From Atopobium sp. BS2 (GTDB lineage: Bacteria > Actinomycetota > Coriobacteriia > Coriobacteriales > Atopobiaceae), in assembly GCF_000565075.1 (NCBI RefSeq), contig NZ_JDFG01000033.1:1-64000 (forward strand): a DNA stretch of 64,000 bases. The letters are read 5' to 3'. A program made the translations under genes and the position numbers. Each line of letters starts with the position of its first letter. The first letter of the stretch is position 1. This document shows positions 1 through 64,000 of this stretch, piece after piece. The notes under the pieces are model-generated. The model was given only the letters and a program-made list of their open reading frames with translations. It was not told the origin of the DNA and did no database searches.

Positions 1-1
1 C

Positions 2-363
2 CACAAAATAGCGCAGCTTTGGTAGGTTTTGCTAAAGAATCGACATGTTCCTAATCAAGATAGCCAGCAGCTAGGCGGTTGCACTACCTGATATGCATCT
101 CTATGCATAAACTTCATCTAATATGCTTATACATGAATAGACTTATATAAGAAATTTAACTATAGATAAATTCCGCACCTAAGGAACACACTTAAGTCAG
201 ATATTCTGCTCAATTGCGGGCATTTTACACATCTAATGACGATAATCTGCATGTTTTAGATATTTTCAGCGTCATGTATACGTCTTTTTAACAGATTATC
301 CGACTTAGGTGTGTTTTGAACTGCCTCCTATTTCTTATGTCCAAGAAATGGGAGGCAGTTCAT
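2..363. repeat. Partial copy 1 of a dispersed non-coding element
   Basis: This stretch aligns almost base for base with 5477-5839, with scattered substitutions and small indels. It contains no convincing gene. Near its right end, two arms (185-208 and 292-315) are inverted copies of each other. It finishes with a hairpin whose arms are 318-336 and 343-361 (GAACTGCC... and ...GGCAGTTC). The left end lies outside the window. Similarity to copy 2 stops at 363, and the next bases (GGCTCTCTTTTTG) look like the right half of an intrinsic terminator. The stretch lies downstream of the leftward GNAT gene. Confidence 0.85.
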
Positions 364-404
364 TCACAGGCTCTCTTTTTGTTCAAAGCGTTTCTCGCTG
401 TCTA

Positions 405-899
405 TTAGGCTACAAAATGAAATGCGTCACGAGGTGTTTTATCGTGTCCAACTACCTTGCCGCAATACACAAAACCAGCATGTGTAAGCGTCGTAGTCAT
501 AGCGACATTTGCTTCATGAGTATCTGCGCGAACGTTTGAATAGTTTTCGCAAATCCAATTGAATATAAAAGAGGCAATTCCGTGACCTGTATATTTAACA
601 GCCACTCGGTGAATAACAACGTAATCCAGGCTGTTTATCCAAGCGCCTTCAGCAATATTGACGTATGCCTCGTCAGGACCGGGTAAGAGCGAAAAACAAC
701 CAATAATTTCTTCAGATGTTTCATCTTCAGCGACTACAAAAAGACCACATCTTTCATAATCAGCAACAGCGTCTTCTAAAAGAGGATAGTTCTTATTCCA
801 TTGAAACGTGTTATTTTGCTGATACATAGTCTGACGACCTGTGTCGTACAAATCTGCAACAGCGCTGAGGTCTCTACTATTTGCTCTTCTAATGTGCAT
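405..899 (-). CDS. GNAT family N-acetyltransferase
   Basis: This 164-residue protein is a typical single-domain GNAT enzyme, which transfers an acetyl group from acetyl-CoA to an amine. The acetyl-CoA pyrophosphate-binding motif A is visible near residues 94-112 (HRVAVKYTGHGIA, the Q/RxxGxG/A region). The C-terminal strand LTHAGFVYCG is the usual motif B. The substrate cannot be told from the sequence. Its ATG shares one base with the TAA of the upstream epimerase gene (TAATG), so the two are probably translationally coupled. The family is confident; the role is not. Confidence 0.85.
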   Translation of the reverse strand: MHIRRANSRDLSAVADLYDTGRQTMYQQNNTFQWNKNYPLLEDAVADYERCGLFVVAEDETSEEIIGCFSLLPGPDEAYVNIAEGAWINSLDYVVIHRVAVKYTGHGIASFIFNWICENYSNVRADTHEANVAMTTTLTHAGFVYCGKVVGHDKTPRDAFHFVA

Positions 900-1798
900 T
901 AGAAGACCCTGATATTCAATGTTTTAGCAATACTTTGGCCAGGCTCAAGGCTTATGATGCCCGGTTTGTGTTCAAAGATGCCGTCACAATCAACGGTATC
1001 TGCAATGCCACACCATGGCTCAAGAGCAACAAATGGACAACCAGGAGTAGCACTCCAAATGCCCAGATAATCAAAGCCCTCAAAATCCATTTGAATGCCA
1101 TGAGCCTCAGAAGGAGCTTCTGTGCTAGCCGCAAGTGTAATGCGTCTATCAGGGACGTTTTCAAGTGTGATGGTCTTCTCGCGATCAATAAGTTCCCAAG
1201 ACAGGGGAAGCGTATCAGAGTCCACGATAAGCCTCTGTGGAGTTGTGTAATCGCAAAGACCCTCATCAGTAATAGAGGGGCCATAGCTGGTCCAGGAGTG
1301 CGTAAATAAGAGGTGATAATGGTTTAAAGAGCTTGCCTCAACATCGGGGATCGGAATGTTGAACGCTGGGTGAGCGCCAAGGGTAAACGGCAGTACAACG
1401 TTTGCAGGATTGGTGACTTCATACGTTTGCGTCAGCGTATCACCATCTACCGAGAAGATCAGCTTAAGTTCAAAGTCATAGGGATAAGACTTGCGAGTCT
1501 CTTCGGTACTTTTTAGCTGGAGCGTTACAGAAGAGGGACTCTGCTCGACAACCTCAAACTGGTTGAGGCGAGCAAGTCCATGACGCGCTAGAGAGATGGT
1601 GCCTTCCGCAGACTCTGCCTTACTGTCTTTTAAGACGCCAACAATGGGGAAGAGGATGGGAGCACGTCTTGGCCACCAGTTGGAATCTCCCTGCCAGAGG
1701 TATTCTGACTCACCTTTGCGTAAGCTCATGAGCTGCGCGCCCATGGTGTCAATTGAAGCGGTAAGAGAGTTGCTAGAAATGGAAATAATTTCAGACAT
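899..1798 (-). CDS. Aldose 1-epimerase family protein (LacX-like)
   Basis: This 299-residue protein resembles the galactose mutarotase-like or LacX branch of aldose 1-epimerases. These are beta-sandwich enzymes that interconvert alpha and beta anomers of sugars or sugar phosphates. Family features include the early WQGDSNWWPRRAPILFPIVG segment (residues about 35-54), the GAHPAFNIP motif with its catalytic-type His near residue 142, and a late acidic region (EPWCGIAD). The ATG at 1798 has a strong ribosome binding site (GGAGGTATCT). It is followed by a GNAT gene with overlapping stop and start codons. The sugar specificity is unknown. Confidence 0.85.
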   Translation of the reverse strand: MSEIISISSNSLTASIDTMGAQLMSLRKGESEYLWQGDSNWWPRRAPILFPIVGVLKDSKAESAEGTISLARHGLARLNQFEVVEQSPSSVTLQLKSTEETRKSYPYDFELKLIFSVDGDTLTQTYEVTNPANVVLPFTLGAHPAFNIPIPDVEASSLNHYHLLFTHSWTSYGPSITDEGLCDYTTPQRLIVDSDTLPLSWELIDREKTITLENVPDRRITLAASTEAPSEAHGIQMDFEGFDYLGIWSATPGCPFVALEPWCGIADTVDCDGIFEHKPGIISLEPGQSIAKTLNIRVF

Positions 1799-1819
1799 AG
1801 ATACCTCCAGCTAAAGAAT

Positions 1820-1845
1820 AAGCCAGCCTCTTTTGAGACTGACTT
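1820..1845 (-). terminator. Probable terminator after pta
   Basis: On the minus strand an 11-base-pair stem, including G-U pairs, is closed by an AAAA loop (arms 1820-1830 and 1835-1845) just downstream of the pta stop codon. The T tract after it is weak (ATTCTTT). It lies in the short gap between pta and the downstream epimerase gene. Confidence 0.5.
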
Positions 1846-1873
1846 AGTATACCAAGTTAGAAGTGCAGAAAGA

Positions 1874-2854
1874 CTAGTTATTGTCTGCCATCTGAGCCTG
1901 AACAGCAGTAATTGCAACAACGCCAACAATGTCGTCAGCGGAGCAACCACGGGAGAGGTCGTTGACAGGACGAGCAATGCCCTGAAGGATTGGACCGTAT
2001 GCCTCAGCACCACTGAAGCGCTGAACAAGCTTGTAGCCAATGTTGCCAGCCTCAAGGTTAGGGAAGACCAGGATGTTTGCGTTTCCTGCTACCTTAGAGA
2101 ATGGAGCCTTGAGCTTACCAACCTCAGGAACAAGAGCTGCGTCAAGCTGAAGATCGCCGTCGAGTGCTAGCTCAGCGTTCTTCTCGTGAGCAAGTTTTGT
2201 GGCCTCCTGGACCTTCTCGGCAGTTGCGCCGCCAGCAGAGCCCATAGTGGAGTAGGAGAGCATGGCAACGCGAGGCTCGTCGCTCATGAATGCGCGCCAA
2301 GAATCAGCGGAAGCAAGAGCAATCTCGGAGAGCTCCTCTGCAGATGGATCAATGTTAAGGCCGCAGTCAGCAAAGAGCAGAGTGCCGTCCTCGCCAAAGT
2401 CAGTTGAAGTGCTCATGATAAAGAATGCAGAAACAAGCTTGGTACCAGGAGCGGTCTTGATGATCTGCAGTGCAGGTCTCAAGGTGTTTGCGGTGGAGTG
2501 GCAAGCACCAGAAACCAGGCCGTCAGCATCGCCCATTTTGACCATCATGGTTGCAAAATAGGTAGCGTCGTTCATCTGCTTGCGAGCTTCCTCAATGGTG
2601 ACGCCCTTGCGAGCACGAAGTTCAGCAAACTTCTGAGCATATGCCTCATGACGCTCGTCAGTAGCAGGGTCTACCACCGTTGCGCCTGGAACATCAATCT
2701 GCTCAGGATCGCCAAGAATAATGACCTTTGCAATACCTTCTGCAACAATCTTCTTTGCTGCATCGATGGTACGCTGGTCCTCTCCCTCTGGAAGAACAAT
2801 AGTCTTTACGTCGGACTTAGCGGTTTCTTTCATACGGTCAAGAAACTTGCTCAT
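1874..2854 (-). CDS. pta: Phosphate acetyltransferase
   Basis: This enzyme makes acetyl phosphate and CoA from acetyl-CoA and phosphate, the first step of acetate fermentation. From the chosen ATG the protein has 326 residues, the normal length of the short Pta form. It begins MSKFLDRMKETAKSD and has the family segments VLPEGEDQRT, GLVSGACHSTANT and VFPNLEAGNIGYKL. An in-frame ATG lies 17 codons upstream, but ATTGGAGCACGACAC before 2854 is the better ribosome binding site. No acetate kinase gene is adjacent. It fits functionally with the pyruvate formate-lyase genes at 10.4-13.7 kb. Confidence 0.95.
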   Translation of the reverse strand: MSKFLDRMKETAKSDVKTIVLPEGEDQRTIDAAKKIVAEGIAKVIILGDPEQIDVPGATVVDPATDERHEAYAQKFAELRARKGVTIEEARKQMNDATYFATMMVKMGDADGLVSGACHSTANTLRPALQIIKTAPGTKLVSAFFIMSTSTDFGEDGTLLFADCGLNIDPSAEELSEIALASADSWRAFMSDEPRVAMLSYSTMGSAGGATAEKVQEATKLAHEKNAELALDGDLQLDAALVPEVGKLKAPFSKVAGNANILVFPNLEAGNIGYKLVQRFSGAEAYGPILQGIARPVNDLSRGCSADDIVGVVAITAVQAQMADNN

Positions 2855-3092
2855 GTGTCGTGCTCCAATCATACTTTGACATCTGTGCCTCGTTGAATTT
2901 TGCACTTCTCAGCTTGTAGTTTGTATAAAAACTAGACACAAAAAGCTAAGAAATGCATTTTCACACCAGTTGCATATTTTACGCCTAACGGCAGAGCTTT
3001 GCGCCCCGCGTGGCTCACTTTATAGACGCGTGTTAAAATGAGTGAAGTTTCACATACAAATCCTGCGCACTTAGGCGCACACGGAGGTTTAC

Positions 3093-4295
3093 ATGTCTAT
3101 CAATCATGGTCTTCCTGCCGGTTTTAACCCCGACAACTACGATGTTATTGTTGTTGGAGCTGGCTATGCAGGCGCAGTTGTTGCTCGTCGTATGGCAGAA
3201 AACTGCAATTCAAAGGTAGCAATCTTTGAGCGCAGAAACCACATTGCCGGTAACGCTTACGATCGCCTTGATGACGCGGGCGTTCTTGTTCACGAGTACG
3301 GTCCACACATCTATCACACCATGAGTGACCGCGTTCACCAGTTCCTCTCGCGCTTCACTGAGTGGACTAGCTACCAGCACAAAGTTCTGGCTAACATTAA
3401 CGGCCAGCTGATGCCTGTTCCTTTTAACCACCAGTCTTTGAAGCTTGCCTTTGGAGAAGAGCGAGGCGAGAAACTCTATCAGAAGCTGGTTCTCACGTTT
3501 GGTGAGAACGTTAAAGTTCCTATCATGGAGCTTCGCGAGAAGAACGATCCAGATCTGGAAGAGATTGCTGACTACGTTTATGAGAACGTTTTTCTGCATT
3601 ACACCATGAAGCAGTGGGGTAAGACTCCAGACCAGATTGACAAGTCCATCACAGGTCGCGTTCCAATCTTTGTCGGCGATGACGATCGTTACTTCCCAGG
3701 TGCAACCTATCAGGGCATGCCAAAAGAGGGCTACACCAAGCTCTTCGAAAACATGCTTGACCATGATTTGATTGACGTCTTCCTAGATGTTGATGTTCGC
3801 GACATCATGAAGCTCACCGCTTCTAACGTGGCTGTTTGCGAGAAACCATTTGCAGGTGAGGTAATTTACACCGGTCCTCTGGATGAGCTTTTCAACCTTG
3901 ATCAGGGTGCTCTGCCTTATCGTACGCTTGATATGCAGTTTGAGACGCTTGACCAAGATCAGTTCCAGCCTGTTGGTACCGTCAATTACACCACCAGTGA
4001 GGACTTTACTCGTATCACCGAGTTCAAGAATATGACTGGTCAGGTTCTTCCTGGTAAAACAACTATCATGCGTGAGTACTCACACGCCTATGTTCCAGAG
4101 AGTGGCCAGACTCCTTATTACGCTATTCTTGAGCCAGAAAATCAGGAGCTGTATCGCTCTTACAAGGAGCGCACTTCTGGCATTCTGAATTTCCACGCAG
4201 TTGGTCGTCTTGCTGAGTATCGTTACTACGATATGGATGGCGTTGTTGCTTCTGCTTTGGAACTTTCTGACGAGCTTATTGCTCATCAGGCATAG
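3093..4295 (+). CDS. glf: UDP-galactopyranose mutase
   Basis: This FAD enzyme converts UDP-galactopyranose to UDP-galactofuranose for cell-surface glycans. The 400-residue product has the N-terminal dinucleotide-binding fold (IVVGAGYAGAVVARR, residues about 19-33) followed by the acidic strand end and RRNHIAGNAYD. It also has the family motifs HEYGPHIYHT and YTGPLDELF, and a C-terminal GRLAEYRYYDMD segment. The ribosome binding site ACGGAGGTTTAC precedes the ATG. It is followed nine bases later by a family 2 glycosyltransferase, which suggests galactofuranose is added to a polysaccharide or lipid by the neighbouring protein. Confidence 0.97.
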   Translation: MSINHGLPAGFNPDNYDVIVVGAGYAGAVVARRMAENCNSKVAIFERRNHIAGNAYDRLDDAGVLVHEYGPHIYHTMSDRVHQFLSRFTEWTSYQHKVLANINGQLMPVPFNHQSLKLAFGEERGEKLYQKLVLTFGENVKVPIMELREKNDPDLEEIADYVYENVFLHYTMKQWGKTPDQIDKSITGRVPIFVGDDDRYFPGATYQGMPKEGYTKLFENMLDHDLIDVFLDVDVRDIMKLTASNVAVCEKPFAGEVIYTGPLDELFNLDQGALPYRTLDMQFETLDQDQFQPVGTVNYTTSEDFTRITEFKNMTGQVLPGKTTIMREYSHAYVPESGQTPYYAILEPENQELYRSYKERTSGILNFHAVGRLAEYRYYDMDGVVASALELSDELIAHQA

Positions 4296-4304
4296 GGAGC
4301 TTGC

Positions 4305-5339
4305 ATGAAAAAGACAATCACCTTTGGTATTCCATGCTATAACTCTTCGGAGTACATGGATCACTGTATTGAGTCTATTCTTGAGGGCTCTGATTACGCC
4401 GATGACGTGCAGATTGTTATTGTTGATGACGGCTCTGTAAAAGATGATACTGCCGCTAAAGCTGACGCTTGGCAGGAACGCTACCCCAACATCATTAAGG
4501 CAGTCCATCAGGAAAACGGCGGCCACGGCATTGCTGTTATGAAGGCTGTTTCTCATGCTGATGGTGTGTACTTCAAAAACATTGATTCAGATGACTGGGT
4601 AGATGGTGATGCACTGAAGACCTTCCTTCAGCAGCTTCGCACCTTTATTGCTTCTGATAATCCAGTTGACCTGGTACTCTCAAACTACGTCTACGAGCAC
4701 GTTGAGGATAATACCCAAAACTTTGTGGACTATCGCGACGCGGTTCCTACCAACAAGATTATTGGTTGGGACGAGATTGGCCGCTTTAAGCTGTCTCAGT
4801 ACCTTCTGATGCACGCGATTACCTACCGTGTTGAGGTTCTGCGCTCTGCAAATATCCAGATGCCTGAGCACACTTTCTATGTGGATAACGTCTATGCTTA
4901 CGTTCCATTCCCTAAGGTAAAGACTATCTATTACGTTGATGTTGACCTGTATCGTTATTTTATTGGTCGAGACGATCAATCAGTTAACGAGAAGGTCTTA
5001 ACAAGTCGTGTTGATCATTATTGGCGTGTTGCTCGCAATATGATGCATGCATATCACATCTACGACGACATCTCTTCTCCACGTCTTCAGACGTACATGA
5101 TGAGTTACTTCACTATCATCATGGCTATCTGCTCAGTCTTCTCTAAGATGAGCGATCGCGAGGATGCCATGGATCAGTTGGAGGAGCTCTGGGATGAGCT
5201 TCGCGCTTATGACAAGAAGATGTACCGCAAGGCTCGCTACGGTCTTGTAGGCACTGCTACAAATCTTCCTGGCAAGATTGGCAAGACAGTCACCATCGGT
5301 GGCTATCGTGTAGCTCAGAAGGTTGTTAAGTTCAACTAG
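4305..5339 (+). CDS. Glycosyltransferase family 2, possibly galactofuranosyltransferase
   Basis: This 344-residue cytoplasmic enzyme has a GT-A fold. The N-terminal nucleotide-sugar region FGIPCYNSSEYMDHCI (residues about 6-21) is followed by IVIVDDGSVKDDT, and the metal-binding region is KNIDSDDWVDGDAL near residue 91. No transmembrane segment is evident. The C-terminal third is helical and basic. It is translated nine bases after glf with its own AGGGAGC site, so a galactofuranosyl donor is a reasonable inference. The acceptor is unknown. The 3' flank carries one arm of a terminator that now appears split by a repeat element. Confidence 0.85.
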   Translation: MKKTITFGIPCYNSSEYMDHCIESILEGSDYADDVQIVIVDDGSVKDDTAAKADAWQERYPNIIKAVHQENGGHGIAVMKAVSHADGVYFKNIDSDDWVDGDALKTFLQQLRTFIASDNPVDLVLSNYVYEHVEDNTQNFVDYRDAVPTNKIIGWDEIGRFKLSQYLLMHAITYRVEVLRSANIQMPEHTFYVDNVYAYVPFPKVKTIYYVDVDLYRYFIGRDDQSVNEKVLTSRVDHYWRVARNMMHAYHIYDDISSPRLQTYMMSYFTIIMAICSVFSKMSDREDAMDQLEELWDELRAYDKKMYRKARYGLVGTATNLPGKIGKTVTIGGYRVAQKVVKFN

Positions 5340-5361
5340 ACGTTCTTTCAAATCTAAAAGC

Positions 5362-5860
5362 AAAACCCTCGTATCCTGAACTACCTCCCATTTCTTGGAC
5401 ATAAGAAATGGGAGGTAGTTAATATGCGGGTGATTATGATTCTGCAGCGTGTTAGCGTCGGCTTTTAGGCCTGGCGCACAAAATAGCGCAGCTTTCTGGT
5501 GTTCTGCCGAAGAATCGATATGTTCTTAATCAAGATAACCAAGCAGCTAAGCGGTCACACTGCCTGATATGCATTTCTATGCATAAACTTAACCTAATAT
5601 GCTAGAAAATGAATAGCGTCATATAAGAAATTTAACTATCAATAAATTCTGTATCTACGGAACACACCTAAGTCAGATATTCTGCTCAGATGCGGGCATA
5701 TTACACTTCTAAGTCAGATATTCTGCATGTTTCAGGTATTTTCAGCGTCATGTATACGTCTTTTTAACAGATTATCCGACTTAGGTGTGTTTTGAACTGC
5801 CTCCTATTTCTCGTGTCTAAGAAATGGGAGGCAGTTCATCCATGGCGATACGAGGGTTTT
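5362..5860. terminator. Bidirectional terminator stem apparently split by an inserted element
   Basis: The perfect 14-base arms AAAACCCTCGTATC (5362-5375) and GATACGAGGGTTTT (5847-5860) lie directly after the rightward glycosyltransferase and directly after the leftward maf gene. With A and T runs on the outside, they would make an ordinary bidirectional intrinsic terminator if they were adjacent. They are separated by about 470 bases of repeat element. The arms are absent beside copy 1 at the window start, so they are probably flanking sequence and not element ends. Confidence 0.6.
5376..5840. mobile_element. Copy 2 of a hairpin-ended non-coding element (about 460 bp)
   Basis: The unit has no transposase and no convincing reading frame. 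Both ends are palindromes of related sequence. The left hairpin has 18-bp arms 5379-5396 and 5403-5420 (AACTACCTCCCATTTCTT, loop GGACAT). The right hairpin has arms 5794-5811 and 5820-5837 (AACTGCCTCC...). Inside, 5661-5684 and 5768-5791 are inverted copies (22 of 24 positions match). A 17-base part of that motif, TAAGTCAGATATTCTGC, is repeated directly at 5669-5685 and 5710-5726. Bases 5477-5839 match 2-363. This could be a non-autonomous mobile element or a structured RNA gene. Confidence 0.65.
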
Positions 5861-5876
5861 CATTTATAAAGGCGCT

Positions 5877-6539
5877 TTAGTGCTTACGTCCTGCTAGGGC
5901 ATGCTCTAGATAGTCATGATTGCCGGTAAATTTAACCAGCTCACGAGAAAGCAGAGAAACGGGGAGCCCTACGACATTCTCGTAATCTCCCTGAATGCTC
6001 TGAACTAGATAGCGACCATTTCCCTGAATGCCGTAAGCTCCAGCCTTGTCCATTGGCTCGCCCGAGGCAACGTAGGCAGCAATCTCGTCTTCGGAGAGTT
6101 CAAAGAACGTGACGTCAGTAGTCTCCACAAACGCCACGGCAATAACTGATGGCGCTCCGTCAGGAGAAGGGGACTTGAAAGCCTTAAAGTGTCGCAGGGC
6201 AACACCGGTAGATACGTGGTGAGTCTGACCAGAAAGCTTAGAAAGCATGCGTTTGGCGTCTTCAGCGTTTGTAGGCTTGCCAAAAACCTGGCCTTCGTCT
6301 GTCCAGACAATGGTATCTGCGGCAAGCACAATCTCATTGTTGAGCTGCTCAAAGTTAGGCTGCTCCATGAGCTTATAACATATTGCAATGGCTTTTTCTT
6401 GAGCCAAGCGCTTTACGAGCGCAAGGGGTTTCTCGTCCTCTCTACAAATTTCGACAATATCAGCAGGCATAACCTGTGGGTCTATTCCCATAGACTGCAT
6501 AAGTTCAAGGCGCCTAGGGGATTGTGATGCAAGAATCAT
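5877..6539 (-). CDS. maf: Maf-type nucleoside triphosphate pyrophosphatase
   Basis: Maf proteins hydrolyse non-canonical nucleoside triphosphates to monophosphates (house-cleaning) and have been linked to septum control. The 220-residue product starts MILASQSPRRLELM, the canonical Maf N-terminus with the SxSPRR phosphate-binding motif. It carries the family's ADTIVW and KPTNAEDAKRML segments and AYGIQGNGRYLV, although the usual C-terminal region is slightly extended. An ATG 14 codons upstream exists, but AGGAACACAT before 6539 and family alignment favour this start. It lies downstream of the ferredoxin gene, behind a strong terminator. Confidence 0.92.
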   Translation of the reverse strand: MILASQSPRRLELMQSMGIDPQVMPADIVEICREDEKPLALVKRLAQEKAIAICYKLMEQPNFEQLNNEIVLAADTIVWTDEGQVFGKPTNAEDAKRMLSKLSGQTHHVSTGVALRHFKAFKSPSPDGAPSVIAVAFVETTDVTFFELSEDEIAAYVASGEPMDKAGAYGIQGNGRYLVQSIQGDYENVVGLPVSLLSRELVKFTGNHDYLEHALAGRKH

Positions 6540-6586
6540 ATGTGTTCCTATCATTTGAGGTTTTGCTGATACTGTACCCAAAAAAG

Positions 6587-6617
6587 AAGCCTGATAGGCG
6601 AGAAACCCATCAGGCTT
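6587..6617 (-). terminator. Intrinsic terminator of the ferredoxin gene
   Basis: The arms AAGCCTGAT (6587-6595) and ATCAGGCTT (6609-6617) form a 9-bp stem, followed on the minus strand by CTTTTTT. The loop contains an exact copy of the dispersed 12-mer GGCGAGAAACCC (6597-6608). Confidence 0.85.
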
Positions 6618-6648
6618 ACATGCTAAGAAAAAAAAGCTAAGCTAAAAA

Positions 6649-6834
6649 CTAGTCAAGCTCAATAGCGGTGACTGGGCAGCCGTCGCAAGCCTCCTGTGCT
6701 GCGTCCTCTGCAGCCTCAGGAACCTCTTCCTCAATAGCGTGAGCAAGACCGTCCTCGCCGATCTCGAATACCTCAGGAGCAGTGCTCTCGCAGAGACCGC
6801 AACCGATGCAATCCTCATTAACTGTTGCCTTCAT
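6649..6834 (-). CDS. Ferredoxin, single [4Fe-4S] cluster type
   Basis: This is a 61-residue, strongly acidic electron carrier. The cluster ligands are visible as CIGCGLC (Cys9, Cys12, Cys15) and a C-terminal CDGCP whose last Cys should be the fourth ligand. This is the pattern of Thermotoga- and Desulfovibrio-type monocluster ferredoxins, not the two-cluster clostridial kind. The longer upstream frame is rejected because AGAGGAATGTATT directly precedes the ATG at 6834. It is monocistronic, with its own terminator. In an anaerobe a partner such as an oxidoreductase or radical-SAM enzyme is plausible, but none is adjacent. Confidence 0.93.
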   Translation of the reverse strand: MKATVNEDCIGCGLCESTAPEVFEIGEDGLAHAIEEEVPEAAEDAAQEACDGCPVTAIELD

Positions 6835-7071
6835 AATACATTCCTCTCCGTATCTCGAGCCCCTTACTCGAGTAATACTTATCTTGCATTCAAGACTACT
6901 TGATTGCAATGTATTTTTTACACGTTTCTTTGCTGTTATGCAACAACAAAGACGCAGATAATTGAAAGAACATTACTTGGAGTAGTAAGTGCACATCTGA
7001 CCTGCATATATAAAAGGTTTAATTTTTAGAACATCCACTCCAATTAGTACAACTGTCTTGTTGGGGACAGT

Positions 7072-7557
7072 CTATAACTCTTTTTTGAGCATAACAATTT
7101 CGCTAGTTCTGTACTCTTCAACAAATCCATTCTTAAAAAACATCGTGACTGATGGATTGTCTATGGCGATATCATCATAGAGTTGATTAATGCCGTTTTG
7201 TTTAGCCGCATCACAGAGCAAATTTAATCCAATGCTGCCATAGCCCATTTTTCTATATGGTGCGTAGACTATGACGTCTGCAAGATAAATATTTTTATCG
7301 CTATCAAAGTGATAGGCGACCTCTCCAATAAAATGACCGCCGCTATCCTTTAAATACCTGTAATAACGTTTATTCTCATGCTTTACAATCCAAAAATCAT
7401 ACCAGCCATGCCAAGTCTCTTTTGGGAAAGGAATTGTACCTCCCCATGCATGGTTATATGACATCGTTTCTTCATCTGCCATCATCTTCTGACGAAACCA
7501 AAGATCTTCTAAAGACGGTGTATAAAGGGTAATAGGACTTTTACATTCTTCTTTCAT
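7072..7557 (-). CDS. GNAT family N-acetyltransferase
   Basis: From this ATG the protein has 161 residues. It shows the GNAT core: a FIGEVAYHFD strand, then ADVIVYAPYRKMGYGSIGL (the acetyl-CoA-binding RKMGYG loop), and a late helix and strand with FFKNGFVEEYR. The start is uncertain. The frame is open to 7620, where it would overlap the upstream methylase gene by 38 bases, and neither ATG has a strong ribosome binding site. The substrate is unknown. It is probably co-transcribed with the trpS and methylase genes upstream. Confidence 0.8.
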   Translation of the reverse strand: MKEECKSPITLYTPSLEDLWFRQKMMADEETMSYNHAWGGTIPFPKETWHGWYDFWIVKHENKRYYRYLKDSGGHFIGEVAYHFDSDKNIYLADVIVYAPYRKMGYGSIGLNLLCDAAKQNGINQLYDDIAIDNPSVTMFFKNGFVEEYRTSEIVMLKKEL

Positions 7558-7582
7558 CAGTAGGTCACGCGCCCTTTTCTTA

Positions 7583-8911
7583 TCATTTTCCACGCTCAAG
7601 CAAGCAAACGTTTTCCACATGGAAGGTCTGTGGGAATAGATCCACCGGGGTCACACTTACTGGTTTGTATGAGCCAATTTCAACAAAGCGCTTAAGATCA
7701 CGGGCCAATGTTGCAGGATCACAAGATACGTAGGCAATAGCACGCGCAGGCTGCTTAGAAAGCTGCTGAATAACCTCAGGAGCAAGTCCTGCACGAGGAG
7801 GATCAACAATAATCACGTCAGCATCTGTATCGGGGAATTCTCTACCCGCGTCTCCGCCTACTGCGTCAACGTTATCAAGCCTGGCTAGCTCAAGGTTGCG
7901 GCGCAAATCTCTAACTGCTGGACCATAGGCTTCAACAGCAGAAACAAACCCTGCACGTTTTGCGAGAGGAAGCGTAAAAGTTCCAGCTCCACAATAGAGG
8001 TCCATAGCCTCGTCGTCTGGCTGAACATCCAAACCAGATAATACAAGCTCAACGAGTTTCTCGGCACCCTTGGTGTTGACCTGGAAAAACGAAGGTGCAG
8101 AAAGCTGCATCTTCTGATCATCAATAAGCTCGCTCCATGAGCCGGAGCCGCTTAGACGCTCAACTCCTACAACACGGCGTGCCTTACTTGGACCTTTGGT
8201 CATAACGCGGACAACGCTTGTTGCCTTGACTGCGTCACTCAAAACGCGCGCCACTTGCGTGCGTGGGAAGCCGCTCGGAGCGGTCCAGAGTGCCACCTCA
8301 AGTTCTTTAGTGCGTCTAGACACTCTGATGCCAATGCGTTCTATATCAAGCTCGTGAGAGCCTGAGAGATAGGAGAGGGCCCCGCTTACAGCTCCAACTG
8401 CCTTCTGGTTGCTCTTATCCAAAAGCGGACAGTCTTTAATGCGAACAATGTCTTGTCCGTTAGGCGCATACATGCCCACCAGCGTTTTATTGCCACTGCG
8501 TTTAAACGCCAGTTCAATTTTGTTGCGATAACCCCAAGGTTCGCCAGGAGAAACAATGTCTTTTACCAGTTCGGAGGCATCGTCGGGTGAAAAATGCCCA
8601 ATGCGTTCAAGAGCGGAGACTACGCCGTTGTGCTTCTCGACAAGTTGCTGCTCGTAGACAATGTTGCCCCATGGAGTGGCACCCGTGAGCGCCACAAAAG
8701 GATTGGGACGAGGCTCTCTGAATTCTGACGCTTCCAAGACTTTTACAAGTTGTGCGCGAGAAAACCTTTCGGTATCCTCGGTAATCTGTACACTGACGGT
8801 ATCTCCAGGGACGGCGCCTCCAGAGATGAAGACCGTTTTACCTTCTGATGTATGGGCAATAGCGTCTGGACCATAGCTCATACGTTCTACATGTAAGGTG
8901 AGCTCAGACAC
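7583..8911 (-). CDS. RlmD/TrmA-family RNA (uracil-5-)-methyltransferase
   Basis: Members transfer a methyl group from SAM to C5 of uridine in 23S rRNA or tRNA. The 442-residue product has an N-terminal TRAM-like RNA-binding beta barrel (residues 1-60). Its SAM domain has DLYCGAGTFTLPLA near residue 305, DPPRAGL near 373 and the nucleophilic-Cys motif YVSCDPATLARDL near 395. The cluster of cysteines that holds an Fe-S centre in E. coli RlmD is missing from residues 65-100, so this belongs to the cluster-free branch. GTG is used as start, abutting the trpS stop (TAAGTG). The exact target nucleotide is not determinable. Confidence 0.9.
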   Translation of the reverse strand: MSELTLHVERMSYGPDAIAHTSEGKTVFISGGAVPGDTVSVQITEDTERFSRAQLVKVLEASEFREPRPNPFVALTGATPWGNIVYEQQLVEKHNGVVSALERIGHFSPDDASELVKDIVSPGEPWGYRNKIELAFKRSGNKTLVGMYAPNGQDIVRIKDCPLLDKSNQKAVGAVSGALSYLSGSHELDIERIGIRVSRRTKELEVALWTAPSGFPRTQVARVLSDAVKATSVVRVMTKGPSKARRVVGVERLSGSGSWSELIDDQKMQLSAPSFFQVNTKGAEKLVELVLSGLDVQPDDEAMDLYCGAGTFTLPLAKRAGFVSAVEAYGPAVRDLRRNLELARLDNVDAVGGDAGREFPDTDADVIIVDPPRAGLAPEVIQQLSKQPARAIAYVSCDPATLARDLKRFVEIGSYKPVSVTPVDLFPQTFHVENVCLLERGK

Positions 8912-9961
8912 TTAGTAGACCATTCCCATTGCCTCGCGGACCTCGTCGAGCGTGGCGTCAGCAATAACGTTTGCACGAGCGTTTCCGTCGTGGAGGATAT
9001 CGCGAATAAGGTCTGGTTGAGCTGCAAACTCTGCGCGCCTCTGACGAATTGGCTCAAAGTAGGTGTTAACAGCATCGATGACGTAAGCTTTGAGCGCTCC
9101 GCCGCCGCCCATAGCAATCTCGTCAGCAATCTCTTTTGGATCACGGCCAGTACAAATGCCAGCAGTGGTGAGAAGCGCAGAAACGCCAGGACGATTGTCT
9201 GGGTCAAAGGTAATCATGCGCTCGGAGTCAGTCTTGGATTTCTTGATGAGCTTAGCAGTTTCTTCAGCTGTCATAGAAAGCGAGATAGCATTACCGTAAG
9301 ACTTGCTCATCTTGCGACCATCAAGGCCAGGAATTAATGGGGTAGAGGTGAGAAGGCCAGAAACCTCTGGGAATACCTTTCCGTAGCGCTCATTAAAGCG
9401 ACGGGCGATCTTAGAGGTAATCTCAATGTGAGGCAGCTGATCGCGACCAACAGGAACAACATTTCCTTTGCAGAAAAGAATGTCGCATGCCTGGTGAACA
9501 GGATAAGTGAGGAGAAGACCTGTAAGAGCATGACCAGATGCTTCCTGCTCTGCCTTAACGGTTGGATTTCTATGTAGTTCAGACTCGGTAACAAGTGAGA
9601 GGAACGGAAGCATAAGCTGGTTAAGAGCTGGAACTGCAGAATGCGTGAAAATCATAGTCTTCTCTGGATCAATTCCGCAGGCCAGATAATCAATAACCAT
9701 ATTGTAGACATTATCTGCAATATGCTCAGTGGTGTCCCTGTCTGTAATAACCTGATAGTCAGCAATAATAATATTGGTATGAACACCAAGGTTTTGGAGT
9801 CTTACGCGCTCAACAATAGTGCCAAAGTAATGACCAAGGTGAAGCCTTCCAGTAGGACGGTCACCAGTAAGCATGTTGTACTTTCCTGCATGCTCGGCTA
9901 GATCAGCCTGGATTTCATCAGAACGGCGTACAGCTGCTTCATAACTGCCTTCATTTGGCAT
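8912..9961 (-). CDS. trpS: Tryptophan-tRNA ligase
   Basis: This class I aminoacyl-tRNA synthetase charges tRNA-Trp. The 349-residue protein has the HIGH-type motif in GRLHLGHYFG (residues about 38-47) and KMSKSYGNAI near residue 218. Length and motifs match bacterial TrpRS. AAGGAGTCACT precedes the ATG. The upstream 240 bases show no T-box hallmark such as the conserved AGGGTGGNACCGCG stretch, so tRNA-sensing control is not apparent here, unlike the tryptophan attenuator seen at 38.3 kb. It is probably the first gene of a trpS-methylase-GNAT transcript. Confidence 0.96.
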   Translation of the reverse strand: MPNEGSYEAAVRRSDEIQADLAEHAGKYNMLTGDRPTGRLHLGHYFGTIVERVRLQNLGVHTNIIIADYQVITDRDTTEHIADNVYNMVIDYLACGIDPEKTMIFTHSAVPALNQLMLPFLSLVTESELHRNPTVKAEQEASGHALTGLLLTYPVHQACDILFCKGNVVPVGRDQLPHIEITSKIARRFNERYGKVFPEVSGLLTSTPLIPGLDGRKMSKSYGNAISLSMTAEETAKLIKKSKTDSERMITFDPDNRPGVSALLTTAGICTGRDPKEIADEIAMGGGGALKAYVIDAVNTYFEPIRQRRAEFAAQPDLIRDILHDGNARANVIADATLDEVREAMGMVY

Positions 9962-10177
9962 AGTGACTCCTTGTTAATCTCAAATTTTTGCTTTCATTAT
10001 TTTATTTCAATAAAAGTATTTTCCTCACACAATCTTTAATTTTATCAGCCTAAATTTCCATCAGCCCTAATTCCTGTAAGCGGTATTTTTAATGCGTTTA
10101 CGAAATTATATGAATTTATCATGCAGTATATATAATGAAAAATACCTATAGACTACTTAGGTAGTTTAGAGGAAATT
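9962..10177. other. AT-rich intergenic region between trpS and the small-peptide gene
   Basis: No coding frame is seen here. It should contain the leftward trpS promoter and the rightward promoter of the small peptide. A TATAAT at 10131-10136 is a credible -10 for the peptide, but no good -35 is seen at 16-18 bases. Confidence 0.4.
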
Positions 10178-10195
10178 ATGAAATGGGAAAAATAG
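10178..10195 (+). CDS. Possible five-codon upstream ORF (MKWEK)
   Basis: ATG AAA TGG GAA AAA TAG follows a textbook ribosome binding site (AGAGGAAATT) and ends 13 bases before the start of the membrane-peptide gene. Such mini-ORFs sometimes control translation of the next gene. Only the good ribosome binding site and the position support it. Confidence 0.3.
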   Translation: MKWEK

Positions 10196-10208
10196 TTGGG
10201 GGGATACT

Positions 10209-10322
10209 ATGATCCTTGGAATGGAGTTTCCGTTAGTAGGAATTTTGCTTCAACCTGCGTTTTGGATAGTACTTTTGTTGATTGTTTTAATTGTTTTATT
10301 TGTAACTAAGAAGTCCAAGTAA
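10209..10322 (+). CDS. Small single-pass membrane peptide (37 aa)
   Basis: A ribosome binding site (GGGGGGATACT) precedes an ATG opening a 37-codon frame. The peptide begins MILGMEFPLVGILLQPAFW, continues as an almost unbroken run of Ile, Val, Leu and Phe across residues 18-32, and ends TKKSK. That is one transmembrane helix with a basic cytoplasmic tail. This architecture is shared by type I toxins such as Fst or Ldr and by small regulatory membrane proteins. I do not recognise the family. The region is AT-rich, with a TATAAT at 10131-10136, and stands alone between two leftward operons. Confidence 0.6.
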   Translation: MILGMEFPLVGILLQPAFWIVLLLIVLIVLFVTKKSK

Positions 10323-10425
10323 TGCTTCTTATATATCCAATTTGATTTGTAGGACAAGTTTTAGATTAATAGAAAAATATCCGCCGCATCGTTAAGCCAT
10401 TGTATCGATCATAGGTATTTAACAT

Positions 10426-11229
10426 CTATTGTTTTCCAAGCTTTTTGCGTTCAAGGGCACGAGCAATAAGGATTTGTTTGCGCAGCTCTGGAATCTTTTT
10501 TCCATCCATGGCAGGAGTATCAGAAAGCTTGTAAGGAATGCCCAGCTCTTCGTACTTTTTTACGCCCATCACATGATAGGGAAGTACGTCTAATCCAATA
10601 ACATTATCCCAGTGGGCAATAATCCTACCAACACCCGCAAGCTCTTCTGCTGAATCAGTAATTCCAGGTACTACTACATGTCTGATAAGAACTTTAATAC
10701 CTCTACGATTAAGCTCATCGCCAAACGCAAGCGGTCTTTCTGAGCCAACTTCACAAAGACTTATGTGACCCTTTGGATCAGAGTGCTTGATATCAAGAAG
10801 CACTAAATCAGCGTTATCAAGCACGTGCTCAAATTTCTCTGGAGTATCTGGATTGTATGCGACACCAGAAGAATCAAGACAAGTATGAATACGTCCACGA
10901 GGATCATTATGCGCTGCCTCAAAAAGAGCTCCAACAAACTCTGGTTGAGCAAGCGGTTCTCCGCCAGTAGCCGTAATTCCACCGTTTCTATAAAAGGCTC
11001 TATTACGGTTAAAGGTGGTAAGAATTTCTTTTACTGATTTTTCTGTTCCAATACCAAATTGCCAGGTATCTGGGTTATGACAATAGGCACAGCGCATGGG
11101 ACACCCCTGGGTAAATACAACCAGGCGAGTTCCAGGGCCATCTACAGTACCAAAGGTCTCAATAGAGTGGACCCGCCCACAAACTGTGAGCGGGTCATTG
11201 AGATCCATGTGAATATCAGAACAAGACAT
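10426..11229 (-). CDS. pflA: Pyruvate formate-lyase activating enzyme
   Basis: This radical-SAM enzyme installs the glycyl radical on pyruvate formate-lyase. The 267-residue protein carries the CxxxCxxC cluster motif in GCPMRCAYCHNPD (residues about 42-54), preceded by FGTVDGPGTRLVVFTQ. It also has the TGGEPL and DIKHSDP segments typical of PflA. The ATG at 11229 lies in a frame that also offers TTG at 11235; AAGGA is nearer the TTG, so the exact start is open by two codons. It follows the glycyl-radical subunit gene by about 13 bases and is surely co-transcribed with it. Confidence 0.96.
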   Translation of the reverse strand: MSCSDIHMDLNDPLTVCGRVHSIETFGTVDGPGTRLVVFTQGCPMRCAYCHNPDTWQFGIGTEKSVKEILTTFNRNRAFYRNGGITATGGEPLAQPEFVGALFEAAHNDPRGRIHTCLDSSGVAYNPDTPEKFEHVLDNADLVLLDIKHSDPKGHISLCEVGSERPLAFGDELNRRGIKVLIRHVVVPGITDSAEELAGVGRIIAHWDNVIGLDVLPYHVMGVKKYEELGIPYKLSDTPAMDGKKIPELRKQILIARALERKKLGKQ

Positions 11230-11242
11230 GGACAAGAAATCC

Positions 11243-11494
11243 TTAGAGAGCGTCGTGGAAGGTACGAGAAATAACGTCGTCCTGCTGCTCTTTGGTAAGG
11301 GAGTTGAACTTAACAGCGTAACCAGAAACGCGAATGGTCAGCTGAGGATACTTCTCTGGGTGTGCCTGAGCATCAAGAAGAGTGTCCTTAGTAAAAACGT
11401 TAACGTTGAGGTGATGACCGCCCTTCTCGGCATAGCCATCAATCATGTTTACCAGGTTGTCAATCTGCTCGGAAGCTACTTCGTTGGACTGCAT
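11243..11494 (-). CDS. Stand-alone glycyl-radical subunit of split pyruvate formate-lyase
   Basis: The 83 residues match the extreme C-terminus of ordinary PflB. They contain [20 protein letters not shown], then the radical motif RVSGYA with Gly58 as the predicted radical site, then [17 protein letters not shown]. It has its own strong ribosome binding site (AAGGAGAAACAC) and ATG. E. coli has a repair protein (GrcA/YfiD) with this domain, but there the main enzyme keeps its own radical domain. Here the neighbouring large chain lacks it, so this gene should be essential for activity. Gene order is large chain, small chain, activase. Confidence 0.92.
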
Positions 11495-11517
11495 GTGTTT
11501 CTCCTTACGAGTTTGTT

Positions 11518-11551
11518 GGCGAGAAGTAACGTGTAGATAGATCTTCTCGCC
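11518..11551 (-). other. Intercistronic hairpin between the two PFL genes
   Basis: GGCGAGAAG (11518-11526) and CTTCTCGCC (11543-11551) make a perfect 9-bp stem in the 65-base gap between the large and small PFL chains. No T tract follows on the minus strand, so it is more likely to stabilise or process mRNA than to terminate. Both arms are copies of the dispersed GGCGAGAA word. Confidence 0.6.
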
Positions 11552-11559
11552 AGGGCTTG

Positions 11560-13716
11560 TTATTTACGATCCTCAGCACCTTCAGCTGCGGATGGATCTG
11601 CCTCACAGGCGCAATCAATCTTGTTCTCAATCTGAATATCAAGATTCATATCAGAGAAGTCGATGTGCTCAAGGTCAAGCTCACTGCCATGGAAGTAGAC
11701 GTCAGAGCCCTTACCAAGAGCGTTAGGAATGATTGAGAAGGTATTGGAAATACCGTCCTGCGCGTCGTTGAATGGAAGCTTAGCAACGGAGGCCAGGGAA
11801 GCAACAGCACCGTGGGTATCGCGGTGGTGCATTGGGTTAGCACCAGGAGCAAAAGGAACGCCCGCGCGGCGGCCGTCAGGGGTGTTGCCGGTAGCCTTAC
11901 CATATACAACGTTTGAGGTAATGGTCAGGATAGAAGTTGTTGGAACGGAATCACGGTAGGTGTGGTTCTGACGAATCATGTTCATGAAAATCTCAACGAT
12001 GTCATGAGCAATGGTGTCAACACGGTCATCATCATTACCGTACTTAGGGAAGTCGCCCTCAGTGACGTAATCGGTAACAAGGCCAGTCTCATCGCGGACA
12101 ACCCTTACCTTTGCATACTTGATTGCAGAGAGGGAGTCGGCAACAACAGAAAGGCCTGCGATGCCTGTTGCAAACCAACGGTGAACATGCTCATCGTGCA
12201 GTGCCATCTGGATGCGCTCGTAGCTGTACTTATCGTGCATATAGTGGATTGCATTAAGAGCGTTGACATAAACGCCTGCAAGCCAGCGCATCATATCCAA
12301 GTACTTGGAGAAGACATCGTCGTAATCAAGGTACTCGCCCTCAACGGCACGGTACTTAGGACCAATCTGCTCGCCGGTCTTCTCGTCACGGCCGCCATTG
12401 ATTGCGTAAAGCAGGCATTTAGCAAGGTTGGCACGAGCGCCAAAGAACTGCATCTCTTTACCAACGCGCATGGAGCTGACGCAGCAAGCAATTGCGTAGT
12501 CATCGCCATGATAGACGCGCATAAGATCATCATTCTCGTACTGGATAGAGCTGGTGGTAATAGAAATCTTTGCGCAATAGCGCTTGAAGCCTACAGGAAG
12601 CTTGGTAGACCACAGAACGGTCAGGTTAGGCTCAGGGCTGGTGCCCATGTTCTCCAGAGTGTGAAGCCAGCGGAAGCTGGACTTGGTAACCATAGAGCGG
12701 CCATCAATGCCAATGCCACCAATGGACTCAGTGACCCACTGAGGGTCTCCAGAGAAGAGCTCGTTGTACTCAGGAGTACGAGCAAACTTGACCATACGAA
12801 GCTTCATAACCAGGTGGTCAACAATCTCCTGAATCTCAGACTCAGTGAAGGTACCACGAGCAAGATCGCGCTCTGCATAGATGTCCAGGAAGGTGGTGTT
12901 ACGACCAATGGACATTGCAGCGCCATTCTGCTCTTTTACAGCAGCAAGGTAGCCCAGGTAGAGCCACTGAACAGCCTCTTTGAAGTTCTCTGCGGGACGG
13001 CTCAAATCAAAACCATAAATCTCGCCAAGCTGCTTAAGCTCCTTGAGAGCACGAATCTGCTCGGAGAGCTCCTCGCGATGACGAATGGTCTTCTCGTCCA
13101 TGATAGAGCTGGTACCGTTTTTCTGATTTGTCTTATCAGTGATAAGAGCGTCAACACCATAGAGAGCAACACGACGATAATCGCCGATGATGCGGCCACG
13201 GCCATATGCGTCAGGCAGACCGGTAATGATATGGGAGTGACGGCATTTGCGCATGTCCTCGGTGTAGACATCAAAAACACCAGCGTTGTGAGTCTTGCGA
13301 CGATAGGTGTAGAAGTCAACAATCTCTGGGTTAACTTCATAACCGTAGGCCTTGCATGCAGCCATTGCCATACGAACGCCGCCGTCTACCATCAGAGCGC
13401 GCTTGAGGGGCTTGTCAGTCTGGAGACCAACAATCTGCTCAAGTGGTTTGTCAATGTAGCCAGCCTCGTGGGAGGTGATAGTGGAAACCTTTTTGGTGTC
13501 CATATCAAGTACGCCACCGTTTGCGGTCTCTTGTGCAAAGAGATCCATAACATCCGCCCAAAGCTTTGTAGTAGCCTCAGTTGGACCAGCGAGGAAGGAA
13601 TCATCACCGTCATAAGGGGTGTAATTCTTCTGAATGAAGTCTCGGACATCAACAGCTCTTTGCCAGTTGCCACCGACAAAGCCGTCCCAAGCCTCCTGTG
13701 CTGGTGTTTCCTGCAT
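11560..13716 (-). CDS. pflB: Pyruvate formate-lyase large chain lacking the glycyl-radical domain
   Basis: PFL converts pyruvate and CoA to acetyl-CoA and formate. This 718-residue chain matches PflB up to the segment [16 protein letters not shown] and includes the active-site pair Cys411-Cys412 in [14 protein letters not shown]. Beyond residue 680 the usual final domain with the RVSGYA radical motif is absent. It is replaced by an acidic tail containing CAC ([19 protein letters not shown]). The missing domain is encoded by the next gene, so the enzyme must work as two polypeptides. The ribosome binding site AAAAGGAGTGTGTT precedes the ATG. A leftward promoter is proposed at 13861-13890. Confidence 0.95.
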
Positions 13717-14089
13717 AACACACTCCTTTTTACACGGACAATGTATATATCCGCGTTCATGCTGAGCGTGTTGAGTGGAGCATGGCCGCTCAGCAGTTTA
13801 CAAATAGCAATCTTGAGACTAATTTTGACAGCAGGTATGTCTTTGGACAAATGACGTCAAATATTAGTTGCGACCTCTAACTTTACTCAATATGTAGTGC
13901 TAGACAAGTGACAAATACGCAATATTTTGACAAGTTAGAAACGGTTTACATTTGCGCAGGTCAGGAATTTGCTAAAAAGAAAGCTATATAAAAATTGTTG
14001 AGAATTAGTCACATTTATTGCGACAGGTGTCTGTTTCTTCTCCAAATGTCCACAAAAATGTTGTTATTCTTAGCTAGAGGGGAGGCTTT
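13717..14089. other. Intergenic control region between pflB and the MTHFS gene
   Basis: No gene is seen. The region is AT-rich, with repeated GACAA words (around 13845, 13903, 13910 and 13930) and a TGACGTCA palindrome near 13852. In the pflB leader, GCTGAGCG (13761-13768) and CGCTCAGC (13787-13794) form an 8-bp inverted repeat. Anaerobic or redox control would be expected here, but I find no clear FNR or Rex operator. Confidence 0.45.
13861..13890 (-). promoter_or_regulatory. Candidate promoter for the pfl operon
   Basis: On the minus strand TTGAGT (13885-13890) and TAATAT (13861-13866) are separated by 18 bases, giving a leader of roughly 140 bases before pflB. Confidence 0.4.
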
Positions 14090-14671
14090 ATGGATACTGC
14101 GGCATTAGAAAAACAACGTTTGCGAGAAGAACATCTAGCAGCAAGAGAAGCTCTTTCTGAGCAAGAGAGGTCCGTGCTTGATGATCGCATTACTCAGAAA
14201 CTTCTTGCAATCTCTGAATATGTAGAAGCAACTACTGTTTTAACGTATGTTTCTGTTTCATCTGAAGTTTCTACCAGGATGTTTATTGAGTGCGCTCTAC
14301 GCGATGGGAAAACGGTGGCGGTACCTCGTTGTCTACCTGGACATTGTTTAGAGTTCGTAGCTATTACTTCTTTAGATCAACTTATTGCTGCTCCTTTTGG
14401 TCTACTTGAACCGCCAAAAGAATTACCGGCTTTAACAGAAGAGCAGATGAACGCTTCAATCTGCATTGTTCCAGCGCTTCTTGTTGATATAAAGGGGTAT
14501 CGCCTGGGTTATGGCGCTGGTTTTTATGACCGATTCTTGTCTACGTATCCTGGCAAGAAAATTTGTCTTGCTTACCAGCAAAATTTGAGCCGGACAATGC
14601 TTCCTCATACAACATTTGATGTTGCCGTAGATGAGGTGATAACCGAGTCAGATGTACTTACGTGTGCATAA
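14090..14671 (+). CDS. 5-formyltetrahydrofolate cyclo-ligase
   Basis: This enzyme converts 5-formyl-THF to 5,10-methenyl-THF using ATP, returning the stored folate to one-carbon metabolism. The 193-residue product has an N-terminal basic helix with KQRLREEHLAAREAL, the PRCLPGHCLEF region, and the signature KGYRLGYGAGFYDRFLS near residue 140. GAGGGGAGGCTTT precedes the ATG. It is a single-gene unit ending in a bidirectional terminator shared with the leftward shikimate cluster. Confidence 0.93.
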   Translation: MDTAALEKQRLREEHLAAREALSEQERSVLDDRITQKLLAISEYVEATTVLTYVSVSSEVSTRMFIECALRDGKTVAVPRCLPGHCLEFVAITSLDQLIAAPFGLLEPPKELPALTEEQMNASICIVPALLVDIKGYRLGYGAGFYDRFLSTYPGKKICLAYQQNLSRTMLPHTTFDVAVDEVITESDVLTCA

Positions 14672-14672
14672 A

Positions 14673-14705
14673 AAACCTGCTGCAATTTAGCATTACAGCA
14701 GGTTT
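14673..14705. terminator. Bidirectional intrinsic terminator
   Basis: AAACCTGCTG (14673-14682) and CAGCAGGTTT (14696-14705) form a 10-bp stem between convergent genes. The minus-strand T run is the better one, so it most strongly ends the EIIB-AroQ transcript. A GGCGAGAAA word (TTTCTCGCC, 14709-14717) follows immediately. Confidence 0.8.
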
Positions 14706-14737
14706 GTGTTTCTCGCCAAGTGGTTATAAGCAACTGG

Positions 14738-15628
14738 TTATGCTTCATCTTTGAGATGAGCCGCCATCAGTTGGATTGCTTCTCTGTAGCTGTCAATTCC
14801 TTTACCAGCAACTGTAGCAAAGCATGCGTCTTTTATATAAGAAATGTGCCTAAAGTCTTCTCTGGTAGAGATGTCAGTAAGATGTACCTCAATCATGGGA
14901 ATTTGTACCGCTAGTGCTGCGTCGAGCAGGGCAACTGAGGTGTGCGTATAGGCGGCAGGATTGATAATAATGCCATCGTAGCTGCCCAGGGCGTCCTGGA
15001 TTGCATCAACTAGATCACCCTCATGGTTTGATTGATAACACACACAATCAGAGAAACCTTGAGAGAGGGCTTCTTCCTTACAAGTCTCTATAAGGGTTCT
15101 GTAGTCAGCTTTTCCATAAACCTCTGGCTCACGAATGCCCAGCATGTTGATGTTTGGGCCGTTGATTATGAGAAGGCGAGGAGCGTCGAGGTCATCCTCA
15201 TAGTTGTCTTCAAAGTCGTCTGCGTCTAAGTCAGAGGCAAGGCTGTCAAAGTCTTCTTCGTCTTGATCAAGGGTATTTTTTTGAGTAAGCAAAGAGATGA
15301 GCTCATCCACCTCTTCGTTGTGCTGAGCGGGAAGATCTGCTCGCTTCTCATCTAACGAACAAAAAGTCTTTTCTGGCTCACCCAAAATGTGATTAAGGGC
15401 ATCATTTACTTGACGCACAAGATTGGGGCCAAAGACAACCTCAAGTCCGTTGGCGCCTTTTCCTACAATACCAAGAACACCAGTGGCTGTGGCCAGCTGT
15501 TCATGGTCTATAAGCGTCATATCATTGATGGAAAGGCGAAGTCGCGTCATGCACACTTCGTTGTGAGTTAAGTTTTTTGAGCCGCCTATTGCATTTAGGA
15601 TCTCGTGAGCAATAGCATTGCCGTCCAT
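14738..15628 (-). CDS. aroQ: PTS EIIB domain fused to type II 3-dehydroquinate dehydratase
   Basis: The 296-residue protein has two recognisable domains. Residues about 1-88 match glucose-family EIIB phosphotransfer domains, with the phospho-accepting Cys26 in NEVCMTRLRL and the GVLGIVGKGANGLEVVFGP segment. An acidic linker (about residues 89-150) follows. Residues 152-296 are a complete AroQ, which makes 3-dehydroshikimate. It has INGPNINMLGIREPEVYG, QSNHEGDLVD, NPAAYTHTSVALLDAL and EVHLTDISTREDFRH. GGGGAGATATCC decides the ATG at 15628. It is the last gene of the shikimate cluster. No EIIC or EIIA is nearby. Confidence 0.9.
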   Translation of the reverse strand: MDGNAIAHEILNAIGGSKNLTHNEVCMTRLRLSINDMTLIDHEQLATATGVLGIVGKGANGLEVVFGPNLVRQVNDALNHILGEPEKTFCSLDEKRADLPAQHNEEVDELISLLTQKNTLDQDEEDFDSLASDLDADDFEDNYEDDLDAPRLLIINGPNINMLGIREPEVYGKADYRTLIETCKEEALSQGFSDCVCYQSNHEGDLVDAIQDALGSYDGIIINPAAYTHTSVALLDAALAVQIPMIEVHLTDISTREDFRHISYIKDACFATVAGKGIDSYREAIQLMAAHLKDEA

Positions 15629-15814
15629 TGGATATCTCCCCAAGCATGACCACATATCAAACACTTAACCGTTTGACTTGGTCTAGCGTCCTCGTAGTCT
15701 TATGAATACACACCTACGAAGCATAAGTATAGGGGCTTTAACGTGCCAAAATTCAAAATCCACAAACCATCCGGTGAACGGTTAAAAAATAACTGCGAAC
15801 GCTTACTGTTATGT

Positions 15815-17119
15815 TTAAAGTGTGTCGAGAAGACTCTTGGCATCTGCGTCTGGACTACCGAGACAAGAAAAAGTTACGTCAGCCCATGCTTCATAGAGCG
15901 GAATACGTACTGCAGCAAGTTCTTGTATGCCAACACTTTGTGAGAGCGGTCTTCCTGCAATAGCTAGGTCTTCAAGCGGGCGCGTAAGGTAGACAAGCTT
16001 TCCATTTTGACGGAGAAGCTGGTAGTTTGCAGGCGTGACAACTACGCCGCCTCCGCAAGAGATCACCACACCACTCATGCTGGAAATCTCTTGAATTACT
16101 TCATGTTCTAGACGCCTAAATGCTGCTTCACCGTATGTTTGTAGATAGGTTGCCGCTTCGCAGTGAGCTTTCTGCTTGATGAGAAAATCAGTGTCTATCC
16201 AGGGACGATTCAGGAGTTTTGCTAGGGCTTCTCCCGTAGAAGTCTTTCCAACTCCCGGCATACCGATAAGCACGATGTTTTCTTTTGAAGCATGGAGCTC
16301 ACGCGAGATGCTTTCTATCTGCGAGCCTGATACATCTTTTCCCAAAAAGAGTGAGCTTGCTCTAGCTGCTTGAGCTACCAGCATTTTTAAACCATTTGCA
16401 TTGAGTATTCCAAGACTTTCTGCGTCTAAAAGAAGCTGAGAGCGCAGCGGATTATAGATAAGATCAATCACGCATTGGAGGGAAGTAAAAGCAGAAAGTT
16501 CCTCTTTTGAAAGAGGAGAAACACCAGCATGTGGGAACATTCCTACTGGCGTTGCATTGACAAGAAGATTAGCGTCATAGTGGAGTTTAAGCTGGTCATA
16601 GGTAATTGCGCAGTCTACATATGAAGAACTTTCGTGAGGGTTCCTGGAGACTCCCACAACATATGCACCGCCTTTTTTGAGCGCATAGCAAATTGCCTGA
16701 CCAGCGCCACCAAAGGCCCCAAAGACAATCGCTTTCTTTTGGCTTAAGTTGACCTTGAGGCTTTTAATCAGATACTCAAAGCCATACACATCGGTGTTGT
16801 CTGCTGCTATAAAACCATTTGTATCTTTTACTAGGGTATTTGCCGCTCCTATAGCTTGTGCATCCTTAGAAGTAGCGTCTGCAAGAGCACAGGCATCCTT
16901 TTTGTAGGGGATAGTAACGTTCAAGCCCCGCCAAGGTTGGTCTTTGAGAAAACCCTTCAGCTCAGAAGCAGAAAGCTCATGAAGCTGGTAGGGAAATGAC
17001 CCCAACTTTTCATGAATTTCTGCCGACCAACTATGAGAGAGTTTCTCGCCAATAAGGCCGTAAGGAGCAAGAGGAGCTGTAGGGTTACTTGAGGCTTGCT
17101 GCTCAGAATTAGAGCTCAT
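15815..17119 (-). CDS. aroEK: Shikimate dehydrogenase-shikimate kinase fusion
   Basis: This 434-residue bifunctional enzyme has two domains. Residues about 18-275 are AroE: the substrate-binding GEKLSHSWSAEIHE, GLNVTIPYKKD with its catalytic Lys, DNTDVYGFEYL, and an NADP-binding GAFGGAGQAICYAL. Residues about 280-434 are AroK: the P-loop GMPGVGKTSTGEAL, the DTDFLI motif, FRRLEHEV and SCGGGVV. Together they reduce 3-dehydroshikimate and phosphorylate shikimate. It overlaps the chorismate mutase gene by 11 bases. The only step between this enzyme and AroB is supplied by the EIIB-AroQ protein just downstream. Confidence 0.95.
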   Translation of the reverse strand: MSSNSEQQASSNPTAPLAPYGLIGEKLSHSWSAEIHEKLGSFPYQLHELSASELKGFLKDQPWRGLNVTIPYKKDACALADATSKDAQAIGAANTLVKDTNGFIAADNTDVYGFEYLIKSLKVNLSQKKAIVFGAFGGAGQAICYALKKGGAYVVGVSRNPHESSSYVDCAITYDQLKLHYDANLLVNATPVGMFPHAGVSPLSKEELSAFTSLQCVIDLIYNPLRSQLLLDAESLGILNANGLKMLVAQAARASSLFLGKDVSGSQIESISRELHASKENIVLIGMPGVGKTSTGEALAKLLNRPWIDTDFLIKQKAHCEAATYLQTYGEAAFRRLEHEVIQEISSMSGVVISCGGGVVVTPANYQLLRQNGKLVYLTRPLEDLAIAGRPLSQSVGIQELAAVRIPLYEAWADVTFSCLGSPDADAKSLLDTL

Positions 17120-17381
17120 GGTCTGTCTCCTGAACTGCCTTTGCGGCGTTCATCAATACCTCAAGTAACTCTAAAGCATAAGGTTCAAGTTCATTAGAAA
17201 CAGTGGCTTTAACCTGGTCTCTTTTGGCATTTTCTCTTGAGGAATCAAGAACAGTGAGGTCCTGCTCCTTTTTGTAAGCGCCAATTTGTTTGGCAACCGC
17301 AATCCTTTGCTCAAAGAGGTCAAAGATTTGCGCATCAATTGAATCGATTTCCTGGCGAAGCGTTTCTAGCTGACTAGTCAT
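17109..17381 (-). CDS. Chorismate mutase (AroQ-class, monofunctional)
   Basis: This enzyme rearranges chorismate to prephenate, committing to Phe and Tyr. The 90-residue all-helical product has the class signature LRQEIDSIDAQIFDLFEQRI and AVAKQIGAYKKE, with the conserved Arg and Lys residues of the active site. The end of aroC (17374) overlaps its start and it overlaps aroEK, so the four genes aroA-aroC-CM-aroEK are tightly coupled. No prephenate dehydratase or dehydrogenase gene is in the window. Confidence 0.93.
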   Translation of the reverse strand: MTSQLETLRQEIDSIDAQIFDLFEQRIAVAKQIGAYKKEQDLTVLDSSRENAKRDQVKATVSNELEPYALELLEVLMNAAKAVQETDHEL

Positions 17382-18516
17382 TGTGATATCCGTTCTGCTC
17401 AGAGGGCCAGGAATACAAGGTGTCGAGAAGAGCTAGTGCAAAAGCGCTTTCAACGCAGGGCACAGCGCGTAAAACTGCAGTTACATCATGTCTGCCCTGA
17501 ACAGCAAGCTGCTCTGGGTTCATAGTCTGAAGGTTTACTGAGTTCTGTGGTAGGCCAATACTCGAGATAGGTTTTAACGCACATCTAAACCAGATGGGAG
17601 CACCCGTTGAGATTCCACCAAGGATGCCTCCGGCGTGATTGGTGGTTGGTACAACAGTGCCGTTACGCACTTCGTATGCATCGTTATTCTCAGAGCCAAG
17701 GAGATTGGCAACTTCCATGCCGCTACCAAATTCTATGGCTTTAACAGCAGGAATACCAAAGACTGCAGCAGAGATGGTATTTTCAAGCCCATGAAAATGA
17801 GGGCACCCAATACCTGCAGGAACACCCGTTGCAGCACATTCTACGATGCCGCCAACAGTATTTTTCTCTGAGCGCAGCTGCATAAGGAGTGCGCGGGTTT
17901 TCTCGCCAGCTTGAGCATCAAGGAAGGGAAGCTCTTGAGGGTTAGCCTGAAGTAGCTGATTCATTTGGTAAGCAAGTAGCTTGTTGGCCTCAAGTGAGTT
18001 GTCTACGAGCTCAAGAGGAGTGTCGCTGATGTTCTTTATTTTGAGTACGTGAGCTGCAAGGGTAATGCCTTGAGCTTGCAAAATCTGGAGCGCTATGCCT
18101 CCTGCAATGCAGAGAGGGGCGGTTAGGCGGGCGGAAAAATGTCCTCCACCCGTTTGCTTGTACGAGTCTCCCCATTTTGCCCAGGCAGCAAAATCGGCAT
18201 GTCCTGGTCGTGGGACAAGCTTTGTAGCTGCGTAATCTTGTGGACGAACGTTTGTGTTAGGTAGCTCCGCCGTGAGCGGGGAGCCATCTAGAATGCCTTC
18301 TGCTGAAATTCCTGAGACAAACAGTGGATCATCAGTCTCTTTACGCGGAGTATCCCACGGATGCGATGGAGATCTTCTTTGAAGGAATGTCTTGAGAGCT
18401 GCTAAGTCAATGCTAAAACCAGCAGGTAAACCTTCAATGGTGCAGCCGATTTTTGGAGCATGAGACTCGCCAAAAATAGATACTTTTACTGTTGTCCCAA
18501 AAGTTGAGGTCATCAT
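17374..18516 (-). CDS. aroC: Chorismate synthase
   Basis: This FMN-dependent enzyme makes chorismate from EPSP by anti-1,4-elimination. The 380-residue product begins with the diagnostic GTTVKVSIFGESHAPKIG. It has RRSPSHPWDTPRKE, HADFAAWAKWGD and GGGHFSARLTAPLCIAGG, and ends with the conserved ALALLDTL region. Two adjacent ATG codons are possible starts. It begins immediately after the aroA stop codon and overlaps the chorismate mutase gene by eight bases. Reduced FMN must be supplied from elsewhere. Confidence 0.96.
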   Translation of the reverse strand: MMTSTFGTTVKVSIFGESHAPKIGCTIEGLPAGFSIDLAALKTFLQRRSPSHPWDTPRKETDDPLFVSGISAEGILDGSPLTAELPNTNVRPQDYAATKLVPRPGHADFAAWAKWGDSYKQTGGGHFSARLTAPLCIAGGIALQILQAQGITLAAHVLKIKNISDTPLELVDNSLEANKLLAYQMNQLLQANPQELPFLDAQAGEKTRALLMQLRSEKNTVGGIVECAATGVPAGIGCPHFHGLENTISAAVFGIPAVKAIEFGSGMEVANLLGSENNDAYEVRNGTVVPTTNHAGGILGGISTGAPIWFRCALKPISSIGLPQNSVNLQTMNPEQLAVQGRHDVTAVLRAVPCVESAFALALLDTLYSWPSEQNGYHND

Positions 18517-19797
18517 TTATGACTCCATACTGTGACAGACGCCACCAAGCTGCTTGAAGTGCTCAAAGAAGAACGGATACGACTTATTGATTGCTTCGGC
18601 ATGGGTGATTATGACAGGACCCGTTGCATACGAAGCCAAAATAGTTGCCATCATCACCATGCGATGATCATTGCACGAGTCCACAATGCAGCTGACGGGC
18701 TGTTTTCCTCCCGTGATAATAAGCTCCGTTTGATCGTCAGAGAGCTCAACGGTTACACCAAATGCCCTAAGTACGCTGCAGATACTTTGAACGCGGTCGG
18801 ACTCTTTAAGATGAAGGCGCTGAATATTGGTAAGCCTACTTGTTCCAGGGATAAACGCAGCTAATGCAGCAAGTACCGGAGCAAGATCGCACACCTCGGA
18901 GACAGAAATGGTAAACGGTCGCAGGTGATCTATCATACAAGCTGCACCTTTTTGCTGGCGAGAAACACGTGCGCCCACAAGCGATAACACGGCCAAGATA
19001 GCTCTGTCTCCCTGGACACTTTGCATGGAGAGCCCTGTGACCTCTACGCCTTGCCCAATTGCACCTGCAGCAAGCCATGGTGCAGCGTTTGACCAATCTC
19101 CTTCGATTGAATAAACGCCTGGACAAACGTAGTGTTGAGGCTCAATGATGTAGGTGGCATTCTTTGCATCAAATACAGTAGTAACGCCAAAGTCTTTCAA
19201 TACGTGCTCTGTGATAGCCAGATAGTCTTTTGACTGGATGGACCCTGTAATTTGTATCGTTGAAGATTCATTTAACAAAGGTAATGACAGCAAAAGTCCA
19301 GAAATAAATTGGGATGAGATATCTCCTGGTAGCTCAAATAAACCGCCAATAAGTTTGCCCGAAACCTCAAGGGTCTTCTCGTCTTGCCAGCTAAAAGACA
19401 TACCATGGGCAGAGAGTTCTGAGACAAGAGGCTCTAGGGGTCGAGAAAAGAGTCTTCCTTCTGCAGAAATTGTGGCGTTTACGTTTAGCACCCCCAGAAG
19501 GGGGAGTAAAAACCTGAGCGTGGTGCCAGATTCTTTGCAGTTAAGTTGCACGTTTTGAGGGCGATTTTGCTCTTTTGCAGGGACAACTCTAAATCCCTGT
19601 TTAGTTCTAGCGATAGTGGTGCCTAAAGCTTTAAGGCAATCAACAGTTACTTGAATGTCCTCTGAGATGTAAGGACAGGTAATGTTAGTAGTGCCGTTTG
19701 CAAATGAAGCGCAGATGAGCGCGCGATGAGCGCATGATTTTGACGGGATGGCTTCTACCGTTCCAAACAAATCATGAGGAGTTATTGAAACATCCAT
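18517..19797 (-). CDS. aroA: 3-phosphoshikimate 1-carboxyvinyltransferase (EPSP synthase)
   Basis: This enzyme joins PEP and shikimate 3-phosphate to form EPSP. The 426-residue product shows SKSCAHRALICASFANGTT (shikimate and PEP binding, residues about 18-36), LNCKESGTTLRFLLPLL, GDISSQFISGLLLSLPLL, RLHLKESDRV and DSCNDHRMVMM, the usual EPSPS landmarks. Its ribosome binding site is unusually distant (CGGAG about 12 bases before the ATG). It heads the aroA-aroC-CM-aroEK-aroQ run and is divergent from the aldolase gene at 19900. Confidence 0.96.
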   Translation of the reverse strand: MDVSITPHDLFGTVEAIPSKSCAHRALICASFANGTTNITCPYISEDIQVTVDCLKALGTTIARTKQGFRVVPAKEQNRPQNVQLNCKESGTTLRFLLPLLGVLNVNATISAEGRLFSRPLEPLVSELSAHGMSFSWQDEKTLEVSGKLIGGLFELPGDISSQFISGLLLSLPLLNESSTIQITGSIQSKDYLAITEHVLKDFGVTTVFDAKNATYIIEPQHYVCPGVYSIEGDWSNAAPWLAAGAIGQGVEVTGLSMQSVQGDRAILAVLSLVGARVSRQQKGAACMIDHLRPFTISVSEVCDLAPVLAALAAFIPGTSRLTNIQRLHLKESDRVQSICSVLRAFGVTVELSDDQTELIITGGKQPVSCIVDSCNDHRMVMMATILASYATGPVIITHAEAINKSYPFFFEHFKQLGGVCHSMES

Positions 19798-19843
19798 TTT
19801 TCACACGCTCCGTAACTAATTGCTTGATGTAAGAATACCGCAG

Positions 19844-19873
19844 TTGAGTGTCGGAGAAGGATATGGTTAAAAT
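19844..19873 (+). promoter_or_regulatory. Candidate promoter for the KDPG-type aldolase gene
   Basis: TTGAGT (19844-19849) and TAAAAT (19868-19873) are separated by 18 bases, with about 20 bases to the ribosome binding site AAAGGAGGAAGCAA of the GTG start. Confidence 0.45.
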
Positions 19874-19899
19874 TGTTTGAAGATTAAAGGAGGAAGCAA

Positions 19900-20526
19900 G
19901 TGAATAAGCCTTTTAGCGCCGTAACTCAGGTTTTACGTGGCTATACGTACAATCAGGTTAAAGCTGTAGTTGAGGTTCTTGTTGATTCTCCTGTACATAA
20001 CGTTGAAGTAACCATGAACACTCCAGAAGCTGCCTCGTTAATTCAGAAGCTGTCCAGTGAATATGGTTCTGATATCAATATTGGTGCTGGTACCGTACTT
20101 ACTCTTGAAGATCTGCGGACAGCTCATAAAGCTGGCGCCACGTTTGTTTTAGCACCAACACTGTTCTCTGAAGAGATGTTTGACTACTGCAAAGAGCATG
20201 AGATTTTGAGTGTTCCGGGAGCGTTTACGCCAACAGAGATTGCTCATGCATTTGCTCTTGGTGCAGATATTGTCAAAGTATTCCCCGCAAATGAGGTTAG
20301 TTATGGATACGCCAAAAAGGTATGTGAGCCTTTAGGAAACTTGCCTCTTATGGCGGTTGGTGGCGTTACAACAGATAATCTTGCTGAAGTATTTGCTGGC
20401 GGTTATGCCTATGTAGGAACTGCTAACGGCATCTTCAACAAAAACGATATCCTAGCTGAAGACAAGACTGCCTTAAACGAGTCAGTACGTAAGCTTGCAG
20501 AAGAGCTGGAGCGTCTAGGACGTTAG
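19900..20526 (+). CDS. eda: KDPG/KHG aldolase-family protein
   Basis: This is a class I aldolase of the Eda family, which cleaves 2-keto-3-deoxy-6-phosphogluconate or related keto acids to pyruvate and an aldehyde. The 208-residue product has the early Glu in NVEVTMNTPEA, the NIGAGTVLT segment, the SVPGAFTPTEI segment, the Schiff-base Lys in ADIVKVFPANE, and the phosphate loop AVGGVTTDNLAE. GTG is the start, with a near-perfect AAAGGAGGA site. No phosphogluconate dehydratase or sugar kinase gene is beside it. It sits between aroA and aroB and overlaps the end of aroB by four bases, tail to tail. Confidence 0.9.
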   Translation: MNKPFSAVTQVLRGYTYNQVKAVVEVLVDSPVHNVEVTMNTPEAASLIQKLSSEYGSDINIGAGTVLTLEDLRTAHKAGATFVLAPTLFSEEMFDYCKEHEILSVPGAFTPTEIAHAFALGADIVKVFPANEVSYGYAKKVCEPLGNLPLMAVGGVTTDNLAEVFAGGYAYVGTANGIFNKNDILAEDKTALNESVRKLAEELERLGR

Positions 20527-21602
20527 TCTTCTTTTGCTAGCTCAATCAGCTGTTTAAGTTCTGCAAATGATTTGCGCTCAATACGCACATCACCAATGCC
20601 ATAGATAAGCGCCATATCAATTGAATTTGCGTGGCTTTTCTTGTCATGAAGTGCTGCGCTGTAAAGTTCTTCCACAGTAAATGAAGTGCTGGTAGGAAGG
20701 TTATAAGCTTGAGTGAGCGCGGCGATGTTCTCTGCGTCTTCAACAGAACAAAGACCAAGCTTGGAACAGGCTTTTGCCAACAGGGAAGTTCCAGCAGCCA
20801 CACAGGAGCCGTGTCCAAGTTCAAAGTTGCTGAGCGTCTCAATAGCATGGCCAAGTGTATGGCCCAGATTGAGCAATTTTCTAGACCCTGCTTCTTTGAA
20901 GTCTGCTTCAACGATTGTCTTCTTTATTTCAATGCACTCTTGAATGAGCTCTTGTCTATGAGTCACGTCGATGACCTGCACAGGGTTTCTCGCCAAAGAG
21001 ATTTTATTGAAGAGCTCATGTCCAGAAAGAACGCCATATTTAATAAGCTCTCCGCAGCTATCTTGCAAGAGGGGAGTCGGAATAGAGTTCAGCAGTTCAA
21101 GGTCAACAATAACGGCCTTGGGATTATAGAAGGCTCCAACCAGATTTTTCCCAAACGGTAGGTCAATAGCAGTTTTTCCACCAATTGAGGAGTCAATCAT
21201 CGCTAAAAGAGAGGTGGGGATGTGTACGAGCGCACAACCTCGCATGTAGGTTGCTGCAACAAATCCCGCAAGATCACCAATAACACCTCCGCCAAATGCC
21301 ACAACAATGTCTTCTCGCGTAAAACGGTTTTCTGCAAGGACGCTTACCAGCTTTTGATACGACTCAAATGATTTTGCGTGCTCACCTGTGGACACTGTGG
21401 CGGTTGTAACGGAGTAGCCAGCTGACTCCAACGAGGTAAGAAGCTCAGAGCCGTAGAGCTTGTTCAAATCTGGATGAGTGACTACAAGAATCTTTGACCC
21501 TGAGGTGCAGGAATGAATGAGCTTACCGGCCTGCGCAAGCAGGTGATGCCCTACATGAATTTGATATGAGTCGGATGTTAGGTCAACAGAAATAGTATTC
21601 AT
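20523..21602 (-). CDS. aroB: 3-dehydroquinate synthase
   Basis: This NAD- and zinc-dependent enzyme cyclises DAHP to 3-dehydroquinate. The 359-residue protein has the NAD-binding region VVAFGGGVIGDLAGFVAATYMRG in two parts, then PTSLLAMIDSSIGGKTAIDL and KNLVGAFYNPKAVI. The metal-binding residues are E and H in KYGV..., LNLGHTLGHAIE and ELGHGSCVAAG. GAGGAGTTC precedes the ATG. It is separated from the rest of the shikimate genes only by the oppositely oriented aldolase gene. No DAHP synthase gene is present in the window. Confidence 0.96.
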   Translation of the reverse strand: MNTISVDLTSDSYQIHVGHHLLAQAGKLIHSCTSGSKILVVTHPDLNKLYGSELLTSLESAGYSVTTATVSTGEHAKSFESYQKLVSVLAENRFTREDIVVAFGGGVIGDLAGFVAATYMRGCALVHIPTSLLAMIDSSIGGKTAIDLPFGKNLVGAFYNPKAVIVDLELLNSIPTPLLQDSCGELIKYGVLSGHELFNKISLARNPVQVIDVTHRQELIQECIEIKKTIVEADFKEAGSRKLLNLGHTLGHAIETLSNFELGHGSCVAAGTSLLAKACSKLGLCSVEDAENIAALTQAYNLPTSTSFTVEELYSAALHDKKSHANSIDMALIYGIGDVRIERKSFAELKQLIELAKED

Positions 21603-21713
21603 GAACTCCTCATTTGCTGGTTGAATTCATTTTAGCATGGGAAAATACCAGAAGAAAATTACGCAAACCGTTACAAAAGGCAGTAAGTAGGCTGGGGTAT
21701 ACTTATGCACCAT

Positions 21714-21790
21714 GACTCCGTAGCTCAGTGGATTAGAGCGTTTGCCTCCGGAGCAAAAGGTCGTGGGTTCGAAACCCACCGGGGTCACCA
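21714..21790 (+). tRNA. tRNA-Arg (anticodon CCG)
   Basis: A complete cloverleaf can be folded. The acceptor pairs GACTCCG with CGGGGTC, the D stem is GCTC/GAGC, the anticodon stem TTTGC/GCAAA encloses the loop CTCCGGA (anticodon CCG, reading CGG), and the T arm is GTGGG TTCGAAA CCCAC. The discriminator A and a genome-encoded CCA follow. A TATACT at 21698-21703 could be its -10 element. Confidence 0.96.
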
Positions 21791-21830
21791 CGTGTAAAAA
21801 ACCGGCCATCACTGACTGGAGATTGTTTAT

Positions 21831-24275
21831 ATGTCATTACAAGATACTGCAGGCAAGAGCAGTAAACGTTGTGAAGAAGCGTATGAAGGCTTGACGTCAA
21901 AAGAAGTTGCAGAAAGAGTATCTGCAGGTAAAGTCAATACTAATACAGACGTCAAAACCAAATCTATTGCTCAGATTATTGCAGAGCACAGCTTTACGCT
22001 CTTTAACATAGTTAATGTTTTGATGGCGCTGCTTGTTGTTGTAACGGGACAGTACAGAAATGCACTGTTCATGAGCGTAGTTCTTGCAAACTTGGTCATT
22101 GGTATTGTGCAAGAGATTCGTGCAAAACGCATGGTTGACCGCCTGTCTCTTATGACAGCTCAGAGTGTTTGTGTAATTCGTGACGGAAAAGATACCTTTA
22201 TCAAACCAGACGAGCTTGTCATCGATGATCTTGTGCGCTTGAAGACGGGCGATCAAATTCCTGCTGACAGTATTCTTGTATCAGAGCACGTAAGCGTTGA
22301 TGAAAGCCTTCTAACTGGTGAGGCAGAGCCCGTGCAAAAGACCACGGGAGACGAGCTTCTCTCTGGTAGTTTTGTCGAGAGGGGCAGTCTTGTTGGTAGG
22401 GTATGCCGTGTAGGTCAGGAAGGCTATGCTGCGCGTATTAACGCAGAAGCTAAGTTTGTAAAAGAGATCAATTCAGAGATTCTTACCACCATTAAGTCGA
22501 TTATTCGCGCAGGTTCCATTGCATTGATTCCGCTGGGTATTGGTCTTTTTGTTCGTACCTATTTCATTGGTAACGCCGATTTAAATGAAGCGCTTCTTTC
22601 GATGATTGCTGCCGTTATTGGCATGATTCCTCAAGGACTCGTTCTTCTCACCAGCTCGGTTCTTGCTATTGCAACCATTAGGCTTGGCCAGAAAAATGTT
22701 CTGGTTCAGCAGCAATATTGTATTGAAACGCTGGCACGCGTAGATACCCTTTGTTTGGACAAGACGGGCACTATCACCACGGGAAACATGGAAGTTGCTC
22801 GTATTTTGGATGCTTCGTTTACGCCAATTACTGAGGCCGCAGGCGCTCTACAAGCGGCTGTAAACGTTGTCGGCGCAAACAAAGATGACGCTAACGATAC
22901 GGCTACTGCAATCCTTGCGTACGCATCCAAGCAGGGGATTCAAAGTGAACGCCCTTCTCGCGTTGTGGCGTTTTCTTCCAAGAGAAAGTACTCTGGCTGC
23001 GTCACTGAGGACGGACAGGCATTTGTTATCGGTGCTGCTCAGTTTGTGCTTGGTCCCGAGGCAGCAGACGTTATCGCATCGTCCGATGCATTTGCGTCCA
23101 TTGAACGCGTGCTGGTTGCCTGTACCGTTGATGGATTTGACCAGAATGATACTTTCCAGGGAACTCCTCAGCTCCTAGGTTACGTAGTGCTTAGGGATCA
23201 GATTAGAGAGACCGCCCCACAAACCATTGCATACTTCCTTGAACAAGGCGTTGACCTGCGTGTTATTTCCGGCGATGATCCTCGTACCGTCTCCGCTATT
23301 GCTGAGCGAGCGGGCGTCCCTCACGCCGACGGCTGGGTAGATGCAACTATGCTACACACAGAGGCAGATATTGCTGCAGCTGTCGAGAAGTACCACGTAT
23401 TTGGTCGCGTTACGCCAGAACAGAAGCGCGAGCTTGTTATTGCACTCCAGAATCATGGCCACACGGTTGCCATGACCGGCGACGGCGTCAATGATATCTT
23501 GGCACTGAGGCAATCGGACTGTTCTATTTCTGTTGCTTCTGGTTCTGCTGCAGCTAGAAATGTTGCAGAGATTGTTCTGGCAGACAACGATTTTGCGCAC
23601 ATGCCAGAAGTTGTTGCCGAAGGTAGGCGCTCTATCAATAACCTTCAGCGATCTGCTGCACTCATTCTTGTAAAGACGGTTTATACTGCGGCTTTAGCGC
23701 TCTATTGCATTATTGCGCCACCATACCCCTTTATTCCTGTTCAGATGTCGCTGCTTTCATTTGCAACCGTTGGCCTGCCATCGTTTGTGTTGGCGCTTGA
23801 GCCAAATCACGATCGCGTAAAGGGCAACTTCCTGGTCAACATTTTGCGCAAGTCACTACCTGCTTCTATTGCAGTAACTATCACGCTTGCACTTCTTATG
23901 ACTGCAGGTCATCTGTTTAAGTTGAACCTGTCTCAGGTGTCTACGATGGCGCTTATCACCACCGCAACAGTTGGTTTTGCGCTGCTCAGAAGGATTTCTT
24001 TGCCTCTCACCAAGCTCCGCGTTGCACTTCTTGTTGTATGCATTGCCATTGTGGTTGGCGGATGCACGGTAGCGCAGGACTTCTTCCGCATTGCACCTCT
24101 CACCCCACGCATCTTGCCGTACTTGTCAATTTGTTTGGTGATTTCCGTTATTATCTTCAACAGAATTTCCGAGCGTTACATTCACAACTATACAAAGGAT
24201 CGATTCTTTGACCTGGTTGTGAGATTAATGGGAGGAAAGTCAACTTATAGCTCTTCTGCTGATATAAACGATTAA
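21831..24275 (+). CDS. CtpE-like P-type cation ATPase (probably calcium)
   Basis: This 814-residue membrane pump is predicted to move a cation using an aspartyl-phosphate intermediate. Visible features are the actuator loop LLTGEAEPV (residues about 160-168), the transmembrane IPQGLVLLTSSVLA near 266-279, the phosphorylation site DKTGTITTG with Asp310, and the hinge TGDGVNDILALRQSD near 548. A six-helix C-terminal membrane block ends the protein. The absence of heavy-metal CPC motifs and the PQGL helix resemble mycobacterial CtpE, described as a calcium importer. The ion is inferred. It follows the tRNA-Arg gene, with GGAGATTG as ribosome binding site. Confidence 0.88.
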   Translation: MSLQDTAGKSSKRCEEAYEGLTSKEVAERVSAGKVNTNTDVKTKSIAQIIAEHSFTLFNIVNVLMALLVVVTGQYRNALFMSVVLANLVIGIVQEIRAKRMVDRLSLMTAQSVCVIRDGKDTFIKPDELVIDDLVRLKTGDQIPADSILVSEHVSVDESLLTGEAEPVQKTTGDELLSGSFVERGSLVGRVCRVGQEGYAARINAEAKFVKEINSEILTTIKSIIRAGSIALIPLGIGLFVRTYFIGNADLNEALLSMIAAVIGMIPQGLVLLTSSVLAIATIRLGQKNVLVQQQYCIETLARVDTLCLDKTGTITTGNMEVARILDASFTPITEAAGALQAAVNVVGANKDDANDTATAILAYASKQGIQSERPSRVVAFSSKRKYSGCVTEDGQAFVIGAAQFVLGPEAADVIASSDAFASIERVLVACTVDGFDQNDTFQGTPQLLGYVVLRDQIRETAPQTIAYFLEQGVDLRVISGDDPRTVSAIAERAGVPHADGWVDATMLHTEADIAAAVEKYHVFGRVTPEQKRELVIALQNHGHTVAMTGDGVNDILALRQSDCSISVASGSAAARNVAEIVLADNDFAHMPEVVAEGRRSINNLQRSAALILVKTVYTAALALYCIIAPPYPFIPVQMSLLSFATVGLPSFVLALEPNHDRVKGNFLVNILRKSLPASIAVTITLALLMTAGHLFKLNLSQVSTMALITTATVGFALLRRISLPLTKLRVALLVVCIAIVVGGCTVAQDFFRIAPLTPRILPYLSICLVISVIIFNRISERYIHNYTKDRFFDLVVRLMGGKSTYSSSADIND

Positions 24276-24308
24276 ACTGAAGCACAAGCAAAGAGTTGTG
24301 GAGGGTGT

Positions 24309-25430
24309 ATGCGTTGTCCAAACTGTGGATCTGAGGTCGATGAAGGGGCTTTAACCTGCCCTCATTGTCAGATTGATCTAAGTTTGACCCAAAGGATTCC
24401 TGTTACTCAAGCTCATTGGTGCCCTCATTGTGGCGCCCTGGTGGCTGCCGGCGCAGAAAGCTGCCCAAAGTGTGGCCTTCCTTTACCACAGGCAGTGCCT
24501 GCTGCTCGTCCAGCTCGAGCTATCAGGCCCACACGCAACATCAAGCTTCCAGAGATTGACGCCGCTCCAGCATCTGGCGAGAAGACCGATCCGCTCGTAG
24601 ACGCAGAGTATGATGCATCCTCTTCTGTCGCAGCAGATCCCACTGTTTTGCAAGATATGCCAGCCGACAACGCTGACCCAGACACTACCAGCGCGTTTGC
24701 CTCGGTAAGTCGCAGGCCAGCTCCTCGCTTTGAGTCTGCAATCCCTTCCGAGCCTTCAAAAGAGAACCTCCCTGAAGCAGAGGGAATCCCGCGTACGCGC
24801 GTTATTCTGCTTTCAGCACTTCTTGTTACCTCGCTGGTAGTAGCTGCAATCTTTGTCATCACGCACCCGTGGGACCCTCAGGCAACCGACAATCGCGCAA
24901 AGGTTGACGCTCCAGTCTCATCTACTCCTACCACCACTCCTGTTACGCACCTCACGGGTCAAGACACCAGTGCAAATCAGCAAAATACAAGTTCGGATGC
25001 TGTTTTTGACGCACTTGATAGTGATTATCAGAAGCTTGGAGACCTCTCAAAGCGCCTTGATGATAACGAGAAAACCTTTGATCAGCTTGCTATTACTGGC
25101 TCTGATCAGGAGCGTGCTGATGCTCAACAGGAAGCAGAGCAGATTTCGCTGGATATTAGTAATGTTATCTCTGACCTCTCTAGTCTTGATGACTCCAACG
25201 GAAACTATCGTCAGACTATTGAAAATCTCACCAAACTGGGTAACTGGCTTCGTAATCGCTCCGATGCTTTGAGTGAGGGATGGAAGCGCTCAGTTGCTTC
25301 TAACAATCCTTCTCAGGACAAAGACAATATCTTGGCGCCAGTTGATAACATCAGAGACTCCAGCGGCTCCAGCTCATACCAGAAACTTTTTGATGAAAAT
25401 TACGTGAATTGGAAGCCACAAAAGCAGTAA
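24309..25430 (+). CDS. Zinc-ribbon membrane protein of unknown function
   Basis: This 373-residue protein has no recognised enzyme domain. The N-terminus holds two treble-clef or zinc-ribbon units (CPNCGSEV...CPHC and CPHCGAL...CPKCGLPLP, residues 3-58). A proline- and Ala-rich linker follows, then one transmembrane helix at about 163-186 (VILLSALLVTSLVVAAIFVI). The outside part begins Ser/Thr-rich and then becomes a predicted helical region (residues about 240-340). This suggests a cytoplasmic zinc sensor or scaffold tied to an extracellular domain. GGAGGGTGT precedes the ATG. It may be co-transcribed with the ATPase gene 33 bases upstream. Confidence 0.75.
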   Translation: MRCPNCGSEVDEGALTCPHCQIDLSLTQRIPVTQAHWCPHCGALVAAGAESCPKCGLPLPQAVPAARPARAIRPTRNIKLPEIDAAPASGEKTDPLVDAEYDASSSVAADPTVLQDMPADNADPDTTSAFASVSRRPAPRFESAIPSEPSKENLPEAEGIPRTRVILLSALLVTSLVVAAIFVITHPWDPQATDNRAKVDAPVSSTPTTTPVTHLTGQDTSANQQNTSSDAVFDALDSDYQKLGDLSKRLDDNEKTFDQLAITGSDQERADAQQEAEQISLDISNVISDLSSLDDSNGNYRQTIENLTKLGNWLRNRSDALSEGWKRSVASNNPSQDKDNILAPVDNIRDSSGSSSYQKLFDENYVNWKPQKQ

Positions 25431-25567
25431 ATCTCTACCGTTCAGCTGCTTTAATTTCAAAAATCTCATCATACTGGTAAAATAATTAGGTTAGAAAAGA
25501 AGTTCTTTATTACTAAGGGTTTCTCGCGTTTTTTCTTCTCTTAGATGTAAAGAAGCTTGGAGGAATT

Positions 25568-26107
25568 ATGTTTGGACTTGATCCATTGTATACACCAGAG
25601 CGCCAGGTTACTGGTACTGAGGTTGCCGTCTTTGATACCAACAAGGGAATCATTAAGGTTCAGCTTGATGGTAAGGGCGCACCTATTCATGTGGCAAACT
25701 TCTGCGAGCTTGCAGAGTCTGGCTTCTATGACGATACCAAGTTCCACCGTCTTGTCCCTGGCTTTGTTCTTCAGGGCGGAGACCCAAACACCCGTGAGAT
25801 GAGTGTTGAGGATGTTGTGTTTGGTAACCCTGGTCCTGATGGAATTCCTGGTACCGGTGGTCCTGGTTATCGCATCAAAGAGGAGTTCACCACAAATCCT
25901 AACAACTCCCACGTTGACGGTGCCCTTGCTATGGCTCGTTCTCAAGATCCAAACTCCGCAGGTTCTCAGTTCTATTTCTGTCTTGGTCCACAGCATGGCT
26001 TGGATTCTGGATATACCGTATTTGGCACAACTATCGAGGGAATGGATGTCATTTCCCAGTTAAAGGTTGGCGATATCGTCAATTCCATTAGAATTGAAAA
26101 CGCTTAA
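25568..26107 (+). CDS. Cyclophilin-type peptidyl-prolyl isomerase
   Basis: Catalyses cis-trans isomerisation of prolyl bonds. The 179-residue single-domain protein has DDTKFHRLVPGFVLQGGDP with the catalytic Arg, then GALAMARSQDPNSAGSQFYF and the late GLDSGYTVFGTTIEGMDV, all typical of bacterial cyclophilins. There is no signal peptide, so it is cytoplasmic. Residues about 80-105 are a glycine- and proline-rich insertion found in several actinobacterial members. CTTGGAGGAATT precedes the ATG. The TPR protein gene follows after 31 bases and is probably on the same transcript. Confidence 0.95.
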   Translation: MFGLDPLYTPERQVTGTEVAVFDTNKGIIKVQLDGKGAPIHVANFCELAESGFYDDTKFHRLVPGFVLQGGDPNTREMSVEDVVFGNPGPDGIPGTGGPGYRIKEEFTTNPNNSHVDGALAMARSQDPNSAGSQFYFCLGPQHGLDSGYTVFGTTIEGMDVISQLKVGDIVNSIRIENA

Positions 26108-26138
26108 AGCCAAGTCGCACAGACTCTTGGAGGATATT

Positions 26139-27542
26139 GTGAATCAACAGGCATTTGAGTTAGGTAAATCTGCATATGATCAGGGCGACTGGTTTGTAGC
26201 TATCAGTCAGTTTGATGTGGCTAAAGAGCCAGGCGAGGTAAACGGTCAGATTGACCACCTTCTTGGAAACGCTTATATGAAGCTTGGACAGTTTGATTCC
26301 GCAGCTTCTGCTTACAAGTCCGCTCTTACTGACGCTTCCTACGGCAAGGTTGGCGCTCTCTCTACTAATCAGGGTCGCGCACTTCTGGCTGCTGGTAGGG
26401 TACAGGAGGCTATTGCTGCCCTTACTAACGCTGTCCAGGACGCCTCTTACGCAACTCCTTATAAGGCACAGCTTGCTCTTGGTTCTGCATACGAGAAGAT
26501 TGGTGATATTCGTAACGCCGGCATTGCTTACAGAAACGCTGCAGTTGACGAGAAGAACCCTAATCCTTCATCAGCACTTTGCAGCCTAGGCGCATGTTTC
26601 ATGGGTTTGAACAGGCCTGTTGATGCTGTTGAGGCATATCGTACTGCTCTTGATTTTGCTAATCCTCTGGATAATTCCAATAAGATTTATGCAGATCTTG
26701 GTCTTGCATACGTTGCAGCAAATCGCATGTCTGAGGCAGTTGATGCATTCACTCACGCTACTGCTGATGGCAGTTTTGTTCTGTCTAATCAGCAGCAGTC
26801 TGCTTTTGATGCAGCTCGCAAGGCTATTACTGCAATGGCTTCTGGCAAGCCATCTGAGACTGATGCCTTCCTTCAGGCAGCTGGCTATGGTGCCTACGAT
26901 CCACTGGATCCTACAGGTATGTCCGGCGAGCTCATCCCTTCTGCAGAAGATACTGGCTTCTTCCAGATTACTGAGCAGGAGATTATTGAGCAGGATAAGA
27001 AGGACAAGAAGATTAGGCGTAAGCATCGCCACACCGGCCTTAAGGTCTTCATTACTATTCTTATTTTGCTTATCTTGGCTGTTGGTGGCGCTGGTTATGC
27101 TTACTATCGTGGCTATGGATGGCCAACTCAGCAGTCTGTTGTTCAGGATATTTTCAACGCTAAGGCACAGGGCACCGATATTGGTCGCTATGTCTCTAGC
27201 TCTGTCTCTAGTACAACGCTTCAGCAGATTTCTAACAGCCTGCCAACAAGCTCCGCTGTTACCATCAACGGTGTTGACCAGAGCATGACTCACTCTACAG
27301 TTAATGCTTCTGTCAGTCTTTCTAATGGCGGCAACGTTGACTACACCATTGAGCTTGTCCGTGATGGTATTGGCTGGAAGGTTGCAAGCGTTACCACTTC
27401 ATACGTAAGCCAGAATAACCAGAACTCTGGCACAACTTCTGGTACTAACGGCTCTAATTCGGGAACTACCTCTGGAACTAATGGATCTAACTCCTCAAAT
27501 TCCTCTAATAGTTCCTCCAGCTCTTCAAAGTCTGGTAACTAG
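26139..27542 (+). CDS. TPR-repeat protein with one transmembrane helix
   Basis: I chose GTG at 26139 because TTGGAGGATATT precedes it. The open frame upstream only overlaps the cyclophilin gene. The 467-residue product has a long run of TPR-type helices (about residues 1-215, for example GNAYMKLGQFDSAASAYKSA and GSAYEKIGDIRNAGIAYRNA). A basic stop-transfer region (KKDKKIRRKHRHTG) and one transmembrane helix near 303-322 follow. The extracellular domain of about 110 residues ends in a Ser/Asn/Gly/Thr tail with two near-identical GTTSGTNGSNS units. It sits just before mreB, so a scaffold role in cell-envelope assembly is possible but unproven. Confidence 0.8.
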   Translation: MNQQAFELGKSAYDQGDWFVAISQFDVAKEPGEVNGQIDHLLGNAYMKLGQFDSAASAYKSALTDASYGKVGALSTNQGRALLAAGRVQEAIAALTNAVQDASYATPYKAQLALGSAYEKIGDIRNAGIAYRNAAVDEKNPNPSSALCSLGACFMGLNRPVDAVEAYRTALDFANPLDNSNKIYADLGLAYVAANRMSEAVDAFTHATADGSFVLSNQQQSAFDAARKAITAMASGKPSETDAFLQAAGYGAYDPLDPTGMSGELIPSAEDTGFFQITEQEIIEQDKKDKKIRRKHRHTGLKVFITILILLILAVGGAGYAYYRGYGWPTQQSVVQDIFNAKAQGTDIGRYVSSSVSSTTLQQISNSLPTSSAVTINGVDQSMTHSTVNASVSLSNGGNVDYTIELVRDGIGWKVASVTTSYVSQNNQNSGTTSGTNGSNSGTTSGTNGSNSSNSSNSSSSSSKSGN

Positions 27543-27612
27543 TACTAAACTGTTTTAACCGTTCTTTCTGCAGGATAATTACGCACACGCGTAGCACGTT
27601 TGATTGGATATC

Positions 27613-28656
27613 ATGTCTATCTTCGATTCGCTCTTCGGAGAATATGGCGGAGACCTAGCCATCGATCTGGGAACTGCAAACACCCTTGTTGCAGTTCGTG
27701 GTCAGGGTATTGTCATCAATGAGCCATCGGTTGTTGCAATCGATAAAAGCGAGAGCCGCGTTCTGGCTGTTGGCGCTGATGCAAAGCGCATGATTGGCCG
27801 TACTCCTGGCTCCATCATTGCTGAGCGCCCTCTTAAAGACGGCGTCATTGCAGACTTTGATGTTACTGAGGTTATGCTTCGTTACTTCATCGAGAAGGCA
27901 CGTGAGCGCAAATATCCTTGGTCACCACGTCCACGCGTAGTTGTTTGCGTTCCTTCTGGCGTTACATCTGTCGAGAAACGCGCTGTTTTTGAAGCAACTA
28001 TTCAGGCAGGCGCTCGCCAGGCATTCTTGATTGAAGAGCCCATGGCTGCAGCTATTGGTGCAGACCTTCCAATTGAGGATCCTACAGGTTCTATGGTTGT
28101 AGACATTGGTGGCGGTACTACCGAGGTTGCCGTTATCTCCATGGGCGGTATTGTTGTCTCGCAGTCCATCAGAACTGCAGGTGACGAGTTTGATCAAACT
28201 ATTCTTGAGCACGTTCGTGATGCCTACAACCTCTCTATTGGTGAGCGTACCGCAGAAGATATCAAGATTAAGGTTGGCTCAGCAGCTCCTCTCGCAGAAG
28301 AGCTTGACGTTGAGGTAAATGGTCGTGACGTCATGAGTGGCCTTCCAAAGACTGTTCGTATTGAGTCAGAAGAGATTCGTCGTGCCCTTGATCGTCCTCT
28401 TGACGAGGTCACCAAGGCTGTCAAAGATGCGCTTGATGTGACTCCACCAGATCTTGCCTCTGATCTTATGTACTACGGTATTTTGCTTACCGGTGGCGGC
28501 GGAATGCTTCGCGGTCTTGATCAAAGACTTCGTGAAGAGACTGGCGTTCCCGTTAACGTAAGCCCAACCGCGTTAGAAAATGTTGTTACCGGTTGTGCAA
28601 AGGTTCTTGAGGCTAACGCATTGTCCGGTGGATTTGTTCAGAGTGCAGGCCAATAA
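27613..28656 (+). CDS. mreB: Rod shape-determining actin homologue MreB
   Basis: Forms membrane-bound filaments that organise lateral-wall synthesis. The 347-residue product has the actin-fold phosphate loops DLAIDLGTANTLVAV and MVVDIGGGTTEVAVIS, the CVPSGVTSVEKRAV segment and the adenosine motif LTGGGGMLRGL. The ATG at 27613 is preferred to a TTG three codons earlier. It starts the mreB-mreC-mreD-pbp2-rodA run, with gaps of 2-16 bases. An MreB system is absent from many polar-growing actinobacteria, so its presence fits Coriobacteriia. Confidence 0.97.
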   Translation: MSIFDSLFGEYGGDLAIDLGTANTLVAVRGQGIVINEPSVVAIDKSESRVLAVGADAKRMIGRTPGSIIAERPLKDGVIADFDVTEVMLRYFIEKARERKYPWSPRPRVVVCVPSGVTSVEKRAVFEATIQAGARQAFLIEEPMAAAIGADLPIEDPTGSMVVDIGGGTTEVAVISMGGIVVSQSIRTAGDEFDQTILEHVRDAYNLSIGERTAEDIKIKVGSAAPLAEELDVEVNGRDVMSGLPKTVRIESEEIRRALDRPLDEVTKAVKDALDVTPPDLASDLMYYGILLTGGGGMLRGLDQRLREETGVPVNVSPTALENVVTGCAKVLEANALSGGFVQSAGQ

Positions 28657-28658
28657 AT

Positions 28659-29750
28659 ATGCCATTGTCTCATCAGATCCAGGGTGCTTCAACAGGCCTT
28701 GGATCTAACAATAATAAGCATACGGGTGGCCGTAGTTTTATTATTCTTTCGCTGCTTTCAATTGTGTTATTGACGGTCAGCGCTCGTATGGGTACAGAAG
28801 GACCGCTCGAGATGGTTCGAGGTGGGTTCTCTACTATTACCATGCCTTTTAGAATGGCGGGTTCTGCTATTGCCATGCCTTTCCAGGGCATTGGTAACAT
28901 TTTTAGTAACTTAACAGCAGACCAGCAAACGCTTTCTGACCTCAAGGCAGAAAATGAGCAGTTGCGTTCAAGAAATGCAGAGCTAGAAGAGACAAATCAG
29001 TCCACGCAGCGTCTGCAGGGTCTTCTCGACCTCAAAAATACCTATAACCTGCAGTCCACGGGCGCCCGTGTTATCTCTGGTTCTACTGACTCGTTCAATA
29101 ACACCATCGTGATTGACAAGGGAACTTCGTCCGGGCTGGCTGTTGGCATGCCTGTTGTTGATAGCGGTGGCGTTATCGGCCAGATTATTGAGTGTGGTCC
29201 TACAACCTCTACCGTTCGTCTTATCACTGACGAGAAGAGCGGTGTGGCTGCTATGGTTCAAAGCAGTCGAGCTCAAGGCATGCTTATGGGTTCTGCGTCA
29301 AGACAGATTACTCTTAACCTCATCAACACCAACCAGAAGGTTGCCGTAGGCGATACAGTTGTTACCAGCGGTCTTGGTGGCGTATTCCCTAAGGGCCTTC
29401 CTCTAGGTAAGGTTACCAGCGTTGAGGCAGCTCCAGGATCGCTCTATTACACCATTGTTGTTGAGCCTTATGGAAATGTCAGCACTAACGAGGAGGTAAT
29501 GGTTATCACGTCTCTTTCTGAGGAGCAAAAAGCTACCGCAGATGATATTGCAGAGGCAGATAAGCAAAACACTCCAACAGCAACTGATTCAGACGGTAAG
29601 GATAAAGACTCAAAAGACGGATCCTCTACGTCTTCATCGAGCGGTTCAACTGGCAGCGGTTCAACAAACAACACAACAAACACTCAGCAGAATGCAACAG
29701 TTGCTGCTCCAACGGGTAATACACAACATAACAGCGGAAGAACAGATTAA
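28659..29750 (+). CDS. mreC: Rod shape-determining protein MreC
   Basis: MreC is a bitopic protein that links MreB to the external wall synthases. The 363 residues contain one transmembrane helix (about 27-45), a leucine- and glutamate-rich coiled coil (about 82-118, LKAENEQLRSRNAELEE) and the double beta-barrel domain (about 125-285) with GTSSGLAVGMPVVDSGGVIG and VGDTVVTSGLGGVFPKGLPLG. A disordered tail rich in Ser, Thr, Lys and Asp follows. The start is two bases after the mreB stop. Confidence 0.95.
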   Translation: MPLSHQIQGASTGLGSNNNKHTGGRSFIILSLLSIVLLTVSARMGTEGPLEMVRGGFSTITMPFRMAGSAIAMPFQGIGNIFSNLTADQQTLSDLKAENEQLRSRNAELEETNQSTQRLQGLLDLKNTYNLQSTGARVISGSTDSFNNTIVIDKGTSSGLAVGMPVVDSGGVIGQIIECGPTTSTVRLITDEKSGVAAMVQSSRAQGMLMGSASRQITLNLINTNQKVAVGDTVVTSGLGGVFPKGLPLGKVTSVEAAPGSLYYTIVVEPYGNVSTNEEVMVITSLSEEQKATADDIAEADKQNTPTATDSDGKDKDSKDGSSTSSSSGSTGSGSTNNTTNTQQNATVAAPTGNTQHNSGRTD

Positions 29751-29759
29751 GGGGGATGC

Positions 29760-30320
29760 ATGCAGGTTTCTGATAGAAATAAAAACACACGCAGCATCGC
29801 CGTTCTTGCTGTTATTTGCTTCATTTTGCAGATTATGCTTACACCACAGGTTTCTTTTGGTGGGGGAGTTATCAATTTTGCACTGATTTTCTCGGCAGCT
29901 ATTGCGCTGAGATATGGTGGTAAAACCGGCGTGATATGCGGCTTTATTGCTGGTCTTATCTATGATTTGACTTCTGCCAATCCCATTGGCCTCATGGCAC
30001 TCTTGCTTGTGGTGAGCTCTTATTTCATGGGCCAAGAGGTGAGAGACAGAATTTCTGGCAATTTTGGCACCTCAATGGGTTTTGTGGCGCTTCAGACCTT
30101 TGGCGTTACCTTTATGTACCAGCTCATCAACTCTTTGATTGGCTCTGGCGGCAACTTCTTTGAGGGACTGCTGTTTAAGTCTTTCCCCACCATGTTATTT
30201 ACTCTTTTGGCGGCTCTACCTGTTTTCTACGTGCTTTCGCATTCCCAAAGATCTCACTCTTCTTTGGGTGGAACAACGCTCTATCGCGGATCTCACCGAG
30301 CTCCACAGCGCCTTAAATAA
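29760..30320 (+). CDS. mreD: Rod shape-determining protein MreD
   Basis: This 186-residue polytopic membrane protein completes the MreBCD complex. Several hydrophobic helices are visible: IAVLAVICFILQIML, INFALIFSAAIALRYG, VICGFIAGLIYDL and LMALLLVVSSYFMG. The GFIAGLIYDLTSANPIGL motif is characteristic of the family. The ribosome binding site AAGGGGGATGC precedes the ATG. It lies nine bases after mreC and nine before the PBP2 gene. Confidence 0.92.
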   Translation: MQVSDRNKNTRSIAVLAVICFILQIMLTPQVSFGGGVINFALIFSAAIALRYGGKTGVICGFIAGLIYDLTSANPIGLMALLLVVSSYFMGQEVRDRISGNFGTSMGFVALQTFGVTFMYQLINSLIGSGGNFFEGLLFKSFPTMLFTLLAALPVFYVLSHSQRSHSSLGGTTLYRGSHRAPQRLK

Positions 30321-30329
30321 GGGGATAGT

Positions 30330-32339
30330 ATGAATTTCACCCTTGTTATCCTTGCTTGTTGCGCTGTTGCAGCAATTGGTTTGATCATTGTTTACCTCAC
30401 CTTTGGTAGAAAAGACTCGCCGTTTACCTTTGATATTGGTGGCGGCGCTCCCAAGGCGTCTGGTGGTTCTGACGGCTCTGCCGAGAAGACCCTCTCGTCC
30501 AGACTTATCGGATTTGCAATTGCTGTTGGCGGTATGTTTGCCGTGCTTATTGGTCGTCTTTGGACCATGCAGCTCTTATCGTCAGCTGACTATACTGAGC
30601 AAGCAGAGAGAAACCGTACGCGAACAGTTACTACCGCAGCTCCTCGCGGTCGCATTCTGGACAGAAATGGCGTGGAGATTGTTACTAACAGGCCAAGCCC
30701 AACGGTAGTAGCTCGAGCAGACGTTGCAGAAGACTACATTAAGCTGCAGATTCTTGCTAACCTCTTGGGTATGCCTATGTTGGCGGTGCGCAGAAAAATC
30801 ATGGATACCTCTGATGGCGCCCAAGCGCTTCGCACGGTTTCTGTAGATGTTTCTAGGCGCGTAGTTGCCTACATTTACGCTCATGGCGCTTTGCTTGATG
30901 GCGTTTCAATTGAGGAGCGTACCCAGCGCGCCTATCCAAACGGTTCTCTTGCAGCTCATGTTGTTGGCTACACCGGAACCGTTACACAAGAGCAGCTTGA
31001 AAGCAGTAAAACTGCGGATGGCGGCTTTGTGTATGCCCACGGCGATATCGTGGGACAAACGGGTGTTGAGTATCAGTACGAGTCCGCTCTTCAGGGTGTT
31101 CGTGGTGAACAAACGGTGTATGTTGACGCTGCTGGTAATGTTTTATCTCACTCAACGTCTATTGCTCCTCAGAGCGGCTCAGATGTTGTTTTGACCATTG
31201 ATGCAAACATCCAAAAAGCAGCAGAAGCATCCCTTGTCAGTGTTATCAACACCGTTAGATCACAAGACTTCCAAGGTCGCAGTGCAAGTGTGGTGGCACT
31301 TGATTGCACCAACGGTGAAGTTATTGCTATGGCAAGCTATCCAACGTATTCACCTTCAATGTTTGTTGGAGGTATTTCCAGTTCTGACTGGGATACGCTT
31401 TCTTCTGAAGAGGCAAACTATCCGCTGATGAACCGCGCAATTGCTGGACAGTATCCATCTGGATCTACCATCAAAGCACTTACTACCTTTGCCGGACTCA
31501 AATACGGCATTTGTGACGGAAATTCCAGCTGGTATTGCACGGGTTTCTGGACTGGTTTTGGCGAGCAGTACGGCATGCACTGTTGGCTTCTTTCTGGTCA
31601 CGGCACCGTTAATCTGATTACCGGTATTACCAACTCTTGCGATATTGTTTTTTATGAGATTGGTAAGGGCTTCTTCTATAACAACGATCATCCAGAGGGC
31701 ATGCAAGAGACATTCCGCGCCTTTGGACTTGGTGCGCTTTCTGGTATTGACCTTCCAGAAGAGGCATCTGGCCGCGTTCCTGATGCAGAGTGGAAGTGGA
31801 ATTACTTTACCAGCTCACCTGATGATGCTCGTAAGTGGCAGGGTGGCGACAACTGTAACCTTGCAATTGGACAGGGCGATCTTTTGGTAACTTGCCTCCA
31901 GATGGCAAATGCGTATTGTGGTATTGCAAACCGAGGTCCAATTTACAAACCACATGTTTTGAAGAGTATTAATGCCAGAAACGGAAATGGCTCTGTTATT
32001 GAGTATAAAAACGAGGTCATTCTGAGCCCAGAAGAAAAAGATGAGCACCGAGACATTGTTGCTCGTGGTCTTTATGGCGTTGTCTACGAGGAGTCAGCTA
32101 CTCAGACTATCCACTGGACTAATCTGGATGTTACTGTTTGTGGTAAGACGGGTACTGCTGAGCAGCAGTCTATTGGCGAGCCCGTTGGTTGGTTTGTTGG
32201 CTATGCACCTGCAGATAAGCCTCAGTATGTTATTGCTGCAAACCTTGATTGTGCACCTGCTGGTGCTAGCTCTGGTATGTATATTGTTCGAGACGTCTTT
32301 GGCGCAATTTATAATCAGCCAGACAATGTTGGTAGGTAA
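30330..32339 (+). CDS. mrdA: Penicillin-binding protein 2 (elongasome transpeptidase)
   Basis: This class B PBP cross-links peptidoglycan during elongation. The 669-residue protein has two N-terminal hydrophobic segments (about 3-26 and 55-77). The class B head contains TTAAPRGRILDRNG near 103-116. The transpeptidase domain has the active-site tetrad SxxK in PSGSTIKAL (Ser about 378), the SCD motif in TNSCDIVFYE and KTG in CGKTGTAEQ. Two N-terminal helices instead of one, with a glycine-rich linker between them, are unusual. Its partner glycosyltransferase RodA is the next gene. Confidence 0.95.
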   Translation: MNFTLVILACCAVAAIGLIIVYLTFGRKDSPFTFDIGGGAPKASGGSDGSAEKTLSSRLIGFAIAVGGMFAVLIGRLWTMQLLSSADYTEQAERNRTRTVTTAAPRGRILDRNGVEIVTNRPSPTVVARADVAEDYIKLQILANLLGMPMLAVRRKIMDTSDGAQALRTVSVDVSRRVVAYIYAHGALLDGVSIEERTQRAYPNGSLAAHVVGYTGTVTQEQLESSKTADGGFVYAHGDIVGQTGVEYQYESALQGVRGEQTVYVDAAGNVLSHSTSIAPQSGSDVVLTIDANIQKAAEASLVSVINTVRSQDFQGRSASVVALDCTNGEVIAMASYPTYSPSMFVGGISSSDWDTLSSEEANYPLMNRAIAGQYPSGSTIKALTTFAGLKYGICDGNSSWYCTGFWTGFGEQYGMHCWLLSGHGTVNLITGITNSCDIVFYEIGKGFFYNNDHPEGMQETFRAFGLGALSGIDLPEEASGRVPDAEWKWNYFTSSPDDARKWQGGDNCNLAIGQGDLLVTCLQMANAYCGIANRGPIYKPHVLKSINARNGNGSVIEYKNEVILSPEEKDEHRDIVARGLYGVVYEESATQTIHWTNLDVTVCGKTGTAEQQSIGEPVGWFVGYAPADKPQYVIAANLDCAPAGASSGMYIVRDVFGAIYNQPDNVGR

Positions 32340-32354
32340 GGAGGCGAGAAACCC

Positions 32355-33581
32355 ATGGCACTTGATTCATCTGCAGTTACAAAACAGAGAATGAACTCAC
32401 CTTTTAGGAGGCGTGGAGGTATTCCTTCAGGCGGCCTTGCCAAGAAAGAGAAGCTTACTGGTAAGAATATCTTGAGTAATCTCTATCTAGCACAGCTTGT
32501 TCCTGCGGCACTTCTCGTCCTCATCGGCATTGTGGTTATCTGGACCGCATCGATGAACATTGCCGAAGCTAGTTTTCCTAGGCACCTTCTGGGCATTGGT
32601 TTGGGCCTTGTTTTTGCCACGCTTATGTGGCGCTATGACTACAGAGCACTTTCAAATATGACAAATGTGCTGATTGTTGGCGTAGTTGTATTGATGATTT
32701 TGCCTAAGATTCCCGGATTTGGCGTTTCGGTTAAGGGTATGACTGGTTGGGTTAATATCCCACTTGTTGGATTTAGATTTCAGCCGTCTGAGCTGGGAAA
32801 GATTGTCACAATCTTCCTTATGGCTTCGGTGAGTGCTCAGTATAACGGTAAGGTAGAAACACTAAGAGACTATGTAAAGCTTTGTGGAACATTGATGGTT
32901 CCATTCGGCTCCATTATGCTTTTGCCTGACTTGGGAACTGGCCTGATTATTTTGGTTATCGGAGCCACCATCATCATTTGCTCTGGTGCAAAACGTTCTT
33001 GGATTCTTGTGACCGTTCTTTTGCTCATTGCTGTTGTTGCTCTTGTTGTTGTGACTTCTATGATTCCTGGTATTCCTCACATTCTTAAGGAGTACCAGAT
33101 GAAGCGTCTTACCGTCTTCTTGGATCCTTCCGTTGATCCGTCGGGAGACGGCTATAACCTGCAACAGGCAAAGATTGCCGTAGGTTCTGGTGGCTTTATT
33201 GGAAAAGGACCAGGTAACGCTACGCAGGCAAGTGGACGATTCTTACCAGAGGCACACACAGACTTTGTTTTTGCACTCTTCTCGGAAGAGTTTGGCTTTC
33301 TTGGTGCATTCGTTATGCTTTCACTTTTTGCATGGATGATTTTTGCAACCATTCTGTTTGCCATGAAGACCGAGAATACCTTCTCTAAGCTGGTACTTGT
33401 TGGTTGTGCAGCCATGTGGTCGTTCCAGGTTTTACAGAATGTTGGCATGTGTATTGGTATCATGCCTATTACCGGCATTCCTCTGCCTTTTATCAGCTTT
33501 GGATCAACATCGATGATTGCTCAGCTCGTTTCTGTAGGAATCGTCCAGTCTGTTTACAGACATAGAACAAAGGCGGCATAA
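32355..33581 (+). CDS. rodA: SEDS peptidoglycan glycosyltransferase RodA
   Basis: RodA polymerises lipid II together with PBP2. The 408-residue protein has about ten transmembrane helices after a basic N-terminus, the FQPSELGKI motif near residue 142, LLPDLGTGLIIL near 195 containing the catalytic-type Asp, and a C-terminal GIMPITGIPLPFISFGSTSMI segment, all SEDS signatures. The sequence between the SD (TAAGGAGG) and the ATG is an exact copy of the dispersed word GGCGAGAAACCC. It is the fifth gene of the rod operon. Confidence 0.95.
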   Translation: MALDSSAVTKQRMNSPFRRRGGIPSGGLAKKEKLTGKNILSNLYLAQLVPAALLVLIGIVVIWTASMNIAEASFPRHLLGIGLGLVFATLMWRYDYRALSNMTNVLIVGVVVLMILPKIPGFGVSVKGMTGWVNIPLVGFRFQPSELGKIVTIFLMASVSAQYNGKVETLRDYVKLCGTLMVPFGSIMLLPDLGTGLIILVIGATIIICSGAKRSWILVTVLLLIAVVALVVVTSMIPGIPHILKEYQMKRLTVFLDPSVDPSGDGYNLQQAKIAVGSGGFIGKGPGNATQASGRFLPEAHTDFVFALFSEEFGFLGAFVMLSLFAWMIFATILFAMKTENTFSKLVLVGCAAMWSFQVLQNVGMCIGIMPITGIPLPFISFGSTSMIAQLVSVGIVQSVYRHRTKAA

Positions 33582-33584
33582 GCC

Positions 33585-34577
33585 ATGGCAAAAAGAAACA
33601 GCTTGGGCAAACTTGCCACCTCTGTATTACAAGAATTCCGCGGGTCGCTTTCATCTCTAGAGCCAACTCATACGCATATCTACGTTGATTCCCTTGCTTC
33701 TGAAGAGGTAATCCTGGCTGTACATTCGTATTTTATGCCAGAGAGAACAGATGCAACGGTGCGCGTCTCTAAACTTGCGGACGGTGTTTCGTTTGTTTCT
33801 GGAGGCATTGGTCGCACGGGAAAGAATGCTGCTATTCCTGATATTGCGGTGATTATTCCTACGCCAACATCACAGTACGAGGACGCCCTTACCATGTTGG
33901 TAAGTCATTCAATTCCTTGTGCGGTGGTTGTAGAGTCTGCAGTTGAAGCGCAACAAATTGCTGATACGCTCTACAACACAGGGCTTATTAGCATTGTTGC
34001 GGGTACCACTGAAGAAGTGCTCTTTGATCGACTCTCTTCATGGATTGCAACGTCAACAGAAAAATCAGTCTCTTTTGCGGCAGCGTATCCTCTTTGTAGA
34101 ACTCAAGTGGTCAAACAGATAACTGCTGCTTGCGCTAAAGAAAATGCTGCTATTGGTGCTGTGGCATTGGTTCCCGGCTCTGATATGCCGCTGATGACAG
34201 CGCGCCAGATTAGACTCGCACTTGATATTACCTCCGCCTATAACATCAATATGAGTGTTGAAACCATCGCCGAACTTCTCGGCGTTGTGGGTGCGGGCTT
34301 TGGATACCGTACGGTTGCACGCACGGTCGCAGGCACAGTTCCAGGGTTTGGCTGGGCGCTTAAGGCTGGCATGGGATACGCAGGAACTCACACTACTGCT
34401 CGCGTCATTCACGCGTACGCTCGCAAAATTGCCGAGAAACGCGACGGGGTAGCAGCTGATTCTTCTACCAAAACCGGCACTTCGAGTGCTTCTACAGGCG
34501 CAAGCGCAACAGCAGATACAAATTCACAATCAAATACCGTAGAGATAGCAACCACACAGTCCCTCGCCAAAAGATAG
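33585..34577 (+). CDS. DUF697-like protein of the rod operon, function unknown
   Basis: This 330-residue protein starts three bases after rodA. Residues about 30-165 resemble a Rossmann-like fold with strands ending in IAVIIPTPTS, AVVVESAVEAQQI and ISIVAGTTEEV, but no P-loop is visible. Residues about 165-285 resemble the DUF697/YcjF-type membrane-associated helical domain (VALVPGSDMPLMTARQIRL, then an Ala- and Gly-rich hydrophobic stretch). The C-terminal 45 residues are Ser/Thr/Ala-rich and look disordered. In other genomes DUF697 is often attached to a GTPase; here the GTPase is missing. The assignment is from memory of the family pattern. Confidence 0.65.
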   Translation: MAKRNSLGKLATSVLQEFRGSLSSLEPTHTHIYVDSLASEEVILAVHSYFMPERTDATVRVSKLADGVSFVSGGIGRTGKNAAIPDIAVIIPTPTSQYEDALTMLVSHSIPCAVVVESAVEAQQIADTLYNTGLISIVAGTTEEVLFDRLSSWIATSTEKSVSFAAAYPLCRTQVVKQITAACAKENAAIGAVALVPGSDMPLMTARQIRLALDITSAYNINMSVETIAELLGVVGAGFGYRTVARTVAGTVPGFGWALKAGMGYAGTHTTARVIHAYARKIAEKRDGVAADSSTKTGTSSASTGASATADTNSQSNTVEIATTQSLAKR

Positions 34578-34581
34578 AAAG

Positions 34582-36456
34582 TTGACTATCGTGCGTGTTA
34601 AACGAGAAAATCTCTTCCATCTCATTGAGCCCATGCTTCCGCATGTCGAGAAACCCTCAAGATACTTGAATCACGAGTGGGGGGCCGTAGAGGAGCAAGA
34701 AGGCCCTTTTCACGTATGTATGGTTTACGCTGACGTGTACGAGGTGGGTCAGCCTAATTTGGGCATTGCCATTCTCTATAACGCTTTGAATAAGGCGCCT
34801 CATATTTCTTGTGAGCGCGCCTATCTGCCTTGGACTGATATGGCAGCGCTTATGCGTAAACGTAACGTGCCACTGCTTTCGTTGGAGGGTGCTGCGCCTT
34901 TAGCATCTTTTGATGTAGTGGGCTTCACCCTTGCGCATGAAATGATCGCAACCAATATTATAGAAACGCTTGATTTAGCAGGCATTCCATTGCTCGCTGA
35001 AGAACGTGATGAAGAGGACCCGCTTATTTTTGGTGGCGGTCCTTCTGTTTGGAACTCAGAGCCAGTGGCCCCGCTCTTTGATGCAATTCTTTTAGGTGAT
35101 GGCGAAGAAGCGCTGGTAGAGATGTGCGAGTGCGTGAGAACTTCCAAGCTTGACGGAGTTTCTCGCCAAGAGATTTTGCAGAGGTTGTCTGAGATTCAAG
35201 GTGTCTACGTGCCGTCGCTTTATCAGATTGTGCACGACAATACCGCAACACGCTGGGGTTATGCGGTCCCTAAAGAGGGAAGTAGTGCACCAAGCGTGGT
35301 CTATAAACGTTGCCTACCAGATCTTTCAGTAACAGACCCTGTTGCGCAGCGCATTGTTCCGTATACCGAAATTGTTCAGGACAGGCTGGCTCTAGAGATT
35401 CAGCGCGGCTGTGCTCGCGGCTGTAGGTTCTGTCAGGCTGGTATGACGTATCGTCCTGTTCGCGAGCGCCCTGCTCAGCAGATTATTAAAGCAGGCGAGG
35501 AAGGCCTTTTGAAGAGCGGCTACGATGAGGTCTCGCTCACGTCGCTCTCTACAACGGATCACTCTCAGTGCGGCTATATTCTGCGCCGTATGAACTCTGA
35601 TTTGCGTAAACGCGGCGTGCGAATCTCCATTCCTTCCCAGCGTATGGACGCGTTTGGCGCGGAGATGGCAGACGCTGTTTCTACCTCAAGGCGCGGCGGA
35701 CTGACGTTTGCACCAGAAGCAGGCTCCCAGCGCATGCGTGATGTCATCAACAAAAATGTTACCGAGGATGATCTTGAATCGGCAGCTAGAAATGCGTTTG
35801 AAAACGGCTGGCGCCGCATGAAGCTCTACTTTATGATGGGCCTTCCAACAGAAACCGATGAAGACATTCAAGCCATTCCCGCAGTTGCAAAGCGTATTTT
35901 AGATATTGGTCGAGAAATTGGCGGCAAGGGCGTTACGGTTTCTGCCTCAGTTGCCGTATTTGTGCCCAAGTCCTACACGCCATTCCAGTGGGTTGGCCAG
36001 ATTTCTCGTGAGGAAGCCCAGCGTAGACAGCAGTTGCTCTTGTCGTCAAATCACGATAGGGGACTCAAGATTGCCTATCATGATTCTGGAACGTCCCTGG
36101 TAGAAGGTGCGCTTTCAAAGATGGGTCGCGACGGTTTTGATTTGATTTACCGGGCTTGGAAAAACGGTTGTAAGTTTGATGCATGGACCAGCGAGTTTAA
36201 TCTTGATGCTTGGAATGCGGCAGCAGAAAGTCTGGGTTTCTCGCTCTCTGATATTGCAACAGAAACCTTTGATATTCAGGCAAAACTTCCTTGGGACCAT
36301 ACGTCTCCTGGCGTCTCCAAGGGCTATTTGCAGCGAGAATATCGTCGAGCACTGGATGAAGTTACTACACCTGACTGTACGTTTACCTCTTGTACGGGAT
36401 GTGCAGTCTGCCAGACCTTGAAGGTCGATAACGTGTTGATGGGGGTGCGCTCATGA
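34582..36456 (+). CDS. B12-binding-type radical SAM protein (TIGR03960-like)
   Basis: This 624-residue protein has an N-terminal cobalamin-binding-like Rossmann domain (about 1-200, with FGGGPSVWNSEPVAPLF). The radical-SAM core has the cluster motif CARGCRFC near residue 277 (EIQRGCARGCRFCQAG). A Cys-rich end, TSCTGCAVC, may bind an extra metal or cluster. It always pairs with a TIGR03936-type partner in genomes I recall, here the next gene, overlapping by four bases (ATGA). A TTG start is assumed; GTG at 34591 is an alternative. A role in rRNA or tRNA modification has been guessed for the pair, because rplU and rpmA follow. Confidence 0.85.
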   Translation: MTIVRVKRENLFHLIEPMLPHVEKPSRYLNHEWGAVEEQEGPFHVCMVYADVYEVGQPNLGIAILYNALNKAPHISCERAYLPWTDMAALMRKRNVPLLSLEGAAPLASFDVVGFTLAHEMIATNIIETLDLAGIPLLAEERDEEDPLIFGGGPSVWNSEPVAPLFDAILLGDGEEALVEMCECVRTSKLDGVSRQEILQRLSEIQGVYVPSLYQIVHDNTATRWGYAVPKEGSSAPSVVYKRCLPDLSVTDPVAQRIVPYTEIVQDRLALEIQRGCARGCRFCQAGMTYRPVRERPAQQIIKAGEEGLLKSGYDEVSLTSLSTTDHSQCGYILRRMNSDLRKRGVRISIPSQRMDAFGAEMADAVSTSRRGGLTFAPEAGSQRMRDVINKNVTEDDLESAARNAFENGWRRMKLYFMMGLPTETDEDIQAIPAVAKRILDIGREIGGKGVTVSASVAVFVPKSYTPFQWVGQISREEAQRRQQLLLSSNHDRGLKIAYHDSGTSLVEGALSKMGRDGFDLIYRAWKNGCKFDAWTSEFNLDAWNAAAESLGFSLSDIATETFDIQAKLPWDHTSPGVSKGYLQREYRRALDEVTTPDCTFTSCTGCAVCQTLKVDNVLMGVRS

Positions 36457-37274
36457 CGGATAAGCAGGTAGAGAGCGTAGCTCCTGAGGTGGTTGAACCG
36501 GCGAAGAAAGACTGGCGCGCTGGTAGACCACAGATTCAGCCAGAGATTATGACGGAGCGTGGAGCAGAGATTTTTAGGCTTCGCGTGGCTTACAAGAAAG
36601 ATGACCGCCTTGCGTTTTTAGGACACCTTGAGCTTATTGGTACCATTGAGCGCTGTGTTCGTAGAGCTCAGCTGCCATTTAGGGTAGGTAATGGCTTTGC
36701 AAAGCGCATGGGCGTTCAGTTCTCTCAGGCGCTTCCTGTTGGCGCTTCGTCTGAGGCGGAGTACTTTGACTTGAAGCTCACAGAATACGTGGACCCGAAT
36801 GAAGCGTTAGAGAGGCTGTTGTCGGCTACGCCTCCCGCGCTTGCTCCGTTTGCTGCCAGCTACGTTGATCGGTCGCTACCAGCGCTTGAAGCATGGTTGA
36901 ATGCCGCTCACTGGAGATGTGACATTTTGGGAGAAGGTCTTAGGTCAGACGCATTGCGTTGGGGGTTTGAGGATCTTCTCGCCAAAAAAGAGCTGACATA
37001 CATGCGCAGAGATAAGCAAAAAGTGGTCAATTTAGAGACAACGTTTGCGGGCTATAAGATTTCTGAGAGCTCATCTGAAACGCGCATTTCATTTGAGCTT
37101 GATACACTCCAAGATCCAAGAGCAGCGCTTAGACCTGCAGTTTTGATTTATGAGGCTCAAAGAATTGCAGCTCAAGCTGGAGTGGATGGCCTACAAGGCA
37201 TTGACTCGTTGAGGGTGTGCCGCACCTCACAGGCACACGTTTCAGAAAATGGACTCCTTGTGAAGCCTCTATAA
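36453..37274 (+). CDS. TIGR03936/DUF2344 partner of the radical SAM protein
   Basis: This 273-residue protein has the family opening FRLRVAYKKDDRLAFLGHLE (residues about 48-67), then RRAQLPFRVGNGFAKRMGVQFSQALPVG in two adjoining segments, and EYFDLKL. In some genomes this domain is fused to the radical SAM protein; here it is separate but translationally coupled. The first 45 residues are charged and probably flexible. The function is unknown. Its position directly upstream of the rplU-rpmA promoter is conserved in several Gram-positive lineages. Confidence 0.85.
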   Translation: MTDKQVESVAPEVVEPAKKDWRAGRPQIQPEIMTERGAEIFRLRVAYKKDDRLAFLGHLELIGTIERCVRRAQLPFRVGNGFAKRMGVQFSQALPVGASSEAEYFDLKLTEYVDPNEALERLLSATPPALAPFAASYVDRSLPALEAWLNAAHWRCDILGEGLRSDALRWGFEDLLAKKELTYMRRDKQKVVNLETTFAGYKISESSSETRISFELDTLQDPRAALRPAVLIYEAQRIAAQAGVDGLQGIDSLRVCRTSQAHVSENGLLVKPL

Positions 37275-37288
37275 CATGTAGTTTTGTC

Positions 37289-37317
37289 TTGGAATTTTCT
37301 GAAATATGCAGTAGACT
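37289..37317 (+). promoter_or_regulatory. Promoter of rplU-rpmA
   Basis: TTGGAA (37289-37294) and TAGACT (37312-37317) are separated by exactly 17 bases, predicting transcription from about 37324. Confidence 0.65.
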
Positions 37318-37323
37318 ATTTCG

Positions 37324-37469
37324 AGTTGTGTTTCTCGCCGAGGGACATGGGACACCGACAGTTTCCCGCGGATGTCACAGGTCACGGCGGCGAAGATCTT
37401 TGCTCGGATCTTCAGAAATGCAAAGATAGTATTAATCGTTGCAAGAATCAGCAATGAAGGGTTACACAC
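37324..37469 (+). promoter_or_regulatory. Long 5' leader of the L21 operon
   Basis: About 146 untranslated bases precede rplU. They include the hairpin GAAGATC (37392-37398) with GATCTTC (37407-37413) and GC-rich segments. Autogenous L21 leaders are known in other bacteria, but I cannot match this one to a defined class by eye. Confidence 0.4.
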
Positions 37470-37820
37470 ATGTACGCAATCGTAGCAACTGGTGGCAAGC
37501 AGTATAAGGTTGCCAAGGGCGACGTAATCAGCGTCGAGAAGCTTGATGCGCAGCCTGGCGATAAGGTAAAGCTTGATGTTCTTATGCTTAACGACGGCAA
37601 GAAGGTTGTTGCTGACGCTGCCACTCTTTCCTCTAAGAAGGTTACCTGTGAGGTTCTTGAGCAGTACAAGGACAAGAAGGTCCTCGTCTTCAAGTTCCAC
37701 AAGCGTAAGCGCTATCACCGCGCCAATGGTCACCGTCAGAACCTTACTAAGCTGAAGGTTACCGCGCTCCCTACCGCTCGTAAGGCTGCTGCTAAGGCAT
37801 CCGACGAGTCTGCAGAGTAA
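37470..37820 (+). CDS. rplU: 50S ribosomal protein L21
   Basis: This large-subunit protein binds 23S rRNA. The 116-residue product starts MYAIVATGGKQYKVAKGDVI, the canonical L21 N-terminus. It has the KVTCEVLEQYKDKKVLVFKF core, then KRKRYHRANGHRQNLTKLKV. It carries a short Ala/Lys C-terminal extension (about residues 103-116). It is followed after 38 bases by rpmA, the usual pair. Confidence 0.98.
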   Translation: MYAIVATGGKQYKVAKGDVISVEKLDAQPGDKVKLDVLMLNDGKKVVADAATLSSKKVTCEVLEQYKDKKVLVFKFHKRKRYHRANGHRQNLTKLKVTALPTARKAAAKASDESAE

Positions 37821-37858
37821 TTGGTCACTTCTGATATTGAGATAGGCAGGTAGCATTT

Positions 37859-38113
37859 ATGGCACACAAGAAAGGTCTCGGCTCTTCCCGTAATGGTCGC
37901 GACTCACAAGCACAGCGCCTTGGCGTTAAGATTTACGGTGGTCAGGCAATCAAGGCTGGCCAGATTATCATCCGTCAGCGTGGTACTCACATCACTCCTG
38001 GCGTAAACGTTGGTCGCGGCAAGGATGACACTCTCTTTGCACTTTGCGATGGCGTTGTTGAGTTTAAGAAGGGTGCTAAGCACGTCGTTAACGTCGTTGC
38101 TGCTGAGGCATAA
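37859..38113 (+). CDS. rpmA: 50S ribosomal protein L27
   Basis: L27 reaches the peptidyl-transferase centre with its N-terminal tail. The 84-residue product begins [20 protein letters not shown], with no firmicute-type cleavable leader, and continues [20 protein letters not shown] and [31 protein letters not shown] lies before the ATG. A strong terminator follows. Confidence 0.98.
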
Positions 38114-38140
38114 GTTTTCTTGAACATTCGCAGTTCATTC

Positions 38141-38166
38141 AAGGGGTCCTTCGGGACCCCTTTTTT
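38141..38166 (+). terminator. Terminator of rplU-rpmA
   Basis: GGGGTCC and GGACCCC enclose a TTCG tetraloop, followed by TTTTTT. A TTTCTCGCG word follows at once. Confidence 0.92.
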
Positions 38167-38227
38167 GTTTCTCGCGGTTTCTTACGCGTACCGTTTACAG
38201 TTTCTAATTTGTTTCTTAATGTATTTC

Positions 38228-38258
38228 TTGACACAATCTGGCAAAGTAATGGTATTCT
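38228..38258 (+). promoter_or_regulatory. Candidate promoter of the tryptophan leader
   Basis: A perfect TTGACA (38228-38233) is followed after 19 bases by TATTCT (38253-38258). The spacing is long, so the promoter may be weak or activator-dependent. Confidence 0.5.
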
Positions 38259-38298
38259 TCTTACATTGCAATTTACGCTCTTGGGAGGAGGACATATC

Positions 38299-38361
38299 AT
38301 GCGCGCTACATGCACTCAGCAGTGGTGGTGGAACAACTTGTCTTTCTCCGGTCAGCGATGA
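38299..38361 (+). CDS. Tryptophan-rich attenuator leader peptide
   Basis: A strong ribosome binding site (GGGAGGAGGACATATC) precedes a 20-codon frame, MRATCTQQWWWNNLSFSGQR. It contains three consecutive Trp codons (TGG at 38323-38331) and ends TGA at 38359-38361, 25 bases before an intrinsic terminator. This is the arrangement of trp-operon leader peptides, in which ribosome stalling at Trp codons when charged tRNA-Trp is scarce prevents terminator folding. Here the downstream genes are not biosynthetic but encode an ECF transporter. The frame is too short for gene-finders and is easily missed. Confidence 0.9.
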   Translation: MRATCTQQWWWNNLSFSGQR

Positions 38362-38386
38362 GTTGCTTCTGCATACGCATTTAGAG

Positions 38387-38413
38387 GCTCTCGGGTGACC
38401 GAGAGCTTTTTTT
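38387..38413 (+). terminator. Trp attenuator terminator
   Basis: GCTCTCGG (38387-38394) and CCGAGAGC (38399-38406) enclose GTGA and are followed by seven T residues. It stands between the leader peptide and the transporter genes, so it should control read-through. Confidence 0.9.
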
Positions 38414-38507
38414 GTGCGTACGTTTCTTGCTAGATCCGGATGGCGAGAAACCCGTGTTGTTATAAGTTTTGTTTGTACGTTTTTAGTTTTGCGTTAAAGG
38501 AGTTTGT

Positions 38508-39101
38508 ATGTCTACAGAAAATCTCAATCAGGTTGACGCCGCAGGCACAGAGGCAGGATCTGCAGATCAGGCACCACGTGTTGTTGCTGTTTCAAAAAAT
38601 GCAGGAGTATTGGACGTTACTTCTCTAGTCCTTGTTGCCGTCCTTATTGCTGCTGGTTTTATTCTTAACCTGACCGTTGGTAAGGCAATTAGTGCTATTG
38701 GAATTGGTCCAGAGTTTATTATTTCTTCGTTCTGCCTGGCTATTCTTTTGCTGAAGCCAAATGCTGTTCAGAGCCTGGTTATTGGTCTTATCGCAGCTAC
38801 CGTTATTCAGCTGACCACCTCTGTTCCTGGTGCTGATTTTGTTGCAGAGGGCGCAGCTTCACTTGTTATGTTTGCTTTCACAAGGTCTGCTCTTGCAGAT
38901 AAGCCAGTAATGCCTGCAATTGGTTCTTTTGTAACCACTCTTATTTCTGGCTTGATCTTTGCTGCCATTGCTATTCCAGCCAAGGGTGCAACTATTGAGC
39001 TTTTCTACGTAATGCTTCCTGTCATCGTGGGAACCGCATTCTTTAATGCTATTGTTGTTCAGGTTCTTGCGGCTCCTCTTAAGAAGGTTTTGGGTCGATA
39101 A
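38508..39101 (+). CDS. trpP: ECF transporter S component, predicted tryptophan (TrpP-like)
   Basis: This 197-residue integral membrane protein has about five to six hydrophobic helices after a soluble N-terminal 35 residues. The middle (KPNAVQSLVIGLIAATVIQL, then TTSVPGADFVAEG) resembles the TrpP tryptophan-transporter family. The specificity prediction rests mainly on the Trp leader peptide and attenuator upstream. The ATPase and EcfT genes that follow would complete the transporter. AAAGGAGTTTGT precedes the ATG. If the Trp prediction is wrong, another aromatic compound or indole is the next guess. Confidence 0.8.
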   Translation: MSTENLNQVDAAGTEAGSADQAPRVVAVSKNAGVLDVTSLVLVAVLIAAGFILNLTVGKAISAIGIGPEFIISSFCLAILLLKPNAVQSLVIGLIAATVIQLTTSVPGADFVAEGAASLVMFAFTRSALADKPVMPAIGSFVTTLISGLIFAAIAIPAKGATIELFYVMLPVIVGTAFFNAIVVQVLAAPLKKVLGR

Positions 39102-39136
39102 GTTCTTAGATACGCACTTATTTCCTGGAGAACACT

Positions 39137-41062
39137 GTGTCTATTATTGAAGTTCAATCTGTGTCATATAGCTATCCTGATAGCTCAGCGCATGCTCTGA
39201 ATGAGCTGTCACTAAGCGTTCAGGAGGGTGACTTTGTAGGTATTGTTGGTCCTTCTGGCGCAGGCAAGTCCACGCTTGCTCTTGCGCTTTCTGGCGCTAT
39301 TCCTCACCACTTCAGAGGAAATTTCTTTGGAAAGATTCTTGTCGCTGGAATGGATACCTGCACAGTTGCGCTGACTGATATCTCTAAAATTGTGGGTTCT
39401 GTAACCCAGGATATCAACGCGCAAATGGTTGCTTCAATTGTTGAGGATGAACTTCTTTTTGGTCTTGAGAACTTTGCAGTTCCTCATGCAGAGATTCCAG
39501 AGCGCATTACCTATGCTCTAGAGACAGTTGGTATTGCCAACCTCCGCTTTAGAGAGATTGCCTCTCTTTCTGGTGGACAGAAACAAAAGGTTGCTATAGC
39601 AGCACTTTTGGCGCTTCAGCCACAAGTTATGGTGCTTGATGAGCCAACAGCGGCCTTAGATCCAACGTCGTCCGAGTTAATCTTCCAGACCCTTTCAGAG
39701 CTCAACAAAACCAAAGGTATTACGGTTGTGGTGATTGAGCAAAAAGTAGGTCTTCTCGCTAAGTATTGCTCAAAGATTGCCGTTATGGACAAGGGCTCCA
39801 TTTGTGCATACGGTAGCGGTGAGGAAGTGTTCTCTCAGGTAGATTTACTGCAAGAGGTTGGCGTTGACGTTCCTCGTTGCGTGCGCGTCTCAAAAGGCGT
39901 CCATGAGCTCTCTCATCAGTCTGAGTATGCTCATTTATTATCTGAGGCGAACAGTGCTGTCTGCGATGAAACTGCGTTGTCAGTTCAGTCAGCCGCCAAG
40001 CAGCTTGCGTGCTGTGTAGGCGCTCTCCAGCATCGCAGCATTTCCCTTACAGAGGACTCTCAACCAGTAGCTACTAATGACGTTGAGTTAGCAGGGGAGA
40101 CGTATCTTCCAAAAATAGATGGCCCTGTGATTGCTGAATCGAGCGGCCCATTTGACAGGATTGGCATTCTTCAAGACGCAGAGCAGCCAAGTGTTCAATC
40201 TGTTCTTGACGTTATCGACGCCACCTTTAAATATCAAGGGAGTACTGATGGTGTTGAGCGCGTCTCCCTCAGTTTGCGCCCTGGCGAGCTTGTGGCACTT
40301 GTTGGTCAAAACGGCGCAGGTAAAACCACTTTAACTAAGCTGGTAAATGGCCTGTTGCGTCCTCGATCGGGAGACATTCACCTTAAGGGTGCATCGTGCA
40401 AGGATTGGAAGACATCGCAGATTGCTCAACACGTCTCTACGCTGTTCCAAAATCCCGATTATCAGATCTGTAAAGAGAGTGTCCTTGAGGAGATTGCGTT
40501 TGGTCTTGAGCTCAAGGCTGTGTCTGCAGAGGATGCGCGCAAGAAAGCGCTTGAAGTAATTGATCGCATGGGACTTGATGCAGATGCGTCGCCGTTCATG
40601 CTTTCTCGCGGACAGCGTCAGATGGTTGCGCTTGCATCTGTGGTTGCCTGCGAGCCAGATATTCTTGTGCTTGATGAGCCAACTTCGGGTCTGGATTACA
40701 AAGAGTGTATGCAGGTCATGAATATGGTCAAATCACTGTGCGAGAAGGGCTGTGCAGTTCTTATGGTTTGCCATGACATGGAGGTTGTGCTGGACTTTGC
40801 CACAAGAATTGTCGTTATGGCACATGGTAGCGTGCTAGACGATGGGGAAGTTGCACAGATCTTCTCGGCAGATGAGGTTTTGAAGGAAGCATACGTTGAG
40901 GCTCCTCAGATGATTCAACTGTCAAAACTTGCGGGCGCGCACGTAGATCCATCATTTGCTGGGCTTAACAGCGCTTCCGAGGTGCTTGAGGCATTGCAGC
41001 ATCAGTTTGAGATTGCTCGTATTGCGGCAACGCTGAATGGTAAGGAGGCTCCTCGTGGGTAG
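39137..41062 (+). CDS. ecfA: ECF transporter ATPase, two nucleotide-binding domains fused
   Basis: This 641-residue protein has two ABC ATPase domains, whereas most ECF systems use separate EcfA1 and EcfA2. Domain 1: Walker A GPSGAGKSTL (about 34-43), signature LSGGQKQKV, Walker B VLDEPTAALDP. Domain 2: Walker A GQNGAGKTTL (about 391-400), signature LSRGQRQMV, and LDEPTSGLDY. The linker (about 235-365) is poorly conserved. GTG is the start, with CTGGAG before it. It supplies ATP hydrolysis to the S and T components encoded on either side. Confidence 0.94.
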   Translation: MSIIEVQSVSYSYPDSSAHALNELSLSVQEGDFVGIVGPSGAGKSTLALALSGAIPHHFRGNFFGKILVAGMDTCTVALTDISKIVGSVTQDINAQMVASIVEDELLFGLENFAVPHAEIPERITYALETVGIANLRFREIASLSGGQKQKVAIAALLALQPQVMVLDEPTAALDPTSSELIFQTLSELNKTKGITVVVIEQKVGLLAKYCSKIAVMDKGSICAYGSGEEVFSQVDLLQEVGVDVPRCVRVSKGVHELSHQSEYAHLLSEANSAVCDETALSVQSAAKQLACCVGALQHRSISLTEDSQPVATNDVELAGETYLPKIDGPVIAESSGPFDRIGILQDAEQPSVQSVLDVIDATFKYQGSTDGVERVSLSLRPGELVALVGQNGAGKTTLTKLVNGLLRPRSGDIHLKGASCKDWKTSQIAQHVSTLFQNPDYQICKESVLEEIAFGLELKAVSAEDARKKALEVIDRMGLDADASPFMLSRGQRQMVALASVVACEPDILVLDEPTSGLDYKECMQVMNMVKSLCEKGCAVLMVCHDMEVVLDFATRIVVMAHGSVLDDGEVAQIFSADEVLKEAYVEAPQMIQLSKLAGAHVDPSFAGLNSASEVLEALQHQFEIARIAATLNGKEAPRG

Positions 41063-41804
41063 TGTTATTGATTACACCGAAGGAACAAGCTTCCTTCACA
41101 AGGCAAATCCCGTGGCCAAGCTTGTATTTGCGCTTGAGCTCTTTGTGGCCGCCTTTGCCGCTCAAGGAACGATTGAGGTGCTTGCGGTACTCGCGCTCAC
41201 TATTTGTGTGGGAGTTGTCTCACAGAATGCTCAGAAGACTTTTAAGCTGGTATTTGGCTTTGCTGTCTTAGGTCTTATCTTGTGCGTTGTACAGACGCTT
41301 GTTGCCCCTGCTGGTCAAACGCTCTTTTTATTCATCACGGTAGGTGGTTTGGAGCGCGGCTTTAACGTTGCCCTAAAAACAATTGCGCTGGCACTGCCGC
41401 TGCTTTCTATGCTCTCGCTTATGCGCGTAGAAGACCTCATGAATGCGCTGGTAGAAGTTGCGCATGTTCCTTATCCTTATGCGTTTACCATTGCAACGGT
41501 TTTGCGTTTTGTGCCTGTCTTTGCTTCCGAGATGAACCATATTATGGAGGCTCAGATGGCTCGCGGCGTTGAGTTTGATACCAAAAATCCAATTAAGAAG
41601 CTCCAGCTCACCATGCCTTTGATTGTTCCTTTGTTGGTAAGTTCCGTTAAAAAAGCTGATGCTTCGGCACTTGCAGCTGAGCAACGAGGTTTCTATTTAA
41701 GGAACGCTTCATCTGCATTTAAACGCTATCCTTTGGCTCCATCAGACTTTGCTTTGATGATTCTTGGTGTTGCAGTAATTGTTGTTATCCTCGTGTTCTC
41801 ATAA
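41055..41804 (+). CDS. ecfT: ECF transporter T component
   Basis: EcfT is the transmembrane coupling subunit of ECF importers. From GTG at 41055 (preceded by TAAGGAGGCTCCTC) it has 249 residues and overlaps the ecfA stop by eight bases. Several membrane helices flank a cytoplasmic region with the coupling motifs QMARGVEF (about residue 175) and AAEQRGFYL (about 215), the two Ala-Arg-Gly-type helices that contact the ATPase. The ATG at 41037 is in frame but has no good ribosome binding site. It ends the predicted tryptophan transporter operon. Confidence 0.93.
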   Translation: MGSVIDYTEGTSFLHKANPVAKLVFALELFVAAFAAQGTIEVLAVLALTICVGVVSQNAQKTFKLVFGFAVLGLILCVVQTLVAPAGQTLFLFITVGGLERGFNVALKTIALALPLLSMLSLMRVEDLMNALVEVAHVPYPYAFTIATVLRFVPVFASEMNHIMEAQMARGVEFDTKNPIKKLQLTMPLIVPLLVSSVKKADASALAAEQRGFYLRNASSAFKRYPLAPSDFALMILGVAVIVVILVFS

Positions 41805-43322
<1,518 letters not shown>

Positions 43323-43325
43323 AGT

Positions 43326-44012
43326 ATGGCAGCCGACGTCTTAAATAACATGCACCCTGGCCTGCCTCGTTTGGGACAGGATAAAAACCGCACCTATCGT
43401 CTGGGAATCATGGGTGGAACCTTTGACCCCATTCATAACGGTCACTTGGTAGCCGCTGAGCAGGCATATGATGATTTGGATCTTGATGTGGTTGTCTTTA
43501 TGCCTGCTGGTCGCCCTGCGTTCAAACAAAATAAGGGAGTTACCAGGGGAGAAGACCGTTACTCAATGACGCTTCTGGCAACCTCAGATAATCCTCATTT
43601 TGTTGCTTCTCGTTTTGAGGTGGATTATGAGGGCATCACCTACACCGCTGAAACGCTCAGAAGATTGCGTAAGGTATATCCCTCTAACGTTGAATTTTTC
43701 TTTATTACTGGTGCAGATGCAATTGCTGATATTGTCACCTGGAAAGATGCACAGACCGTAGCTGAGCTTGCTCACTTTGTTGCTGCAACACGTCCTGGTT
43801 ATGAGCTGAGTCGTGCTCAAAAGGTTATTGCAGACTCACTCTATGACTTCAAGGTAACCTATCTTGAGGTTCCCGCACTAGCAATCTCATCAAGCTACTT
43901 GCGTAGTAGAGTTCAAAATGGTCAGAGCCTCAGATACCTAACTCCCGATTCTGTAACAGGTTACATTCACAAGCATGGGCTTTATGGCGCCGACACAACG
44001 CCACTCAATTAA
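43326..44012 (+). CDS. nadD: Nicotinate-nucleotide adenylyltransferase
   Basis: This enzyme joins nicotinate mononucleotide with ATP to give deamido-NAD in NAD synthesis. The 228-residue product has the nucleotidyltransferase signature GGTFDPIHNGHL near residue 31 and the late SSSYLRSRVQNG, which corresponds to the ISSTxIR motif. It begins three bases after obgE. A 25-residue N-terminal extension is present compared with typical NadD, or a later start is used. Confidence 0.95.
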   Translation: MAADVLNNMHPGLPRLGQDKNRTYRLGIMGGTFDPIHNGHLVAAEQAYDDLDLDVVVFMPAGRPAFKQNKGVTRGEDRYSMTLLATSDNPHFVASRFEVDYEGITYTAETLRRLRKVYPSNVEFFFITGADAIADIVTWKDAQTVAELAHFVAATRPGYELSRAQKVIADSLYDFKVTYLEVPALAISSSYLRSRVQNGQSLRYLTPDSVTGYIHKHGLYGADTTPLN

Positions 44013-44116
44013 GTGGTCAAGCCAAAGTAACCTGCTGCTCAGATTGACATACGCTCGTATCGGGGCAGTGTCAAACAGGTGGAGATCAGGTTTGACTCAA
44101 TAATTTGTAGGACATA

Positions 44117-44755
44117 ATGGAAAGAACACTTATAGCAAAAGATATTGTCTACACCGCAGAACAACAGGTGCTTATTGATCAGCTTGAGTCTGATTTGAAG
44201 AGTCATATGTATCACAAGAACCCTAAGCGTTTTGCGCATTCTATCTCTGTGGGACATTGTGCAGAAACGCTTGCGCAGGCTTATGGTGCAGATATGTTGA
44301 GCGCTCGCGTTGCAGGTATTTTGCATGATTGGGAGAAACTTCTTCCTGATGCAGAAACCATTGAACTGGCAGAGCGCTTTCGTATCCAGACAGAAGCTCC
44401 TTATCAGAAAATTGTTGGGCTCTTACATGGTCCTCTCGCCGCAAAAACGCTACCAGCCATCTATCCTTGGCTTTCTGAGCAGATTCTCAGCGCCATTCAG
44501 AAGCACACTGCGGGCGACCGCCAGATGAGCAAGCTAGACAAAATCTTGTATGTAGCTGATCTTATTGAGCCTCTGCGTCCAAACTTTACATCGGTCGAAG
44601 AAGCAAGAAACGTATATTTACGTGGCGGTTCTCTCGATGAGCTTTATGAGACGGCGTTTTGTAGCGTTATGATGTATGTGATTTCATCAAGGAGTTATTT
44701 GTATCCAAACTCAATTGCCCTATACAATGAGATGATTGAGAAGACATCTAAGTAG
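44117..44755 (+). CDS. yqeK: YqeK-type HD-domain Ap4A hydrolase
   Basis: This family cleaves diadenosine tetraphosphate symmetrically. The 212-residue product has the HD pattern: HSISVGHCAETLA near residue 43, GILHDWEKLL with the HD pair near 73, HGPLAAK near 109, and the C-terminal KLDKILYVADLIEPLR. The order nadD-yqeK-rsfS is conserved in many Gram-positives, which strengthens the call. A GTAGGACATA ribosome binding site precedes the ATG. Confidence 0.92.
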   Translation: MERTLIAKDIVYTAEQQVLIDQLESDLKSHMYHKNPKRFAHSISVGHCAETLAQAYGADMLSARVAGILHDWEKLLPDAETIELAERFRIQTEAPYQKIVGLLHGPLAAKTLPAIYPWLSEQILSAIQKHTAGDRQMSKLDKILYVADLIEPLRPNFTSVEEARNVYLRGGSLDELYETAFCSVMMYVISSRSYLYPNSIALYNEMIEKTSK

Positions 44756-44784
44756 CCTGGCTACATGAGAAAACGGAGAAATTC

Positions 44785-45261
44785 ATGGCTGTAACTTCAC
44801 TTGAGCTTGCAAAGACTGCTGCAATTGCAGCAGATCAAAAGAAAGCTGAAGATATTCTGGTACTAGATCTAACTGGTCTCAGTGATGTTTGCGATTACTT
44901 TGTTATCTGCACTGGTGGAAATGCTCGTTTGGCTGACGCTATTGTTGATGAAGTTCGCGAGAAGGTCACGGCAAACTGCGGCATTCGTCCAATTTCTACT
45001 GAGGGTCGCGACGGTCTCAATTGGATTCTTATTGATTACGGTTCAGTTGTTGTTCACGTATTCCAGCCTGAGGTAAGGTCCTACTATCGTCTTGAGCGAC
45101 TTTGGGCGGACGCTCCTCGTGTAGAGCTAGATATTGAGGGCGCTATGACTTCTGAGATTCCTTATGCCGATCTTCCAGAGGATGCTTTGGCTCCAGCCTT
45201 TGAGCTTTCCGAGGATGACCTGGTAGACAATCTTCCAGAATCTGCTGATCCTACTGAGTAG
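44785..45261 (+). CDS. rsfS: Ribosomal silencing factor RsfS
   Basis: RsfS binds L14 and blocks subunit joining under nutrient stress. The 158-residue product has the typical LDLTGLSDVCDYFVICTG (about residues 26-43), GLNWILIDYGSVVVHVF (about 78-94) and SYYRLERLWADAP motifs. About 45 acidic residues extend the C-terminus beyond the usual end. CGGAGAAATTC precedes the ATG. The transcript probably ends at a terminator that lies inside the opposing dinB gene. Confidence 0.95.
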   Translation: MAVTSLELAKTAAIAADQKKAEDILVLDLTGLSDVCDYFVICTGGNARLADAIVDEVREKVTANCGIRPISTEGRDGLNWILIDYGSVVVHVFQPEVRSYYRLERLWADAPRVELDIEGAMTSEIPYADLPEDALAPAFELSEDDLVDNLPESADPTE

Positions 45262-45271
45262 GTTGAGCGTC

Positions 45272-46606
45272 CTAGATCTGCTCGTTTTTGCCTGTAGGCA
45301 TGGTGTCAGAAACGCGATGTTCAAAGCGTAGGTCTCTACCGTACTGCACAGCATAAGCGCCAAATTTATCTTTGAGTTTATCGGTTACCTCGGAGAGATG
45401 ACGTAAGTCACTCCGAGGTTTCTTTTTTGTTGTAGGCCCAGGGGCTGCGGCATCAAACGTAGCTTCAAATTGATCAAAAAGTGACGCTTGCACTGGCTTG
45501 GCATGCTCCTCATCTGAAAATGAGCTAATACCAACACCAAGCAGTCTTACTGGCTGCCCTTCTTTCCAAATGGTAGGAAGCAGGCCAACGGCAATCTCTG
45601 CAAAGAGGTGCTCATCATCAGTTGGTGTGGACATCCTTTTTTGAGCGGTATGAGACTCTGTTGCAGAGGCTTTTACTTTGAGAGTTACGGTATATCCTTG
45701 GAGCCGCTTTCGGCGAAGACGTCTTCCTACAACGCCAGCAATGTGCCTAATAGCTTCTACGATTTCTTGTTTATCAAACAAATCAGCTTCAAAGGTTCTC
45801 TCGTTAGAAACAGACTTAACGTCACGAGGCTGGGCAGCTTCATGAACTTCAGAGACTTCTTTTCCTTGCGCGCGCAAAATCATTTTTGAGGCAGTATTGC
45901 CTACAAGGGAAGTGAGATATGTTGCATCTGCTCTTGAGAGCTCTCCAAGCGTTTTGATTCCCTGTTGATGAAGTGTCTTTGCCATAGCAGGACCAATACC
46001 GCTCATGGCCTCAATAGGTAGAGGTGCTAGAAAGCGGCCTTCTGTACCAGGAAACACCGCAGTAAGACCGCGAGGCTTTTCTTGCTCAGAGGCAATCTTG
46101 GCAATTGTCTTGTTTGTTCCCAGGCCAATGGAACAGGTAACACCTAGTGCTGCGACTTTCTTTTGTATGCGCTTACAAATTTCTAAAGGATTTTCTTTAG
46201 AGAATCTGCCTGGAGTGATGTCAAAAAATGCCTCATCAATAGAAACTTGTTCAACAAGGGGAGTCTCATCTTTGAGAAAACCCATAACAAGAGCACTCAT
46301 TTCAGAGTATCTGTCATAGCGTCCTGGGGTCCAAATTGCTTGCGGACAAAGCCTTACCGCAGTAGCTGAAGGCATGGCAGAATGAACGCCAAACTTCCTT
46401 GCTTCATAAGAGGCGGTTGAAACAACGCCTCGTTTGTGGGGTGAGCCTCCAACAATTACTGGTTTTTCGCGCCACTCAGGATGATCAAGTTGTTCTACAG
46501 ACGCAAAGAACGCATCAAGATCTAGAAGGCCAATGGCTTTACCATGCCACTCAAAATCACACGATTTACGTGCGTTTTTATCTGATATGTCCTTTGATGT
46601 TTCCAT
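45272..46606 (-). CDS. dinB: DNA polymerase IV (translesion)
   Basis: This Y-family polymerase copies damaged DNA. From ATG 46606 the protein has 444 residues. The catalytic region shows [18 protein letters not shown] (residues about 26-43) and [13 protein letters not shown] with the Asp-Glu pair. A little-finger domain follows, and the C-terminus (about 385-444) is basic. There is no Shine-Dalgarno before the ATG, and a -10 (TATACA) lies about eight bases upstream, so the mRNA may be leaderless. A SOS-type box overlaps the upstream promoter. It is convergent with rsfS. Confidence 0.95.
45387..45428 (+). terminator. Terminator for the obg-rsfS transcript embedded in dinB
   Basis: ACCTCGGAG (45387-45395) and CTCCGAGGT (45411-45419) form a 9-bp stem followed by TTTCTTTTTT on the plus strand. 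It lies inside the 3' coding part of the oppositely oriented dinB gene, about 125 bases after the rsfS stop. Confidence 0.75.
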
Positions 46607-46634
46607 AGAAATAGTGTATACTTTTTGTACAAAT

Positions 46635-46648
46635 AGAACAAGTGTTTC
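46635..46648 (-). promoter_or_regulatory. LexA/SOS box upstream of dinB
   Basis: AGAACAAGTGTTTC matches the Gram-positive DinR/LexA consensus CGAACRNRYGTTYC at 13 of 14 positions. It begins 29 bases upstream of the dinB ATG. Confidence 0.75.
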
Positions 46649-46793
46649 ATACATAAATTACGAGTACTTTTTGAAGAGAGCAAATTTATACTTTTCGAGG
46701 TTAATGCGTTGTTGTACACTTGTAACCCGATTTGTGGCTTTGCGGTGCAGCCCATCTAACATCCGAGGCACCGCTCGTATGGAGGAGTTTTCA

Positions 46794-47162
46794 TTGGCAG
46801 TTAAGATTCGTCTGGCCCGTCACGGTGCCAAGAAGCGTCCGTACTATCGCGTAGTTGTCGCTGATGGTCGTATGCCTCGCGATGGTCGTTACATTGAAGA
46901 AGTCGGTCGTTATAACCCACTGACTAGCCCAAAGACGATTGATATCAACCTCGAGAAGGTTGATGAGTGGGTAGCAAAGGGCGCTCAGCCAACAAGCGCA
47001 GTTTCTCACCTCATTGAGATCGCTCGTACTGGTGCTCCAGTTGCAGAGAAGAAGACCAAGCTCTCCAAGAAGGCACAGGCAAAGGCCGCTGCAGCTGCAG
47101 AGGCTGCTGCTGAGGCTGCTGCCGCAGCTGCTGAGGAGTCCGAGGCTCCAGAGGCTGAGTAA
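46794..47162 (+). CDS. rpsP: 30S ribosomal protein S16
   Basis: S16 is an assembly protein of the small subunit. TTG at 46794 is the start, preceded by ATGGAGGAGTTTTCA; the longer open frame upstream is not coding. The 122 residues begin [20 protein letters not shown] and contain [15 protein letters not shown]. After about residue 82 there is a Lys/Ala/Glu-rich tail ([16 protein letters not shown]) common in actinobacterial S16. It opens the rpsP-khpA-rimM-trmD-lepB run. Confidence 0.97.
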
Positions 47163-47165
47163 ATC

Positions 47166-47468
47166 GTGTCTGAATTCACAGAGCCCACTGAGGTAGACGC
47201 TGTCGATCAAGACATTCAGGAGATGCCTTCTGACAAGGTCGCTGATCTTGTTGAGTACATCGTCTGTGGTCTTGTCGATAATGAAGATGCTGTTGCACTC
47301 GACGTCACCGATCGCGAGGATGGAGCCTTGATTGAGGTTTCTTGCTCTGAGGAAGACGCTGGACGTGTCATCGGCCGCAAGGGTAGAACCATTAAGGCTA
47401 TTCGTACTTTGGCTCGTGCTCTTGGCCAGCGTGTTGGCACCTCTGTTGATGTCGAGGTTGTAGGCTAA
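47166..47468 (+). CDS. khpA: KH-domain RNA-binding protein KhpA
   Basis: KhpA (YlqC) is a small KH protein that, with KhpB, binds many transcripts and influences cell elongation in Gram-positives. The 100-residue product has the KH core GRVIGRKGRTIKAIRTLARA (about 68-87), where GRKG is the RNA-gripping loop. An acidic N-terminal stretch of about 20 residues precedes it. GTG is the start, four bases after rpsP. Gene order with rpsP and rimM is standard. Confidence 0.95.
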   Translation: MSEFTEPTEVDAVDQDIQEMPSDKVADLVEYIVCGLVDNEDAVALDVTDREDGALIEVSCSEEDAGRVIGRKGRTIKAIRTLARALGQRVGTSVDVEVVG

Positions 47469-47470
47469 TT

Positions 47471-47992
47471 TTGCGTAAACACTGGCGAGCAATTGCTCAA
47501 ATTGTTAAAACGCATGGTAAAAGAGGGGAGGTTGTGACGGTTCCCGTTCACAGCCTTCCTTCTCTTATAGCTGAAGGCATGACAGTTGTTCCTGTTCCGC
47601 CTGCGCTTAAAGGACCAAGGAAGTTCTCAGTTATCTCTGTTGAGTCAGATGACAGAGAAGGTAGTCTTGTAACTTTTGAAGACGTAACTACCATCTCAGA
47701 CGCTGAAGAGCTTGTGGGTAAAACGCTTCTGGTAGAAGAAGATTGTCTTCCAGAAAACTTTGGTCTGGTAAATGTTTCTCTACTTGTGGGTAGAGAAGTA
47801 CGTGATACAAAACATGGTTCTCTGGGTGAAATTACAGAGGTTCTTGTTGGACCTACACAAAATGTGTGGGTCATTGAGGGGCCTTTTGGACAGGTGCTGA
47901 TGCCTGCCGTGGATGAATTTATCAAAGAGGCCCCAGCCGAGGGCTCCATTACCGTCTCAATTCCTCAGGGCCTTCTTAGGTTAGGTGAGTAG
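47471..47992 (+). CDS. rimM: Ribosome maturation factor RimM
   Basis: RimM binds S19 and helps mature the 30S head. The 173-residue product has the N-terminal motif AIAQIVKTHGKRGEVVTVPV (residues 7-26). The C-terminal PRC-barrel has REVRDTKHGSLGEITEVLVG, then VLMPAVDEFIKE. TTG is the presumed start, two bases after khpA, with a weak ribosome binding site inside khpA. Translational coupling with both neighbours is likely. Confidence 0.94.
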   Translation: MRKHWRAIAQIVKTHGKRGEVVTVPVHSLPSLIAEGMTVVPVPPALKGPRKFSVISVESDDREGSLVTFEDVTTISDAEELVGKTLLVEEDCLPENFGLVNVSLLVGREVRDTKHGSLGEITEVLVGPTQNVWVIEGPFGQVLMPAVDEFIKEAPAEGSITVSIPQGLLRLGE

Positions 47993-47993
47993 C

Positions 47994-48743
47994 ATGCGTC
48001 TAGAAACGCTCTCAGTATTTCCTGAGGTTTTCTCGCCCTATTTAAATGCTTCTATTATGGGCAGAGCTCAAAAGGCAAATATTTTTGAGTTCTATGCGCA
48101 TGACTTGCGTGACTGGACGCATGATAGGCATCGTACGGTAGATGATGCTCCTTTTGGTGGTGGACAAGGCATGCTTATGAAGCCTGCTCCTATCTTTGAG
48201 GCAGTTCGTGAGATTTCTGATCAGGCGGAACCTAAGCCCCACGTGGTGTTTTTCTCGCCAGTTGGTAGGCCGTATTCCCAGGCTATCGCCCAAGAGTTTG
48301 CTCAAAAAGAACGCATTCTGTTTGTTTGTGGTCGCTATGAGGGCATGGACGAGCGCGTCTACGAGCTGGCAGATGACGTTATTTCTCTGGGAGATTACGT
48401 GCTGACGGGCGGAGAGCTTCCTGCGCTTACCGTGATTGACTCGGTTGTGCGCTTGCTTCCTGGTGCGCTTGGCGATGAGATGAGCTCACAGGATGAGTCA
48501 TTCTCCGACGATGGCCTTCTTGAGTATGCTCAGTACACGCGTCCAGCAAATTTTGAGGGGCGAGAAGTTCCGTCTGTGCTTCTTTCAGGAGACCACGGAG
48601 CGGTAGCAGTCTGGAGACGACAATCTGCACTTGCTCGCACTCGTGCGTGGCGTCCAGACCTCTTAGAGAGCGCTCAACTCACTGAGAAGGACAGAGTGTA
48701 TTTAGCAGAGCTTGATCAGCAATCTGGTGATGACGATGAGTAG
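47994..48743 (+). CDS. trmD: tRNA (guanine-N1-)-methyltransferase
   Basis: TrmD methylates G37 of tRNAs to prevent frameshifting. The 249-residue protein has MRLETLSVFPEVFSPYL at the N-terminus and DDAPFGGGQGMLMKP. The trefoil-knot SAM site is in VCGRYEGMDERV and SLGDYVLTGGELPALTVID. The linker and C-terminal domain keep the catalytic Asp region. The ATG at 47994 follows the rimM stop; a GTG three codons earlier is possible. The lepB start overlaps its end. Confidence 0.96.
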   Translation: MRLETLSVFPEVFSPYLNASIMGRAQKANIFEFYAHDLRDWTHDRHRTVDDAPFGGGQGMLMKPAPIFEAVREISDQAEPKPHVVFFSPVGRPYSQAIAQEFAQKERILFVCGRYEGMDERVYELADDVISLGDYVLTGGELPALTVIDSVVRLLPGALGDEMSSQDESFSDDGLLEYAQYTRPANFEGREVPSVLLSGDHGAVAVWRRQSALARTRAWRPDLLESAQLTEKDRVYLAELDQQSGDDDE

Positions 48744-49290
48744 TGGACATTCCAAAGTTCTTGAAATTTTTGAATACCTGGTAATTGTTGCAGTTGCTGT
48801 TGCGCTGGCATTTTTTATTAGAACGTTTGTGGCTGAGGTATATGAGGTCCCAACAGGGTCCATGCTCAATACCATCCAGCTGGGGGATCGTTTGGTAGGA
48901 GAGAAGCTTACCTATCGTTTTGGCGGTACTCCGCAAGCAGGTGATGTAGTTACTTTCACCAGTCCTCAGAATCCCGATACGCTTTTAGTTAAGCGCGTCA
49001 TTGCTACAGCAGGTCAAACGGTAGATTTGCGCGACGGTGCTGTATATGTTGACGGTCAGCTTATGGACGAGCCTTACACTGAAGGCAAGCCAACCTATTC
49101 TCTTGCGGATCGCACGGGTGCCGTAATTCAGAATTATCCGTATACTGTTCCTGCAGGTCATATTTTTGTTATGGGGGATAACAGAACAAACTCGCTGGAT
49201 TCCAGATATTTTGGAGCTGTTGCGGTTTCTACCGTGACATCTAAGGCAATGTTTATTTTCTGGCCCTTTGACCATGCTCGCGGGCTATAG
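48736..49290 (+). CDS. lepB: Signal peptidase I
   Basis: Removes signal peptides from exported proteins at the outer face of the membrane. The 184-residue product has one N-terminal transmembrane helix (about 9-30, FEYLVIVAVAVALAFFIRTF), the catalytic Ser in VPTGSMLNTI, the general-base Lys in LLVKRVIATAGQ, and MGDNRTNSLDSRYFG near the C-terminus. The ATG at 48736 lies inside the trmD end (eight-base overlap); earlier in-frame ATG and TTG codons are less well placed. Confidence 0.94.
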   Translation: MSSGHSKVLEIFEYLVIVAVAVALAFFIRTFVAEVYEVPTGSMLNTIQLGDRLVGEKLTYRFGGTPQAGDVVTFTSPQNPDTLLVKRVIATAGQTVDLRDGAVYVDGQLMDEPYTEGKPTYSLADRTGAVIQNYPYTVPAGHIFVMGDNRTNSLDSRYFGAVAVSTVTSKAMFIFWPFDHARGL

Positions 49291-49323
49291 TACTTACGGC
49301 GGACATTTGAGAGAAAGAACATC

Positions 49324-50238
49324 ATGAGCGCAACACCACTTACGTTTCAAGATATGATTTTGACCCTTGAACACTATTGGGCAGAAAAAGGTTGCACGGT
49401 CATGCAGCCATATGACTCTGAGGTAGGTGCCGGTACCTTCCACACCGCAACTATCCTGCGCTCACTTGGCCCTGATGCCTGGCGTACCTGCTATCCACAA
49501 CCTTGTCGTCGTCCTGCTGATGGACGCTATGGCGAGAACCCCAACCGTTTGCAGCATTACTATCAGTTCCAGGTCTTGCTCAAGCCATCTCCTGCAGATT
49601 CTCAAGACCTTTATCTTGGCTCACTTGCCGCTATTGGCCTTGATCCAAAAGACCACGACGTTCGCTTTGTTGAGGACGACTGGGAGAGTCCAACGCTTGG
49701 TGCTTGGGGTCTTGGCTGGGAGGTCTGGCTTAACGGCATGGAGGTTACTCAGTTCACGTACTTCCAGCAGGTAGGCGGTATTGAGGTAGACCCAGTTCCT
49801 GTTGAGATTACCTATGGTCTTGAGCGTATTGCTATGTATGCTCAGGGTGTAGATTCCGTCTATGACCTGGCGTGGAGTTACCTGCCAGATGGCACGCCAA
49901 TGACGTACGGCCAGGTATTTTTGGAGAACGAGCGTGAGTTCTCAACTTACAACTTTGAGGTAGCCAACATTGAGCTTATGCGCGAGAAGTTTGACGAGTA
50001 TGAGGCAGAGTGCCACAGCTGCCTTGAGCGCAAGCTTCCACTACCTGCGTATGACTGCGTTATGAAGTGCAGTCATGCATTCAACCTGCTTGACTCTCGT
50101 GGTGCTCTTTCTGCTGTTGAGAGAGCTAACTATATTCTTCGCGTTCGCACCGTTGCTAAGGCATGCTGCGAATCGTATTTGGAGGAGGTTGCTTCTAAGA
50201 AAGCACCTGCAGCAACTACTCAGGAGGAGGTGGCTTAA
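49324..50238 (+). CDS. glyQ: Glycine-tRNA ligase alpha subunit
   Basis: This is the catalytic subunit of the heterotetrameric bacterial GlyRS. The 304-residue product has the class II signature region [20 protein letters not shown] (about 11-30), [20 protein letters not shown], and [20 protein letters not shown]. The ribosome binding site is weak (GAGAGAAAG). No T-box is found in the short gap after lepB. It is coupled to glyS, whose ATG follows the TAA directly. Confidence 0.97.
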
Positions 50239-52326
50239 ATGGCTGAGGTTAGAGACTTCCTTTTTGAGATTGGTTCTGAAGAGATGCCTTCTGCTCCATT
50301 GCAGAAAGCTATTGCTCAGTTCAATAAGCTTGTAGTTTCCGGACTTAAAGACTCTGGTTTGTCATTTGGAGAAGTTAAGATCCTCTCGACACCTCGTCGT
50401 TTAACTGCCTATGTAAAGGACGTTGCTGAGGCTACAGAAGAGATTTCCGAGGTCAAGCGTGGTCCTAAGGCAGAGATTGCTTTTGATGCAGAGGGTAATC
50501 CAACCAAGGCTGCTGAGGGATTTGCTCGCAAGTGCGGCGTGAGCGCTGATGCATTGACTCGTCGTGTAGATACTGACGGTCATGAGTATGTCTTTGCAGA
50601 GCTCAATATTCCTTCAGTTCCTGCTACAAAGATTCTCTCTGAGCTGGCAACTTCTTGGATTTCTGCACTTGATTGGCCTCGTAGTCAGCGCTGGGGTTCT
50701 TTCCATGAGCGCTACGTTCGTCCTGTTCGCTGGCTGTGCGCTCTCTTTGGTTCTGAGATTGTTCCTGTTACATACGCTGATGTAACGAGCTCAAACACCA
50801 CCCAGGGCCATCGTGTTCTTGGACCTGGTTACCATGAGGTTGCAAGTCCAGCAGACTATAAGCAGGTACTTAAAGATGCTGGTGTTCTGCTTCAGGAGCA
50901 GAGAAAAGACGTTATTCTCGCCGGTATCAAAGAGGTAGAAGCAGCTCGTCCGGGCTCTCACGTTGATATGCCAGAGAAGGTCTTTGAGGAGGTCATTAAC
51001 CTAACTGAGTGGCCTCAGGTTCTTGTGGGTACCTTTGACGAGGAATTTCTTAACGTTCCTTCAGAGATTATTACTGAGTCCATGCTTTCTAATCAGCGCT
51101 ATTTCCCAATCTATGACGCTGAGGGTAAGCTAACTCGCGAGTTTATTGTGGTTTCTAATGCAGATCCATCTTGCGCTGAGCGCGTCATTGACGGCAACGA
51201 GCGCGTTGTTCGTGCTCGCCTCGACGACGCTAAGTTCTTCTTTGAGGAGGACTTGAAGCATACGCTTGATGAGTTTGCCCAGCGTCTAGAGACTGTTGTT
51301 TTCCAGGAGAAGCTTGGTACGGTTCTGCAGAAGACTCAGCGTATGGAGGCTCTTGCTGCAGAGATTGCGCTTGACGAGACTTCCAGCAAGGAAGAGGCTG
51401 AACTTGCTGCTCGCGCCGCTCATCTTGCTAAGGCAGACCTTGTCAGCCAGGCAGTTGTCGAGTTCACCAGCCAGCAGGGCGTTATGGGTGGATACTACGC
51501 AGAGGCAGCTGGCGAGAAGAGCGATGTAGCTGCAGCTATTCGCGAGCACTATCGTCCTCGTTTTGCCGGCGACGAGCTCCCAAGTGGCCAGATTGGTCGC
51601 TTTGTAGCTATTGCTGACAAGCTTGATACCATCTGCGGCATCTTTGCTATCAACGAGCCTCCAACCGGCTCTTCCGATCCTTACGCTGTTCGTCGTGCAG
51701 CTATTGGCGTTATTGCACTGGTTCGCTCAACGGCAAACCTTGACCTCAAGAAGCTTATTGCAAGCTCTCTGGAGCTTTACCGCCAGCAGGGTCTTGCTGT
51801 TGACGAGTCTGTTCAGTCTCAGGTTGAGCAGTACTTTATTGGCCGCCTTGCTTCTATTGCTAAGGACGAGAAGATCTCTGCAGATGCTATTGAGGCTGTC
51901 AGTGCAATTGGCGTTATCAATCCTGATGAGTTCCTTCAGCGTGCTCGCGCACTTGATGAGGCGCGTCAGAACGAGCCTGAGCTCTTTGAGGATCTTGCTA
52001 CTGCTTATGCACGTGCAGCTCACCTCAGTGATGTTTCTCTTGGCGTAGAAGTTGATACAGAGCTTCTCACTGAGCCAGAGATGTCATTGCTCGCTGCTTG
52101 CGAAGAGGGCCAGGAGCAAGTGGCTGCTGCTCTTGCTGGTGCAGACTATGCTGCTGCTGTTTCTGCGCTGTCTCAGCTGCGTGAGCCAATTGATATTTTC
52201 TTTGACAAAGTACTTGTCATGGATGAAAATGATACCGTTCGCCGAAATCGTTTACGTCTTTTGAACAAATTTGCCCAGGTATTTAGTAATGTCGCCGATA
52301 TTAGTGTGCTTTCTCGCAAGAAGTAG
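50239..52326 (+). CDS. glyS: Glycine-tRNA ligase beta subunit
   Basis: The beta subunit binds tRNA-Gly. The 695-residue product opens with FLFEIGSEEMPSAPLQKAI. It has the HDIG/HD-like central part, DARFDDAKFFFEEDL-type segments (ARLDDAKFFFEEDLKH near residue 330), and a C-terminal anticodon-binding domain with FFDKVLVMDENDTVRRNRL. AGGAGGTGGCTTAA within the glyQ end serves as its ribosome binding site. Confidence 0.97.
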   Translation: MAEVRDFLFEIGSEEMPSAPLQKAIAQFNKLVVSGLKDSGLSFGEVKILSTPRRLTAYVKDVAEATEEISEVKRGPKAEIAFDAEGNPTKAAEGFARKCGVSADALTRRVDTDGHEYVFAELNIPSVPATKILSELATSWISALDWPRSQRWGSFHERYVRPVRWLCALFGSEIVPVTYADVTSSNTTQGHRVLGPGYHEVASPADYKQVLKDAGVLLQEQRKDVILAGIKEVEAARPGSHVDMPEKVFEEVINLTEWPQVLVGTFDEEFLNVPSEIITESMLSNQRYFPIYDAEGKLTREFIVVSNADPSCAERVIDGNERVVRARLDDAKFFFEEDLKHTLDEFAQRLETVVFQEKLGTVLQKTQRMEALAAEIALDETSSKEEAELAARAAHLAKADLVSQAVVEFTSQQGVMGGYYAEAAGEKSDVAAAIREHYRPRFAGDELPSGQIGRFVAIADKLDTICGIFAINEPPTGSSDPYAVRRAAIGVIALVRSTANLDLKKLIASSLELYRQQGLAVDESVQSQVEQYFIGRLASIAKDEKISADAIEAVSAIGVINPDEFLQRARALDEARQNEPELFEDLATAYARAAHLSDVSLGVEVDTELLTEPEMSLLAACEEGQEQVAAALAGADYAAAVSALSQLREPIDIFFDKVLVMDENDTVRRNRLRLLNKFAQVFSNVADISVLSRKK

Positions 52327-52387
52327 GGTACGCTTAGACTGATAAATGTTTGTATCTTTCTGAATTCTTGACTGAAAGGGTTACAGC

Positions 52388-52783
52388 ATGAGCACACTTG
52401 ATATTGACAACAACTCTCTTGGTGATGGTCTGCCTATCGTCTACGTTTTGTCAGACTCTCGTGGAGAGACCGGTGCCGCAGTAGTTAAGGCTGCTGCTGC
52501 TCAGTTTGGCGATGAATCCGTAGAGATTGTAAGGGTTCCAAACATTCATAGCGTTGATGATGTTCGTGCATACTTCAACGAGCATGAAGATGAGAATCGC
52601 CCTCGTGCAGTCTTCCACACCTTTGCAGATGGCTCTCTCAGAAGAGAGATTCGTCGTGAGCTTGATCAGCGCCTCATCCCATCAATCGATCTTCTGGGAC
52701 CAGCGGTAAACGTTATTTCTACGCTTACTGGCGAAGAGCCAAGTCACGCAATTGGCGCCTTCTTTGAGGGAGTTACTCGCTAA
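52388..52783 (+). CDS. Half-length PPDK/PEP-synthase regulatory-like protein (DUF299 N-terminal region)
   Basis: The 131-residue product matches only the first half of PPDK regulatory proteins (kinase/pyrophosphorylase family, normally about 270 residues). It has IVYVLSDSRGETGAAVVKAA (about 17-36), the FHTFADGSLRREIRREL segment and SIDLLGPAVNVISTLTGEEP. The C-terminal half with the P-loop (GxSRxxKTPxS) is absent. After the stop there is an ordinary terminator and no remnant of that half in any frame. The target enzyme PPDK is encoded next, which supports the link. GAAAGGGTTACAGC precedes the ATG. Confidence 0.75.
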   Translation: MSTLDIDNNSLGDGLPIVYVLSDSRGETGAAVVKAAAAQFGDESVEIVRVPNIHSVDDVRAYFNEHEDENRPRAVFHTFADGSLRREIRRELDQRLIPSIDLLGPAVNVISTLTGEEPSHAIGAFFEGVTR

Positions 52784-52815
52784 GAGAGTGCTGACGCCTC
52801 AAAATATCAAAAAGT

Positions 52816-52850
52816 AAAATGAGTATCCATTTTGGGTGCTCATTTTCTTT
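52816..52850 (+). terminator. Probable terminator after the half-length regulator
   Basis: AAAATGAG (52816-52823) and CTCATTTT (52839-52846) pair, with further pairing inside, followed by CTTT. The T tract is modest. Confidence 0.5.
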
Positions 52851-52895
52851 ATGGAGAATTTCACAATTTGCAATCATAAGTTTACAAATAATTCT

Positions 52896-52921
52896 GTGAA
52901 CGGTCGATATTGACCGCTCAC
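52896..52921 (+). promoter_or_regulatory. Inverted repeat upstream of ppdK (possible operator)
   Basis: GTGAACGGTC and GACCGCTCAC are inverted copies with one mismatch around GATATT. The site lies about 140 bases before the ppdK ATG, in a gene-free stretch. Confidence 0.4.
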
Positions 52922-53064
52922 CGTTATTTTGTTCAGATGAATCGCGTAGGTTGGTAACATACTATGAATGTGAGGACAGAACCAACTTTGTTTGGTTTGT
53001 TGTCTTTACGTTCAATCGTGTTGGTGCACGCTTTGCGTGTGACAGTTTGAGAGTTTGGAGTGTT

Positions 53065-55827
53065 ATGTCCGAGAAGCACGTTTACAGCTTCGGAAAGGAC
53101 CACGCCGGTAACGATGTTACTGAGGTCGCTGGCGCATCCGTAGAAGAGGCAAAGTGGATTGTTGGTGGCAAGGGCGCAAACCTTGCAGAGATGTCTAAGA
53201 TTGGCCTGCCTGTACCTCCAGGATTCTCAATTACTTGCCAAACTTGCGTTGCTTATTCCAACAACGGCAACGTCTGGCCTGAGGGCGTCACTGATGAGAT
53301 TGACGCAGCTATGGCTACCCTTGAGGAGCGCATGGGCAAGAAGCTCGGCGATGCAGAAGATCCACTGCTTGTCTCCGTCCGTTCTGGTGCACCATTCTCC
53401 ATGCCTGGCATGATGGACACTGTTCTTAACCTTGGTCTTAACGATGAGTCCGTTCAGGGCCTCATTAAGCAGACTGGTAACGAGCGCTTTGCTTGGGACT
53501 CTTACCGTCGTTTTGTTCAGATGTTCTCTGGCGTTGTTATGGGCGTTTCTGGACAGCTCTTTGAGGATGCAATTGCTGCTAAGAAGGCCGAGAAGGGCGT
53601 TAAGCTTGATACAGAGCTGGACGCAAATGACCTTCGTGACCTTGTAACTTGGTTCAAGGGTATCTTTGCTGCAAACGTTGACGTTAAGGAGCACCCAGAG
53701 GTCTCCAAGAACGGCTACGCTGTCTTCCCATCTGATCCTTACCTCCAGCTCCGCCTTGCTGAGCAGGCAGTCTTTGGTTCTTGGATGAACGACCGCGCAA
53801 TCCTTTACCGTAAGCAGAACAAGATTCCTGATGAGCTTGGTACTGCAGTTAACGTTCAGGTCATGGTCTTTGGTAACAAGGGTGAGACTTCTGCAACTGG
53901 TGTTGCATTTACTCGTAACCCTGCAGACGGTACCAACGAGCGCTACGGTGACTTCCTGATTAACGCTCAGGGCGAGGACGTTGTTGCTGGTATTCGTAAC
54001 ACTGAGCCTATTGCAGACCTTGTTAAGGTTCCTGCACTCAAGGAGGCAGGCGAGGAGCTCTTCCACGTCTTTGAGATTCTTGAGGACCACTACGCAGACA
54101 TGATGGACATCGAGTTCACCATTGAGAATGGTAAGCTCTGGATGCTTCAGACTCGTGTTGGTAAGCGTACTGCTCTCTCTGCACTCAAGGTTGCAATTCA
54201 GATGTACGAAGAGGGTCGTATTACCAAGGAGCAGGCTGTTTCTCGTGTAGCTCCTGAGCAGCTCGATCAGCTTCTGCACCCACAGTTTGATCCTAACGCT
54301 GAGTATGAGACCATTGCTAAGGGTCTTAACGCTTCTCCTGGTGCAGCTGTTGGTGCTGCAGTCTTCTCTTCTGCAGACGCTGAGGCTTTTGCAGAGGCAG
54401 GCAAGCCTTGTATTCTTGTCCGTTGGGAGACCACTCCAGATGACCTTCACGGCATGGTTGCTGCAGAGGGCATCCTAACTTCCCACGGCGGCAAGACCAG
54501 CCACGCAGCTGTTATTGCTCGGGGTATGGGCGCTCCTTGCGTCTGCGGTGTTGATACACTTCGCATTGACGCTGCTAACAAGCGCTTCACCGTTGCTGAT
54601 TCCGGCCTTGTTGTTAACGAGGGCGATGTTATCTCCATCGACGGTACCACTGGTGACGTCATCCTTGGTGCTGTTGAGCTTGTTCAGCCAGAGCTCTCTG
54701 GTGACCTCCAGACCATCCTTGCATGGGCAGATGAGGTCCGCCTTGACGAGTCCCGTGGTCGCGTCATTGGCGTACGTGCAAACGCTGATAACCCAGCAGA
54801 TGCTCAGACTTCCGTTGATAACGGTGCAGAGGCAATTGGTCTTGACCGTACTGAGCACATGTTCCTTGGTGAGCGTAAGCACCTCATTCAGGACTTCATC
54901 CTTGCAGACTCTGAGGACGTTAAGCAGCTTGCTATTGAGCAGCTCGGTCGTGCTCAGAAGGGCGACTTCCTTGGTATGTTCAAGGTAATGGACGGCAAAG
55001 ACGTTGTTGTCCGTCTTCTTGACCCACCACTGCACGAGTTCCTTGATTCCCCACGTGAGCTTGACGTTGAGATTGCTCGTGATGAGGAGCAGGGTAAGGA
55101 CACCGCTGCAAAGCGTGCTCTTCTCGCTAAGTTTGATGCCTTCCAGGAGGCAAACCCAATGCTCGGCCTTCGTGGCTGCCGCCTTGGTCTTGTCTACCCA
55201 GAGCTCAACGTTATGCAGGTCCGCGCTATCGCAAGCGCAGCTGCAGAGCTTAAGCGCGTTGGTCTTGACCCTCGTCCAGAGATTATGGTTCCTCTGGTTG
55301 GCTTCGAAGAGGAGCTCATCCAGGTCCGTGAAGAGGTTGAGCAGACCATCAAGCAGGTTGCTGACGAGTACGGTGTTGAGCTCAACATCCCAGTTGGTAC
55401 CATGATCGAGCTCCCACGTGCAGCTATCATGTCTGAGGAGATTGCTAAGCACGCAGACTTCTTCTCCTTCGGTACTAACGACCTCACCCAGACCTGCCTT
55501 GGCTTCTCTCGTGATGACGTTGAGTCCGCATTCATGCCTCTCTACCTTGAGCGCAAGATTGTTAAGACCAACCCATTTGCAACTCTTGATAAGGGCGTCG
55601 CAGAGCTTGTCCGCATGGGTGTTGAGGGTGGCCGTAAGGGTAATCCAAACCTCACCATTGGTGTCTGCGGTGAGACCGGTGGCGATCCAGAGTCCATCCA
55701 CATGTACTACAACCTTGGTCTTGACTATGTCTCCTGCTCACCATACCGCGTGCCAATCGCACGTCTTGCTGCAGCACAGGCTAAGATTCAGGCTAACGGT
55801 GGTCCACAGAAGATTGCTACCAAGTAG
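53065..55827 (+). CDS. ppdK: Pyruvate, phosphate dikinase
   Basis: PPDK interconverts pyruvate, ATP and phosphate with PEP, AMP and pyrophosphate. From ATG 53065 (TTTGGAGTGTT before it) the protein has 920 residues. It has the ATP-grasp region with GGKGANLAEMSKIGLPVPPG (about 32-51), the swivelling phosphohistidine domain with GGKTSHAAVIARGMGAPC (His480, with the regulatory Thr478 two residues before it), and the TIM-barrel PEP domain with FGTNDLTQTCLGFSRDD and CGETGGDP. The codon bias is strongly optimised, suggesting high expression. The upstream 38 in-frame codons are not convincing coding sequence. Confidence 0.97.
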   Translation: MSEKHVYSFGKDHAGNDVTEVAGASVEEAKWIVGGKGANLAEMSKIGLPVPPGFSITCQTCVAYSNNGNVWPEGVTDEIDAAMATLEERMGKKLGDAEDPLLVSVRSGAPFSMPGMMDTVLNLGLNDESVQGLIKQTGNERFAWDSYRRFVQMFSGVVMGVSGQLFEDAIAAKKAEKGVKLDTELDANDLRDLVTWFKGIFAANVDVKEHPEVSKNGYAVFPSDPYLQLRLAEQAVFGSWMNDRAILYRKQNKIPDELGTAVNVQVMVFGNKGETSATGVAFTRNPADGTNERYGDFLINAQGEDVVAGIRNTEPIADLVKVPALKEAGEELFHVFEILEDHYADMMDIEFTIENGKLWMLQTRVGKRTALSALKVAIQMYEEGRITKEQAVSRVAPEQLDQLLHPQFDPNAEYETIAKGLNASPGAAVGAAVFSSADAEAFAEAGKPCILVRWETTPDDLHGMVAAEGILTSHGGKTSHAAVIARGMGAPCVCGVDTLRIDAANKRFTVADSGLVVNEGDVISIDGTTGDVILGAVELVQPELSGDLQTILAWADEVRLDESRGRVIGVRANADNPADAQTSVDNGAEAIGLDRTEHMFLGERKHLIQDFILADSEDVKQLAIEQLGRAQKGDFLGMFKVMDGKDVVVRLLDPPLHEFLDSPRELDVEIARDEEQGKDTAAKRALLAKFDAFQEANPMLGLRGCRLGLVYPELNVMQVRAIASAAAELKRVGLDPRPEIMVPLVGFEEELIQVREEVEQTIKQVADEYGVELNIPVGTMIELPRAAIMSEEIAKHADFFSFGTNDLTQTCLGFSRDDVESAFMPLYLERKIVKTNPFATLDKGVAELVRMGVEGGRKGNPNLTIGVCGETGGDPESIHMYYNLGLDYVSCSPYRVPIARLAAAQAKIQANGGPQKIATK

Positions 55828-55858
55828 GTTTTTTTCTAGACACACTGCAACAAACTCT

Positions 55859-55885
55859 AGAGGGCGGCTTCGGTCGCCCTCTTTT
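55859..55885 (+). terminator. Terminator of ppdK
   Basis: AGAGGGCG (55859-55866) and CGCCCTCT (55875-55882) enclose GCTTCGGT, followed by TTT. Confidence 0.88.
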
Positions 55886-55941
55886 GCTAGATAGCAATAA
55901 CCTGCTATTATGTGATAAAAATGCAGGTACAAGGAGGTTCT

Positions 55942-57000
55942 ATGTTATCCATTCAACGAGAAGATCTTGAAGCTCGTGAGCATCAAATCTTATCTCCTGA
56001 GGCGGCTTTTTCTGATCAAAGCAAAGGTCGCGCGATAGCAGAGGAGCCTGACCAGTACCGTACGTGTTATCAGTGTGATAGAGACCGCATTCTGCATAGC
56101 AAGAGTTTCAGAAGACTTGCTCACAAGACACAGGTTTTTCTCGCCCCAGAAGGAGACCACTATAGAACCCGTCTTATTCATACGCTTGAGGTTTCGCAGA
56201 TTGCGCGCTCAATCGCAAGGCCTTTGGGATTAAACGAAGACCTTACTGAGGCAATTGCACTTGGACATGATTTAGGTCATACACCATTTGGTCATATTGG
56301 CGAGAAGGCGCTTTCGCATGCCATTAGTCTGTATAGGGGAATGGACCCTGACGTCCCAGAAAATGACCGTATTTTTGCTCATAATCAGCAAAGTGCTCGT
56401 ATTGTCGAGTATCTGGAGAAAGACGGCCAGGGTCTTAATCTTTCTCATGAGGTCATTGATGGTATTAGATGTCACTCAGGCAACCTACGTGCAGAAACAG
56501 CAGAAGGAAGAATTGTTGCCATATCGGACCGTATTGCCTATGTAACACATGATATTGATGACGCAAAACGAGCAGGGCTTCTTTCGGAGGAGTATCTCCC
56601 AACTGAAGCTCGAGAGGTTCTTGGCAATAGCTCTCCTGAGCGCATTGAAAACATGGTTCACGATATTGTCTCTGAGAGCTCTCGCGTAGGCGATATTAAA
56701 ATGACCGACTCCATGTGGGGCGCCATGATGACCATGAGAGCTTTCTTGTTTGCTAATCTGTATGCGTCAGGGGATGCAAAATATGAAGAGCCTAAGGCGT
56801 ATGACCTTATCATCGAGCTGTTCGATTATTTTGTAAATCATTTAGATGAGGTTCCTGCAGAATACAAGTGTCATGATTTTGATCATCCAGAGATTCAAGT
56901 AGCAGATTATGTGTCTGGAATGACCGACAGATACGCTACAAGAGTGTTTGAAGATCTTCGCCTGCCTCGTTCCTGGGGTAAAAGGAGATATGTAAAGTAA
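55942..57000 (+). CDS. dgt: Deoxyguanosinetriphosphate triphosphohydrolase-like HD protein
   Basis: Hydrolyses dNTPs to deoxynucleosides and triphosphate. The 352-residue product has the dGTPase N-terminal helix with YRTCYQCDRDRILHSKSFRR and LAHKTQVFLAPEGDHYRTRL. Its HD metal site is formed by RLIHTLEVSQIARSIAR, then ALGHDLGHTPFGHIGE, and DRIAYVTHDIDDA. ACAAGGAGGTTCT decides the ATG at 55942; the frame's earlier GTG is not needed. It is shorter than the E. coli enzyme, like other actinobacterial type-2 members. Confidence 0.93.
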   Translation: MLSIQREDLEAREHQILSPEAAFSDQSKGRAIAEEPDQYRTCYQCDRDRILHSKSFRRLAHKTQVFLAPEGDHYRTRLIHTLEVSQIARSIARPLGLNEDLTEAIALGHDLGHTPFGHIGEKALSHAISLYRGMDPDVPENDRIFAHNQQSARIVEYLEKDGQGLNLSHEVIDGIRCHSGNLRAETAEGRIVAISDRIAYVTHDIDDAKRAGLLSEEYLPTEAREVLGNSSPERIENMVHDIVSESSRVGDIKMTDSMWGAMMTMRAFLFANLYASGDAKYEEPKAYDLIIELFDYFVNHLDEVPAEYKCHDFDHPEIQVADYVSGMTDRYATRVFEDLRLPRSWGKRRYVK

Positions 57001-57019
57001 GTTTTATCCAAACTAACCC

Positions 57020-57048
57020 TTGTACAGTGGAAAGTATTCACGTATACT
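57020..57048 (+). promoter_or_regulatory. Promoter of rplS with overlapping palindrome
   Basis: TTGTAC (57020-57025) and TATACT (57043-57048) are 17 bases apart. GGAAAGTAT (57029-57037) and ATACTTTCC (57044-57052) form a perfect 9-bp inverted repeat across the spacer and -10 element, as an operator would. Confidence 0.7.
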
Positions 57049-57113
57049 TTCCGTCTGTGTGTTAACTATGTGTCGTTCGCAAGGGCGTCGGCACCTCTAG
57101 AGATGAGGAAACA

Positions 57114-57455
57114 ATGGACTACATTCGCGCTATTGAGCGTCAGCAGATCCGCGAGGACATTCCTGAGGTCCGCGTTGGTGACAACGTAAAGGTTCACTAT
57201 CGCATTGTCGAGGGTGACCGTACTCGTGAGCAGGTCTTCCAGGGTGACATCATTCGTCTTTCCGGCGAGGGCTCCCGTGAAACTTTTACCGTTCGTAAGA
57301 TCAGCTTTGGCATTGGTGTTGAGCGTACGTTCCCACTTCACTCACCAAAGATTGCTAAGCTTGAGGTTCTTCGCCACGGTGTTGTTCACCGCGCTAAGCT
57401 CTACTTCCTGCGCGATCGTGTTGGTAAGGCTGCTCGTCTTCGCGAGAAGCGCTAA
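57114..57455 (+). CDS. rplS: 50S ribosomal protein L19
   Basis: L19 sits at the subunit interface. The 113-residue product has [20 protein letters not shown] (about 7-26) and the signature [19 protein letters not shown], then [29 protein letters not shown] precedes the ATG. In many bacteria rplS follows trmD directly; here it is about 8.4 kb away with its own promoter and terminator. Confidence 0.98.
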
Positions 57456-57474
57456 TCAACTTCATATGCTCTTT

Positions 57475-57499
57475 AAAGCCGCCTCCGGGCGGCTTTTTT
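57475..57499 (+). terminator. Terminator of rplS
   Basis: AAAGCCGCC (57475-57483) and GGCGGCTTT (57488-57496) enclose TCCG, followed by TTT. Confidence 0.92.
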
Positions 57500-57529
57500 A
57501 GTACCATAATCGTGTGGTTTGGAGAAAAC

Positions 57530-58303
57530 ATGGCTGATTCTGCTAAAGATATACTTGCTCGTTTAAGCGATGCCCCAGAGACTGAGGTATACGAACTCAT
57601 AGCTCGTTATAGCGAGGACCCCCGTAAACAGGTTATCAAGGCTCTAGAATCAGCTAAAAAGCGCATTGAAAAAGAACATGCCGAGAAGACCCGTGTAGAA
57701 GAAATGTATCGCTTTCAGAAGGAGCTTTCTGGGGGCGGACTTGTTGTTGGTGTTGATGAAGTGGGCAGAGGTTCTGTAGCTGGCCCTTTAACGGTTTGTG
57801 CGGTATGTTTGCCAGAGGATCCTATCATCTATGGACTAAACGATTCCAAAAAATTAACCGCAACAAAGCGAGAGATTCTAGCGGCACAAATTCAAGAAGT
57901 TGCTACAGCAATTGGCATTGCTCATATTGCTCCTCAAAGAATTGATGAAGTTGGTATGGCTCAGTGCTTAAGAGACGCTATGCTTCAGGCTGTCAAAAAC
58001 ACAGGTATTGAGCCTGACTGCGTCTTGATTGATGGAAATCCTATGCATATCCACCCCAAAGAGAAGACTCTTGTTAAGGGCGATGCGCGCATTGCTTCTA
58101 TTGCTGCCGCTTCAATTGTGGCAAAGGTAACAAGAGATGCTCTTATGGTGGCCTATGACGAGGAGTACCCCGGCTATCACCTGGCAGAATGTAAAGGATA
58201 TGCCTCTGCTGAACACATTGAAGCTATTGGTGAGATGGGACTTTCTCCTATACATCGTGCGTCGTTTTGTGGAAACTTTGTTAAGACGCAAAGATTGTTT
58301 TAA
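57530..58303 (+). CDS. rnhB: Ribonuclease HII
   Basis: Removes ribonucleotides and RNA from RNA-DNA hybrids. The 257-residue product has about 65 N-terminal helical residues. The catalytic domain then starts VVGVDEVGRGSVAGPL with its Asp-Glu pair near residue 72. LNDSKKLTATKRE, VLIDGNPMH and AAASIVAKVTRDALM complete the active site. TTTGGAGAAAAC decides the ATG at 57530. The N-terminal extension resembles that of firmicute RnhB. Confidence 0.96.
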   Translation: MADSAKDILARLSDAPETEVYELIARYSEDPRKQVIKALESAKKRIEKEHAEKTRVEEMYRFQKELSGGGLVVGVDEVGRGSVAGPLTVCAVCLPEDPIIYGLNDSKKLTATKREILAAQIQEVATAIGIAHIAPQRIDEVGMAQCLRDAMLQAVKNTGIEPDCVLIDGNPMHIHPKEKTLVKGDARIASIAAASIVAKVTRDALMVAYDEEYPGYHLAECKGYASAEHIEAIGEMGLSPIHRASFCGNFVKTQRLF

Positions 58304-58350
58304 TACATCCAATTTAAGCAATCAGATTAACTTTCAGACGCAAACAGGGA

Positions 58351-58385
58351 CCCGTTCATTCTAAGAGGATTGAACGGGCTTTTTC
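58351..58385 (+). terminator. Terminator of rnhB
   Basis: CCCGTTCA (58351-58358) and TGAACGGG (58371-58378) form an 8-bp stem followed by CTTTTTC. Confidence 0.88.
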
Positions 58386-58489
58386 TATAGCCGCAAGCCT
58401 GTAATATCAAATTTTTTACTTTCGTCAGAATCATTACGCTGTTTAGACAGACAGCAGCCAAGTTAGTGTCAAAGTGCTCCTGCAAACTG

Positions 58490-58515
58490 AACTCTCCCAC
58501 TATGAAAGGAGAGTT
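58490..58515 (+). promoter_or_regulatory. Hairpin that buries the yraN ribosome binding site
   Basis: AACTCTCC (58490-58497) pairs perfectly with GGAGAGTT (58508-58515), which is the Shine-Dalgarno region directly before the ATG at 58516. The loop is CACTATGAAA. Translation of yraN, and by coupling comM, could depend on opening this stem. Confidence 0.6.
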
Positions 58516-59034
58516 ATGAGCAAGAAAGACACAAGCAAGTATCCAGGTTCTTTGCCTAATGAGGTAGAGGAGAAACCCTCACCACAGGAGGAGCCAAAAG
58601 ATCAGGACAAGGTTTCTGAAGAGGATGACGCACAAGAGGGAAGAATTCCGCTAGAAGAGATGTCTTCTCGCCAAATTGGCGAGAAAGGCGAGGAGATTGC
58701 AGCAAAATACCTCATCAAAAGAGGATACAAAATTATCCAAACTAACTGGACGTGTCAGATTGGTGAGGTTGATATTGTTGCTCAAGATGGCGATAACGTT
58801 GTGCTTGTTGAGGTAAAGACAAGACGCATCTTGAACAAAGATGACAGCATCATGCCTGAACTTGCGGTAAATAAAGCAAAGCAGGAAAAATACAGGACGC
58901 TTGCGCTTATGTATGCAGCTCTTCATCCAGCGCTCACCTCAATTAGATTTGATGTTGTTGCCATCAATTTGGTAGCTCCAAGTACGGCAAGCTTGAGGCA
59001 TTTAATTGGAGCTTTTAGCTGGGATGAGCAATGA
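58516..59034 (+). CDS. yraN: YraN/UPF0102 family endonuclease-like protein
   Basis: The 172-residue product has an acidic, probably disordered N-terminus of about 50 residues. The UPF0102 domain follows: GEKGEEIAAKYLIKRGYKII, NWTCQIGEVDIVAQDGDNVV and LVEVKTRR. The GEVDIV and EVKTR motifs are the D-ExK nuclease-type active site of the PD-(D/E)XK fold. It is coupled to comM by a four-base overlap. A role in recombination or replication repair is inferred from its neighbours. Confidence 0.9.
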   Translation: MSKKDTSKYPGSLPNEVEEKPSPQEEPKDQDKVSEEDDAQEGRIPLEEMSSRQIGEKGEEIAAKYLIKRGYKIIQTNWTCQIGEVDIVAQDGDNVVLVEVKTRRILNKDDSIMPELAVNKAKQEKYRTLALMYAALHPALTSIRFDVVAINLVAPSTASLRHLIGAFSWDEQ

Positions 59035-60527
59035 GCCAAGCAACCATTTGCGTTCATACAGCTACTCTAAGAGGTATTGAGGCAATTCCCGTAGACGTTG
59101 AAGTGGGTATTTCAGGTGGCATACCAGGAATTACTATCGTGGGTATGCCCGACAGTTCCATTATGGAATCGCGCTCTCGAGTGCGCTGCTCACTAAAAGC
59201 TGCCGGATTTACCATTCCTCGATTGCTAGTAACAATCAATTTGACGCCTGCGGATATAAAGAAGACAGGCACTGGATTTGATTTGCCCATAGCTGTTGCT
59301 ATTCTTGCAGCTACAGGACAGATTCCTCGAGAGATTGTGCACAACAGGTTATTTGTTGGAGAGCTTTCATTAAACGGAAAGATCTCTTCTGTCAGAGGTA
59401 TGGCAGCGTATGCAATGCTTGCTAAGAAACTGGGAATGAAACTAATCTCCTCTTCAGATTGCAATTTGTTTGGTTCTGACTGGAGTCACGTCATAGGAAT
59501 TCAATCGCTGCTAAATTTGAGCTTAAGAGATCCATCATTTTGTAAGCCTTTAACTCAGCGCCAGCACAAACTAGAAAACACGACTCTAAACGATAGCTTA
59601 GATTTTGAAGAGGTTATCGATCAAGAGCTAGTCAAAAGAGCAATCATAATTGCAGCTACTGGAAACCTAGGCATGCTCATGATTGGTCCGCCCGGTGCAG
59701 GCAAAACTATGCTCGCTAAAAGAATTCCAACTATCCTCCCAGAGCTCTCTAAAGAAGAACGAGATGAGGTATTACTCATACATTCTGTAGCGGGGTGTGA
59801 AACAGATTCTATTCAAGCAGGTGTAAGACCCTTTAGATCTCCACATCACTCGGCTTCTGTAGCAGGCATGATCGGTGGAGGTAGACCTGTTATTCCAGGT
59901 GAGATTTCCCTTGCTCATAAAGGTGTGCTCTTTCTAGATGAGCTGCCTGAGTTCGCTTCTAATACATTGCAAGTTTTACGTCAGCCTATTGAAGATGGAT
60001 ACGTTCGTCTTGCGCGAGTGGATGGCATCTATAAGTTTCCTTCTCAGTTCCAGCTCATTGCTGCAGCCAATCCTTGTCCCTGTGGTTACTTTGGAGACAA
60101 AACGCACACTTGCAAGTGCTCTCCAGGAAAGATTTCTACCTATCAGTCAAAAATTGGAGGTCCTTTGATGGATCGAATAGATATTGTGTGTGATGTAGCT
60201 CGTCCTTCTTCTGATCGAGTTATTCAAGGAGAGCTAGGACTTACTTCAGCAGGCATGCGCTCTCTTGTTATCTCTGGTAGAGATTTTGCCTCTTGGCGAG
60301 AAACCCGTGAAGTGGAAAGTACTTCTCGTCAAAAGTACGTGGAGAGTTTTGACGAATCAGCGTTGCAACTATTGCATAGATTTGCTCGAGGACTTCATTT
60401 AGGAGGTAGAGCAATAACGCGTACTTGCAGAGTTGCGCGGACAATCGCAGATATTGCTCACCATGAAAAGGTGACAAAAGACGACGTATCTGAGGCTGTA
60501 GCTTATAGGTCTCGTTCTTTGGAGTAG
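59031..60527 (+). CDS. comM: ComM/YifB Mg-chelatase-like AAA+ protein
   Basis: ComM is a hexameric helicase that promotes branch migration during natural transformation. The 498-residue product has an N-terminal Lon-protease-like domain (about 1-170, GIPGITIVGMPDSSIMESRS). The AAA+ core has Walker A MIGPPGAGKTMLAKRIP (about 222-238) and Walker B GVLFLDELPEF. A C-terminal chelatase-type domain with ARTIADIAHHEKVTKDDVSE follows. It lies between yraN and dprA, the usual competence-associated order. An exact GGCGAGAAACCC word lies in its coding sequence at 60295. Confidence 0.95.
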   Translation: MSQATICVHTATLRGIEAIPVDVEVGISGGIPGITIVGMPDSSIMESRSRVRCSLKAAGFTIPRLLVTINLTPADIKKTGTGFDLPIAVAILAATGQIPREIVHNRLFVGELSLNGKISSVRGMAAYAMLAKKLGMKLISSSDCNLFGSDWSHVIGIQSLLNLSLRDPSFCKPLTQRQHKLENTTLNDSLDFEEVIDQELVKRAIIIAATGNLGMLMIGPPGAGKTMLAKRIPTILPELSKEERDEVLLIHSVAGCETDSIQAGVRPFRSPHHSASVAGMIGGGRPVIPGEISLAHKGVLFLDELPEFASNTLQVLRQPIEDGYVRLARVDGIYKFPSQFQLIAAANPCPCGYFGDKTHTCKCSPGKISTYQSKIGGPLMDRIDIVCDVARPSSDRVIQGELGLTSAGMRSLVISGRDFASWRETREVESTSRQKYVESFDESALQLLHRFARGLHLGGRAITRTCRVARTIADIAHHEKVTKDDVSEAVAYRSRSLE

Positions 60528-60529
60528 TA

Positions 60530-61405
60530 ATGGAGAAATGGGAGATTTCATCAGAAGATGAGGATTATCCAAAAGAGCTGCTATTGCTCAATCATCCTCC
60601 CGAAGTGATATACGGAATGGGAGATAGAAGTGTTTTGCAAGCACCTTGTATGTCGGTAATTGGAGCTCGTAGAGCCACTCCATACGGAATGGCAATTGCA
60701 GAAATGGCTGGTAGATGTGCTGCCGATAACAATATTGTGGTGGTATCTGGAGGAGCGCTTGGCTGCGACTATACGGCGGGCATGGCTTCGCTTAGTGCTG
60801 GCGGAAAAACCGTTGTAGTAGCAGGCTGTGGCGCTGATGTGACGTATCCGACTACATCGCTAGATCTTTTTGAAGCAGCTCGAGAAGGAAGGGGAGCGGT
60901 TATATCTTTAGATAGGTGGGGGACACCGCCTAGGCGCTTTGCGTTTCCCAGGAGAAATGCAGTAATTGCTGCATTAGGCAAAGTGCTTCTGGTAACGGAA
61001 GCAGGACTTTGCTCGGGCACCATGAGCACTGCCGAATTTGCTAACTCACTTGGTAAAACTATTTATGCAATACCTGGATCTATCTTTTCTCCAGCTTCTG
61101 CTGGCACTAATAGACTAATTGCTGAAGGTGCTCAAATTATTCCTGACGAGACATCATTGGGCCTTGCAATTTCTTTAGATTTTGATTGTTTGGTTCAAGA
61201 ACAAATGAAGCATGATAAGAAGTTAACACCGCTTTTATCTGCTCTTATAGCTTCTCCTTCAAGACCAGAAGAGCTTGCATGGAGGTTGTCAGAAAACGTT
61301 CTTACTGTGCTTAATTCTCTAACTGATTATGAAGCTCGTGGAATGGTAAAAAGATTACCGGATGGAAGGTATACTCCTTCTAAAGACTTTTATTTGGACT
61401 CGTAG
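60530..61405 (+). CDS. dprA: DNA-processing protein DprA
   Basis: DprA loads RecA on incoming single-stranded DNA during transformation. The 291-residue protein has the Rossmann-like core, SVIGARRATPYGMAIAEMAG and VVSGGALGCDYTAGMASLSA, then GKTVVVAGCGADVTYP and FPRRNAVIAALGKVLLVTEA. It lacks the N-terminal SAM-like domain of pneumococcal DprA. A winged-helix-like C-terminus (EARGMVKRLPDGRYTPS) is present. It starts two bases after comM. Confidence 0.94.
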   Translation: MEKWEISSEDEDYPKELLLLNHPPEVIYGMGDRSVLQAPCMSVIGARRATPYGMAIAEMAGRCAADNNIVVVSGGALGCDYTAGMASLSAGGKTVVVAGCGADVTYPTTSLDLFEAAREGRGAVISLDRWGTPPRRFAFPRRNAVIAALGKVLLVTEAGLCSGTMSTAEFANSLGKTIYAIPGSIFSPASAGTNRLIAEGAQIIPDETSLGLAISLDFDCLVQEQMKHDKKLTPLLSALIASPSRPEELAWRLSENVLTVLNSLTDYEARGMVKRLPDGRYTPSKDFYLDS

Positions 61406-61422
61406 TGTGTGATAGGTGAAAA

Positions 61423-62757
61423 ATGACGCAAAAAGTTACGGTAGTAGGCGCTGGTTTAGCTGGAAGTGAATGTGCCTTACAGCTTGCTTCTCGTGGTATT
61501 TCTGTAGAGCTCATTGAGCAGCGTCCTGTTGTGTCTTCTCCAGCGCATCACACAGACATGTTTGCTGAACTGGTATGCTCCAACTCTTTGAAATCTACTA
61601 AAGAAGACTCTGCAGCTGGAATTTTAAAGTCAGAGCTTAAGAAGATGAACAGTTTTCTGCTTCGTATAGCAGAAGAAAACTCTGTTCCTGCAGGTGGCGC
61701 GCTTGCGGTAAATAGGGAAGAGTTTTCAAAAGCAGTAACTGAGCAGATTAAAAATCACCCCAACATCTCTGTGACTCATGCAGAGGTTACAGAGCTTACT
61801 GAAGAGCCAACAGTTATCGCTGCAGGCCCTCTGTGTTCTGATAGCTTGTACCAGGCTATTTCTAAGCGTGTGGGAACTGACAGAATGTCGTTTTTTGACG
61901 CAGCAGCACCTATTGTCTCTGAAGAGTCAATCGACCGCTCAATTGCATTCTCCCAGTCTCGTTATGAGGATTTAGGAATTGGCGATTACCTTAATTGCCC
62001 TATGAATAAAGAGGAATACGACACATTTGTAGAGGAGTTACTGTCTGCTAAACGTGTTATCGGACACGATTTTGAGCAATCCGATTTGTTCCAGGCATGT
62101 CAGCCAATTGAGGAAGTGGCAAGAACAGGACATGATTCAATTAGATTTGGAGCGCTAAAACCTGTTGGACTTATTGATCCCAGAACAGGTAAACGTCCCT
62201 GGGCGGCAGTTCAGCTTCGTGCAGAAAATACAGCTAAAACAGCATTTAACCTGGTTGGTTTTCAGACAAACCTTACCTGGGGAGAGCAAAAACGCGTATT
62301 TACGCTCATCCCAGGCTTGGAGAATGCTGAGTTTGTTCGCTATGGCGTCATGCATAGAAACTCTTTTGTTGATTCTCCTCATGCGCTTGATAGGTCATTT
62401 GGAATTCCAGGCACTTCTACTATTCTTGCAGGTCAAATTACAGGTACAGAAGGCTATGTTGAGGCGATTGCCTCAGGTTTGCTTGCAGCGCTTAACATGT
62501 ACGCTCGTCTGTTAGGCAAAGAGGAAGTCAAGCTTCCTTTAACAACCTCGTTTGGCTCTCTTGTGGGATATGCAACAAATCCAAATACCAAAGATTACCA
62601 GCCTATGCATGTTAACTTTGGAATTTTTGAGCCATTGGACGAGCACATTAAAAGAAAAGATGAGCGCCGCAAGAAGATGGCGGAGCGCGCTCATAAAGAT
62701 TTTGATGAGTATCTTGCCTCTCGCCACGAACTCTTTGATAGTGTAAAGCGTGATTAA
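61423..62757 (+). CDS. trmFO: Folate-dependent tRNA-U54 methyltransferase TrmFO
   Basis: TrmFO uses methylene-THF and FAD to make m5U54 in tRNA. The 444-residue product has the FAD-binding start VTVVGAGLAGSECALQLASR (residues 4-23), the HTDMFAELVCSNSLKS segment, LNCPMNKEEYDTF, and a late GLLAALNMYARLLG. It is typical of bacteria that lack the SAM-dependent TrmA; the RlmD-like gene at 7.6 kb then more likely acts on rRNA. Its end overlaps the recombinase gene by eight bases. Confidence 0.96.
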   Translation: MTQKVTVVGAGLAGSECALQLASRGISVELIEQRPVVSSPAHHTDMFAELVCSNSLKSTKEDSAAGILKSELKKMNSFLLRIAEENSVPAGGALAVNREEFSKAVTEQIKNHPNISVTHAEVTELTEEPTVIAAGPLCSDSLYQAISKRVGTDRMSFFDAAAPIVSEESIDRSIAFSQSRYEDLGIGDYLNCPMNKEEYDTFVEELLSAKRVIGHDFEQSDLFQACQPIEEVARTGHDSIRFGALKPVGLIDPRTGKRPWAAVQLRAENTAKTAFNLVGFQTNLTWGEQKRVFTLIPGLENAEFVRYGVMHRNSFVDSPHALDRSFGIPGTSTILAGQITGTEGYVEAIASGLLAALNMYARLLGKEEVKLPLTTSFGSLVGYATNPNTKDYQPMHVNFGIFEPLDEHIKRKDERRKKMAERAHKDFDEYLASRHELFDSVKRD

Positions 62758-63676
62758 TGTGGGTATTTCTAAAGTGCAGGTAAGTCACGTTGAACAATTT
62801 ATTGAGTATTTAAGCAAGGTGAGGAATCTTTCTGAGAATACTTTAAGGTCATATCAAACTGATCTTTTGGCATTTGAGCAGTGGTGCAGTAGGGAAGGCG
62901 TTGAGGTAACTAAGGTTGATCACAGAAACCTTCGTTTGTATTTGGCTTACCTCAAACAAGCTCAATATTCAGCTAAAACGCTTAATAGGCACTTGTCTGC
63001 ATTACGCGGTTTTTACAAGTGGATGCAGCGAGAAAAACTGATTGCAACTGATCCCGCTCTTGCACTTAGTAATCCTCGAGCGCCACGTAATCTTCCACAT
63101 ACCATGACTGACTCTGATGTAAGCAGACTTTTGGAATCATGTGATATTTCAACTGCGGTAGGGCTTAGAGATAGAGCATTTCTTGAGTTTTTGTATGCAA
63201 CAGGAGCTCGTATTTCTGAGGTGGCGTCTCTCAAGCTTGAGCAGATTGATTTACAAAATGGAACAGTACGTCTCTTTGGCAAGGGTTCTAAAGAGCGAAT
63301 TGTTCCGTTATATGAGTCTGCAGTTGAGTGGCTTAAGAAGTACCTTAGGTCTTCTCGCCCTACGCTCTTGTTAAAAGACAAATCAGGGCGTGCACATTCA
63401 GCTCTCTTTATTTCTGTCAGAGGAAATGACATGAGCGCTGACTCTTTGCGCAAGGTTTTTTCGTCGTATCTAACGGCTGCAGGACTAGACAGCTCACTTT
63501 CTCCACATGCAATGAGGCATACGTACGCCACGGAGCTTCTTGGCGGTGGAGCAGATCTTCGTGTTGTGCAGGAACTTTTAGGCCATGAGTCGCTCTCAAC
63601 TACGCAGGTTTATACACATTTGTCAGTTGATAGGCTTAAAGAAGCGGCAAAGGCAGCTCATCCAAGATCAAAATAA
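62750..63676 (+). CDS. xerC: Tyrosine recombinase XerC/XerD-like
   Basis: This enzyme resolves chromosome dimers. The 308-residue product has an N-terminal SAM-like domain (FIEYLSKVRNLSENTLRSYQ) and the catalytic domain with Arg in ATGARISEVASL, the Lys in FGKGSKERIVP, HAMRHTYATELL (His-x-x-Arg), LGHESLSTTQVYTH and the Tyr nucleophile in VYTH. GTG is the start. Its place between trmFO and rpsB is the usual one for chromosomal Xer genes in this group. XerC versus XerD cannot be settled here. Confidence 0.93.
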   Translation: MINVGISKVQVSHVEQFIEYLSKVRNLSENTLRSYQTDLLAFEQWCSREGVEVTKVDHRNLRLYLAYLKQAQYSAKTLNRHLSALRGFYKWMQREKLIATDPALALSNPRAPRNLPHTMTDSDVSRLLESCDISTAVGLRDRAFLEFLYATGARISEVASLKLEQIDLQNGTVRLFGKGSKERIVPLYESAVEWLKKYLRSSRPTLLLKDKSGRAHSALFISVRGNDMSADSLRKVFSSYLTAAGLDSSLSPHAMRHTYATELLGGGADLRVVQELLGHESLSTTQVYTHLSVDRLKEAAKAAHPRSK

Positions 63677-63947
63677 GCTGAGCGTTGTTGCGAAATATCT
63701 TGCGCAAAGAAGTTTGATGCATTTACGCAGTATTTGTAGAGGTTATGGTCTAAATTCTTTATAGACGTAGCCCTTGTTTTCCTGCTATACTTTCAAAAGT
63801 TGTGTAGAAGCACAACATGCTGTTACCAAACAGCACAAAATCGCACGTACGACTACTTGTTTGCCGTGGTGCCTAACGCTAAGCCAGGTGTTGGGTGGTT
63901 TTAACAAGGTTTGAACTCGTACGGAGGAACAACCAATGGAGGTAAAA
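63677..63947 (+). promoter_or_regulatory. rpsB promoter and leader
   Basis: A -10 TATACT (63786-63791) is paired with a weak -35, TAGACG (63762-63767), at 18 bases. The predicted leader of about 150 bases contains GTTGTG/CACAAC (starting near 63800) and GCTGTT/AACAGC hairpins. No gene is visible. An S2 autoregulatory leader is possible. Confidence 0.45.
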
Positions 63948-64000
63948 ATGGCTGCAAAGATTACTATTCAGACTCTTCTGGATGCTGGTTGCCACTATGG
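63948..64000 (+). CDS. rpsB: 30S ribosomal protein S2, 5' part only
   Basis: The window ends 18 codons into this gene. The visible residues MAAKITIQTLLDAGCHYG match the invariant start of S2 (ITIxxLLDAGxHxG). ATGGAGGT upstream provides the ribosome binding site. The in-frame ATG at 63936, preceded by ACGGAGGAACAACC, is an alternative start. Confidence 0.9.
   Translation, partial: MAAKITIQTLLDAGCHY

Follow-up and report, generated by a model that had tools for sequence, protein, structure and literature searches.

IS1397, ISKpn1 and ISPsy8 are insertion sequences of the IS3 family that insert into REP palindromes, and their choice of target is attributed to the transposase (PMC1525189). IS1272 and TnSha1, which belong to the IS1182 family, are targeted to terminator stem-loops without primary-sequence specificity; their insertion is blunt, removes part of the hairpin and creates no target duplication (PMC4923244). 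REPINs, which are associated with RAYTs, consist of two hairpins around a spacer and are thought to be mobilised in trans (PMC3116915). The 462-bp element described here resembles each of these systems in part. We put at about 0.85 the probability that it is a MITE mobilised in trans by an IS150-type insertion sequence of the IS3 family, the transposase clade of which inserts at the centres of inverted repeats whatever their sequence.

As in the case of IS1397, ISKpn1 and ISPsy8, IS3-family transposases insert here into palindromes. Those elements use one species-specific REP sequence, whereas the palindromes in our case are mostly unrelated to one another, many are single-copy terminators, and insertion takes place at the dyad centre. 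Terminator stem-loops as targets and the lack of primary-sequence specificity are shared with IS1272/TnSha1, but the transposase is of another family, 3–4 bp are duplicated and both arms of the hairpin are kept; an insertion of the IS1182/IS1272 type, blunt, with hairpin deletion and no target-site duplication (TSD), was rejected for the present element because both arms and a TSD are present. Like a REPIN, the MITE has two hairpins flanking a spacer, but its ends are of the DDE IS3 type and are accompanied by a TSD, while REPINs depend on a Y1 (HUH) enzyme and have no TSD. IS200/IS605 elements make no target duplication either. Insertion of IS3-family elements into palindromes (IS1397, ISKpn1) and of another family into terminators (IS1272/TnSha1) is already known; what differs from the known systems is the IS3-type, sequence-independent and loop-centred insertion with a TSD, together with a MITE amplified through terminators. 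In a literature search of partial coverage, which leaves priority uncertain, no published case was found of IS3-family elements directed at terminators as a class.

The window, that is the whole 64,000-nt stretch of DNA analysed, covers the initial 64 kb of contig C33 in the source genome (G000), a Lancefieldella-type draft of 1.60 Mb in 49 contigs. A complete copy of the element lies at 5377–5838 (plus strand), with IS3-type ends and a TSD at both borders; its first bases are TGAACTACCTCCCATTTCTTGGACA and its last bases TGTCTAAGAAATGGGAGGCAGTTCA. The gene-less stretch between two related palindromes that was described in the initial annotation was confirmed, and the palindrome positions given there (5379–5420 and 5794–5837) lie 1–2 bases inside the true ends. 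The outer 25 bp of the left 46-bp palindrome (5377–5422, plus strand) are an IRL-type terminal inverted repeat. The right 46-bp palindrome (5793–5838, minus strand) is also of the IRL type, reads TGAACTGCCTCCCATTTCTTAGACA inwards and is not IRR-like (TGAACTGCGTCCCAAAACTTGGACG), so that the MITE has no IRR. In the MITE the inner arm of the palindrome is completed to GGCAGTTCA. Each palindrome thus amounts to a pair of outward-facing left ends, and both ends of the MITE are of the left-end type. Six occurrences of the 18-mer end motif were counted in the window, where 0.15 would be expected.

Outside the palindromes are the two 14-base arms of a split terminator, AAAACCCTCGTATC (5362–5375) and GATACGAGGGTTTT (5847–5860), both on the plus strand and both as previously described. 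A 3-bp direct repeat, TCC, present at 5374–5376 and 5839–5841 in direct reading, had been missed. When the element and one TCC are taken out, the flanks join to AAAACCCTCGTATCCATGGCGATACGAGGGTTTT, a terminator-like hairpin whose stem is broken by the insertion and which stands between the convergent genes 4305–5339 (plus strand) and 5877–6581 (minus strand). In G002, a complete genome of the same genus (1,543,805 bp) onto the whole sequence of which every G000 flank was mapped, the orthologous site is empty and the terminator is unbroken (726820–726860, AAAAACCCTCGTATTCAAGATGATACGAGGGTTTT).

Copy 1 of the element (1–362, plus strand) is cut on its left side by the contig start. As had been claimed, it ends in the same palindrome (317–362) and is followed by TTCACAGGCTCTCTTTTTG (363–381, plus strand), which consists of the TSD TTC (363–365) and the right arm of the terminator that this copy has split. 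The window starts at base 1 of C33, and the sequence to the left of copy 1 lies outside it; there the initial annotation had predicted the complement of ACAGGCTCTC, that is GAGAGCCTGT. We found AAGAGCCTGT, a match of 9/10, with the TTC duplication common to both sides. The missing left flank at the contig end is AAAAGAGCCTGTGA, and the start of contig C12, taken in reverse, gives ...AAAAGAGCCTGTGAGATTTATTC as far as the left end of an element, which makes AAAAGAGCCTGTGAGATTTATTC the left partner of the arm at 363–381. Base 2126 of C12 maps to 722,254 in G002 and base ~890 of C33 to 722,251; since both contigs map to the same point of G002, it can be inferred from synteny that they are probably physically adjacent.

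No ORF of note was seen within the 462-bp element. Rfam, searched at gathering and relaxed thresholds, matched neither the element nor its inner part to a known RNA family, and prediction of terminator-like sites over 5300–5900 gave none, with no sign that the MITE restores termination. Within the inner cargo (5423–5792, plus strand), the part 5440–5791 belongs to an older repeat of 225–350 bp that is also found in G000 and G002 without the palindromic ends (L017, L022, L025, L064, L065; L068–L072, L076). These copies without palindromes are at fixed sites common to both genomes, several of them just 3' of a terminator. A 23-bp inverted repeat, AACACACCTATGTCGGATAATCTG, borders the last 125 bp of this older repeat, and several of its base pairs show compensatory changes.

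When the source genome was searched for the unit, dozens of full or partial matches were obtained, many of them at contig ends, and the element thus breaks the G000 assembly. Junction analysis together with one further right junction, on contig C3, gave about 20 distinct insertions. Left and right flanks could be joined into 14 pairs, three of them on one contig and the others paired by TSD, by complementarity of the arms and by position in G002. An exact 3-bp TSD was present in 11 of these 14 copies. Removal of the element re-formed a stem with a score of at least 25 in ten of the 14 pairs, as the initial annotation had expected of a terminator target, whereas mismatched left and right flanks reach 25 in 2.6%; T-tracts were present at nine of the ten. 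Four pairs had no strong stem by the score used. At the insertion L014/L024 the flanks share 6 bp, CGAATG, without a 3-bp duplication, and the terminator arms have decayed; its weak stem was counted as decay, the orthologous site in G002 being an intact terminator. The insertions L020/L030 and L064/L059, in contrast, appear to be genuine exceptions to the strong-stem sites. In L003 the element is placed at the base of the terminator stem, outside the loop.

We also noticed two unusual arrangements of the palindrome. At the start of contig C3 (L262, 1–108), the first 62 bases are a repeat of the left flank that was seen at the C22 end, and are followed by the palindrome and then by the right partner of L023; this arrangement is probably chimeric, an artefact of assembly at the repeat. 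In another genome (G020), a solo 46-bp palindrome (L034 1501–1546; G020:C1:91332–91377) stands in a hairpin-like site with a 3-bp duplication, AAC, and is possibly the smallest mobile form, with two left ends back to back. Solo palindromes at other loci (L241, L242, L247 and L250, in other genomes, and L260 and L261) had no clear TSD, and among the isolated palindromes only L034 is a reasonable 46-bp solo element.

Because nearly every copy lies in a terminator, the arms might be thought to belong to the element, which would then carry a split terminator along. The initial annotation had named identical 14-base arms at every copy as evidence against its own reading. The arms are unlike one another at every MITE copy, and thus belong to the target and not to the element; moreover, they are present without it at orthologous sites of G002. 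The idea that the arms travel was rejected on these two grounds, and we give it practically no credence. Eleven orthologous G002 sites carry an intact terminator without the element: L001 (the 5377–5838 copy), L002, L006/L061, L011, L014/L024, L016/L019, L018, L021, L027, L005 and L023. Such empty sites in a relative had been anticipated, and with the hairpin re-formed by the flanks at most copies and the differing arms they bear out the proposal of a non-autonomous mobile element in terminator loops. Two insertions are common to G000 and G002 (L003 = L066; L063/L015 = L067), and the element family therefore probably moved before as well as after the two species separated. At one terminator a full insertion sequence is found in G002 (TSD ATT) and the MITE in G000; these are two independent hits.

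Contig C37 of the source genome carries a complete insertion sequence whose ends and type of target match those of the MITE. It is 1454 bp long, is bordered by TGAACTGCCTCCCATTTCTTGGACA (IRL) and TGAACTGCGTCCCAAAACTTGGACG (IRR), and is inserted inside a terminator with the TSD TTT. Its OrfA (174 aa) and OrfB (283 aa) are separated by an A7 slippery run. OrfB is an IS3 transposase by NF033516 (239 bits, cut-off 160); Pfam matches to rve and HTH were obtained, and the DD(35)E residues D130, D190 and E226 are invariant in alignment A1. The partner thus has what is expected in the IS3 family, an HTH in OrfA, a DD(35)E integrase fold in OrfB and a frameshift between them. Among three E. coli elements compared, IS150 was nearest for OrfB, which is 38% identical to InsK, and OrfA is 29% identical to InsJ. 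The lengths of OrfA and OrfB (174/283, 173/283 in IS150) and the layout of the TG...CA ends, with CCATTT...AAATGG near the left tip, also resemble IS150. The Lancefieldella sequence differs in its long left-end hairpin, which is the same as in the MITE; after this hairpin comes a T-run that immediately precedes the ATG of OrfA (L073 1575–1620; L077), an arrangement that is terminator-like in G002. The hairpin and T-run probably shield the transposase gene from transcription that begins outside it. We know of no hairpin targeting by IS150.

The consensus end of the MITE is identical to the IRL of the C37 insertion sequence at 25/25 positions and has no mismatches to the IRL of the full copies in L077 and L073. 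The 462-bp element, which carries no transposase gene, thus shares its terminal inverted repeats with an insertion sequence, is present in multiple copies and has TSDs of the length seen with the insertion sequence (3–4 bp), as a MITE does. A further genome of the genus (G003) carries the copy of the insertion sequence that is known from L. rimae ATCC 49626. The exact 25-bp left end also occurs on two viral contigs (L351, L352), a possible route between hosts.

The initial annotation had ascribed mobilisation to an IS200/IS605-like enzyme, and this part of its interpretation did not stand. The element does have end hairpins, through which an IS200/IS605 or RAYT (Y1, HUH) transposase could move it in the manner of a REPIN. 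The 3-bp TSDs and the 25-bp ends identical to those of a complete, resident IS3-family element led us to reject both IS200/IS605 and RAYT/REPIN, and IS3 relatives without an end hairpin target alike, so we regard such an origin as highly improbable. One Y1_Tnp (IS200-like) match would provide an enzyme in the source genome (L350, C13:223–480; 101 bits, positions 2–87 of 121); it has no link to the MITE.

The target rule of the IS150-type clade was examined more widely. Among 84,980 species genomes that were scanned, 80 related copies were obtained, in Coriobacteriia, Schaalia/Actinomyces, Rothia, Bifidobacterium and Sutterella, and 53 of them, with both flanks available, were used for target analysis; a stem score of at least 25 was taken as a strong hairpin. 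The joined sites had a median score of 31.5, compared with 15.5 for mismatched flanks (p about 1e-19, indicative only, as mismatched pairs were resampled). Strong hairpins were present at 36/53 sites and 17/53 were without. A TSD of 3 bp was seen in 32 of the 53 copies and one of 4 bp in eight; 12 had none. Although the best stem was sought anywhere in the joined site, the duplicated bases were at the loop in all 36 strong hairpins, with a centre offset of 0.5 ± 1.5 nt (sd). Among the copies of G019 and G020, 10/14 reached a stem score of 25, nine of these being centred. Eight Schaalia/Actinomycetaceae sites have one GC-rich repeat in common and are therefore not fully independent; without them 28/45 are strong. 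Apart from this partial exception, targeting of a single REP sequence, as in IS1397 and ISKpn1, does not describe the data, since no position in the target flanks exceeded 0.61 bits and the arms differ. In G019 we also saw a different IS3-family element in 11 copies (L310–L320), mostly in one REP-like repeat (TTGGGGACGTGTTC...GAACACGTCCCCAA) and usually off centre; it is apparently a REP-targeting insertion sequence and is not neutral as a negative control, and E. coli IS2 and IS3 were used in its place.

The same numbers bear on selection as the cause of the pattern. Insertion could be random, with copies outside terminators, which are harmless places, being lost, and the genome is about 91% coding by ORF call, so most insertions elsewhere would disrupt genes. 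However, in 36/36 cases the duplicated bases lie within 1.5 nt of the loop centre, a precision that is most unlikely to come from selection alone, and an insertion a short distance from a terminator should do less harm than one that splits it. In G002, a stem score of at least 25 was reached at 0.5% of random positions, and only 4.1% of intergenic and 7.9% of gene-3' positions score as high. Selection acts equally on IS2 and IS3 in E. coli, yet none of nine copies there reached this score. We consider random insertion followed by selection very unlikely and infer that targeting is the main cause of the terminator location.

Another possibility is that the terminating transcription complex, with its paused RNA polymerase, RNA hairpin or R-loop, is recognised instead of the DNA dyad. 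Most Lancefieldella targets are indeed genuine-looking terminators with T-tracts, but across the clade a T4 or A4 tract accompanies only 15/36 strong hairpins, and no clear bias of insertion direction relative to terminator polarity was seen (14 versus 9, 13 equal). This explanation seems improbable to us, though less so than selection, and transcription-coupled targeting may apply in Lancefieldella but is less likely across the clade. Relatives without an end hairpin, in Schaalia and Bifidobacterium, also target hairpins, which means that the element's own end hairpin is not needed for targeting. The factor common to the targets is the inverted repeat, not a motif, a T-tract or the hairpin of the element. 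As the sites lack a sequence motif and often lack a T-tract too, the transposase seems to recognise the dyad itself.

To return to the MITE and its presumed mobilisation by an IS150-type transposase: both of its ends are copies of the left end, so that it could be moved in trans by the OrfAB of a full-length insertion sequence like the one on C37. Transposition in the IS3 family is generally copy-out/paste-in, and the same is presumed here. The transposase would pick the centre of an inverted repeat, reading the dyad directly, either as a cruciform or as two half-sites, and the ends would be joined across a 3–4-bp stagger in the loop, which would leave one arm on each side and duplicate the loop bases. 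In this A+T-rich, gene-dense genome most strong inverted repeats are intrinsic terminators 3' of genes, which would be why the element accumulates there. That this clade of IS3 DDE transposases picks its targets by DNA structure alone, reading either an extruded cruciform or a symmetric repeat able to form a hairpin, with a 3–4-bp stagger in the loop, and that the MITE thereby colonises terminators, is a tentative proposal to which we give slightly less than even odds.

The MITE accounts for much of the fragmentation of the G000 draft. The target rule is clear, sequence-independent and dyad-centred, and it holds for DDE transposases that are widespread, in Coriobacteriia, Schaalia, Rothia, Bifidobacterium and Sutterella. 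The tens of sites form a natural panel with which the way a DDE transposase reads DNA structure becomes directly testable. As the preferred landing place is a transcription terminator, read-through between neighbouring genes may change.

Follow-up and report, generated by a model that had tools for sequence, protein, structure and literature searches.

The region upstream of an ECF transporter operon in Atopobium sp. BS2 is very probably a ribosome-mediated transcription attenuator, which would sense charged tRNA-Trp and thereby control a dedicated ECF tryptophan importer. It is located in the window, i.e., the whole 64,000-nt stretch of DNA that was analysed, where an initial annotation had already proposed an attenuator acting on a tryptophan importer; at the sequence level this reading appears supported, as the same leader is found before orthologous S genes and before a gene for an unrelated Na+ symporter. 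The elements computed were (i) the leader, (ii) its geometry, (iii) three helices in relatives, (iv) the two transporter families it precedes, (v) the absence of trpA and trpB in the genus, and (vi) the fold of the S component; stalling, read-through, transport, regulation and tryptophan as the substrate are what we infer. For the Coriobacteriales as a whole, we lean towards a distinct class of attenuator serving Trp uptake and not synthesis, where a codon-encoded antiterminator, 19-22 nt from the Trp codons, would attack the terminator loop and 3' arm in a kinetic switch, the module being placed before two unrelated importer families.

Architecture of the Leader and Operon

All the leader elements reported in the initial annotation, namely a leader of 20 codons with three Trp, a strong ribosome binding site (RBS) and a terminator with seven T residues, are found in the window (Table 1). 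The leader ORF, which is short, is preceded by an RBS of its own and includes successive codons for the presumed regulatory amino acid, is kept in relatives, and an intrinsic terminator lies between it and the S gene; this terminator is also found in the aligned relatives. Assuming 1.1% Trp, three Trp in succession are expected by chance in a 20-codon ORF with a probability of about 2e-5, and the fold of the 136-nt leader has a z of -4.4 relative to dinucleotide shuffles. No relevant Rfam family was found for the leader, neither by scanning the window nor by a permissive scan of the leader. The TTGACA and TATTCT of the candidate promoter are both present in the closest relative (L019). Read by eye, the leader and operon are flanked by a rplU-rpmA-like gene pair and an obg-like gene. 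The genome containing the window is 1.6 Mb in size. Named genomes of Collinsella and Enorma are among its relatives, which places it in the Coriobacteriales and, probably, in the Atopobiaceae.

Table 1. Features of the leader region and of the downstream transporter operon, with positions given in the window.
Feature	Position	Strand	Description
Candidate promoter	38228-38258	+	TTGACA (38228-38233), 19-nt spacing, TATTCT (38253-38258); consensus match only
Ribosome binding site GGGAGGAGG	38283-38291	+	Strong; 7 nt upstream of leader ATG (38299)
Leader peptide ORF MRATCTQQWWWNNLSFSGQR	38299-38361	+	20 codons and TGA stop; homologous leaders in relatives
Three tandem Trp codons	38323-38331	+	TGG TGG TGG; putative regulatory codons
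Region 1	38328-38339	+	Partner, region 2; candidate pause/anti-antiterminator hairpin; swap tests
Antiterminator strand UCUCCGGUCA	38345-38354	+	End of leader ORF; partner 38396-38404; GGTC position fixed, swap tests
Region 2	38360-38372	+	3' of leader ORF; partner, region 1, or alternatively region 3 in most relatives
Intrinsic terminator	38383-38413	+	Stem AGAGGCTCTCGG/CCGAGAGCTTTT (38383-38394/38399-38410), loop GTGA, T7 38407-38413
ECF S component	38508-39101	+	Probable tryptophan-binding protein, TrpP-like; sub-threshold Pfam TrpP; S-component fold
Fused ECF ATPase A1-A2	39137-41062	+	Single 641-aa protein; TIGR04520 and TIGR04521 above cut-off
ECF T component	41037-41804	+	CbiQ family; PF02361, 91 bits, over cut-off

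Distribution of the Leader in Relatives

Comparing the Trp codons of leaders in relatives, as the initial annotation had suggested, gave a strongly favourable outcome, with a fixed geometry before orthologous S genes. Scanning genome contigs yielded 17 relatives of the S gene, and a WWW leader with terminator precedes all 16 of those with upstream sequence. Over the order, an S match was obtained in 230 of 395 genomes; upstream regions were read at about 110 S loci, including some duplicates from the same genome, and in families f1 and f3 of the Coriobacteriales the leader stands before nearly all S orthologues having enough upstream sequence. The pattern TGGTGGTGG-N18-GGTCRA occurs in 136/395 genomes of the order, a few chance matches included, and in 0/83 genomes from the rest of the class, in a slightly stricter search where C was required after WWW. 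Four of the matches (G001, G061, G128 and G145) were set aside, as no leader-like ORF followed by a terminator is present and they look like chance. Wherever examined, the leader stood before uptake genes.

Exceptions in the Trp run itself are two successive codons in L080 and L087 and W-A-W in L102, and L123 has WWW together with a different antiterminator. Relatives bearing the transporter and no Trp codons, which the initial annotation had regarded as damaging to its reading, amount to a few cases, as no leader precedes the S gene in G038 (L085), G039 and G012 (L100); nearly all others in families f1 and f3 carry it. Of note, in G038 and G039 (L196, L197) the leader ORF is gone and the terminator CGGCTCCCGGGTTGACCGGGAGCC still lies upstream of S; trpA is present in both genomes. 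Before distant S relatives in family f4 and other families, the leader is mostly absent, and these may therefore be paralogues or otherwise regulated. In G394 (family f10), the leader precedes a diverged S gene and its helix is compensated. In G354, a T-box also lies no more than about 1 kb away from an S-component gene (L129, 2832-3079).

Regarding spacing, 87 distinct leaders chosen for TGGTGGTGG were aligned. Counted from the last Trp codon, GGTC occupies +19 to +22 nt in 84 of them, and the stop codon stands at a fixed +28 in 85. From the known footprint of the ribosome, GGTC would be free when the ribosome is stalled on the Trp codons and covered when it stands at the stop codon.

In eight genomes of the genus g84 (family f4), the leader occurs at a site other than that of the matched S gene. 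Where the next gene is readable, these leaders (L183-L188, L190 and L191, from genomes G306-G317) precede genes of SNF-family (sodium:neurotransmitter) Na+ symporters, identified by Pfam in two cases (7e-47 and 3e-49) and by a shared N-terminal sequence in the others; L189 (G316:C88) precedes an ECF operon and not a symporter. G311 has the SNF gene next to the ECF operon, with a WWW leader before each. Most symporter leaders have an ORF ending with TAA or TAG before GGTC, and GGTC and its partner are retained; since it is kept where the leader ORF stops upstream of it, this moved stop, as a natural experiment, indicates that GGTC would act as RNA.

Alternative RNA Helices

For the swap test, 60 leaders less than 90% alike were used, and the duplex energy of each helix with its own partner was compared with that of partners swapped between species, which removes only part of the effects of relatedness. 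The z values were -4.3 overall, -2.5 with one leader per genus and -4.2 when stratified by family for the 1:2 helix, -3.2, -2.7 and -3.2, respectively, for the 2:3 helix, and -3.6, -3.2 and -4.7, respectively, for the antiterminator:terminator helix. Control pairings were mostly about 0, with the largest at -2.1 for R1:T5 (unstratified) and -2.0 for R1:AT (stratified). A classical antiterminator, which would pair with the terminator's 5' arm, was rejected, as there was no excess over swapped partners for AT:T5 (z -0.6) or R2:T5 (z 0.4), and likewise none in the repeat by genus and family. Mutually exclusive helices are thus represented by 1:2 and antiterminator:terminator, to which 2:3 is added in relatives; in the window itself the latter is weak (-0.6 kcal/mol). 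The 2:3 antiterminator of the initial annotation is borne out as a helix in relatives, but the best-conserved antiterminator helix is the one formed between the end of the leader ORF and the terminator loop and 3' arm.

In this helix, the antiterminator GGUC has as partner a GACC located in the loop and 3' arm of the terminator. The GGUC:GACC core is paired in 58/60 leaders, with a contiguous helix of 5-14 bp, mostly 6-9, the full 14 being reached in L109, L111 and L121. In L123, where GGUC is absent, inspection shows an ACUCUGA in the same register matching UCAGAGU of the terminator. Pairing was tested column by column with GACC as the anchor, anchoring on the first complementary site being ambiguous; the flanking position p23 is paired in 46/60 leaders vs 42.3 in shuffled ones, the 46 being reached by 60 of 5000 shuffles. 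Because the core hardly varies, covariation comes mainly from the flanking positions and the 1:2 helix.

A stalled ribosome was mimicked in folding by masking the 5' end to +12. The predicted pair probability of the antiterminator then exceeded 0.5 at some stage in 60/60 leaders, with the 3' arm still short, and the terminator usually prevailed once about 7-12 nt of the 3' arm were exposed. At one of these stages, this pair exceeded 0.5 in 97% of native vs 33% of shuffled leader segments. In the complete transcript, the terminator was more probable in 53/60 species even with a stalled ribosome, and antitermination must therefore be kinetic; in these folding models, kinetic capture by the antiterminator, as the mechanism would require, appears plausible.

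Transporter, Substrate and Tryptophan Biosynthesis

The three genes after the leader follow the order S, ATPase and T given in the initial annotation, except that the two ATPases are a single fused polypeptide; both ATPase families and the T-component family are scored over their cut-offs (Table 1). The resemblance of the S protein to TrpP, also claimed at the outset, is weak for the window protein, which scores 17 bits with Pfam TrpP (PF17099) and remains under the gathering score of 27.2; it is better founded for the family, since TrpP is matched by 10/12 of its alignment members and a leader-bearing S homologue in L185 lies over the gathering score with 33.1 bits. The AlphaFold model of the window S protein (pLDDT 77.5) gives VIA Z values of 10.3-16.5 with solved S components, and at most 8.7 with unrelated folds, i.e., the predicted model has an ECF S-component fold; Foldseek E-values for this model alone are weak. 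Altogether, the substrate of the operon is probably tryptophan. Two tandem S-component genes are present in G114-G121, G050, G059, G143 and other genomes, the second copy being much more diverged and possibly having another substrate.

Among solved structures, the closest relative of the SNF symporter is 4us3, which we take to be MhsT, solved with Trp bound. The SNF family of Na+ symporters counts known tryptophan carriers among its members.

As for biosynthesis, none of the five genomes of the window's genus (G000-G004) has trpA or trpB, and the genus is therefore probably unable to make tryptophan; its supply would then depend on such a switch. No Trp leader lies upstream of trpE in any of the 15 genomes of the order examined (0/15), nor in 16 regions upstream of trpA, which were not anchored on verified operon starts. 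One of the former genomes, G021, has a T-box upstream of trpE (L241, 925-1202), and the WWW leader of its S gene has another antiterminator helix. In G115, G118 and G093, low-score trpA-like matches with an in-frame stop are possibly decaying genes.

Proposed Mechanism and Alternative Explanations

When Trp is plentiful, the ribosome would reach the fixed stop codon and cover GGUC, so that the terminator would form and the operon would be off. When Trp-tRNA is scarce, the ribosome would stall on the Trp codons and cover region 1; GGUC, lying outside the stalled ribosome, could then pair with the emerging terminator loop and the start of the 3' arm, and region 2, freed from region 1, would pair with region 3 in most species. 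With the terminator thus blocked, S-A1A2-T would be transcribed. Should there be no translation, GGUC would be enclosed by the 1:2 hairpin and termination would be the default.

The attenuator could also sense Trp-tRNA while the ECF transporter imports some other compound needed when Trp is short, e.g., a derivative of indole or kynurenine, or a different aromatic, which we hold to be unlikely. The substrate is deduced indirectly, the window S protein falls under the TrpP gathering score, vitamins are the usual cargo of ECF systems, and some genomes have tandem S genes; on the other hand, TrpP matches most members of the S-family alignment and a leader-bearing homologue passes that score, the same leader stands before an SNF symporter related to 4us3, and trpA and trpB are lacking in the genus, all of which argue for tryptophan. 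Still less credible would be an attenuator without regulatory link, i.e., a translated short ORF followed by an ordinary terminator, its Trp run being incidental: the weakness of the 2:3 helix in the window would fit, but the spacing is fixed across many genera, with matching helices and two transporter families, and this explanation can practically be dismissed.

A different sensor is conceivable, as the WWW peptide could be a nascent arrest peptide responding to free tryptophan, in the manner of TnaC, and not to charged tRNA. The conservation of peptide positions near WWW and of the final G-[RQ] would agree with this; yet this C-terminal conservation is explained by the RNA, as GGTC is kept although the ORF stops earlier in symporter leaders, and as in L020/L021 the stop comes immediately after GGT with the RNA register unchanged. 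TnaC acts through Rho, unlike the present leader, which is followed by an intrinsic terminator, and its sign, with Trp as inducer, would be odd for an importer. The free-Trp arrest peptide was thus rejected as very improbable, and the charged tRNA-Trp attenuator is retained.

The attenuation of an importer, not of synthesis, would invert the textbook picture. The Coriobacteriales include common gut and other host-associated bacteria. For a group of ECF S components mostly under the TrpP threshold, the leader would provide genetic evidence on substrate, and variants already present in nature, namely two Trp codons, W-A-W, the moved stop, the replaced antiterminator helix and the deleted leader, lend themselves to tests of ribosome position.

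Comparison With Known Systems

The Trp attenuators described in Actinobacteria stand upstream of trp operons and of trpS (PMC1262725). In the open-access literature searched, no description was found of a Trp leader preceding an ECF transporter, nor of one from the Coriobacteriales. The present leader resembles those of Corynebacterium and Streptomyces (PMC1262725) as well as the enterobacterial trp leaders in its 2-3 UGG codons, alternative helices, GC-rich terminator and poly-U. In contrast to these, which control biosynthetic operons or trpS, it is placed before importers (0/15 trpE in the same order), and the principal conserved strand of its antiterminator is part of the leader ORF and targets the terminator loop and 3' arm. 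It is thus a variant of a known attenuator, new because it would serve uptake and because of this antiterminator target.

In Bacillus subtilis, TrpP (YhaG) is treated as an ECF S protein using the general EcfA1/A2/T (PMC11487621), and as the tryptophan importer of this bacterium, repressed by TRAP at translation (PMC13170310). The window S protein shares with it the Pfam family (at weak similarity) and, presumably, tryptophan uptake switched off when Trp is plentiful; unlike trpP of B. subtilis, its operon supplies a dedicated fused A1-A2 and a dedicated T, and the predicted switch would consist of RNA only. In the Bacillus cereus group, NSS transporters are under T-box control (PMC2494555), where, as proposed here, tRNA-Trp sensing governs an importer of the NSS family; unlike T-boxes, which bind the tRNA directly, the sensor here would be the translating ribosome.
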